DNA of 32,632 nucleotides from Acidobacteriota bacterium. GTDB lineage: Bacteria; Acidobacteriota; Terriglobia; Acidiferrales; UBA7541. The stretch is taken from NCBI GenBank assembly GCA_003223255.1, contig QHYJ01000162.1, positions 1-32,632 of the forward strand, read 5' to 3'. The translations under genes were made by a program, and so were the position numbers. Shown here one piece after another: positions 1 to 32,632 of this stretch. A model generated the notes under the pieces. The model did no database searches. It saw nothing but the letters and a program-made list of their open reading frames with translations, and was not told the DNA's origin. Within the stretch, counting starts at the first letter, position 1. Every line of letters begins with the position of its first letter.

Positions 1-1
1 C

Positions 2-364
2 GGCTGGCTATTTTGGGACGCGGACTGCAAATTCTGTACGCGCATCGCGCGGTGGCTGGCGCCGATCCTGGAGCGGCGCGGAATGGCCTTGGCGCCGCTG
101 CAGGATCGCCGCGTGGCGGAGTTGCTGGGCTTGTCGCACGCAGACTTGATGAAAGAAATGCAATTCCTCATGAGCGATGGAAACCGTTACGGCGGAGCGG
201 ACGCGGCCGTCGAGTTGGCCCGCGAAATCTGGTGGGCCGTGCCGCTAGTGTGGTTTTCGAAGATTCCCGGGGCGATGGAGCTCTTGCGCAAAGGCTATCG
301 GTGGATTGCGGCAAGGCGTAAATGCGCGGCGGCGCAGTGCCCTGTGGGGCAAAGTTCAAAGTGA
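2..364 (+). CDS. DCC-family thiol-disulfide oxidoreductase-like protein (DUF393), 5' partial
   Basis: The reading frame is open from the first bases of the window and stops at 362-364, leaving about 120 residues. The visible start, [12 protein letters not shown], carries the DxDCxxC signature near the N-terminus of DCC/DUF393 proteins, so only a few N-terminal residues are probably missing. A positively charged stretch, then the LAPLQD segment typical of the family (usually a short strand after the first helices), and a hydrophobic [10 protein letters not shown] segment follow. DCC proteins are thought to be small thioredoxin-fold redox proteins; their substrates are mostly unknown. The internal ATG at 83 would drop the CxxC motif and is therefore not a credible start. 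Seen: motif and open frame. Inferred: the redox role. Confidence 0.72.
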
Positions 365-474
365 CTGAGCCTTTCGGCTTGCGCGATCTGCGCTGCTGCA
401 AGGCATGAAGGATTCGATACAAAAAGAAAGGAGCACCCCAGTTATGCATCCCACGGCGGCATTTCTGACTGACG

Positions 475-753
475 TTGGGCTCGTGGCGCCTCTTGATGGA
501 GCTTTGCGGCACAGCAGAGCGAGCAAGATTTTGGCTGGCCTTCTCCAATGTCACGCTGGTGCTTGTGCCACTGATCTTTGCCCTGGACTACAATCCGGAC
601 TCCGCATCCGGGACGAACCTGGTCTTTGACATGGCCACTCAGCTGAAGCACGCCATCATCGGGTTCGTCATGGCACTGACCTTGCTCGCGATCATCCTCT
701 TCCGATTCATACCTCGCGACAAGTCCAGCGTGGCAGCGGGTCCGTCGCGATGA
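475..753 (+). CDS. Small two-helix membrane protein, probable N-terminal frameshift
   Basis: This is a hypothetical protein of about 90 residues with two predicted membrane helices (around FWLAFSNVTLVLVPLIFAL and HAIIGFVMALTLLAIILFRF) and a polar middle holding a VFDMATQLK segment. The in-frame start is either TTG 475 or ATG 496, neither with a ribosome-binding site. A good site, AAAGGAG at 427-433, instead serves ATG 444 in a different frame, which reads MHPTAAFLTDVG. Deleting one T at 475-476 joins that start to SWRLLMELCGTAERARF and makes one continuous protein of about 102 residues from 444. The sequence therefore probably contains a one-base insertion, either real or a sequencing error. 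Function is unknown. Confidence 0.6.
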   Translation: MGSWRLLMELCGTAERARFWLAFSNVTLVLVPLIFALDYNPDSASGTNLVFDMATQLKHAIIGFVMALTLLAIILFRFIPRDKSSVAAGPSR

Positions 754-814
754 ATAGAGCAATCCCGAGCTGTTGATTTCAGCGCGGAGCGCACAGAGAT
801 CACAGAGAAGAACC

Positions 815-1804
815 ATGTGTCCTCACACCAGCCAGCGGCAAACCCAAATCGAGAGCGCTCGAGACGAAACGATCGTGATCACCGGCGCGTTCAGCTACAC
901 GGGGAAGTACGCGGCTGGAATCTTGCTTGATCGCGGCTGCCGCATCCGCACGCTGACCAATCGCCCGGAACGCGAAAATCCCTTTGGTGACAGGGTTGTA
1001 ACTTTCCCGTACTACTTCGACTGTCCGGAACGACTAACGGAAGCACTGCGCGGCGCTTCCACGCTGATCAATACTTACTGGGTGCGTTTTCCTCGGGGCA
1101 GCTCCACGTTCGAAGCAGCGGTGCAAAATACGTGCACGTTGATCGCCGCCGCGAAGAAAGGAGGTATCAAGCGCATCGTTCACGTCAGCATCGCCAATCC
1201 CTGGCTTGAATCACCGCTGGGCTACTACAAGGGAAAGGCGCGGCTGGAGCAGGTGGTGATGGAGTCAGGACTGGCCTATACGATTCTTCGCCCTACCGTC
1301 ATCTTCGGCCTCGAAGACATTCTTATCAATAACATCGCGTGGTTCGTGCGCCACTTTCCGGTGTTTGGGATTCCCGGCGATGGCCGCTATCGCATTCGCC
1401 CCATCTACGTGGAGGACATGGCGCGGCTGATCGCCGACGCAGTGGCACAGGAAGGGAATGCCGTCCTCGACGCCGTTGGCCCCGAGACTTTCACGTTCGA
1501 GGAACTGGTGAATCTGATTGCCGGTCAGCTCCGACGGCGCATCCGCTCGGTTCGCGTACCGGCCGCTGCGGCGTACCTCGCTACGCGCGTCGCCGGCTGG
1601 TTCGTCCACGACGTCGTCCTCACCTGGGAGGAATATCAGGGCCTCATGGCCGGTCTGCTGGCTCCGCAAGGGTCATCGACCGGGGAAACGCGCTTGAGCA
1701 CCTGGCTGGCCGCGAACCGCGAGCACCTCGGCGCGCGCTACGCTTCCGAAGTCGCGCGTCACTATGCGCTCACCCCACCCCCTAGTTTTTTTCGTAAATG
1801 TTGA
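815..1804 (+). CDS. NAD(P)-binding reductase, NmrA/NDUFA9-like atypical SDR
   Basis: The protein has 329 residues from ATG 815; an upstream TTG at 773 is possible but adds a non-conserved tail. The N-terminal Rossmann motif is ITGAFSYTGKY (residues 22-32), a glycine-poor variant of the TGxxGxxG dinucleotide-binding loop seen in atypical SDRs. It is followed by an RTLTNRP segment that probably contacts the cofactor. Later features typical of the NmrA/complex-I NDUFA9-like group are RIVHVSIANP, the YYKGKARLE helix, ILRPTVIFG and the IRPIYVEDMARLIADAV block. Such proteins bind NAD(P)H and may act as reductases, epimerases or redox sensors; the substrate cannot be read from the sequence. It stands alone, with an AT-rich gap before the toxin-antitoxin pair. 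Confidence 0.82.
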   Translation: MCPHTSQRQTQIESARDETIVITGAFSYTGKYAAGILLDRGCRIRTLTNRPERENPFGDRVVTFPYYFDCPERLTEALRGASTLINTYWVRFPRGSSTFEAAVQNTCTLIAAAKKGGIKRIVHVSIANPWLESPLGYYKGKARLEQVVMESGLAYTILRPTVIFGLEDILINNIAWFVRHFPVFGIPGDGRYRIRPIYVEDMARLIADAVAQEGNAVLDAVGPETFTFEELVNLIAGQLRRRIRSVRVPAAAAYLATRVAGWFVHDVVLTWEEYQGLMAGLLAPQGSSTGETRLSTWLAANREHLGARYASEVARHYALTPPPSFFRKC

Positions 1805-1911
1805 TTCTAAAAGGCTTAGCTTCCTATGCAAGGGGTTGCAGCCATAATTGTTGGAATCGAGCGAAGTGCAAAAGGCGATGGATTGGGCTAAGAGTTGCGT
1901 TTTTTGCTTCA

Positions 1912-1950
1912 ACCATAAATATGGTAGCATTGAATAATGAGGACTACCAT
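1912..1950. promoter_or_regulatory. Palindromic operator candidate over the vapB start
   Basis: ACCATA-AA-TATGGT (1912-1925) is a perfect palindrome. Its right half, extended to ATGGTAG (1921-1927), is also inverted against CTACCAT (1944-1950), which lies inside the first codons of the antitoxin gene. Three half-sites therefore overlap the start at 1937. Ribbon-helix-helix antitoxins commonly bind such short inverted repeats in their own promoters. No clear ribosome-binding site precedes the ATG, so the mRNA may be leaderless or weakly translated. Confidence 0.5.
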
Positions 1951-2167
1951 TGACATACCGGATCCCGTTTACCGCCGCCTCAAAAGCCGTGCCGCGAGCG
2001 AAGGTAGCTCGGCAAAGGAATTGATCCTACGCGGGGTCGAGCAGGTGCTCAGGGGTCGCCCGCGCCGCCGGGGAAAAAGAGTTAAGCTTCCAATCATTAG
2101 ATCTAGGCAGCCGGGAACACTCGAACTGGACAATGAAAGAATCTTCGAGATTATTTCTTTTCCCTGA
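1937..2167 (+). CDS. Ribbon-helix-helix antitoxin (VapB-like)
   Basis: The 76-residue protein starts MRTTIDIPDPVYRRLKSRA, the usual beta-strand plus helix of a ribbon-helix-helix DNA-binding domain (strand residues 2-7, helices about 9-20 and 25-37). A basic linker (RPRRRGKR) follows, then a C-terminal tail (LELDNERIFEIISFP) that would wrap the toxin active site. It overlaps the downstream PIN-domain gene by 35 bases, the normal antitoxin-first operon order. Expected role: neutralise the nuclease and repress the operon through the palindromes around its start. Local AT content upstream is higher than in neighbours, consistent with mobility of toxin-antitoxin modules. The partner specificity is inferred from adjacency. 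Confidence 0.85.
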   Translation: MRTTIDIPDPVYRRLKSRAASEGSSAKELILRGVEQVLRGRPRRRGKRVKLPIIRSRQPGTLELDNERIFEIISFP

Positions 2168-2582
2168 CATCAACGTTTGGGTGGCGCTGAGTTATGATCG
2201 GCACGTCCACCACATGGCTGCGCTCCGATGGTTTGAAGGTTTGGCACCAACCTCGCGTCTCTTCTTCTGCCGTCTCACACAACTCGGGCTGCTTCGGCTC
2301 TTAAGTGCTCCGGCGGTTATGGGGCCAGACCAAGCAAAGAGTCAGCAGGAAGCTTGGAAAGCGTACGACCACTGGCTCGAAGACCAACGTGTCGATTTCC
2401 TGGACGAGCCTAGTGAACTTGAAATTGCCTTTCGGAGCCTGACGCGGTCAGCGCAAGCCTCACCAAAGCATTGGGCCGATTCCTATCTTGCCGCTTTCGC
2501 ACAAGCGTCCCGGCTCACCCTAGTCACTTTTGACCGAGCGTTTCAAAACAAAGCCAAGAACCTTATTCTCCTTGAGGCCTAG
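2133..2582 (+). CDS. PIN-domain ribonuclease toxin (VapC family)
   Basis: The 149-residue protein has the PIN fold signatures: FPDINVWVAL with catalytic Asp12, WADSYLAAFA with Asp116 and VTFDRAF with Asp134, which would bind Mg2+ or Mn2+. The segment FCRLTQLGLLRLL occupies the place where other VapCs carry a Glu. The block FPDINVW...RLTQLGLLRLL...ADSYLAAFA...TFDRAF is characteristic of the VapC subfamily best known from mycobacteria, in which this Glu position is also unusual. VapC toxins cleave structured RNA such as tRNA or rRNA when the antitoxin is degraded; the target here is unknown. ATG 2133 lies inside the antitoxin gene, so translation is probably coupled. Confidence 0.88.
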   Translation: MKESSRLFLFPDINVWVALSYDRHVHHMAALRWFEGLAPTSRLFFCRLTQLGLLRLLSAPAVMGPDQAKSQQEAWKAYDHWLEDQRVDFLDEPSELEIAFRSLTRSAQASPKHWADSYLAAFAQASRLTLVTFDRAFQNKAKNLILLEA

Positions 2583-2604
2583 CACAAGAAGACTCGCAAG
2601 TGAT

Positions 2605-3729
2605 TCACGATTCGGAGAGGATGCGCTTATAGTAGGCCTCGTACATGGGGATGACATCGTTGGCGCAGAATTTTTTCTTGGCGTTGACGCGCGCTTTCTT
2701 GCCCATTTCGCGCCCGCGGTCGGCGCGCGATAGAATTTCTATGGCGTAGCGTGCCGCGCTCTGCACATCGCCGGGTTCCACCAGGTATCCATCCACACCG
2801 TGCTCGACGACTTCGCGCATGCCGCCTGCGTTGGTGCCGATGACGGGAACTTCGCAGGCCATGGCTTCGAGCGCAGCGAGGCCGAAGGATTCAAGCTGCG
2901 AGGGAAGTAAAAAAAGGTCCGCGGCAGCCAGCTTCTGATAGACGGCGTCCTGCTTGCCAAGAAAGAAGACATCCTTTTGCAGCTTGTTCTTGCGAACAAG
3001 ATATTCCGCGGCGCCGCGTTCCGGGCCGTCGCCGATCAGCACGAGCTTGGCAGGCATATTGGCTCGAACCAGCGTGAAAATTTCCACCGCGTCGGTCAGG
3101 CGCTTGACTGGTCGGAAGTTGGAGAGATGCATCAGAATCGGCTCGCCGTTGGGCGCCCAGTGCGCGGCCAGCCCTTTGTCGGCCGCGCGGCTGTACAGAT
3201 CGCAGTTCACAAAATTCGGAATCACTTCGATGGGCCGTTTGATGTCGAACTCTTTGAGCGTCTTGCCCAGGAGATAGCGGGAAATGCAGGTGACGCCATC
3301 GCTTTGTTCGATCGAGAATTTCGTGATGGGAAGGTAGCTGCGGTTGCTGCCGACCAGAGTAATGTCCGTGCCATGCAGCGTAGTTATGAACGGAAGCCTA
3401 CGTGGCGCGGCCATCGACCGTGCGAGCAGCGCGCTGACCGAGTGCGGAATGGCGTAATGCACGTGGAGCAGGTCGAGTGCCTCGGACTCGAAGACTTCGA
3501 GCATTTTCGTGGCGAGTGCCAGCGTGTAGGGCGGATGGTCGAAGAGCGGGTAGGTGACGACCTCCACCTCGTGAAAATGTATGCGCTCGTTGTCGAGGTT
3601 CAAACGAATGGGCGGGGCGTAACTGATGAAATGGATGTCATGACCGCGCGCAGCAAGCTCAATGCCAAGCTCGGTGGCGACGACGCCCGAGCCGCCGTAA
3701 GTGGGGCAGCAAGTGATGCCAATGCGCAT
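2605..3729 (-). CDS. bshA: N-acetyl-alpha-D-glucosaminyl L-malate synthase BshA
   Basis: This 374-residue GT-B, family 4 glycosyltransferase catalyses the first step of bacillithiol synthesis, joining GlcNAc from UDP-GlcNAc to L-malate in the cytoplasm. Visible markers are [15 protein letters not shown] at the N-terminus (the glycine-rich acceptor-side loop), [12 protein letters not shown] near residue 90, [12 protein letters not shown] near 118, SNFRPVKR near 203 and the donor-binding EX7E motif E280 to E288 in ESFGLAALE. Length and motifs match BshA closely rather than generic GT4 enzymes. It is transcribed alone, convergent with the toxin gene and divergent from the SDR. bshB and bshC are not in the window, so the rest of the pathway must lie elsewhere. 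Confidence 0.9.
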
Positions 3730-3940
3730 GATCTGGGTTTTGCGGCTCCGTAACCTTTCTGGGAACGGCTACGATACATCAATTCTTTCTTGGTACGACC
3801 CCGTAATGCACCCTTGACGGTCGGTGCTGCTTGCGGGTCTGTAAGCCGGAATGCTAGAGTCGCGCGCACCGGGTGGGACGAATCCCGGTGGCGTGTCATC
3901 TTATCAGACGCACCTATTAGACGCGCGCATGAGGAGAATC

Positions 3941-4705
3941 GTGACACGACTTGCAGGTAAAGTGGCCTTGATCACCGGCGGAGGCACGGGGATCGGCCGG
4001 GCTACCGCGCTTGCTTTTGCCTGCCAGGGTGCGAACGTGGCCGTGGCCGGTCGGCGTCTAGAAAAAGTGAAAGAAGTTGCCGGAGAGATTAAGAAGCAGG
4101 GCGGGGCCGCGCTGGCGTTGCAGTGCGACGTCACGCGTGCGAAGGATGCGGAGCGGACGGTAGCCGAAACCGCAAAAAAGTTTGGCAAGGTCAACGTGCT
4201 GGTCAACAACGCGGGAACGCTCAGCGTTTCGACCGTCGACACCATCAGCGAAGAAGACTGGGATCGCGTCATCACGGTGAACCTGAAAGGGCCGTTCCTG
4301 ATGTCGCGCGCCGCGCTGAAGGAATTTCGCAAGGTCGGCGGCGGGGCCATCGTGAATATCGGCTCGGTGCTCGGGCTGGTGGCGATGAAGGATCGCGCGG
4401 CATATTGCGCCTCGAAAGGTGGCGTGACCATGCTGACCAAAGCCATGGCCCTCGATCACGCGCACGAAAATGTTCGCGTCAATTGCATTTGCCCCTCCAT
4501 CGTGGAAACCGAATTGGTGAAAGGTTTATTCGACGACAGCGAACAAGGCAGAAGATTAAAGCAATCACGCGTAGGCACGATCCCGCTGGGGCGCTTCGGC
4601 AAGCCCATGGACGTTGCGGAGTTGGCGGTATTCCTGGCGTCGGAGGAATCGTCGTGGATTACCGGCGCGGCCATCCCGCTGGATGGCGGTCTGACGGCTT
4701 TTTAA
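3941..4705 (+). CDS. Classical short-chain dehydrogenase/reductase (FabG-like)
   Basis: From GTG 3941 the protein has 254 residues, and GAGGAG sits four bases upstream. ATG 3929 is an alternative start that adds four residues; the open frame back to 3851 is not conserved. The SDR signatures are complete: cofactor loop TGGGTGIG (12-19), NNAG (89-92), and the catalytic residues Ser142 (NIGSVLG), Tyr155 and Lys159 (YCASK). The NAG block and the late DGG motif fit 3-oxoacyl reductase-like SDRs, but substrate cannot be assigned. The thioesterase gene begins ten bases after the stop, so the two probably form an operon acting on acyl thioesters. Confidence 0.86.
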
Positions 4706-4714
4706 GTTTTGTCG

Positions 4715-5176
4715 ATGAAAGCTATGAAAACGAAGACCAAACAATCCGCCGACGAACGCTGGGCCACCGAACTCGTGCGCGAGCGCATGAAAGAAAGCCA
4801 GGTCATCGCGCATCTCGGCTTCGACGTGGAAAAAGTCGAGAAAGGCCGCGCCATTTTCCTGTTGGACGTCCGCGCGCACCACAAACAGCTTCATGGCGTC
4901 GTGCATGGCGGGATTCTGGCAGCGCTCGCCGACACCACCGCCGCAATCGCCGCTTACTCCGTCGTGCCGCGGGGAACCGAAATCGCCACCGTCGAGCTGA
5001 AGATCAATTACCTGGAGCCGGTGCGTGGCGGACGCATCAAGTCGGAGGCGCGCGTGCTTCGAGCCGGAAGAAACTTCGTTGTCACCGAGTGCGAGATCTG
5101 GAATGAGGATAAGTCTATGGCAGCAAAGGCGCTGCTCACTTTCGGGGCAGCCGCAGGACACTCGATCCACGAATAG
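4715..5176 (+). CDS. PaaI-family hotdog thioesterase
   Basis: The 153-residue protein starts at ATG 4715; a TTG at 4709 and a second ATG at 4724 are alternatives. The hotdog central helix and its conserved turn are visible as HGVVHGGILAALADTTAAIAA (His64-Gly-Gly in the centre), followed by the strand block VELKINYLEPV and then EARVLRAGRNFVVTECEI. These features place it with PaaI/YdiI-type acyl-CoA thioesterases, which hydrolyse small or aromatic acyl-CoA in the cytoplasm, usually as tetramers. It follows the SDR by ten bases, suggesting co-transcription and a shared acyl-CoA substrate (inference). Confidence 0.86.
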   Translation: MKAMKTKTKQSADERWATELVRERMKESQVIAHLGFDVEKVEKGRAIFLLDVRAHHKQLHGVVHGGILAALADTTAAIAAYSVVPRGTEIATVELKINYLEPVRGGRIKSEARVLRAGRNFVVTECEIWNEDKSMAAKALLTFGAAAGHSIHE

Positions 5177-5191
5177 CAACGAATAGCAGGA

Positions 5192-5527
5192 TTACTCTTC
5201 CCCGCCTTGCGCCGATTCCTCGCCATCCTTGTAGACGTATTTGATGACCCGCTTGAAGATAAGCAGGTTCGGGCTGCCTTGCCGTGTCAGCTTGATGCAA
5301 TCGCGGTCATACCATTCGACCGTGCCACGCAGCACCTCGCCGTCTTCCAGAACGACGGCCATCGGCGTGTGCGACTGCATCTGCTTGACCCAGTAAAAGT
5401 TTTCGGCGTGCGTGATTTCCGGGGGCGCAGGTTTTTTGTTGGGCACCGGGCCATTATGCGGAGGGCGGGGGGCGCTTGGCTCCTTCACGTCCGCAAATCC
5501 CGGACGAAACATACGGCGATTCACCAT
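5192..5527 (-). CDS. hfq: Hfq-like Sm-fold RNA chaperone with long N-terminal tail
   Basis: The 111-residue protein has a Sm domain at about residues 42-102. Sm1 is MAVVLEDGEVLRGTVEWYDR and Sm2 is NLLIFKRVIKYVYK, which corresponds to the KHAI-type strand of Hfq but is divergent. It is preceded by about 40 residues rich in Pro and Lys, absent from short proteobacterial Hfq. A strong ribosome-binding site (AAAGGAGC) lies about ten bases before the ATG. Hfq forms hexameric rings that bind U-rich and A-rich RNA and help small RNAs pair with mRNAs. Assignment to Hfq rather than another LSm protein is likely but not certain because Sm2 deviates. It is convergent with the thioesterase gene. Confidence 0.78.
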   Translation of the reverse strand: MVNRRMFRPGFADVKEPSAPRPPHNGPVPNKKPAPPEITHAENFYWVKQMQSHTPMAVVLEDGEVLRGTVEWYDRDCIKLTRQGSPNLLIFKRVIKYVYKDGEESAQGGEE

Positions 5528-5650
5528 GACTGCTGCTCCTTTAAGAACACCTCAGGGGTGGAGTGACTGTTCTTAAGATGCGCGGGCAACGCGTTAGGTT
5601 TCAAGGTATGCGATTTTGCACCACCGAGGCCAGCCCGAATCCAGCAAAAA

Positions 5651-6778
5651 TCAGAAATGGCGCTCTAGCCCGCCGGAAGGCGCCTGTGCGAGCGACGCGG
5701 CAAGCGCATCAAGCCCCAGTTGGCGATTCAGGTTGCGGCGCGCACCGGCGTACAGCTCGTCAAAACCGGCAATGGCATGGACTACCCAAGCTGAATCAAT
5801 GGATTTACTGAGTGCTTCCAGCTCTTTGGCGAGATTCGCGTTGCGGAGAACAGGCTCCTTTAGTTTGCAGGTGAGCTCCAACAGGTCGGTGAGCAATCCG
5901 TAAAACACCCCAATCTGATCCTCAATGGAAGACTGGCGGTCCTTGGCAAGCGCCGAAGTGTCGGCAAACAGCTGCGCGAAGCCCTGCCCCTGCGCCGCCC
6001 GTTCGAGGATGCGCAGCGCGTTTTTGCGGCTTTGGGCCGCGGCTGTAACGTCCATTTCGATGGCCAGCCCCGCGCTTCCCTCGGCAAGCTGTGCCGCCAG
6101 CTTGATCTCCGCGGGCTTGCGTTCCGTCTTTTCCTTGAGGATCCTTTCCACAGCCGTCTGCGGCAGCGGCACAAAATGGAACTGCAGGCACCGCGAGACA
6201 ATCGTCGGCAGAAGCGCGTAAGGCGAAGGCGCCGTGAGAATTAGGGTCGCCGACCCCGGCGGCTCCTCGAGGATTTTCAGAAAAACGTTGGCGACGTCCC
6301 AACGCATCGTTTCCGCGCCGTCCAGGATGAACACGCGGCGCTTTCCCATCGGCTGGAAATACGCGGCGCGCTGCACGGCGCGCAATTGCCCGATGCGCAG
6401 CATCGGCCGAGCCACGGGACTTTTCAGGCGCACGGGATCGGGCACCAGCCCCCAAACGTCGGGGTGCGACTGAAGGATCAGCGGAACACGCTCGACCGTC
6501 GCGGCGTCGGCACTCTCTCCCCGCTCCACTAGGCCCTGCTCAATAAGCCTTTGCGGGTGCGCAAGCAGAGAAATGCGCTGGCACGTCGCACATTCGCCGC
6601 AAAAGTCGTCCGTCATCCGCTCGCAGTTTGCGGCTTGCGCGAACATGCGGGCCAGCGTGAACTTGCCCACGCCGCGCGATCCGGTAAAGAGCAGGGCGTG
6701 CGGCACGCGTCCGCTGCGCAAAGCGCCGCGCAGCGCCGCAACGATGTGCTCATTGCCCAGGAATTCTGCGAAGCCCAT
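5651..6778 (-). CDS. holB: DNA polymerase III subunit delta' (HolB)
   Basis: The 375-residue protein has AAA+ clamp-loader features: the opening MGFAEFLGNEHIVAALRGAL, a P-loop-like GSRGVGKFT (33-41), a zinc-binding cysteine cluster C52, C60, C63, C66 (FCGECATCQRI), the Walker-B-like FILDGAETM, and LKILEEPPGSATLIL followed by SRCLQFHF. In the P-loop the residue after Lys is Phe, fitting delta' subunits, which often do not hydrolyse ATP. The subunit belongs to the DnaX clamp-loader complex that places the beta clamp on DNA. Its ATG shares one base with the stop codon of the upstream tmk gene (TGATG), implying translational coupling. tmk-holB adjacency is common in bacteria. Confidence 0.9.
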   Translation of the reverse strand: MGFAEFLGNEHIVAALRGALRSGRVPHALLFTGSRGVGKFTLARMFAQAANCERMTDDFCGECATCQRISLLAHPQRLIEQGLVERGESADAATVERVPLILQSHPDVWGLVPDPVRLKSPVARPMLRIGQLRAVQRAAYFQPMGKRRVFILDGAETMRWDVANVFLKILEEPPGSATLILTAPSPYALLPTIVSRCLQFHFVPLPQTAVERILKEKTERKPAEIKLAAQLAEGSAGLAIEMDVTAAAQSRKNALRILERAAQGQGFAQLFADTSALAKDRQSSIEDQIGVFYGLLTDLLELTCKLKEPVLRNANLAKELEALSKSIDSAWVVHAIAGFDELYAGARRNLNRQLGLDALAASLAQAPSGGLERHF

Positions 6779-7545
6779 CAGCGGCCGCCCGGACCCGCAT
6801 TCTGGAATACTTGCGTCGAAATGATCGGGTTCACCGCCCCGAGCACGTCTTGCGCAATCTCTTTCGGGGCCCGCATCGCCCCGCGCGCCGCGTCAAAACA
6901 TTCAATCGTCACCCAGGGAGCTTCGCGCGCGAGCAGGTCGTAACCGCCTGCCGCGAGTTCAAGGTGCCGCAGGCTGGCCTCCAGAATGTCCTGCTTCGCC
7001 GAAGTGTAGGCCCGCTCGGATTTCTTAACCACGAACGCCTGCGCTTCGCGTGGCGGCACCCGCAAGTACACAATGCGGTCCTCCCGGGGAAGTCCGTAGA
7101 TGCCGTACTCCAAGTGTTCAATCCAGCGGCGAAACTCAGTCTGTTTGTCGGCCGGTGCGCGCGCGGTCTGATGCGCCAGATTCGATCCGATGTAGCGGTC
7201 CAGCAGAACAATTTGGCCGTGGTTCAGCGCCGCTTCCAGTTTAGGCTTGGCTTCGTAGCGATCGCCGGCGTAGAGCAGGGCGGTAAAGTGCGGATCGACG
7301 GCTTCCAGCGGGCCAAAGTCACCATTCAAAAATTGCCCGACCATTCTGCCAAACCAGGATTCGTACTGCGGGAAACCCGTCGAATAAACCGAATGGCCCT
7401 GCGCGCGCAGCGTGTTGGCCAGGAGTTCGACTTGCGTGCGCTTGCCGCTGCCGTCGATTCCCTCGAAGGCGATCAGCCTGCCGAGAGGCCGTTTGTTGAC
7501 TGGTGGCTGCACATCCACCTCGTTTGCAATGGCAACGTGACGCAA
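6778..7545 (-). CDS. tmk: Thymidylate kinase (dTMP kinase)
   Basis: The protein phosphorylates dTMP to dTDP with ATP. Visible motifs are the P-loop FEGIDGSGKRTQ (29-35 for GIDGSGK), a dTMP-binding GFPQY segment, and DRYIGSNLAHQTAR with the catalytic DR(Y) pair. The DRY-SNLAHQ block is nearer to the variant kinases seen in Archaea and some deep-branching bacteria than to the E. coli enzyme (from memory). At 255 residues it is longer than the usual 210, mainly through an N-terminal extension. The first codon at 7545 is TTG; GTG 7518 or 7512 are shorter alternatives that still retain the P-loop, and none has a strong ribosome-binding site. It is the first gene of a tmk-holB operon. Confidence 0.86.
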   Translation of the reverse strand: MRHVAIANEVDVQPPVNKRPLGRLIAFEGIDGSGKRTQVELLANTLRAQGHSVYSTGFPQYESWFGRMVGQFLNGDFGPLEAVDPHFTALLYAGDRYEAKPKLEAALNHGQIVLLDRYIGSNLAHQTARAPADKQTEFRRWIEHLEYGIYGLPREDRIVYLRVPPREAQAFVVKKSERAYTSAKQDILEASLRHLELAAGGYDLLAREAPWVTIECFDAARGAMRAPKEIAQDVLGAVNPIISTQVFQNAGPGGR

Positions 7546-7666
7546 CAGTTGCCTGCGAGCAGTCTAACTGCTGTCGCTCGCCGCCGCAACGCCGCGCGCC
7601 CTTGCTGCCCTTGCTGTTTGGGGCTTTGCGGAAAGTGGAGTTTGCGCGTCTCTCGCGATCATTAGC

Positions 7667-7695
7667 TTGTCATCCCGGCGGAGGGATCTGCTTTT
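7667..7695. repeat. Intergenic repeat, GTCAT...GGATCTGCTTTT family, copy 1
   Basis: A short element in the tmk-yggS gap begins TTGTCATCCCGG and ends GAGGGATCTGCTTTT. The same two end motifs frame larger elements at 8636 and 10886, and a more degenerate one at 9906. This copy lacks the central hairpin of the others. Confidence 0.5.
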
Positions 7696-7791
7696 CGGTT
7701 TGCAAGACTTTGCTAGCTGCTAGCGACATGCATTCGCCGCTTTTCTCCCTCTTGCGGCCAACGGTAAACTGTAAACGGCAAACGGTAAACC

Positions 7792-8556
7792 ATGGCGACC
7801 ACTTCGATTCGACAAAACCTGCTTCAGATTCAAGAAAGAATTGCCGCTGCCACCGCCCGGGTCGGTCGCCGCCCCGAAGACATTACCCTCATTGGCGTCT
7901 CGAAAACCCATCCAGCCATCGCCATCCAGGAAGCTTTTCAAGCGGGCGTAAGGCACTTCGGCGAAAACCGCGTGCAGGAATGGGAAGTCAAGCGCGTGGG
8001 CACTAACAATTTGTCCGCAACGTGGCACTTGATCGGTCATTTGCAAAGCAACAAAGCCGCGAAAGCAGCCAAGCTGTTTCATACCGTGGATTCTGTCGAC
8101 GATCTGGTGGTTGCACAAAAATTAGACCGCGCCAGGGCGGAAGCAGGCCTTCCTGCCAACCTTCGTGTGCTCATCGAAGTTCGTGTGGCAAAAGAAGAAA
8201 CCAAGAGCGGTGTCGAGATCGCCGCGCTTCCCGAGTTGGCGGAAAAAGTAGCCGCGCTGCCGCACTTGGATCTCGCCGGGCTCATGTGCATTCCTCCCTT
8301 TTTCGGGCCTGTAGGGGCGGGCCTTAGCCCGTCCCCGCCAGTAGAGGCTGGGGTTCAGCCCGGCGCCGTTTCTCCGGCCGACGCCGTTCGTCCTTATTTT
8401 CGCCGTTTGCGCGAATTGCGCGACGAACTGCGCGCCAAGCTTGCCCTGCCCCTGCCTGTTTTATCCATGGGGATGTCCCACGATTTCGAAGTGGCCATCG
8501 AAGAGGGCGCCACCGAAGTGCGCGTCGGTACGGCGCTGTTCGGAGGTCGCATGTAG
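7792..8556 (+). CDS. yggS: PLP homeostasis protein YggS/PROSC
   Basis: The 254-residue fold-III PLP protein has the cofactor lysine at Lys38 (LIGVSKTHP). The conserved blocks HFGENRVQE, WHLIGHLQSNKAA, IEVRVAKEETKSG, DLAGLMCIPPFF and SMGMSHDFEVAIEEGATEVRVG are all present. YggS-type proteins carry PLP and buffer its free pool, affecting amino-acid metabolism; no enzymatic activity is firmly known. Residues 174-193, between GLMCIPPFFGP and the RPYFRRLREL helix, are an extra 20-residue stretch that coincides exactly with two 30-base palindromic repeat units, keeping the frame. It is divergent from tmk. A YggU-type gene lies downstream after one unrelated gene, a loosened version of the yggS-yggT-yggU cluster. 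Confidence 0.92.
   Translation: MATTSIRQNLLQIQERIAAATARVGRRPEDITLIGVSKTHPAIAIQEAFQAGVRHFGENRVQEWEVKRVGTNNLSATWHLIGHLQSNKAAKAAKLFHTVDSVDDLVVAQKLDRARAEAGLPANLRVLIEVRVAKEETKSGVEIAALPELAEKVAALPHLDLAGLMCIPPFFGPVGAGLSPSPPVEAGVQPGAVSPADAVRPYFRRLRELRDELRAKLALPLPVLSMGMSHDFEVAIEEGATEVRVGTALFGGRM
8311..8370. repeat. Two tandem 30-bp palindromic repeat units inside yggS
   Basis: Unit one (8311-8340) starts GTAGGGGCGGGCCTTAGCCCG and unit two (8341-8370) starts GTAGAGGCTGGGGTTCAGCCCG, so both share the pattern GTAGxGGCxGGG...AGCCCG. Each folds into a hairpin: GGGGCGGGC against GCCCGTCCC (one G-T pair) around CTTA, and GGCTG against CAGCC around GGGTT. Being 60 bases, they add ten codons each without breaking the frame. 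Confidence 0.75.
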
Positions 8557-8581
8557 CGTCGACGGTTTTTTGGGGGAGAGG

Positions 8582-8599
8582 GCGGCGGCTTGCCGCCGC
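8582..8599. repeat. GC-rich perfect inverted repeat after yggS
   Basis: GCGGCGGC (8582-8589) is inverted against GCCGCCGC (8592-8599). It is 25 bases after the yggS stop, but no run of T follows on either strand, so it is not a standard terminator. Confidence 0.4.
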
Positions 8600-8635
8600 T
8601 TCCTGCTCGCCGAAGCTCGCTTGGATTGTGCCTAG

Positions 8636-8682
8636 GTGTCATGCCGAGCTGTAGCTCAGGCGTTTAGGCCTGAGGGATCATG
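8636..8682. repeat. Intergenic repeat, GTCAT...GGATC family, copy 2
   Basis: It opens GTGTCATGCCGAG and closes GAGGGATCATGG. Between them lies a perfect hairpin CTCAGGC (8655-8661) and GCCTGAG (8668-8674) around GTTTAG. Confidence 0.5.
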
Positions 8683-8781
8683 GCTGGACCAATGCACCAG
8701 CACGGTTAGTGCGAGCGATGAGAAATCTCTTTTCGCTTTTCATTCTCACCCAGCCAACTAAGGATCCGAGAGGTTTTTGTA

Positions 8782-9843
8782 ATGGCCACCTTATTCACGC
8801 CCTTTCGATTGCGAGAAATCCAACTGAAAAACAGAATTGTTGTTTCGCCGATGTGCGAATATTCCGCAGTGAATGGTCATCCACAGCCGTGGCATCTGGT
8901 GCATCTGGGAAGCCGCGCCGTGGGAGGTGCCGCGCTGGTGTTTACCGAAGCGACCGCCGTGGAAGCGCGCGGCAGAATCTCGCCTGCCGACACCGGCATG
9001 TATCTCGCTTCCCATGTCGACGCGTGGCGGCCCATTGTGGAATTTGTCCACAAACAAGGCGCCGTTGCCGGCATGCAGCTTGCGCATTCGGGCCGCAAGG
9101 GAAGCACCAAACCTCCTTGGCTCGGCGGCAAGAAAGTCATGGCCGAGGAAGGCGGATGGGAGCCGGTTGCTCCCAGCACCGAACCTTTTGATAAGCACTA
9201 TCCCATGCCGCGCGCGCTCACGGCGGGCGAGGTCCGCGAAATCGTGGACGCGTTTCGAAAAGCCACGGAGCGCGCCTTCGCAGCGGGCTGTGAAGTATTG
9301 GAAATTCATGCCGCTCACGGCTACCTGCTGCATGAGTTCCTCTCTCCGCTGAGCAATTTTCGCCAGGATGAATTTGGCGGCACTTTCGAGAATCGCATTC
9401 GCGTTCTCCTCCAGGTGATAGAGGCAGTCCGCGAAGTTTGGCCCGCGAGATTGCCGCTGTTCGTTCGCGTTTCCGCGACCGACTGGAAAGAAGGCGGCTG
9501 GGACCTGCACCAAACCATCGAGCTCAGCAAACGATTGAAGACCCTCGGCGTTGATCTCATCGATGTGTCGAGCGGCGGCCTCGTGCCGGGAGTGCAGATT
9601 CCCGTCGGGCCGGGCTATCAAGTAGGATTCGCTGGGCAGATTCGCAAGCAGGCAGCAATTGCCACCGGCGCGGTCGGCATGATTACCGAACCGGAGCAGG
9701 CGGAAACAATTTTGAGAGTGGGTCAAGCAGACTTGATCATCATGGCGCGCGAGCTGCTACGCGATCCCTATTGGCCGCGCCGCGCGGCCCAAATCCTGGG
9801 CGAAAGAATCCAGCCCCCCGTCCAATATGAACGCGCCTGGTAG
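8782..9843 (+). CDS. Old-yellow-enzyme NAD(P)H:flavin oxidoreductase (YqjM/NamA-like)
   Basis: This 353-residue FMN-dependent TIM-barrel reductase has the YqjM-subclass marks: SPMCEYS with Cys25 that tunes the flavin, QLAHSGRKGS, EIHAAHGYLLHEFLSPLSN, the GGTFENR segment, and LFVRVSATDW. YqjM enzymes reduce activated C=C bonds of enones and nitro compounds with NADPH in the cytoplasm; the native substrate is usually unknown. GAGAGG about ten bases upstream of ATG 8782 is a usable ribosome-binding site. It sits alone between repeat elements and is followed by a hairpin-plus-T terminator. Confidence 0.9.
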   Translation: MATLFTPFRLREIQLKNRIVVSPMCEYSAVNGHPQPWHLVHLGSRAVGGAALVFTEATAVEARGRISPADTGMYLASHVDAWRPIVEFVHKQGAVAGMQLAHSGRKGSTKPPWLGGKKVMAEEGGWEPVAPSTEPFDKHYPMPRALTAGEVREIVDAFRKATERAFAAGCEVLEIHAAHGYLLHEFLSPLSNFRQDEFGGTFENRIRVLLQVIEAVREVWPARLPLFVRVSATDWKEGGWDLHQTIELSKRLKTLGVDLIDVSSGGLVPGVQIPVGPGYQVGFAGQIRKQAAIATGAVGMITEPEQAETILRVGQADLIIMARELLRDPYWPRRAAQILGERIQPPVQYERAW

Positions 9844-9855
9844 CTCTTCGTGGCA

Positions 9856-9871
9856 CAGGCATTCCTGCCTG
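9856..9871. repeat. CAGGCA-TTCC-TGCCTG palindrome
   Basis: A perfect six-base inverted repeat (9856-9861 and 9866-9871) in the context GTGGCACAGGCATTCCTGCCTGAGG. This looks like another common short palindromic repeat of such genomes; it lies just past the oxidoreductase stop. Confidence 0.45.
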
Positions 9872-9917
9872 AGGGCTTTTGCCTTGCCCTGAGCCGTTCA
9901 CCGAGCGTCATATTGAG

Positions 9918-9945
9918 CGCAGCGAGAAATCCCGCTGCGTTTTTT
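9918..9945 (+). terminator. Rho-independent terminator candidate
   Basis: CGCAGCG (9918-9924) pairs perfectly with CGCTGCG (9933-9939) around AGAAATCC, and six T follow at once (9940-9945). It is 75 bases downstream of the oxidoreductase stop. The flanking GTCAT at 9907 suggests it was formed from a degenerate member of the GTCAT repeat family. Confidence 0.6.
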
Positions 9946-10568
9946 CGGCCGGGGTCTTTAGCCATCTGGTTATGGTTGAGAACCGGACCCTGCAAAACCG
10001 CCGGGACACGGTACAAAGCCCGACGCAGTAATTAGGTCTTTGGCGGCGGTCCGAACATTGACTAAGCCATCCCAGGCGAGGGCGGCTCGGAAAATCATCC
10101 GCCCACGCGTTCATAGCATGGGCGATCGCCGATTCCCCCATGCTGCCTATCCCGCGGCAAACACGCCACTGACTGCGAAAGACTAAAACCCGCCCCAGGC
10201 AGGCGAATTGTATACTTGCTAACCGCAGGAATCAAAAGCACTTCACTGGCAGTCCACTTATGCGCTCGCGCCGCGCCTTACTTCCTAAGCAGGCCCGGCA
10301 TGCTCATCTCGGTCAATGGTCATGCCACCAGACCGGTTTATTGCCTCGATGTAAGTCCTTTATTTGCCATTCTTAGAAAACTGCCGGGGTGTACATGATC
10401 TCTTCCCATTCTGGCCCTGGTTTCTCGCCGCCACGCCAAACGCCACTATCCTTCTTAGACTCAACATTTGCGACACTGGGTCAAAACAAACGACTCGATC
10501 TGCCTGTAAAATCAACCCATACGAAAATCCAGGGAAAGGGGGCGTAGCTCTAGCCGTAGAAACAGAAA
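9946..10568. other. Gap without a recognised gene
   Basis: About 620 bases between the oxidoreductase and the DUF167 gene. Short frames exist on both strands but none shows a recognisable motif or a ribosome-binding site. A TATACT at 10211 has no matching -35 element. No RNA structure was recognised. Confidence 0.4.
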
Positions 10569-10862
10569 ATGTTAGAAATTCAAGAACGCGAGGGCGGGAC
10601 GATCTTCTCCGTACGTGTCCAGCCCCGCGCCAGCAAAGATGAAGTTGCCGGAGAAATGGCCGGCGCGCTGAAGGTGCGCTTGCAGGCTCCGGCCGTCGAA
10701 AATCGCGCCAATGAAGCCCTGATCGAATTCTTGGCGCAACTTTTGAAAACGCCGAAGTCGGCTGTTAGAATTCTCAGCGGCGATCGTAGCCGCACCAAAC
10801 GCATCGAGATTCGCGGCGTGACCCAACAACAGATCCAGGCGTTACTTGCCGAGGAAGCCTGA
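10569..10862 (+). CDS. YggU/DUF167-family protein
   Basis: The 97-residue protein matches the compact alpha/beta DUF167 (YggU) fold: SVRVQPRASKDEV at the start, then LKVRLQAPAVENRANEALIEFLAQLL, and finally AVRILSGDRSRTKRIEI. The PRAS, PAVxxxANxAL and GxxSRxKxIxI signatures are all present. Molecular function is unknown; it is often found near yggS and yggT, as here, where one unrelated gene intervenes and yggT is missing. No strong ribosome-binding site precedes ATG 10569. Confidence 0.88.
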   Translation: MLEIQEREGGTIFSVRVQPRASKDEVAGEMAGALKVRLQAPAVENRANEALIEFLAQLLKTPKSAVRILSGDRSRTKRIEIRGVTQQQIQALLAEEA

Positions 10863-10885
10863 CCAATGAAAAAATGCGCTATAAC

Positions 10886-10963
10886 TTGTCATTCCGAGGA
10901 GCCGCTGGCGACACGGGTTCTGCGTCCCGGACGATTTTGCGGGACGAGGAATCTGCTTTTTCT
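10886..10963. repeat. Intergenic repeat, GTCAT...GGAATCTGCTTTTT family, copy 4
   Basis: It begins TTGTCATTCCGAG and ends GAGGAATCTGCTTTTTC. Inside is a perfect hairpin CGTCCCG (10923-10929) with CGGGACG (10940-10946). The element lies directly before the M24 peptidase start, so an open frame back to 10874 runs through it without being real protein. Confidence 0.55.
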
Positions 10964-10975
10964 TGGAAACTTCAA

Positions 10976-12154
10976 ATGAGTGCAAACATCCAAGGCATTC
11001 AAAATGATTTGCGCAACGCCAAGCTCGATGGCTGGCTGTTTTACGATTTTCGCGGTCGCGATCCCATCGCGCAGAACATCTTGCAACTGCCCAACGGTAT
11101 GCGCACGCGCCGCTGGTATTACTTCGTGCCCGCCAAGGGCGAACCGAAGAAGCTAGTCCACAAGATTGAATCGGAGTCGCTCGCCGCTTTGCCCGGAGAC
11201 ACACTGTATTACGCCGCGCAAGGCGAACTGCGCAAAAATCTCAAGAAGATTTTGGGCCGTGCGAAAAAAGTGGCCATGCAGTACTCGCCGAAAAACGAAA
11301 TTCCTTACGTGGCCATGGTAGATGCGGGCACAGTCGAGCTCGTTCGCGGCGCCGGAGCAAAAGTGGTGAGTTCCGCCGACCTGGTACAAAAATACGAAGC
11401 CTGCTGGACTGTTGCGCAGAAGGAGTCCCATTTTTCTGCTGGAGTCATCATCGACCGCATTGTGCGCGACGCCTTTGAGCATGCGGCTAAATGCGTCCGC
11501 GAGGAAAAATTACTGACGGAATACGATTTGAAGCAGTGGATTCTGAAAGAGTTTGAAGCTGCGGGCATCTGGGCGGAAGAAGGCCCCGACATCGCCGTGA
11601 ACGCCCACGCCAGTGATCCGCACTACGGTCCCACGGCGGATTCCGCGGCGCCCATCCGCGAAGGCGACTTGTTGCTCCTGGATGTGTGGGGAAAGAAAAA
11701 AACGCCGGGAAGCGTTTATTACGACGTGACCTGGATGGGCTATCTCGGCGCGAAAGTGCCGGAAAAATATTCAAAGATTTTTGCCGTGGTGCGCAAAGCG
11801 CGCGACCAGGCTGTGGAATTGATTCGCGCTCACGTCGCGAAGGGCAAACCGCTCGAGGGCTGGCAGGTGGACAAGGCCGCCCGTGGCGTTATTGAAAAAG
11901 CCGGATACGGGAAATACTTCTTTCATCGGACGGGCCACAGCATCGGCGAAAAAGTTCATGGCAACGGCGTGAACATGGATGGCCTCGAAACGCACGACGC
12001 GCGCCATCTCATCGCACATACGTGCAATTCCGTCGAGCCGGGAATTTATCTCCCCGAATTTGGAGTGCGCACCGAAGTGAACGTCTATATTGACGAAAAA
12101 GAAGCGCGCGTCACCGGCGCCGTGCAAAACGAAATTCTACCGTTGCTCGCATAG
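10976..12154 (+). CDS. M24-family metallopeptidase (Xaa-Pro aminopeptidase-like)
   Basis: The 392-residue protein has a creatinase-like N-terminal domain (SANIQGIQNDLRNAKLDGWL) and a C-terminal pita-bread domain. The five metal ligands of M24 are visible in order: Asp in LLLLDVWGKK, Asp in VYYDVTWMG, His in HRTGHSIG, Glu in SVEPGIYLPE and Glu in GVRTEVNV. Such enzymes remove N-terminal residues before proline using two Mn or Co ions; cytoplasmic location is likely as there is no signal peptide. I chose ATG 10976 because conserved sequence starts there and upstream codons fall in a palindromic repeat. The DVWGKK variant of the usual DIGA motif marks a particular subfamily whose substrate I do not know. 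Confidence 0.85.
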   Translation: MSANIQGIQNDLRNAKLDGWLFYDFRGRDPIAQNILQLPNGMRTRRWYYFVPAKGEPKKLVHKIESESLAALPGDTLYYAAQGELRKNLKKILGRAKKVAMQYSPKNEIPYVAMVDAGTVELVRGAGAKVVSSADLVQKYEACWTVAQKESHFSAGVIIDRIVRDAFEHAAKCVREEKLLTEYDLKQWILKEFEAAGIWAEEGPDIAVNAHASDPHYGPTADSAAPIREGDLLLLDVWGKKKTPGSVYYDVTWMGYLGAKVPEKYSKIFAVVRKARDQAVELIRAHVAKGKPLEGWQVDKAARGVIEKAGYGKYFFHRTGHSIGEKVHGNGVNMDGLETHDARHLIAHTCNSVEPGIYLPEFGVRTEVNVYIDEKEARVTGAVQNEILPLLA

Positions 12155-12175
12155 TCTAGGAGAAGAAGGAAAAGA

Positions 12176-12598
12176 ATGGCTGAAGAAACAACCGCGCCCG
12201 CACCAGTAAGTCGGGCGCGCGATTCCAAGCACGACACCATCGCTTTACTGGTCGGCGCAGCGGGTTGGCTCGTGCCCGGGCTCGGTCATGCCCTGCTGAA
12301 AATGTGGGGCCGCGCGATCATTTGTTTTGTGACCGTCGGCGTGCTCGTCTGGGTTGGTGCCGGGATGCGAGGAAATCTTTTCACCTCGCGAGGGAATGAC
12401 GCTTTCGATTCGCTGGGCTACATCGCCGATTTGGGCACCGGGAGCTTTTATTTGGTAGCCAGATCCCTCGAAACGAATGGGCCGGACGTATCGCACGCCG
12501 ATGGCGATTATGGGACCAGGTTCCTGGCTACTGCCGGCGTGTTTAATTTGCTGGCGGCGTTGCATGCTTACGAAGCGGCGCGAGGATGCAAAGCATGA
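12176..12598 (+). CDS. Small membrane protein, DUF6677-like
   Basis: The 140-residue protein starts after a purine-rich ribosome-binding stretch (GGAGAAGAAGGAAAAG), only 21 bases after the M24 stop. It has a short acidic N-terminus, then hydrophobic segments ALLVGAAGWLVPGLGHALL and AIICFVTVGVLVWVGAGM, and a weaker one near FLATAGVFNLLAALHAYEA. The GWLVPGLGH motif resembles small acidobacterial membrane proteins grouped, from memory, as DUF6677; this was not checked. Function unknown. It overlaps the next gene in an ATGA arrangement, so both are probably co-translated in the inner membrane. Confidence 0.72.
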   Translation: MAEETTAPAPVSRARDSKHDTIALLVGAAGWLVPGLGHALLKMWGRAIICFVTVGVLVWVGAGMRGNLFTSRGNDAFDSLGYIADLGTGSFYLVARSLETNGPDVSHADGDYGTRFLATAGVFNLLAALHAYEAARGCKA

Positions 12599-12816
12599 CA
12601 GCGTTGAGGACAATGGGCTTTTTTGCCGTGATGCTGGCACTGCAGCTCAGCCACTTCCAGGCGCTGGTGATTTTTGCCGTGGTGATTTCCGTTGCCTTCG
12701 GGTTTTTGGGACGGCGCCAGCCCAAGGAGCGCCTCAAGTACATCCTCTGGACGCTGTTTCTTTTCCTCTTGATCGGCGTGGGCATCGGCTGGGCTATGTA
12801 TCCCTTCTCGCATTGA
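12595..12816 (+). CDS. Tiny two-helix membrane protein
   Basis: The 73-residue protein has two hydrophobic segments (TMGFFAVMLALQLSHFQALVIF region and YILWTLFLFLLIGVGIGWAM) joined by a basic loop GRRQPKERLKY. ATG 12595 forms an ATGA overlap with the previous stop, and GAGG lies nine bases upstream; ATG 12586 is the alternative. Conserved coupling with the previous gene suggests a two-protein membrane unit, but no function can be assigned. Confidence 0.65.
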   Translation: MTALRTMGFFAVMLALQLSHFQALVIFAVVISVAFGFLGRRQPKERLKYILWTLFLFLLIGVGIGWAMYPFSH

Positions 12817-12911
12817 CACGCGGAGCATCTCGCTCTTTCGCGTTGAGAGGCTTGCACGGAGCAAGCGATCGCCCTGAAAAGCTCGCGCTGAGGTATGCCG
12901 GTTCCAGCTCG

Positions 12912-13046
12912 TCAGTTGTGCGGGCATCCAAGCGGCCAGTTATATTTGCGTTCGGATTCCTTGATGGTCAAATCCTTGATGGAGGCAAAGCGTGCGCGCA
13001 TCAGACCGTGTTCATCGAATTCCCAGTTCGCATTGCCGTAGGCACA
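12912..13046 (-). pseudogene. C-terminal remnant of a DUF1348/SnoaL-like protein
   Basis: The minus strand encodes [20 protein letters not shown], then [20 protein letters not shown], ending shortly after. This matches the family pattern YGNxNWEFDxxGLMRxRxAS-NDxPIxExxRxxxWPLG of DUF1348 (nuclear-transport-factor-2-like) proteins. Nothing homologous precedes it in any minus-strand frame, so the N-terminal two thirds are gone. The rest of the gap 12817-13352 holds no other recognised gene. Confidence 0.65.
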
Positions 13047-13208
13047 AAAGGAGGCCGACGCTGAGCTGCTCGAACGAACCGAGGGGATCCGCAAGCGCTG
13101 GATCGCATACTGGCTTATCACCACAGGACACTGCGCTACGATGACCGGGACCCAAAGTGAAGGCAGGTCGGCAAAATGTGCAAAAGAACTAGAAAACGAG
13201 CGCGAGCC

Positions 13209-13232
13209 ATAGTATCCGCGTGCGTATACTAT
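13209..13232. promoter_or_regulatory. ATAGTAT-ATACTAT inverted repeat upstream of the S9 peptidase
   Basis: ATAGTAT (13209-13215) and ATACTAT (13226-13232) are perfectly inverted with 10 bases between. They lie 120 bases upstream of the peptidase start in an otherwise GC-rich gap, the typical shape of a dimeric repressor site. TATACT (13225-13230) could double as a -10 element, but I see no good -35. Confidence 0.35.
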
Positions 13233-13352
13233 ATCGGTTCCTAGGCTGTGCCCAGAGCCTCAATTCTCATTGGAAATGCGAACCGAACCGACTGAAAAGT
13301 TTCCGCCTAAGCCACAATTCCGTGCTCACAAATGGGACGGGGAGGCTAAGAA

Positions 13353-14513
13353 ATGAGAGTCGTGACCCCGCTCGCGAAAGTTCTTGTTCCAGGGTTAATC
13401 CTCTTCTGTGCAGCGCCCGCCCGGGCACAAGGCACCCGCGCCGACTACGAGCGCGCAGCGCGGTTCTTGACGGGTGATCTGGGGAAGCTCGTCCAAGGGG
13501 CGGATATCAGGCCGACCTGGATCGAGGACAGCGACCAATTCTGGTATCAGAAGCCGGGTCTCGACACGGAATTCGTTCTTATCAATACGACAAAGAACAC
13601 ACGAGGCCCCGCCTTCGATCAGGCGAAGCTGGCGGAGGAGCTGTCGAAAGCAACGAGGAGGCAGATCCGGGCAAAGCGGGCGGCTATTCGCTTTGCGGCC
13701 GAAGGCCAACGTTGGACCTGCATTCTTTCAACTTATGCGTGCTTGCGGGAGAAACTGCCTCCCGAACGGGAGGAGGTATCTCCCGACGGAAATTGGTCTG
13801 CGTTTGTTGAGCAATACAATCTTTACCTTCGCAATCTTTGGACGGGTACAGTGGCCCAGTTAACAACGGACGGCGAAAAATCGTGGGACTACGCCACGCC
13901 ACTGCCCTCTTCGGATCTTCTCGTCCGCGAGGGGACTGAAAGAGTGGAGCAACACGCGGCAGTCTTCTGGTCCCCCGATTCAAGCAAGCTAGTGACCTAT
14001 CGCATCGACTCGCGCAACGCGGGGAGATTCACGACTCTGCAATTTGTGCCCCCTGACCAACTCAGGCCCAAGGCCTTCACCTACGTCTATCCTCTGCCTG
14101 GAGAAATCGTGCCCACAGCGCAGCCGATCATCTTTGACGTGCAAGCCTTGCATCGCACGGATATTCAAACAGCACCCCTCGAAATCTATTTTCAAGGCGG
14201 CCCGTCCTTCTCCTGGTACAAAGACAGCAAGCGAATTCACTACATGTTCCGCTCGCGCGGCGACAAGCGATTTGAGTACCGTGAAGTGGACGCCGACACG
14301 GGCAAACAGCGTGTCGTGGTCGAGGAGGAAGCCAAGACTTACATCGACCCCGGAGAAAACCGAGCCATACCCGTCAACGAAGGTGCAGAAATTCTGGTGA
14401 CCTCAGAACGCGACGGCTGGAACCACATTTTATCTCTACAACGGAAAAACGGGGAGCTTGGTAAACCAGGTCACAAAGGGGCCTTGGGTGGTGCGAAGCA
14501 TCGCCCATGTTGA
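13353..14513 (+). CDS. Dipeptidyl-peptidase-IV-like S9 peptidase, N-terminal part (frameshifted)
   Basis: This frame holds the exported N-terminal half: a signal peptide (LAKVLVPGLILFCAAPARAQ, cleavage likely after ARA) and the beta-propeller domain of DPP-IV-like peptidases, with recurring WSPDSSKLVTYR, WYKDSKRIHYMFRSR and SERDGWNH blade motifs. GGGGAGG about ten bases upstream supports ATG 13353. The true protein sequence ends around 14430: after DGWNHI the frame turns to LSLQRKNGELGKPGHKG, which is out of frame. Removing one T from the TTTT at 14428-14431 restores HIYLYNGKTG and continues into the catalytic half, giving one protein of 756 residues, the normal length for DPP-IV. It would cleave Xaa-Pro dipeptides from peptides in the periplasm. 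Confidence 0.82.
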   Translation: MRVVTPLAKVLVPGLILFCAAPARAQGTRADYERAARFLTGDLGKLVQGADIRPTWIEDSDQFWYQKPGLDTEFVLINTTKNTRGPAFDQAKLAEELSKATRRQIRAKRAAIRFAAEGQRWTCILSTYACLREKLPPEREEVSPDGNWSAFVEQYNLYLRNLWTGTVAQLTTDGEKSWDYATPLPSSDLLVREGTERVEQHAAVFWSPDSSKLVTYRIDSRNAGRFTTLQFVPPDQLRPKAFTYVYPLPGEIVPTAQPIIFDVQALHRTDIQTAPLEIYFQGGPSFSWYKDSKRIHYMFRSRGDKRFEYREVDADTGKQRVVVEEEAKTYIDPGENRAIPVNEGAEILVTSERDGWNHILSLQRKNGELGKPGHKGALGGAKHRPC

Positions 14514-15624
14514 CGAGAAAAACCGGCAAGTGTACTTCCTCGCCGGTGGACGAGATAAGGACGAAGACCCATACCTTACCCACCTCTACAGGGTCAATTT
14601 CGACGGCAGTGGTCTGCAGTTGCTAACGCCGGAAAATGCAAATCACACTGCAGTTGTTTCGCCGGATAGCAAATTCTTCGTGGACAACTATTCGCGGGCT
14701 GACCTGCCCGGTCAATCGGAGTTGCGCAAAACTTCCGATGGCTCTGTGGTCCAAGTTCTTGAAAAGACCGACACCGGCGCGTTGCTGAAGACAGGGTGGA
14801 AGTCTCCCGAGCCCTTCAAAGGAGTGGCAGCAGATGGAAAAACGGAGATCTACGGTCTCATTTGGCGGCCAAGCAATCTCGATCCTTCCAAAAAATATCC
14901 GATTATCGAGCAAGTCTATACGGGGCCACAGGGATTTTTTGTCCCGAAAACATTTGGTGCCGCGAATGCAGGTCGGCGCGGTTTTCAATCTGTGGCGGAG
15001 TTGGGATTCATCGTCGTTATGGTAGACGGTCGAGGAACGACGGGGAGGTCCCGCGCGTTTCACGAATACTCCTACCACTTAGGCGGAGTTTTTGACGATC
15101 ACGTTGCGCTGATCAAGCAAATGGCCCAGCGATATCCCTACATGGACCTGGAGCGAGTGGGAATTTACGGGACGTCTGCGGGAGGGTACGCGGCGGCGCA
15201 TGCCATGCTGGTCCACCCGGAGCTGTACAAGACCTGCGTCTCCATTTCCGGTGACCACGACGCCCGGCTGGATAAAGCCTGGTGGAATGAGTTGTATCAA
15301 GGATATCCGGTGGGTAAGGACTACGCGGAGCAGTCCAATGTGACTCTGGCGGACAAACTAAAGGGCCATCTTCTACTGGTCCACGGCGACGTTGACAACA
15401 ATGTAAATCCTGTCGAGACCATGCGATTCGTGGATGCACTTGTCAAGGCCAACAGGAACTTCGACATGTTGTTGGTGCCCAACATGTATCACGGAGAAGG
15501 CAGAAATCTTTATCTCGTCCGCCGCCGCTGGGACTACTTTGTCGAGCATCTCCTGGGAATAACGCCGCCAGAAAATTTCGAAATCACGCAGGCAGCGTCC
15601 AACGAATCCGAAGGTCAGGATTAA
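14458..15624 (+). CDS. Dipeptidyl-peptidase-IV-like S9 peptidase, C-terminal catalytic part (frameshifted)
   Basis: This is the second half of the split gene above. It finishes the beta-propeller (DPYLTHLYRVNFDGSGLQLL) and carries the alpha/beta-hydrolase catalytic domain of family S9. The nucleophile is Ser in GIYGTSAGGYAA (codon 15175-15177, residue about 608 of the restored protein), the Asp is in LLVHGDVDNNVNP, and the His is in NMYHGEGRN. IIEQVYTGPQGFFVPK and VMVDGRGTTGRSRAF are the usual lead-in blocks. Its apparent TTG start has no ribosome-binding site, as expected for a frame entered by frameshift and not by initiation. All catalytic residues are intact, so the gene may be functional if the extra T is a sequence error. 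Confidence 0.82.
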   Translation: MVNQVTKGPWVVRSIAHVDEKNRQVYFLAGGRDKDEDPYLTHLYRVNFDGSGLQLLTPENANHTAVVSPDSKFFVDNYSRADLPGQSELRKTSDGSVVQVLEKTDTGALLKTGWKSPEPFKGVAADGKTEIYGLIWRPSNLDPSKKYPIIEQVYTGPQGFFVPKTFGAANAGRRGFQSVAELGFIVVMVDGRGTTGRSRAFHEYSYHLGGVFDDHVALIKQMAQRYPYMDLERVGIYGTSAGGYAAAHAMLVHPELYKTCVSISGDHDARLDKAWWNELYQGYPVGKDYAEQSNVTLADKLKGHLLLVHGDVDNNVNPVETMRFVDALVKANRNFDMLLVPNMYHGEGRNLYLVRRRWDYFVEHLLGITPPENFEITQAASNESEGQD

Positions 15625-15715
15625 GGGGGGCGTGCGCCTAAAGGCATTGGGTGGAGTTTTGTTTTTGTCGTGCCCGCAACTAATCATCGAAATACCCCCC
15701 GACTGTGGAGGAACA

Positions 15716-18097
15716 ATGGACCGGCGGCGATTCCTGCAAAATCTGGCGGTGACGACGGCAACGATCCAAGACCTCGTCCGAGACGCGAGCACGGGAAGAT
15801 TCGCGGATTCGCCGGCCGCATCTAGTCTCGTGACCAACGAAAACGTCTGCACCGAGATCGACACTACTGGCTACACACAAGTCAGTGAGTTCAAAACTGG
15901 ATCAATCGTTTGGAAAGTTTACGAAGACTTACGGACGCGGGAGGGCTCTCTTGCATTCATTTCCTCGCAAGGCGCCGGCAAAGTCCTGCCAAAAAGTGCC
16001 GAGGCCGCGTTCGACGAAGCTGGCACTCCCTATCTTGGCTTGAGCTTAAGTGACATAGGCATGTCAGGCCGTGACCTCCTCGCCGATCGCCTGCTCGAAA
16101 AGGGTGATCCTGACCTGGAGACCGTGAGATTGGCTGCCCCGCCCCAGGGATCAGAGAGAGAAAACGGCCAGTTTCGGCGTTATCGGTGGGATACGTTTGT
16201 AGGCACAAAAGAATGTTTCGACACCATGCCGGTTTATCCGGGCGGCAGCACTCGAACCTATCACCCGGGGCAATATTTCCCCGAACTCAACAATGCGATG
16301 GCGATGAAACGTTACGACGGGCTCCTCGGTGGTTGGATGCCCGCGGCGCGAAAAGTGTTTTCGAAATCAGACACCGCCTATTACGAGGTGTTGGTCTTTG
16401 GCGACGTCGAAGCTCACGACAAGTTTATTGTGCAAACATGGCACCGGACAGCCTACATCGAGGACGGCAAGATTACGAAGGCGGTCTACGGTCACAGCTA
16501 TCCCGCTTTTCCGCCGGCACGAACGGATCCGCGTCCGGAGGACTTCTATCGCGCCTTATTGCTTTTTGCTGAGTATTGGGAAAAGCAGATGCGCGATTTT
16601 GCGCCGACTGTCCTTCCCGAAAACGTTTGGACGGATATGTCAAAGCACGCCTTCAGCAAAGAGTTAATGGTCCGGCCGGGCGGCGTGTATCCCAAGTATG
16701 GCGCCGTGGACCGTGACTATTACGGGCCGGAATACGACGGATTTCAGGATATTTTCACCATGTCCGTTTACGCGAACCTCGAATGGGGGCGCTTCGACCT
16801 CACACGGCAAATTGTCGAAAACTATTTCGATGACTTTGTGGATTCCAAGGGCGTAAACAACATGCGTGGACCGGAAACTGCGCAGTTTGGCATGACCCTC
16901 TCCCTGCTGGCTCGCTATTTCAACTACACCGGGGACAGCAGCTTGCTGATGAAACACAAGGCCAAGATTGAAGCAACGGTTACTCTCCTTACCCAGCTGC
17001 ACGACGAGAGTTTGAAACTGGCGGAGAGCGATCCGGGTTATGGGTTAATTCATGGCTGGAGCGAATCCGATTCCTGCTTGGCTCCGAAGCCGAACACATG
17101 GTGGCTTCCGTACTTCGCCAATAATGCATACTCGGCTCGGGGACTTAATGATATTGCCAGCGCCTGGTCTTCCATTCACGGGGTTAAGCCCGGGTTCGGT
17201 CTTGAAAAAACGGCCGCGGAATGGCGTAGACGCAGCAGCGTCCTGCGCGACGCAGTTGTTTCGAGTATGCTGAAGAGTGTGTGGAAGGATAGGAACCCGC
17301 CTTACATTGGCCTCTTTCCCGGCGCTTCGCTGACGTTTTGGGAATCGATGCAGAAAGAAAGGCCGAGCCCCCACCAATGGGCGCATCGAGCCTATGCCGA
17401 GCTGTTGCAAGCGGATGTGTTGCCGTCGGACCTGGCGAACCTTGTTGTTGACTGCATGCGCGCTTATGGCGCCACAACAATTGGCATTGTGGCGAACGTC
17501 GAACCGCCGCATCCGACCGGCCGGGACATCCTGGGCTTTATTTCGTATGGCTATGCTCAAATGCTCCTGCGGCTCGACCGCATTGAGGAGTATTTGCTCT
17601 TTCTCTACGCACACCGCTTTCATGACCACACGCGTGGAAGCTGGGTAGCGGGAGAAGTCTCAGGCATCCGGGGCGGCACAGCCACGTTCTGCATTCCGGC
17701 GCAACAAACAATCCCCTTGCTGGTGCGCTGGATGCTGGTCCTCGAGGATTCCGATGAGGAAAAACTCTATTTTGGCAAGGGCCTTCCGCGCGATTGGGTG
17801 GTCTCCGGAAAAGGGATCAAGATAGAAGGGGCGCCGACGCGGTGGGGAAGAACCGACTTTAGCATGCAGGCTGCCGCGGATAAGAAGAGCGTTTCCGCGC
17901 GCGTGAAGTTGGCTCAAGCTGGCTCGCCTGGCGAAATACAGGTCAAATTCCGAGTGGCTAACGGCAATTCTCTAAAGTCTGCTTCAGTCAATGGTAGGCC
18001 AGCTGCCTTCTCCGGCCTTCATGGCGACACCGTCGCTATCAAAACGCGAAACGCAAAGAACTTTGAGATCACTGTTCAGCTCGCCGAGCAAGCCTGA
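15716..18097 (+). CDS. Putative exported (alpha/alpha)6 glycosidase-like protein
   Basis: The 793-residue protein starts at ATG 15716, preceded by GGAGGAACA; the open frame to 15632 is outside this start. The N-terminus MDRRRFLQNLAVTTAT resembles a twin-arginine signal, though the hydrophobic part is weak. The middle (about residues 300-640) has the alternating helices and aromatic motifs of six-hairpin glycosidases: FQDIFTMSVYANLEWGRFDL, LLARYFNYTGD, LIHGWSESDSC and WWLPYFANNAYSARGL. The end is a beta-sandwich-like domain (WVVSGKGIKIEGAPTRWG). No exact glycoside hydrolase family was recognised, and catalytic acids were not assigned. It starts 91 bases after the peptidase gene, probably in the same transcript. 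Confidence 0.68.
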   Translation: MDRRRFLQNLAVTTATIQDLVRDASTGRFADSPAASSLVTNENVCTEIDTTGYTQVSEFKTGSIVWKVYEDLRTREGSLAFISSQGAGKVLPKSAEAAFDEAGTPYLGLSLSDIGMSGRDLLADRLLEKGDPDLETVRLAAPPQGSERENGQFRRYRWDTFVGTKECFDTMPVYPGGSTRTYHPGQYFPELNNAMAMKRYDGLLGGWMPAARKVFSKSDTAYYEVLVFGDVEAHDKFIVQTWHRTAYIEDGKITKAVYGHSYPAFPPARTDPRPEDFYRALLLFAEYWEKQMRDFAPTVLPENVWTDMSKHAFSKELMVRPGGVYPKYGAVDRDYYGPEYDGFQDIFTMSVYANLEWGRFDLTRQIVENYFDDFVDSKGVNNMRGPETAQFGMTLSLLARYFNYTGDSSLLMKHKAKIEATVTLLTQLHDESLKLAESDPGYGLIHGWSESDSCLAPKPNTWWLPYFANNAYSARGLNDIASAWSSIHGVKPGFGLEKTAAEWRRRSSVLRDAVVSSMLKSVWKDRNPPYIGLFPGASLTFWESMQKERPSPHQWAHRAYAELLQADVLPSDLANLVVDCMRAYGATTIGIVANVEPPHPTGRDILGFISYGYAQMLLRLDRIEEYLLFLYAHRFHDHTRGSWVAGEVSGIRGGTATFCIPAQQTIPLLVRWMLVLEDSDEEKLYFGKGLPRDWVVSGKGIKIEGAPTRWGRTDFSMQAAADKKSVSARVKLAQAGSPGEIQVKFRVANGNSLKSASVNGRPAAFSGLHGDTVAIKTRNAKNFEITVQLAEQA

Positions 18098-18264
18098 CTC
18101 CATTTGTCCAGGTCATTGCTTTGACCAACCGCTATGACTTCCTTTGTGATCGGGAGGATGCAATTTGTATCCTGCCGCTTGTTGTTGATTGAGGGTTGCA
18201 AGGATCTCCAGCAGTTTTTCAGCTTTCTCGAGCGTCGCCTCACGAGAATCTACTCGAGGACTTG

Positions 18265-20262
18265 TTAGCGTTGCGGCATCTTCAGCGTATTGTCGAATCT
18301 GACTTCGGCAGGGGCGGCCATCGCTGCGAGGTGAGCAATGTCGAATTCTTTGTACAGGTCAAGACAGAACAGCTCTGGCGCATTTTGAAACGTGACCGGA
18401 ACCTGCAGCACATAATCCAGGCTGGCGATGCCTTCGTGGACAACCACATTTGAAAAAACATCTGGCTGAAGCGCTGTCGCAACCAGCGCGATTGCTTCTG
18501 TGCGGATACCCCTGGATTCCAGGCGTACCTTCTGTGCGCCGGTACGTTTTCGAAGCCACTCAGCAATCGCAATGAGTTGAGCCGCCTGAATTCCGACTGC
18601 ACGCTCTCCTTCTGCATCCAGAATCTGCGCATACGAAAATGGCTCGAGGTCCTTCCAGGCGTCGCCAAAGAAAGTGAGGTCGAGAGCCAAAACCTGCTCG
18701 TCACGATTCACGCGGCTGGACACATCCGCCGCTGCAGCCTTGCGACCCTGATCGTGAAGCACGAGAGTGGCGGGAGCGTTTGCACGAGCATCGATTCCTT
18801 TCACCCAAAGACCGCTGGCGGCTAAACCATTGTCCATTTCGAACAAATACGAAAGTGTCTCAAGCCCTTTGTTCTTGGTATTGGCCAGAGTCCAGATCCG
18901 CGCCAAGCGCTCCGGCTTGTATCGAACAATGGAGTTTAATTTCTGTCGTTCCGAATTTGTCCAGGCAGACTTCACGGTGGAACCTGAAGGAATGGGTGAG
19001 CGCCTTATTGCGCCGGCCATCTTGCGTGCCAAATCCAGAATGGTCAGATTGTCTTTTGGGAGCCCAACAACGAGTTCATCATAGGTTTTGATCTCCTGGC
19101 CCGAAGGAATTTCCTTCTCAACGATCGACATGCCGAATTGCTGGCTAAAGAAACGATAGGCGTGCTCGCGATTATCGAGCTGATAGTTATGCGTGCCAGG
19201 GTCGCGGTTCTCGTACCACTGGAAGACATCCTCTTTGTCATCGAGTTTGAAAAACTGCCGAATGCAATCGTAAATCAATGGCTTCACCAGCGGCGCACGA
19301 AAGCAGCAATCGTCCTCCGCATTGTGGATGAGCAGCGTGGGGCGCGGCGCCATCATCGCGGTGAGATGCGTGTAATCGAGATTCGCGAGAAAATCTGTTC
19401 CGTTTTGTTCGAGGTCGCCTAAGTCGCCGTATTGCCTGGCTTCCACCTTAGTCGTGGTTGAGGAATAGCCTGCGACGGGCACTGCAACTTTTACGCGTTC
19501 GTCCAAGGCGCCTAAAAAAATCGTTTGCCATCCGCCGCCGGAGAGCCCGGTAACGCCGACGCGATTGTGATCCACACTCGGATGGCCGCAGAGGTAATCG
19601 AGCCCGCGCCGCATTTCCAGCAGAAAAATTCCAAGCGCATTGGCGCCGACCAAGTCCAGATGCGCCCCGTACCAATGCTGGTTTCCCTCGGCCCGCAGCT
19701 CACCAAATGAGAGCCATTCCAGGTTCAGCGCCATGATGCCATGTTTGGCAAAATTGATACACCGCTTTTGTTTGTAGTCGACTGCTTTGCCCATCGGGCC
19801 GACGTGCCCATTCACATTTAAAATTGCGGGCACTTTGCCTTGCAACTCTTCCGGTTCGTAAAGAATCGCGACAGATTGAAAGCCCGGAACAACTTCATAG
19901 CGCAGTTTGCGAAGACGGTATCCTTGATGAGTCTCAATAGTCCCGACCTCTTCGAATTTTGTCGGGGAGTTGACCCATTCCGGCGGCCAGCCGTGAAACA
20001 CTACATCCTGCAGTAAGTGTCGGCGCAGGCGTTGGGACTCCTCCCTCCATTGCGCCGAGCTCGTCGCAACAGGCGGCGGAGTGACACGGCTCAGGATGAA
20101 CGCCTTCATCTGCAACAAAGCGGCACTGGGCACGAGTATTTCGTCCCCCAACACGGTCTGAAGGTCTTCGGGGGCGCTTTGCGCGAAAGCCTCAACAGAA
20201 AACAGAAAGCACGCGAGGAGCGAAAAACCAATCACGTGGATGCGATGTCGCAATAACCGCAT
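18265..20262 (-). CDS. Secreted alpha/beta hydrolase, acetyl-xylan-esterase-like
   Basis: The 665-residue protein has a signal peptide (VIGFSLLACFLFSVEAFAQ) and one alpha/beta-hydrolase domain with the nucleophile Ser241 in GVTGLSGGGWQT. Further landmarks are VPAILNVNGHVGPMGK (oxyanion-side strand), NFAKHGIMALNLEW, and PRPTLLIHNAEDDCCF holding a probable catalytic acid. His is likely in DPGTHNYQLDNREHAYRFF. The second half (after about residue 400) is a less conserved helical domain with a second Rossmann-like stretch. Proteins of this type occur beside polysaccharide-degrading enzymes in Acidobacteriota and Planctomycetota and are usually labelled acetyl xylan esterase or dienelactone-hydrolase-like. 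It is convergent with the glycosidase-like gene. Confidence 0.75.
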   Translation of the reverse strand: MRLLRHRIHVIGFSLLACFLFSVEAFAQSAPEDLQTVLGDEILVPSAALLQMKAFILSRVTPPPVATSSAQWREESQRLRRHLLQDVVFHGWPPEWVNSPTKFEEVGTIETHQGYRLRKLRYEVVPGFQSVAILYEPEELQGKVPAILNVNGHVGPMGKAVDYKQKRCINFAKHGIMALNLEWLSFGELRAEGNQHWYGAHLDLVGANALGIFLLEMRRGLDYLCGHPSVDHNRVGVTGLSGGGWQTIFLGALDERVKVAVPVAGYSSTTTKVEARQYGDLGDLEQNGTDFLANLDYTHLTAMMAPRPTLLIHNAEDDCCFRAPLVKPLIYDCIRQFFKLDDKEDVFQWYENRDPGTHNYQLDNREHAYRFFSQQFGMSIVEKEIPSGQEIKTYDELVVGLPKDNLTILDLARKMAGAIRRSPIPSGSTVKSAWTNSERQKLNSIVRYKPERLARIWTLANTKNKGLETLSYLFEMDNGLAASGLWVKGIDARANAPATLVLHDQGRKAAAADVSSRVNRDEQVLALDLTFFGDAWKDLEPFSYAQILDAEGERAVGIQAAQLIAIAEWLRKRTGAQKVRLESRGIRTEAIALVATALQPDVFSNVVVHEGIASLDYVLQVPVTFQNAPELFCLDLYKEFDIAHLAAMAAPAEVRFDNTLKMPQR

Positions 20263-20435
20263 CGGCGGCTCCGGTTACGAAAGTTGTATAGGCGCCCAAG
20301 GCCCATAAAAAAGGCCCTTTCCGTCTGGGCTAAGGCGCACCCAAGCACGGTAGCATAGCGCGAAATTCCGCCGGACGCATGACAACGCGAACGGTGCACT
20401 CGGATTTCTGAACAGGGAGAAGACAACCTCGGGTT

Positions 20436-20603
20436 GTGGCCCTGACGCAACGGTACGAGGAGTTCGGCTACGACGGACTCTACGACCGCCGCAAGGGACG
20501 CCAGAGTCCGCGGCGCGTGCCCTTGGTGACGGTTGAGCAGGTACTCGCGCCGTACCGGGAGAACTCCTTGGACTTGAACGTGCGGCACGAGAAGCTAGGC
20601 GAG
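20436..20603 (+). pseudogene. ISNCY-like transposase remnant
   Basis: The plus strand encodes LTQRYEEFGYDGLYDRRKGR, then QSPRRVPLVTVEQVL and YRENSLDLNVRHEKLGE. This is the helix-turn-helix to linker segment of ISNCY-type (IS1202/ISDol1-like) transposases, which read YxxxGxxGLxDRRxGxxSPRRVP...NVRHFHExL. Two residues of the NVRHFHEKL block are missing, and both the upstream helix and the catalytic DDE domain are absent. Only this piece survives. Confidence 0.68.
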
Positions 20604-20719
20604 CCGATGATGCGGATGCCATCGAGCCTCTCCTTGGCGCTCCTTGCCAGAACAAATGTCGGAGTGCCGCTGATCTGCAGGGTGGCGGCTTCCATGGCGC
20701 CTTTCTGCGCTTCAGCGCA
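20591..20719 (-). pseudogene. DsbA-like thioredoxin-fold C-terminal remnant
   Basis: The minus strand reads AEAQKGAMEAATLQISGTPTF followed by VLARSAKERLDGIRIIG. The ISGTPTFVL block is the cis-proline loop of DsbA-like thioredoxin-fold proteins, and the following strand-turn fits their C-terminal end. A stop codon lies just upstream and the CxxC active-site half is missing. Its end abuts the transposase remnant on the opposite strand, consistent with an old insertion or recombination junction. Confidence 0.5.
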
Positions 20720-21023
20720 CCGTTGATGGAATCACAGTGCTATTTGCCTGCGGACTATCTTGGCTCGCTGCAATCCTATCTCCAACGTAGAACTCCATTA
20801 ATACGACAACGTTTGGACCACCGTAGTGGACCTTGGACCGCAGCGAGACCGCCGTGGCAGATTCAGTTCGCGCTGAAATTCGATTTCTGACGCGTTCTCT
20901 GCGAAGCGCGCGGCTTTGTTCGGACGTGCCTCGGATCATTTCTTCTGGGCGCTGCGATCCTGTTGCGCTCTTGCCTAGTACTGTTTTGATGTGCCTGCGG
21001 AAATTGTTCCTGAACATCTAGGG
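20720..21023. other. Gap without a recognised gene
   Basis: Short minus-strand frames continue from the remnant above (for instance YGGPNVVVLMEFYVG near 20800), but no family was recognised. Probably more debris. Confidence 0.35.
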
Positions 21024-22520
21024 CTACTCGCTCTGCTTTGCTGGTTTGAGGGTCCACGCCTGCAAGCGTGCCAGTTCTAGCAGATGTTCGGAATGAAATC
21101 CCGGCGGGAAGATCGGCCACGACCAGATCTCCGGCGAGTCCACAGCGACATACTGTTCGGTGGCCAGCCGTGCGGGCGCGACCATCACTCTTTCCGGAGG
21201 CGCCCCGCCATTCATGAGCTTCCTCGCGATCTTCGCCATAGCGACGAGAAAGGCCTCAGGCGGTACACTTTGACTGCCCAACCAGACTGCGTTGGGAATT
21301 TGATGGTTATACTGAATGAACCTGTACACGTCATGTGCGCTGCACTCGAACTGTGACCAGGTCACGACGACCGCCTCGGTCATTTGCGGCGAGGGCAGAC
21401 TTGGTCCGTAGATGGTGAAAGGAAGGACCACCCCAGTATCCGCTCTCGGCTGCGCCGTCATTCGCTCAGCAACAAGGGTCATGATTTCTGCGGGCGAAAG
21501 CGTGTATGCGCCGAGGACCTGGAAGTTGACTTCCGATTCCACTTGGCTTGCGATATCGACGATTTCGCTCGCGCTGAACCTGTGTTCGCGTGCGCCGTCG
21601 GCGTACAAGCGAACGGCCTGCGGGCCGGTGATGAACTGGACCTGGGGAAATGACTTCAGGTAACGAATGAATTGTTCAAAGTAGCTGAACGCGCGCTCAC
21701 GCGAATCCGGCGGCCGTAACGGATAGATCTGCCATTGCTCGCGCGTGGGATTGGCGCCGCGGGCAAAGTTCATGTCCCAAAATTGGCTATGGATGAACTC
21801 GCAGGGATGAAAGTAAAGGCTGATCAGCCCGCCACCATTACTGGTCATCTGCTCGTAGAACCTGCGGAACTTGTCCTCGCTCTCTTGGATGTTGGTCCAC
21901 TCGCCATTGGGCCGGAGTTGCGGGCCCTCTCTGGTGTTAAAAATATTTAGGAGCCCGCCGTAATAGAAAGGTTGCCCATTCAGCCCAACGTGCTCTGCCT
22001 CGTCGAGATACAAGCCTACACCCCAACTGGCGAGCGAAGGAAAGGCCTGTGGCGCCCACGAGCTGCCAGGCTGCCCGTAGCAGCACGGCTTCTGTTTGAA
22101 GATGCGTTGGACATCGTCAAAGCCCGGGCGCTCGCGCCGCGAAAATTCGGCTACTCCCGTTTCCCAATCCAACAGCGACTCGTATTCCGCCGGAGTCGGA
22201 TGCTGGCTGTGCGTGTTGGAGTGGTAGCCGATGGCATGCTTTTGCAGCGCTGCAATCACGTCGGTGCGATGGCGGCGCTCGAGCGTGCGCGCTTTCTCGC
22301 CAACAACCTTAAATGTCGCCTGAATGCCCTGCTCGGTCAGGAACGCTGCTAGGCGTTTGGCCGCGTCATCGCTCTGCGGCAGGATGTAGTCCTCGGTGTC
22401 GAACCAGAGAACGACATAGACCTTGCCGGCTGCCGGCTCGTGGCCGAGTAGATTGGCATCCACCAGCAGGAGGACCGCTATCGCGCAAAGGATGCGAGAA
22501 AGGGGTAGCAATCGTTTCAT
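21024..22520 (-). CDS. Exported polysaccharide-deacetylase-like protein
   Basis: From ATG 22520, with GGGGAGCAG just upstream, the protein has 498 residues; the open frame back to 22730 precedes the signal peptide and is not used. The signal peptide is LPLSRILCAIAVLLLVDANLLG. A NodB-like domain follows: WFDTEDY with Asp41 and Asp44, GIQATFKVVGEKA, and GYHSNTHSQHP with the metal ligands His100 and His104. Later aromatic-rich strands (GGGLISLYFHPCEF) fit the same barrel. NodB-fold enzymes remove N- or O-acetyl groups from cell-wall or extracellular polysaccharides using a divalent metal; the substrate is not evident. The last 150 residues are an extra domain I do not recognise. Confidence 0.75.
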   Translation of the reverse strand: MKRLLPLSRILCAIAVLLLVDANLLGHEPAAGKVYVVLWFDTEDYILPQSDDAAKRLAAFLTEQGIQATFKVVGEKARTLERRHRTDVIAALQKHAIGYHSNTHSQHPTPAEYESLLDWETGVAEFSRRERPGFDDVQRIFKQKPCCYGQPGSSWAPQAFPSLASWGVGLYLDEAEHVGLNGQPFYYGGLLNIFNTREGPQLRPNGEWTNIQESEDKFRRFYEQMTSNGGGLISLYFHPCEFIHSQFWDMNFARGANPTREQWQIYPLRPPDSRERAFSYFEQFIRYLKSFPQVQFITGPQAVRLYADGAREHRFSASEIVDIASQVESEVNFQVLGAYTLSPAEIMTLVAERMTAQPRADTGVVLPFTIYGPSLPSPQMTEAVVVTWSQFECSAHDVYRFIQYNHQIPNAVWLGSQSVPPEAFLVAMAKIARKLMNGGAPPERVMVAPARLATEQYVAVDSPEIWSWPIFPPGFHSEHLLELARLQAWTLKPAKQSE

Positions 22521-23992
22521 CTGCTCCCCATAATGCTGGCGATTCGGCTCAAGGGCAAGCATTGCGAAATCCAAGTTGGTCATATTCTCCCGATCGACCA
22601 AGCCCGCCAGAAAAAGGTCCTCCAAGCGCGGGGTAGAAGCAATCGGAGCGGGGCGCACAACAAAACTGACCCTCCTATCGGCCCTTAGAGTGTGTGATCG
22701 CATCCCACGCCCCAAAGACGGCAATATCACCTTGAAACGAAGGTTGGCGCTTCAGCCATTCGTGCACGGTGACATTGGGGCTTGAAACTTTGTTGTTGGT
22801 GTTGACCACTTGGAAGGATCACTACGACTGTGGCCCGCACTCTTATGTCGGCCAGTAGTCTTCCTGCAAAACCGGAAGGCGGATGCAGCGCCTTTAGAGC
22901 AGCGCAGTTCTTCATTGAAGATAACGGCGTAGCCCAATCACACAAGCACCTGCTTCGCAAGCTTCAGACGAGTGTCCGTCGTGACCTGGAGCGCCTTAAA
23001 GCTGATTCCGGCTCTGGAAAACTGTGTTCATGGCCAATTTTGTCTGCCGGATCAAAGCGGATCATCTCTTTCGCGGTTTTTGGCCGAGGGTTGTACCATT
23101 CCATATTCATTGGAAGATAGCGTCGGCAAGAAAATACGGGATGTCTACCCTCGCGCCCGCTACATTCCGACCGCAGTGTACGTGGACGGAAGGAGTCTGG
23201 AGCTCCGGCTTCGTGATACGAGTCGCAAATCAAGGGTGGCTATTCGCGAACTGCCCAAGCAAGAGCGGCGGGACGATGGCCAGTTTCGTTGTAGCCGGTC
23301 ACCTCAAGAGTCTTGAGGTCAATTGCGGCGGCCTGGATTCAGCCATTGTCACCTTTCAGAGAAACGGGAAACGTTTGCACCTCTTGTTGGCGATGTCGGT
23401 GGATGTGAGCGTGGTCTCGTGCGCGTTCGCCGCCCCTAACCTGCTTACCGTCAGGCGCAACGCCAAACCCTTCGGCACCCACCGTACGGGACACTGGTCA
23501 GCCTCCAGGCGGAGACACGCCCTGGCTACGATCTGCCGCGAATCCGTTCGAATCTGAATGGTAGGATCAGCAAATTCGGATCGTGCAGGCCCCCGCACCA
23601 TCCAAATGCCACGAGCCGGTTCAAACCCTGAAAGCGTCGAACTGTGAAATATCTGCCAAGATCTGGCCGACTGGGAGAGTTCTAAAATCGTCCCCTAGGG
23701 CGAGCCAATTCCTTTGTCATGAATCATTCAAATGAAAGTCTGAAGGTACTTTCTGGCAAATATTTGCAACTTCGTGTTTCGTCGTTGCGAACTTCTTCGT
23801 TGTCCATGAGTTGGTGTGCGGGTAGAGCCTTCGGTTCGGGGCCGATTACTTTTGCTTTGAAGTACGAGTCGAGCCAGGGCGATACGGACTCAGGCTGCGT
23901 TGGCTGCGGAGGAACCGCCGGATGTGCCACTGTCCCGTCTTGCGCGTTGCCAGGGCCCATTCCCGTTCCTGGGTTTGTAGGGCTTTGTCTGA
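22521..23992. other. Low-coding gap with degenerate reading frames
   Basis: No gene was recognised with confidence over about 1.5 kb. The best candidate is a plus-strand frame from ATG 23276 to 23557 (93 residues). It reads VAGHLKSLEVNCGGLDSAIV then TFQRNGKRLHL, the shape of small exported acidobacterial proteins with a GxLxxVxCGG...GKxLxL beta core, but it lacks a signal peptide and its second half is not convincing. Another frame (23719-24018) is rich in Gly and Cys but resembles nothing known to me. Confidence 0.35.
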
Positions 23993-24028
23993 TTGACGAA
24001 AACGATTCGCCACTTTAGCGTGACGCAA

Positions 24029-24379
24029 ATGCAGAACCTCCTGCAAATCGTGTTGCAGCAGTCCTGGCTGAATATCAATTACCCATCGAGTGCTCGGCCA
24101 TTGCGATTGCCGCCTGAAGTTCTGCGCAAGGAACGAACGGCGAACGGCGGGTGGGAGCATGCAATCAGGATTTTTCTTGGTCCACTTTACGGCGCAATAG
24201 ACGAAAACCAGCGGCCCGAGTTTATATGCCCGATATGCAGAAGGATGTATTCGGCCCCGGACTCGGTCGAGTCGGGGAAAATACCGAAGTGCCGAAAATG
24301 TGGTTGCCTGCTGGCGTCGCTACGCCAAGCTCTCAAGGATTTCTATGCTGAGCGCCGGGAACTAAGAACCCGGCGATAG
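24029..24379 (+). CDS. Small zinc-ribbon-like protein, WLN-YPS type
   Basis: The 116-residue protein has two parts. The N-terminal helix-like segment LLQIVLQQSWLNINYPSSAR is followed by a basic linker. The C-terminal half has four or five cysteines, C67 and C70 (FICPICRR) and C88, C91, C93 (KCRKCGC), spaced as in a zinc ribbon, then a charged helix ending in RRELRTRR. ATG 24029 is preferred over TTG 23993 because a relative on the other strand (29198-29401) starts at the equivalent place, a few residues before its own WLNxxYPSxAR. No ribosome-binding site is evident. The cysteine ribbon suggests nucleic-acid or protein binding; no function is known. It is followed by a second cysteine-rich gene after 137 bases. 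Confidence 0.5.
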   Translation: MQNLLQIVLQQSWLNINYPSSARPLRLPPEVLRKERTANGGWEHAIRIFLGPLYGAIDENQRPEFICPICRRMYSAPDSVESGKIPKCRKCGCLLASLRQALKDFYAERRELRTRR

Positions 24380-24516
24380 AAATATTGTGCCTCTTCGCCT
24401 TTGAAACACCCTTAGGGTTCCGTCCGTAAGCGAAAATCTTACGCAAAAGTTTGCGAGCGGCCGACAGACGGTGGAAGGCCCGCCGTGATACGAATGAACG
24501 TAATGGTCGAGGGCGC

Positions 24517-24732
24517 ATGGGTAAGGTAATCGAGTTTCCGGCACCTGGCATTTCGTATCTGCTTCGGGGGAAGCCAGCGGCGAAGAGTTCCACCTTGGCC
24601 GCGGGCGGTACGATGTGCGGGATTTGCGGCTGCATGAAGGCCGAGGGATTGCGCCGCAGCCGGGGCTGCCCATGCGCCTGCCATCCAATACGGCTTAAGT
24701 TAATCGAAAACTTCCAGAGCCAGCCGGCTTAA
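24517..24732 (+). CDS. Tiny cysteine-rich protein, CxxCxC...CxCxCH type
   Basis: The 71-residue protein starts MGKVIEFPAPG at ATG 24517, with GAGGG seven bases upstream. It carries two tight cysteine clusters: C34, C37, C39 (MCGICGC) and C51, C53, C55, H56 (CPCACH), enough to bind one or two zinc ions. A DNA copy of the same gene, in decayed form, lies on the minus strand at 29453-29634; the cysteine codons and the CCATGCGCCTGCCAT stretch are identical there. The selective retention of the cysteine frame in both copies argues that this is protein-coding. Function unknown; it may act with the preceding zinc-ribbon-like gene. Confidence 0.6.
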   Translation: MGKVIEFPAPGISYLLRGKPAAKSSTLAAGGTMCGICGCMKAEGLRRSRGCPCACHPIRLKLIENFQSQPA

Positions 24733-24747
24733 AGTCGCACGATGAAT

Positions 24748-25284
24748 TCAAACCGACTGAGAAGCCAGCCAGCGATTGCCTCGCCCGGTCAGTAGGCCGT
24801 TGCGATTGAGCGCACCCGCGATCACTTCATCCGGACAGATTCGCGCGAGCGTTCTCACAGCATCGACGATTTCTTTCGATGTCTGTTTGCTATTCTGTCC
24901 GCGCCGCCGAGGCAAGCGCAACTCTGTGTGCACGCCCCCTTTCCAGTGAAGGATAAGAATCAGTTCGCCTGCCTCTGCGTCCACATCCGCTACAACCTCA
25001 TGGATCAGCGTTCGAACGATGCGTTTTTTCAAACGAATATCGGTGTCCGCACAATTCCACACCGTCTCCAGTTTGGCCGCCAGCTCTTCAAACTCTTCCT
25101 GTGTCGGGGTTGTTGCTTTCCCTAGACCGTGCACGTGCTGGTCGATTCGCTGCATGACTGGATCGAACATCCATTCCGGGATCTCCAAATGTCGCGCTTC
25201 CGCGTTTCGTCGACCCTGCACCGAGACACAACCCGGCCATTCTTGGCGAACGTTTGATGAACTGCCACAACACGGTCGCACCAA
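24748..25284 (-). pseudogene. Large serine recombinase, C-terminal remnant
   Basis: The minus-strand frame (178 residues) matches the region after the zinc ribbon of large serine recombinases: RLKKRIVRTLIHEVVADVD, LILILHWKGGVHTELRLPRR, and SKEIVDAVRTLARICPDEVI followed by AGALNRNGLLTGRGNRW. These correspond to the family pattern RLLRTLIEEV...LxLxWKGGxHTELxxPR...TIAxxLNRxGxxTGxG. The catalytic resolvase domain with the active Ser is absent, and the frame stops after NRWLASQSV, before the usual continuation. It is therefore the tail of a broken mobile-element integrase. The N-terminal 50 residues of the open frame are not similar to the family. Confidence 0.72.
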
Positions 25285-25339
25285 GGATGCCAGGGATAAC
25301 GGACTTCTCGCGATTCGATATTATGGGTGTTGCGTTGTT

Positions 25340-25519
25340 GAGTTGTACAACAAAGGCCGCCCGCATTTCGGTCGGGGGCCAGGCATACCTGAATCATCAG
25401 AAGGCATTCCGGTGCTGGAAATTTCAGGTCACCGAATTCCGTGTGGTCACCGAGTGGTAGGGAGCTCTGTCCTCGGCGGTCTGCATCACGAATATCGACT
25501 GGAAAAAGTGGCGGTATGA
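25340..25519 (+). pseudogene. Integrase-core transposase, C-terminal remnant
   Basis: The plus frame ELYNKGRPHFGRGPGIPES, then PVLEISGHRIPCGHRVVG and SSVLGGLHHEYRLEKVAV, matches the C-terminal end of DDE integrase-core (IS481/IS3-like) transposases: YNxxRPHxxLGxGIP...RLGGLHHEYxLEKVA. The DDE catalytic triad is not present upstream. The stop is native-looking, and the following sequence (25540-25570) may be the old element end. Confidence 0.65.
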
Positions 25520-26000
25520 AAAGCAGGCGAAAACCCAGAACCATGAGGTTTTTGCAGAGCACACCGGTTCGCGGACCAGAAACGGCTCTATCGGGTATTC
25601 AGCCCACGCGATCTTCCACGAATTATCGGAATATCGCGCCTGCATCTTTAATGCCCTTTACCTTGAGCAACGGGAACTGAGGTGAACAGCCAGGAGAACT
25701 CAAGAGGAGGCCGCGTTGGTTGAGCAAGACTTCCGGCAACCGACGAACGCCTCCCGCCACGCATAAATGGGCGATCTCCCAGGATCTCGGTGCCTTCCAT
25801 GAGTTGACTGGCCAATGTGCACTCATTCTTGGGACTCTTGTCAGGATCTGTGTTCAGAAGAGGGCTTCCACTTCCCCACGAAATTAGAATGAAAGCAATA
25901 ATACCCTCCAGCTCTCGTTTTTGTGGCGGATCGGATCAAGATAGGCCGGTTAACCATGAGAAGGCCAACGGCAATCGTAGCAGTCCAGAAAGGGGCAGTT
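25520..26000. other. Gap without a recognised gene
   Basis: A plus-strand frame through 25556-25682 reads AIFHELSEYRACIFNALYL and ends EQRELR, which looks protein-like, but it has no start and no family was recognised. Nothing else stands out. Confidence 0.35.
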
Positions 26001-26432
26001 ATGTCTTGTAGCGCGCAGCGAATTCAAAACCATTCAGTCGGTCAGCCGGCAACGGGAGCTAGCTACGGGAGGATACAAAAGGCTCCTTCTGTCTTGCAAC
26101 TCGCTGGCTGCGTGACGCTCGGTTTGTTCTTTGCCGGCATCGTGGTTCCAAGTTTTCTTAGGTCCGGGATGGCCACCAACCATGCCCTGGCAGTTGGGTC
26201 CCTCCGCGCCCTAACCATCGGCAGAGTCACACGCTTGTTCACGCTACAGAACCTCGCATCGGCCCTACTGGGCGGGTTGTTCGGTACGCTGATCGCGGTC
26301 GCCATCGAATTCCCCGGCACGCTCGCCAAGGCCAGTCGAATTTTCCTTCCGTTTCGACCGGTCGATTGGATAGGCTTCCTCTCACGCCAGCCAGGCCGCC
26401 CAGGGTACGTCGACGAACGAAAGTTGGCCTGA
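26001..26432 (+). CDS. Two-helix membrane protein with a pilin-like segment
   Basis: From ATG 26001 (AAGGGG nine bases upstream) the protein has 143 residues; GTG 25923 or ATG 25956 would extend it. The first hydrophobic helix runs into VVPSFLRSGMATNHALAVGS followed by LRALTIGRVTRL. This copies the post-helix region of acidobacterial type IV pilin-like proteins (IPNLLRSRMAANEASAVGSLRTINTA). The prepilin cleavage motif (G-F-T-L-x-E) is absent, and a second helix LASALLGGLFGTLIAVAIEF replaces the pilin head. It is therefore either a degraded and fused pilin or a small membrane protein that reused the segment. Function unknown. Confidence 0.5.
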   Translation: MSCSAQRIQNHSVGQPATGASYGRIQKAPSVLQLAGCVTLGLFFAGIVVPSFLRSGMATNHALAVGSLRALTIGRVTRLFTLQNLASALLGGLFGTLIAVAIEFPGTLAKASRIFLPFRPVDWIGFLSRQPGRPGYVDERKLA

Positions 26433-26448
26433 TTTGTTTTCGAATGCC

Positions 26449-26469
26449 GTCGGGGGGGATTTTCCCGAC
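26449..26469. repeat. Short inverted repeat after the pilin-like gene
   Basis: GTCGGG (26449-26454) and CCCGAC (26464-26469) form a six-base stem 17 bases after the stop. No T-run follows, so terminator function is uncertain. Confidence 0.3.
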
Positions 26470-26500
26470 ATCCTCCCCAGAGAAACGCGCGGGAGAAAAG

Positions 26501-26770
26501 TTATTCTAGCGTGTTTGACGCAGCCTTGCTCACCAATGCAGTCAGCCGTGAGTGATGGGGATCCGTCAGCTTCACCGTCGAATGCACTTTTTTTGGCGCC
26601 GATTTTTCAATGAACCCTCCAAGACTCAAGTTTCTCATCCTTGCAATGTCATCACGTCCACCGGCGCTCCAATGGCCCCACACTCTCGGGTGTCTCGACT
26701 CGGGAAGTGGACCTCCGAGAATGGGACACTGGATACTGTGAGTCTTGTGCTCGTCGCCGTCTAGTAGGGC
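26501..26770 (-). pseudogene. PilZ-domain-like remnant
   Basis: The minus strand encodes RHPRVWGHWSAGGRDDIARM followed by RNLSLGGFIEKSAPKKVHST and VKL. The RNLSLGGxFIE...xxxVxL block is the second half of a PilZ (cyclic-di-GMP-binding) domain, with its usual preceding basic RxPR element partly kept. After VKL the sequence TDPHHSRLTALVSKAASNTLE no longer matches and then stops. No good start codon exists. It lies just after the membrane-protein gene on the same strand. Confidence 0.45.
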
Positions 26771-26774
26771 AAAC

Positions 26775-27665
26775 TCACTTCGTCTGCCTCCAACGAATAT
26801 TGATGTGATCTCCGGGCATGAATAGCCTTTCGTATCGCCAAACACTTCCTTCGTGCGCAGGAGTAGGAGCCGCGTCAACTTCCAGCGTTTGAGGGTGTTC
26901 AATCGTGACGGTCACCCCTATAGTGGGATAGCCGAAATGTTGGGCATAGTAGAAGAACAATGGGTAACTTACTGCGCATCTTCCGCCGAATCTATAACTA
27001 ATACCCTTGGATGCAGGGTGAATCTTCACAGGGTCTGCGAACCCTTGAAGGACGGACGGTTCATCTTCCTTAGATTGTAACGTGGGTCGCCACTCATAAC
27101 TTTTTTCGGAAGAAATAAGCGTCAGAGAATCGAGACGAGGATTCTCAGCCTGCTCGAAATCAATCTTGTACTCGAACTCAAGAGTCTCCTGTGTGGGGTT
27201 AACCAACTCGAAGTCGAATTCCATGTCAATCTGTATGAAGTCCGCTTGGGGAATCAGTTTATACCGTGCATTGAAATTCTTGCGGAACAGCTTCGTATCG
27301 AAAACCAATCGTCTGAGGCGCTCCCTTAACTGTGGTTGGTGAGCAAATCCCAAGAGATATTCAAAAATATCTCTGGCCGCCTCCTTTAACAGCCTAGCTT
27401 TCAAGAATGGGTCTACGAGCAACATGAGGAGCGCGGCAATAACGGCAGCCTCCCCGATGGAGTGCAGAAAATAATCTGCAGGAAATTTCCAAACGAGTAA
27501 TCCTCCAACGGCACCCAAGACCAAGGAAATGTACTTGACAGGTGTCCGTTCGATTAGTTTTTCCCACCTGGCTTCTAAAGAAAAATTGCTTGGACTTTGC
27601 GCCATCGGCTGAACCTGCCGTTGAATCGCGTTCCCCAATAGAATGGGTTCTAAGGATTCTGCCAC
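26775..27665 (-). CDS. Membrane-anchored protein of unknown function, two N-terminal helices
   Basis: The 296-residue protein starts at GTG 27665, with GAGGG seven bases upstream; ATG 27605 is a shorter option. Two membrane helices lie at about residues 44-60 (KYISLVLGAVGGLLVWK) and 70-88 (IGEAAVIAALLMLLVDPF). A conserved-looking helical linker, KEAARDIFEYLLGFAHQPQLRERLRRLVFDTKLFRKN, leads to a beta-rich soluble domain with many alternating hydrophobic strands (FIQIDMEFDFELVNPTQETL). I recall similar 'GEAxxIAxLLxxxVDxxLKxxLxxEAxRDIFxxLLGY' proteins scattered in accessory regions of many phyla, always unnamed. Base composition is lower in GC than the core genes here. Function unknown. Confidence 0.78.
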   Translation of the reverse strand: MAESLEPILLGNAIQRQVQPMAQSPSNFSLEARWEKLIERTPVKYISLVLGAVGGLLVWKFPADYFLHSIGEAAVIAALLMLLVDPFLKARLLKEAARDIFEYLLGFAHQPQLRERLRRLVFDTKLFRKNFNARYKLIPQADFIQIDMEFDFELVNPTQETLEFEYKIDFEQAENPRLDSLTLISSEKSYEWRPTLQSKEDEPSVLQGFADPVKIHPASKGISYRFGGRCAVSYPLFFYYAQHFGYPTIGVTVTIEHPQTLEVDAAPTPAHEGSVWRYERLFMPGDHINIRWRQTK

Positions 27666-28187
27666 CTATTTCCCTCGCCAAGGAGATCATTTTTTCCTCG
27701 TTTGTGGTTCTTGTGGTCGTACACTCGGTTCATCTGTCCGCGCTCCTCACAGCCAACGGCGAAGCGATGGATCGTAAGCGCAGTCAAGGTGGTCTGCAAA
27801 GGGAATTAAGGCAGTTTCGCAAACTCATCACGGTCATCCGCGGATTACAGCAAAATTTCACTATTTGGTTTGCTAGCATGCTTGTACTGCAATCCTTCCC
27901 GGGCCGCAAACCATTTTCCAGACAGTGGGACGCAAGTGAGGAGCCGCCCCGACTCCAAGTACGGAACGCGGAGAATGAAGTCGCATGAGGTGAATGTCCT
28001 TGCGGGAGTCTCCACGATGAGATTTCGAGGCGTTCACCTCGGCTTTTGGCTCGGAAAAATGATTGGATTACTTGCCCACGCAGGCGGAGGTTTCCCGTTG
28101 AAGGCGTTTCTGTGAGCAACGGTTTAGTTATCCGCGAGAGCGCCACACGAATCATCTCGGGATTACGCTCTTCCTCTCTGATTTCCC
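27666..28187. other. Gap without a recognised gene
   Basis: Reading frames on both strands overlap one another and show no motif, signal peptide or convincing ribosome-binding site. Some lower-GC stretches lie in it. Confidence 0.35.
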
Positions 28188-28367
28188 TCACGGGGCCGTT
28201 GTTTTGTCCTGGACAAACGGATGTCTCCGTTGGCCACGCATGTTCGCGTGGAGCGAACCAGAGTGGATGTAGCGATGGATTTGATTCGCTATAAACCAGG
28301 CGACTTTTGGCAGAACATAAAAAACGACGAATACAACGGCAAGGATGTAAACGACATTCCGGGACAT
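28188..28367 (-). CDS. Possible tiny one-helix membrane protein
   Basis: From ATG 28367 a 59-residue frame gives one strong hydrophobic helix, NVVYILAVVFVVFYVLPKVAWFI, followed by a basic, polar tail. GAGG about ten bases upstream could be a weak ribosome-binding site. No family was recognised, and one hydrophobic stretch can arise by chance. Confidence 0.35.
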   Translation of the reverse strand: MSRNVVYILAVVFVVFYVLPKVAWFIANQIHRYIHSGSLHANMRGQRRHPFVQDKTTAP

Positions 28368-28828
28368 AACCGTAGCCTCATAGATTGTTTTGCTGATTTG
28401 CTGGGGAGGGAGCAGTGTAGCGTCCTGGAACAAAAGCGCCAACTGGCCGAAAGGACAGCTCCTTGGCCAGATTCATTCGGACACTGCGGCAATGAACAGG
28501 AGGCCGAAGGGAAGGGTGGTGGCGCCACGCAAGTATAGGAAATACCCTTCATCGGTTCGGTGACTTGATCCAAGCGGCTGTGTTGCCTGCGGGGGAATAT
28601 TTAAGAGCTACTGAGGTTTTTCACCGCGTCCGTTTGCCAAGCCTGCCGGATTGTGCCCTGTGCGCTGTGTGGGCCATAAGCATGCAGGTCGTTCGTTAGG
28701 TGGTTCATTGGGCGAGACTCGTGAAATGATAGATGTCTGGACGAAAAAGGCCCCGGATGCCGGAGGCACAACCATCATTTGCAAGAAGGAGGGCAGCAAG
28801 GCCGAGTGCTGTAAGTTGTTAACGCAGC
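28368..28828. other. Gap without a recognised gene
   Basis: A plus-strand frame through 28726-28850 (KKAPDAGGTTIICKKEGSK) looks somewhat protein-like, but no family was recognised and it overlaps a minus-strand frame further on. Confidence 0.3.
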
Positions 28829-29023
28829 TCAATCCGGGTCTTCCGTGGCTTCATCCTCCGTCCAGCACGGCAAGACGAAGTGTCTGTAATAGTCTCTTTG
28901 CATCTCCTGAAGTCGCGCCCGCCTTTCTGCAAGTTCAATTAGCGGTTTCATCGATTCTGCCATGCGTGGAAATCGTTGATTCAGATACGCACGATGCAAT
29001 AGAAGCTGAAATAGTCTCATATC
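28829..29023 (-). CDS. Possible small helical protein
   Basis: From ATG 29023 (GGGG just upstream) a 64-residue frame reads MRLFQLLLHRAYLNQRFPRM, then charged helix-forming sequence ending in an acidic tail. The start loosely resembles the WLN-YPS proteins at 24029 and 29401 (L-x-x-LL-x-x-x-x-LN-x-x-x-P), but similarity is too weak to call. GTG 29077 is an alternative start. A plus-strand frame overlaps it; the minus frame looks more protein-like. Confidence 0.35.
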   Translation of the reverse strand, partial: DMRLFQLLLHRAYLNQRFPRMAESMKPLIELAERRARLQEMQRDYYRHFVLPCWTEDEATEDPD

Positions 29024-29197
29024 CCCAAGTCTTGGCCCGATGGAAAAAGATGAACGTGAGGGAGGCCCGAAAATCACTGAACGTGCGCGTCAGTCTCTAA
29101 GAAAAATCCAAAACCGTCAATGACGAGTTCGCCGTTACGTGTGGAGATGCTGCGCAATGGTAAACGCGCGAGCGGGGGATAACGTCCACAAGCCCGC

Positions 29198-29401
29198 TCA
29201 CGCTTTGCGACTGGCGCGGTCCCGACAGCTGTAGATATTTCTAGGTGGGGCGGATAATCGGAATACCCAAGGCGATCTGTGGTAGACATTAGTTACGGCG
29301 TCCGGCGAAACGGGCCTCGGTAGAAGCGGCGCAATGGACCGCGCTCCGGATGGATACAACGAATTCAGCCAGCACCGATAGAGGATCGCTTGCAACTTCA
29401 T
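29198..29401 (-). pseudogene. Second WLN-YPS family copy, truncated
   Basis: This minus-strand frame starts at ATG 29401 with MKLQAILYRCWLNSLYPSGA, matching the 24029 protein (LLQIVLQQSWLNINYPSSAR) at WLN, YPS and Ala. The DNA agrees too: both contain CTGGCTGAAT and, further on, CCATTGCG at the same spacing. After about 30 residues similarity ends; no cysteine ribbon remains, and the protein stops at 67 residues. The ATG overlaps, in an ATGA arrangement, the stop of another frame through the neighbouring cysteine-rich copy. Confidence 0.5.
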
Positions 29402-29452
29402 CTCAGTTCTCCAGCAAATCGTTTGGTGTCAGTTCTTGCGCGGGATGATTGC

Positions 29453-29634
29453 CTAAGCGCTATGGCAGGCGCATGGGCGGCCCCTTCGCGGCGCAATCCC
29501 TGAGCCCTTGCAGCCGCAAATTCCGCACCTTGTAACGCCCACGGCCGCGCCGGAACTCTCCGCCGCTGTCTCTCCAAAACAAGTGCGAAATGCAGGAGCC
29601 AAGGCGCCCCCTTATATACGCTTATTCCTACCAC
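29453..29634 (-). pseudogene. Second copy of the CxxCxC...CACH gene, frameshifted
   Basis: The minus strand holds a diverged copy of the 24517 gene. In the cysteine frame it reads APAFRTCFGETAAESSGAAV, then VTRCGICGCKGSGIAPRRGR and PCACHSA, stopping at 29453-29455. The CGICGC and PCACH cores are preserved, but Cys51 of the first copy is Arg here. Two compensating indels lie between the clusters. An in-frame TAA just upstream of APAF and a better start (GTG 29634, reading VGISVYKG) in the next frame indicate a frameshift in or near the run of G. This copy is probably dead. Confidence 0.6.
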
Positions 29635-30081
29635 GGCAACTCTTGTGGCGTCTGTCGGCGACTCGTTAATTTTTGAGTAAGATTTTGACTGACCGAGCGG
29701 ACCCTAACGCCCTCGGCAGGCCCGCTCGACCTGCTCCTACCAACTACGACTACGCCTGAAAAGCTCCTCCACGATCCTTTTTCCCAATCAGCATCCCGTT
29801 CTCTGCGCTTTGCGCCCCCGTGCGCGCGCTTGATACCGGAGGAGTCGCTCCCGAAACCCGCTGGGCAGATGTCCGGTAACCACTACTCAGGTACAACATC
29901 GAATTGTGGTAGATTTCAGTTGGCATCCTCACTTTCGGGACGGACCCGAGGCCATGGTGAGCTAATCCGATGGACGCCATTCTTTTAGTGTCGGCGTTTT
30001 TGTGCGCCACAGCCTCGGCAGTTGCCGACGAATTCATATTTTCCAATCAAGACTAAAGACTGGCGGTGAAGGCGTAACTGA
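29635..30081. other. Gap without a recognised gene
   Basis: Only shadow-like frames. The stretch 29660-29695 is AT-rich (GTTAATTTTTGAGTAAGATTTTGACT) and may hold a promoter, but no clear pair of elements was identified. Confidence 0.35.
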
Positions 30082-30390
30082 GTTGAGTCCAAATGGTACG
30101 ACCAGTCTTTGGAACGAGTGAAGGAATCTCGGTTACCCGAGTTCGCCAAGGATGCTAATGACGTATACCGCATCACAATTCTACGTACGTGGGGTAATTC
30201 CATTGCAGTCAGGGTCCAAAAACACGGGGAATTATACAGCCCGTCGGCTCGGCGACTAGACGGGCAGGCCGGACATAACCCTGGCAAATTGGTCGAGTCA
30301 AAAGATATTGCACTCGGTAAGGATGATTCAAAAACGCTTACGGCATTACTTCAGAATCTGAACTTTTTCCAGATGTCCGCGGAACGAACC
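30082..30390 (+). pseudogene. Truncated conserved hypothetical protein
   Basis: The plus frame reads ESRLPEFAKDANDVYRITIL, then VRVQKHGELYSPSARRLDGQ and AGHNPGKLVESKDIALGKDD, ending LLQNLNFFQM. I recall acidobacterial hypothetical proteins with the pattern VRVxKxGxxYxLSAKRLxGQxGYxPGKLVExKDxxLxxxDSK...FFQM, usually followed by a GxDGxxWxLEG block. Here the sequence departs right after FFQM and runs into the ardC end; no start codon with a ribosome-binding site precedes it. It is thus an internal fragment without its N- and C-terminus. Confidence 0.5.
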
Positions 30391-30398
30391 GCGGCAGC

Positions 30399-31196
30399 CT
30401 ACTGGCTGCCCGCTGCGGGAGTCCCCGCTTTCAGAATGGAGGTCGCAGCAGCAAAGATTTGGGCCGCACTTGAGTTGGGAATTTCCTTCTCACCTTTTAG
30501 CCAGTGTTGAATGTAGCCACGGCAAAAGTCCGCGCCTTCAAGGCCCAATGTTTCGCAGCAGATTAGAGCGACAGATTCGGCCTCGACCTCGCGGATATGC
30601 TTGGCGGTCTGTTCGCTGTCCACGAGTTTTTCCGATGTGGTGTGCCCGAGGACAATGTGGCCGATCTCGTGGAATGTGGTCTTATGGGGGAGTGCAGCAA
30701 AGGGATTTACAGAGATTTCGCGCCCGTTCGCAAAGCCTTGAATGTTGCCATTCATTTCGTCAAACGGCGTGCGCGTGATGTTCAGTGCTCGGAGCGCTGT
30801 GTCGGTGTCAAAGCCCGGAATCGGTGGAATGTGAGTCTCTTCTCCCTCGGTTTGCGCCAGCACAAACCAATAAGCCCGAAACCGGAAGGCATAGCGTGGT
30901 TGTGATTCTGTCGGCTCCTCTTGGACGCTATCGGTGTGTGCACTTTTGAACGGCATGGGCATGCAGAGAGTAATTCCGGTTTCCCCTTTGCGTACTTGCC
31001 GTTTCCGTCCGAGCCACGCCCGATAGGTGTTGAGCGGTCCAGGCTGCAAGTTGCGGCGGATGCACTGTTCGAGCGCAAGAAGTGCATTCCCGAGGCTGTA
31101 GTTATGAAACGCGGTGTAGGCTTCGAGCACTCGGCCTGGCTTTTCAACCGCATCCCGCAGTAGTTCTCCCCAAGTGGTGTGTTGTCTTTCTGTCAT
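30399..31196 (-). CDS. ArdC-family antirestriction protein with zincin domain
   Basis: From ATG 31196 (GAGGAGAACAAA upstream) the protein has 265 residues; a start at 31229 would add a non-conserved tail. Residues 1-120 match the ArdC N-terminal (DUF1738-like) single-strand-DNA-binding domain: NYSLGNALLALEQ, YRAWLGRKRQVRKGETGI and YAFRFRAYWFVLAQTEGEE. The second half is the zincin-like metallopeptidase with HEIGH (176-180) and a downstream EVEAESVA (Glu205, Glu207) that gives the third zinc ligand. ArdC proteins are carried by plasmids, integrative elements and phages and protect incoming DNA from restriction. Here it is the best-preserved element gene among many fragments, and it follows a long noncoding leader with large inverted repeats. 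Confidence 0.86.
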   Translation of the reverse strand: MTERQHTTWGELLRDAVEKPGRVLEAYTAFHNYSLGNALLALEQCIRRNLQPGPLNTYRAWLGRKRQVRKGETGITLCMPMPFKSAHTDSVQEEPTESQPRYAFRFRAYWFVLAQTEGEETHIPPIPGFDTDTALRALNITRTPFDEMNGNIQGFANGREISVNPFAALPHKTTFHEIGHIVLGHTTSEKLVDSEQTAKHIREVEAESVALICCETLGLEGADFCRGYIQHWLKGEKEIPNSSAAQIFAAATSILKAGTPAAGSQ

Positions 31197-31255
31197 TTTG
31201 TTCTCCTCTTTCCTCTTTTTTTCGAGCACGATTTCCGCTTGAAAAAAGAAGCAAA

Positions 31256-31378
31256 TGCCCTTCCTGGCGGTCCCCGACGCTTTCCCGCTCGCGCTGTCAA
31301 GGCCGCGCGGTTTGCGTTCACGGACGGCCTTGACAGAACAAGCGGGCGGGAAAGCGCACTCTTACGGCAGGAAGGGCA
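31256..31378. repeat. Triple-nested inverted repeat upstream of ardC
   Basis: Three perfect inverted pairs are nested: TGCCCTTCCTG (31256-31266) with CAGGAAGGGCA (31368-31378); GCTTTCCCGC (31279-31288) with GCGGGAAAGC (31346-31355); CTGTCAAGGCCG (31294-31305) with CGGCCTTGACAG (31325-31336). The spacers between arms differ on the two sides (12 and 5 bases left; 9 and 12 right). Together they could form a cruciform or a long RNA hairpin, 60 bases upstream of the ardC start on the minus strand. Confidence 0.85.
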
Positions 31379-31492
31379 GAAGAAAAAGCGAGTCCCTGTC
31401 TTTCCTTGCTGCTTGCTGTGAGGGGCGAATTTATGACGACCTACCATTGACTCGCGAAAGACCCAAGCATAGTAGGCGAACAAAAAGCGAAT

Positions 31493-31545
31493 TGTCAAGG
31501 CCGCGGAAATACGTGAAATACGTGTCTAGCGGTTTTGGCCGCTAG
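31493..31545. repeat. Third copy of the inner arm, 9-bp tandem repeat and palindrome
   Basis: TGTCAAGGCCGCG at 31493-31505 is identical to 31295-31307 inside the nested repeat. It is followed at once by AAATACGTG twice in tandem (31507-31515, 31516-31524) and then by a perfect inverted repeat, CTAGCGG (31526-31532) and CCGCTAG (31539-31545). Such a cluster resembles protein-binding sites at element ends or origins; function is unproven. Confidence 0.7.
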
Positions 31546-31550
31546 CAGCC

Positions 31551-31760
31551 AATGAAATCGTTGCGGCTGTCGAGCTTCAGACCGATGTGCTTGTTGTGGA
31601 AAATGAGCAGGAAGTTTTCAGCGCCATGATTGCCCTCAAGGATGGACGGGGGTCTTTCGCCGATGCTGTCATCGCAGCGCTCGGCACGAGAGCGGGCTGT
31701 TCCTACACCTTGACATTCGACCAGAAGGCGCTGTGGCTTCCAGGTTTCGAGTTTCCTTGA
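31551..31760 (+). pseudogene. VapC-type PIN toxin, C-terminal remnant
   Basis: The plus strand encodes NEIVAAVELQTDVLVVENEQ, then EVFSAMIALKDGRGSFADAV and IAALGTRAGCSYTLTFDQKA, ending LPGFEFP and a stop at 31758-31760. This matches the C-terminal half of PIN toxins: FADxLIAALxxxAGCxxTLTFDxKAxxLPGF. The two late catalytic Asp residues are kept (FAD, TFD). The N-terminal half with the first Asp is absent, replaced by the repeat cluster above, and there is no start codon. Confidence 0.78.
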
Positions 31761-32068
31761 GGCGCTATACGTGTAGCTCTGCAAGGTGCTGACGGTGGAC
31801 CTTGATTTTGCTTTCCTTCTTGCGCGCCGCTGCGAGATCATAGCCCCCCGTGCATACCGAAAACTCCATTCCGCGGCTTTCAGCAGAACATTGTTACATT
31901 CTGATCGTGTGTTCCTTCGCGGCCTCGGTTTCTTCTTTCTTGAATGCCGCGGATTTCAAAGGCGTTCGCGCCGGACGGCATTTTCGGTAGGGACAGCCGG
32001 GAAGCGGGTGAACAGGATTGCCGAAGGAATTGTTTCGCGTGGAACACAGGTCGGCTTGCGCCGTTGGC
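31761..32068. other. Gap without a recognised gene
   Basis: No motif-bearing frame was found on either strand between the VapC remnant and the TPR gene. Core genome probably resumes here. Confidence 0.35.
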
Positions 32069-32632
32069 ATGAGGATTCCGGCCAGATCGGACGCTTGTTG
32101 CGGCTCGCATCGCGAGTGGCATCTCAAGTTGGCGTTGCTGTTATCGTTCTGCCTTGCGCTCGCATTATCAGCGAGCAGCCTGCCGCAGACGCAGAGCCGC
32201 ACGGAAGCTTCCGCAACGGTCAGCAAGGCGCGGGCGCTGCTCCAGCAAGGCAACACAGAACAGGTGATCAAACTTCTTTCACATTATTTGCAAGCTCACT
32301 CCAAGGATTCGTACGCGCGGCTGACGCTCGGCCAAGCGTATGCAATAGCGGGCAGAAATGATCGCGCCACCGATGAATTCGAGACTGTGCTACGGGAAGC
32401 GCCGACGAACTACGTTGCGCTGGCGGCGCTCGGCGAGATCTACTACCGAGCCAACCAACTCGAAAAAGCCGAACCTCTGCTGGCACGAGCGGCGAAGCTA
32501 AGTCAGGGCACACCGCAGATTCGAATGGAGTGGGCGATCGTCCTCGTGCGATTGCATCGTTATAAGGAAGCGAAGAACGCGCTTGTCGGCGTGCCGGTGC
32601 CGAAGGGCGCGGAAGATGGAATAGCGTACCAC
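32069..32632 (+). CDS. Exported TPR-repeat protein, 3' partial
   Basis: The frame from ATG 32069 remains open to the window end (188 residues seen). It begins with a signal-like hydrophobic segment, LKLALLLSFCLALALSASS. TPR repeats follow: ALLQQGNTEQVIKLLSHYLQ, then SYARLTLGQAYAIAGRNDRA and NYVALAALGEIYYRANQLEKAEPLL, with the small-residue pattern (A/G at 8, 20; P near 32) of tetratricopeptide hairpins. No strong ribosome-binding site precedes the ATG, and the frame is open upstream, so the start may be earlier. Such proteins are periplasmic or membrane-bound scaffolds; the partner is unknown because the rest lies outside the window. Confidence 0.75.
   Translation, partial: MRIPARSDACCGSHREWHLKLALLLSFCLALALSASSLPQTQSRTEASATVSKARALLQQGNTEQVIKLLSHYLQAHSKDSYARLTLGQAYAIAGRNDRATDEFETVLREAPTNYVALAALGEIYYRANQLEKAEPLLARAAKLSQGTPQIRMEWAIVLVRLHRYKEAKNALVGVPVPKGAEDGIAYH

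Follow-up and report, generated by a model that had tools for sequence, protein, structure and literature searches.

A covarying hairpin family directly before ardC and other likely entry genes of Acidobacteriota, and its possible role as a single-strand leader

The ardC hairpin and its flank

The window, i.e., the whole stretch of DNA that was analyzed (32,632 nucleotides of contig QHYJ01000162.1 from an Acidobacteriota bacterium), carries an ardC-like gene on the minus strand (30399-31196). Its ATG lies at 31196, with an in-frame GTG upstream at 31229, and the longer form of the product matches PF08401 (ArdcN) with an E-value of 2.3e-7. About 50 bases separate the ATG from a conserved hairpin unit (31248-31380), which was delimited by alignment with relatives and is given here on the minus, ardC-sense strand; the proposed folded strand is the opposite one.

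An initial annotation described this unit as three nested inverted pairs of 11, 10 and 12 bases, and all three were found. The 11-base arms (31256-31266 with 31368-31378) form the outer stem, the 10-base arms (31278-31287 with 31347-31356) lie in a middle stem of about 31278-31292 and 31342-31356, and the 12-base arms (31294-31305 with 31325-31336) form the inner stem; together they make up a single imperfect hairpin. Folding of the strands as DNA and RNA, which had been proposed as a check, gave structure well beyond dinucleotide shuffles: -50.2 kcal/mol and a z-score of -7.7 for the plus strand as DNA, and z-scores of -7.9 (plus) and -5.9 (minus) as RNA, with no shuffle matching the fold in any of the three runs. 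The nested repeat is genuine and would hardly have arisen by chance. Its apical loop (31306-31324, minus strand) is shortened and lacks the GNA mini-hairpin segment of the other 41 of 42 copies described below. Directly past the outer stem region is a T-rich, terminator-like tract (31234-31247, minus strand; 11 of 14 bases are T in the sense direction). The window contains no tRNA or Rfam element (Rfam 15, no match at gathering score).

Farther upstream of ardC, past the hairpin, lies a minus-strand promoter, TTGACA-N18-TACTAT with a TTCGCTTTTTGTTCGCC box (31469-31498). One hairpin arm had been said to recur in this area, and TGTCAAGGCCGCG is indeed repeated at 31493-31505, these two exact occurrences being the only ones in the genome; the second is the promoter's -35 region and falls outside the conserved unit. 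A second hairpin at 31493 was rejected, as the site is the -35 part of the promoter read from 31498 to 31469. The tandem repeat and 7-bp palindrome annotated nearby are both present (AAATACGTG twice in the window, beyond the hairpin; CTAGCGG-N6-CCGCTAG at 31526-31545) and again lie outside 31248-31380. The truncated VapC gene was also correctly recognized: the C-terminal half of a PIN (VapC-like) domain (31545-31760, plus strand) starts directly after the palindrome. This remnant, which covers positions 53-113 of the PF01850 profile with an E-value of 0.0017, under the gathering score, belongs to the flank, outside the element.

By eye, the window promoter and its box resemble the lexA promoter of the same genome. 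A LexA-type promoter, TTGACAATTCGCTTTTTGTTCGCCTACTAT, is shared between the window (31469-31498, minus strand), a DinB-like gene in related species and, in a looser form, the genome's own lexA (loci L003, 1505-1550, and L184). The promoter sequence is shared with that of a putative DinB-family gene (named by eye) in related species; a DinB-like gene start is visible in 8 of 9 rows among the matches listed (14 loci given). The TTCG-N6-GTTCG spacing is possibly the SOS box of this lineage, and LexA may bind at 31469-31498; among the papers listed in a literature search, none had a LexA motif of Acidobacteria as its subject by title. Many short matches to 31469-31500 in genomes of the genus represent a different element. 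The hairpin-promoter stretch (31396-31500) has relatives of 76-79% identity elsewhere with no adjoining hairpin (L048 278-381, L037 1084-1157), so hairpin-ardC and the promoter have separate histories. When ICE proteins were tried across the whole window, none except ArdC was found. Since its apex is deleted, the window copy, which has this LexA-type promoter upstream, is probably a decayed relic or a re-wired example.

A family of hairpins and the covariation of its stems

When the window DNA was searched against 36 genomes from the genus, most of the hairpin was covered at 28 places, counting the window itself; relatives are 68-85% identical. Of 29 aligned copies, we kept 27 in alignment A1, which omits the partial L057 and L065, and then 21 in A2, which further omits five copies that lack the outer 3' arm and one member of an identical pair. 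The aligned copies are 133-154 bases long and have one stem. A covariance model built from the 21 copies had matches, some of them weak, in 26 of 95 genomes of the order, representing 4 of 17 genera. In total, 42 copies were placed on contigs of this order, 37 of them at full length, and ten further copies with the same core and other outer stems occur in another family of the class (f4). In a sample of 396 genomes across the phylum, matches at 1e-6 came from 3, one of which was the own genome. A pattern for the apex (at most two mismatches) was found in 26 of 399 genomes sampled from the class, and the reversed pattern in none. The ArdC relatives derive from MAGs of Acidobacteria or Candidatus Acidiferrales. 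No sequence match to the window region was detected in 72,556 plasmid records, F included, and a consensus-like hairpin copy gave a single 36-base match (E 0.03) in the plasmid records. An apex 20-mer had no exact match in viral_contigs, where a viral origin was tried, nor did a hairpin 22-mer in genome_contigs, from which the own genome may be left out.

The stems covary. The 21-copy alignment, in which no fitting to the model was involved, has two-sided changes in 11 of 38 pairs (34 cells). The corresponding numbers for 37 matches (from 34 loci, E-values up to 1e-20) are 15 of 38 pairs and 75 cells, in an alignment that was fitted to the model and leans towards the structure. The covariation score of the 37 matches was reached by none of 500 shuffles, and slid structures scored far below. 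Further pair types did not rise above shuffles, 388 of 500 reaching the value for the 21-copy and 121 of 500 for the 37-match alignment. The 37 matches show no unpaired cell in the inner helix. Judged by these substitutions, the hairpin structure is under selection.

Two variants were observed. A second hairpin in the own genome (L039, G000:C356:55403-55557) lies at a contig end, adjoins a transposase-like ORF (read by eye), has a doubled GCGAAGC apex and lacks the outer 3' arm. In several loci, e.g., L164 and L166, a small second hairpin is visible by eye between the main hairpin and the start codon, with GCGCCGC/GCGGCGC arms and compensated variants of these.

Downstream genes and conjugative context

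Lack of the nested structure upstream of related ardC genes, with no covariation in its arms, had been named as the outcome that would speak against the annotation; the structure is present there and its arms covary. A comparison of relatives that carry ardC placed it 5' of ardC in 10 of the 37 full copies and before two other gene kinds in 22. These are genes for KQPAF (17 copies), a label coined here for a 96-residue plasmid protein with no Pfam family, and for a WGR/ligase-like protein (5 copies); the remaining 5 copies are followed by none of the three. Thirty-two of 37 full copies thus stand directly 5' of such a gene, all 32 in the sense orientation, and the gene matches start 19-70 bases past the hairpin. 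A ParB gene comes after these in 11 of 17 KQPAF cases and 2 of 10 ArdC cases, and a DNA polymerase IV gene in 3 of 5 WGR cases. KQPAF relatives occur on 172 plasmid records, of which 81 are conjugative, 28 mobilizable and 63 non-mobilizable. KQPAF is fused to VirB11 on G024:C5 and G074:C68.

Several contigs with hairpins also encode conjugation machinery. Homologues of VirB4, VirB6, VirB8, VirB9, VirB10, VirB11, TraD and a RepB-type primase are all present on G024:C4, G025:C17 and G034:C109, and G024:C4 additionally has PolB, ParA and a tyrosine integrase. On each of G025:C17, G074:C21 and G088:C102, a pair of hairpins facing the same way stands before two operons that are 11-15 kb apart. The type IV set of G088:C102, which is accompanied by a PF03432 relaxase, is distantly related, so the hairpin marks operons of the entry type on conjugative elements of more than one kind. 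The PF03432 relaxase was found in 1 of 6 genomes searched; TrwC relaxase was found in 4 of 7, with no match on a contig with a placed hairpin. At loci L102 and L103 (G024:C4), a conjugative-looking element carries VirB genes, TraD, a primase and an integrase, and its genome gave neither a TrwC nor a PF03432 match. In three further loci (L049, L115 and L106, on G004:C144, G004:C115 and G030:C46), hairpins are cut at the same inner point and joined to the same site inside traD, as if by a repeated or inherited precise deletion.

In f4, an ArdC-like gene follows the hairpin in 3 of 10 copies: on G439:C12 (PF08401, E 8e-27), in G712 (PF08401, E 2e-5) and in G488, where the assignment comes from a 30% tblastn match to the window ArdC alone and a short fragment had no Pfam match. 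No ArdC-like gene was seen with the other seven copies.

By analogy with the leading region of F and from the known roles of ArdC, the downstream genes are likely "entry" genes. ArdC is required in recipients and not in donors, according to the accessible text of PMC7213743.

The folded strand and possible functions of the hairpin

Three features bear on which strand folds. The first is mispairs. Counted on the sense strand over 37 copies, G-T occurs in 40 cells and A-C in 28. The apical pair accounts for 29 of the G-T cells, which leaves 11 G-U cells elsewhere against 28 A-C. The mispairs thus do not suggest the G-U excess expected for a sense RNA, nor do they offer a decisive DNA signature. 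The second is folding energy, compared in 22 of the 27 aligned copies. DNA parameters give the antisense strand the better fold in 21 of 22, an excess over shuffles that is small (mean z -1.16); with RNA parameters it is favored in 22 of 22, by a mean of -9.0 versus -7.7 kcal/mol in shuffles. A strong strand bias of folding was rejected, as shuffles account for most of the RNA-parameter difference.

The third feature is the apex, the most conserved part of the hairpin, which is kept in 41 of 42 placed copies, the window being the exception. On the antisense strand, 40 of these 41 apices carry the G-N-A triloop of a 7-mer mini-hairpin (G020:C5 reads GGG). With f4 the set grows to 52 copies (42 plus 10), related to one another so that counts are not independent, and the triloop is present in 50 of 51 apices. 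The 7-mers are GCGAAGC (27), GCGCAGC (14), GCGAAGT (3), GCGGAGC (3) and, once each, ACGGAGT, GTGAAAC, GCGGGGC and ACGAAGC. The middle triloop base is A in 32, C in 14 and G in 5 apices (entropy 1.26 bits, versus 0-0.40 at the other eight positions). Of the closing pairs, the inner is Watson-Crick in all 51 apices and the outer in 47, and a closing pair is changed on both sides in two copies. The apex-locating pattern already requires the base opposite the G of G-N-A, and 7 of the 10 f4 copies were found by the apex pattern; the 42-copy count is therefore the fairer one. GNA loops with G-C closing pairs are described as extraordinarily stable in DNA in the accessible part of PMC4686876; a standard DNA model of two intact copies gave minimum-energy folds without the mini-hairpin. 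Overall, the apex is a sharper strand clue than mispairs or energies, and its GNA pattern makes sense on the antisense strand as DNA.

Promoter signals were scored within 200 bases upstream of the 32 full copies that have a gene. The best score exceeded 98% of shuffles in the window, 95% in G018:C72 and 90% in G031:C40. With a mean z of -0.27 across the 32, an upstream sigma-70 promoter as a rule was rejected; the window alone stands out, and the other 31 have none that clearly exceeds shuffles. The inner helix itself contains TTGACA or TTGACG; TTGACA is not universal, and some f4 copies have GTAAA for GTCAA on the 5' side. At a spacing of 15-19 from TTGAC in the folded arm, no -10-like hexamer exceeded 2 of 6 matches in any of the 32 copies. 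Since the same scoring finds no strong promoter in Frpo1 and Frpo2 of F either, the missing -10 weighs little.

What is established is a covarying family with a conserved apex and fixed orientation, close before ardC, KQPAF-ParB and WGR-PolIV genes. Our leading interpretation, to which we give slightly less than an even chance, is that the copies serve as a common regulatory leader for an establishment (entry) regulon on conjugative elements of Acidobacteriota, and act as Frpo-like single-strand promoters. The element would arrive as single-stranded DNA, and the template strand for the entry genes would fold into the hairpin, the GNA mini-hairpin at its tip aiding folding and resisting SSB. 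The stem, with its TTGACA or TTGACG inner helix, would recruit RNA polymerase. Entry genes would thus be expressed before second-strand synthesis, and they would be silent afterwards. Counting against this interpretation are the missing -10-like hexamer, the terminator-like T-tract, the small margin of antisense folding over shuffles and, in the Bacillus plasmid pLS20 discussed below, transfer of the non-template strand. A single-strand promoter for ardC was among the functions first suggested; the position before ardC and the covarying arms agree with it, but the association is wider, extending to two other gene kinds.

In F, Frpo hairpins precede entry genes, as given in the accessible parts of PMC9849209 and PMC11541004. 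In both systems, hairpins recur in front of the entry operons of conjugative elements, and anti-restriction and ParB-family genes lie nearby; the F operons are ssb-...-ParB-psiB and ygeAB, and the comparison extends to the Frpo/ssi sites of ColIb-P9. In Frpo1 and Frpo2, too, the template strand folds better than the sense strand. As in Frpo/ssi, a stable ssDNA stem-loop lies before entry genes; of the -35 and -10 in the stem, only the -35-like TTGACA/TTGACG is found. Unlike Frpo, the hairpin has a T-tract past the stem, lies much closer to the start codon and has no plasmid sequence match for the window region.

If the single-strand leader interpretation is true, hairpin control of entry genes would be a recurring solution. 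The family is unrelated to Frpo in sequence and was recognized by covariation, whereas new single-strand promoter candidates have been sought by Frpo similarity or -35/-10 boxes (accessible text of PMC11541004), and in the available parts of the papers cited here such promoters otherwise come from enterobacterial plasmids. None of the titles listed in a literature search, among them 15 of 51 on the phylum together with conjugative elements, dealt with single-strand promoters of Acidobacteria. The core motif and covariance model provide a marker for entry regulons and their anti-defense genes in a phylum that has been seen mainly through metagenomes, and make it testable whether a GNA tip on the template strand keeps a promoter hairpin folded under SSB in conjugation.

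A more elaborate version, which we consider possible and rather doubtful, is a sequence-unrelated Acidobacteriota entry switch: an N4-like, GNA-nucleated template-strand promoter with no standard -10 that is also a resident-state terminator. The same repeat could then terminate transcription in resident DNA and act as a single-strand promoter on entry. The N4 virion RNA polymerase uses a template-strand DNA hairpin whose three-base loop has a sheared G:A pair and stays intact under SSB (accessible part of PMC4496689). A GNA-type triloop on a template-strand hairpin would be common to both, but N4 hairpins have short stems and are read by a phage polymerase.

Alternatively, the hairpin may be solely an RNA terminator or attenuator: read-through transcripts would fold, the U-rich tail would stop RNA polymerase, and some signal would release the genes. 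We give this less than an even chance, but it is a strong rival with a close precedent. EGeRS1 of Bacillus pLS20 comprises GC-rich inverted repeats immediately ahead of the RBS in five operons, that of ardC among them, blocks read-through in the native orientation only and has no promoter; the transferred pLS20 strand is the non-template strand (all from the accessible text of PMC8708921). Here, too, a conserved structure without a sigma-70 promoter lies directly before several establishment operons and their start codons. The likeness, between Bacillota and Acidobacteriota hosts, is by description, not sequence, and EGeRS1 is 420-750 bp with several stems, whereas the present unit is one hairpin of 133-154 bases. 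At least 8 T in the 14 bases past the stem were found in 34 of 37 full copies (mean 65% versus 21% around), and a mirror A-tract in none of 37, which is suggestive of a directional, terminator-like tract. However, by eye this tract is not evident in f4 copies, a terminator pattern search of the window (loops 3-8 only) found none, and a promoter that could supply a leader transcript within 200 bases occurs in the window only. The scarcity of sense-strand G-U outside the apical pair and the apical GNA pattern, which fits the other strand as DNA, also argue against it. Of the functions suggested initially, the structured RNA holds up as a candidate, as does the single-strand promoter for ardC.

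Other suggestions fared less well, and an element end or a transfer or replication origin gained little support. It is improbable that the hairpin is primarily an IncQ ssi-like single-strand initiation site, at which a RepB-type primase would start the complementary strand and the location in front of genes would be of secondary importance. The same contigs carry genes for a RepB-type primase and PolB, and Frpo reportedly also primes replication, going by the title of Masai and Arai 1997, but this would not account for a hairpin so closely tied, in one orientation, to the start codons of three kinds of gene. A mobile or recombination element (MITE, REP or attC-like) that stands before these genes by chance is very improbable: the traD junctions, which fall at corresponding points of hairpin and gene, and the transposase-like ORF beside the G000:C356 copy would fit it, but orientation and distance are fixed before the same three genes, and genomes contain about six or fewer strong matches.
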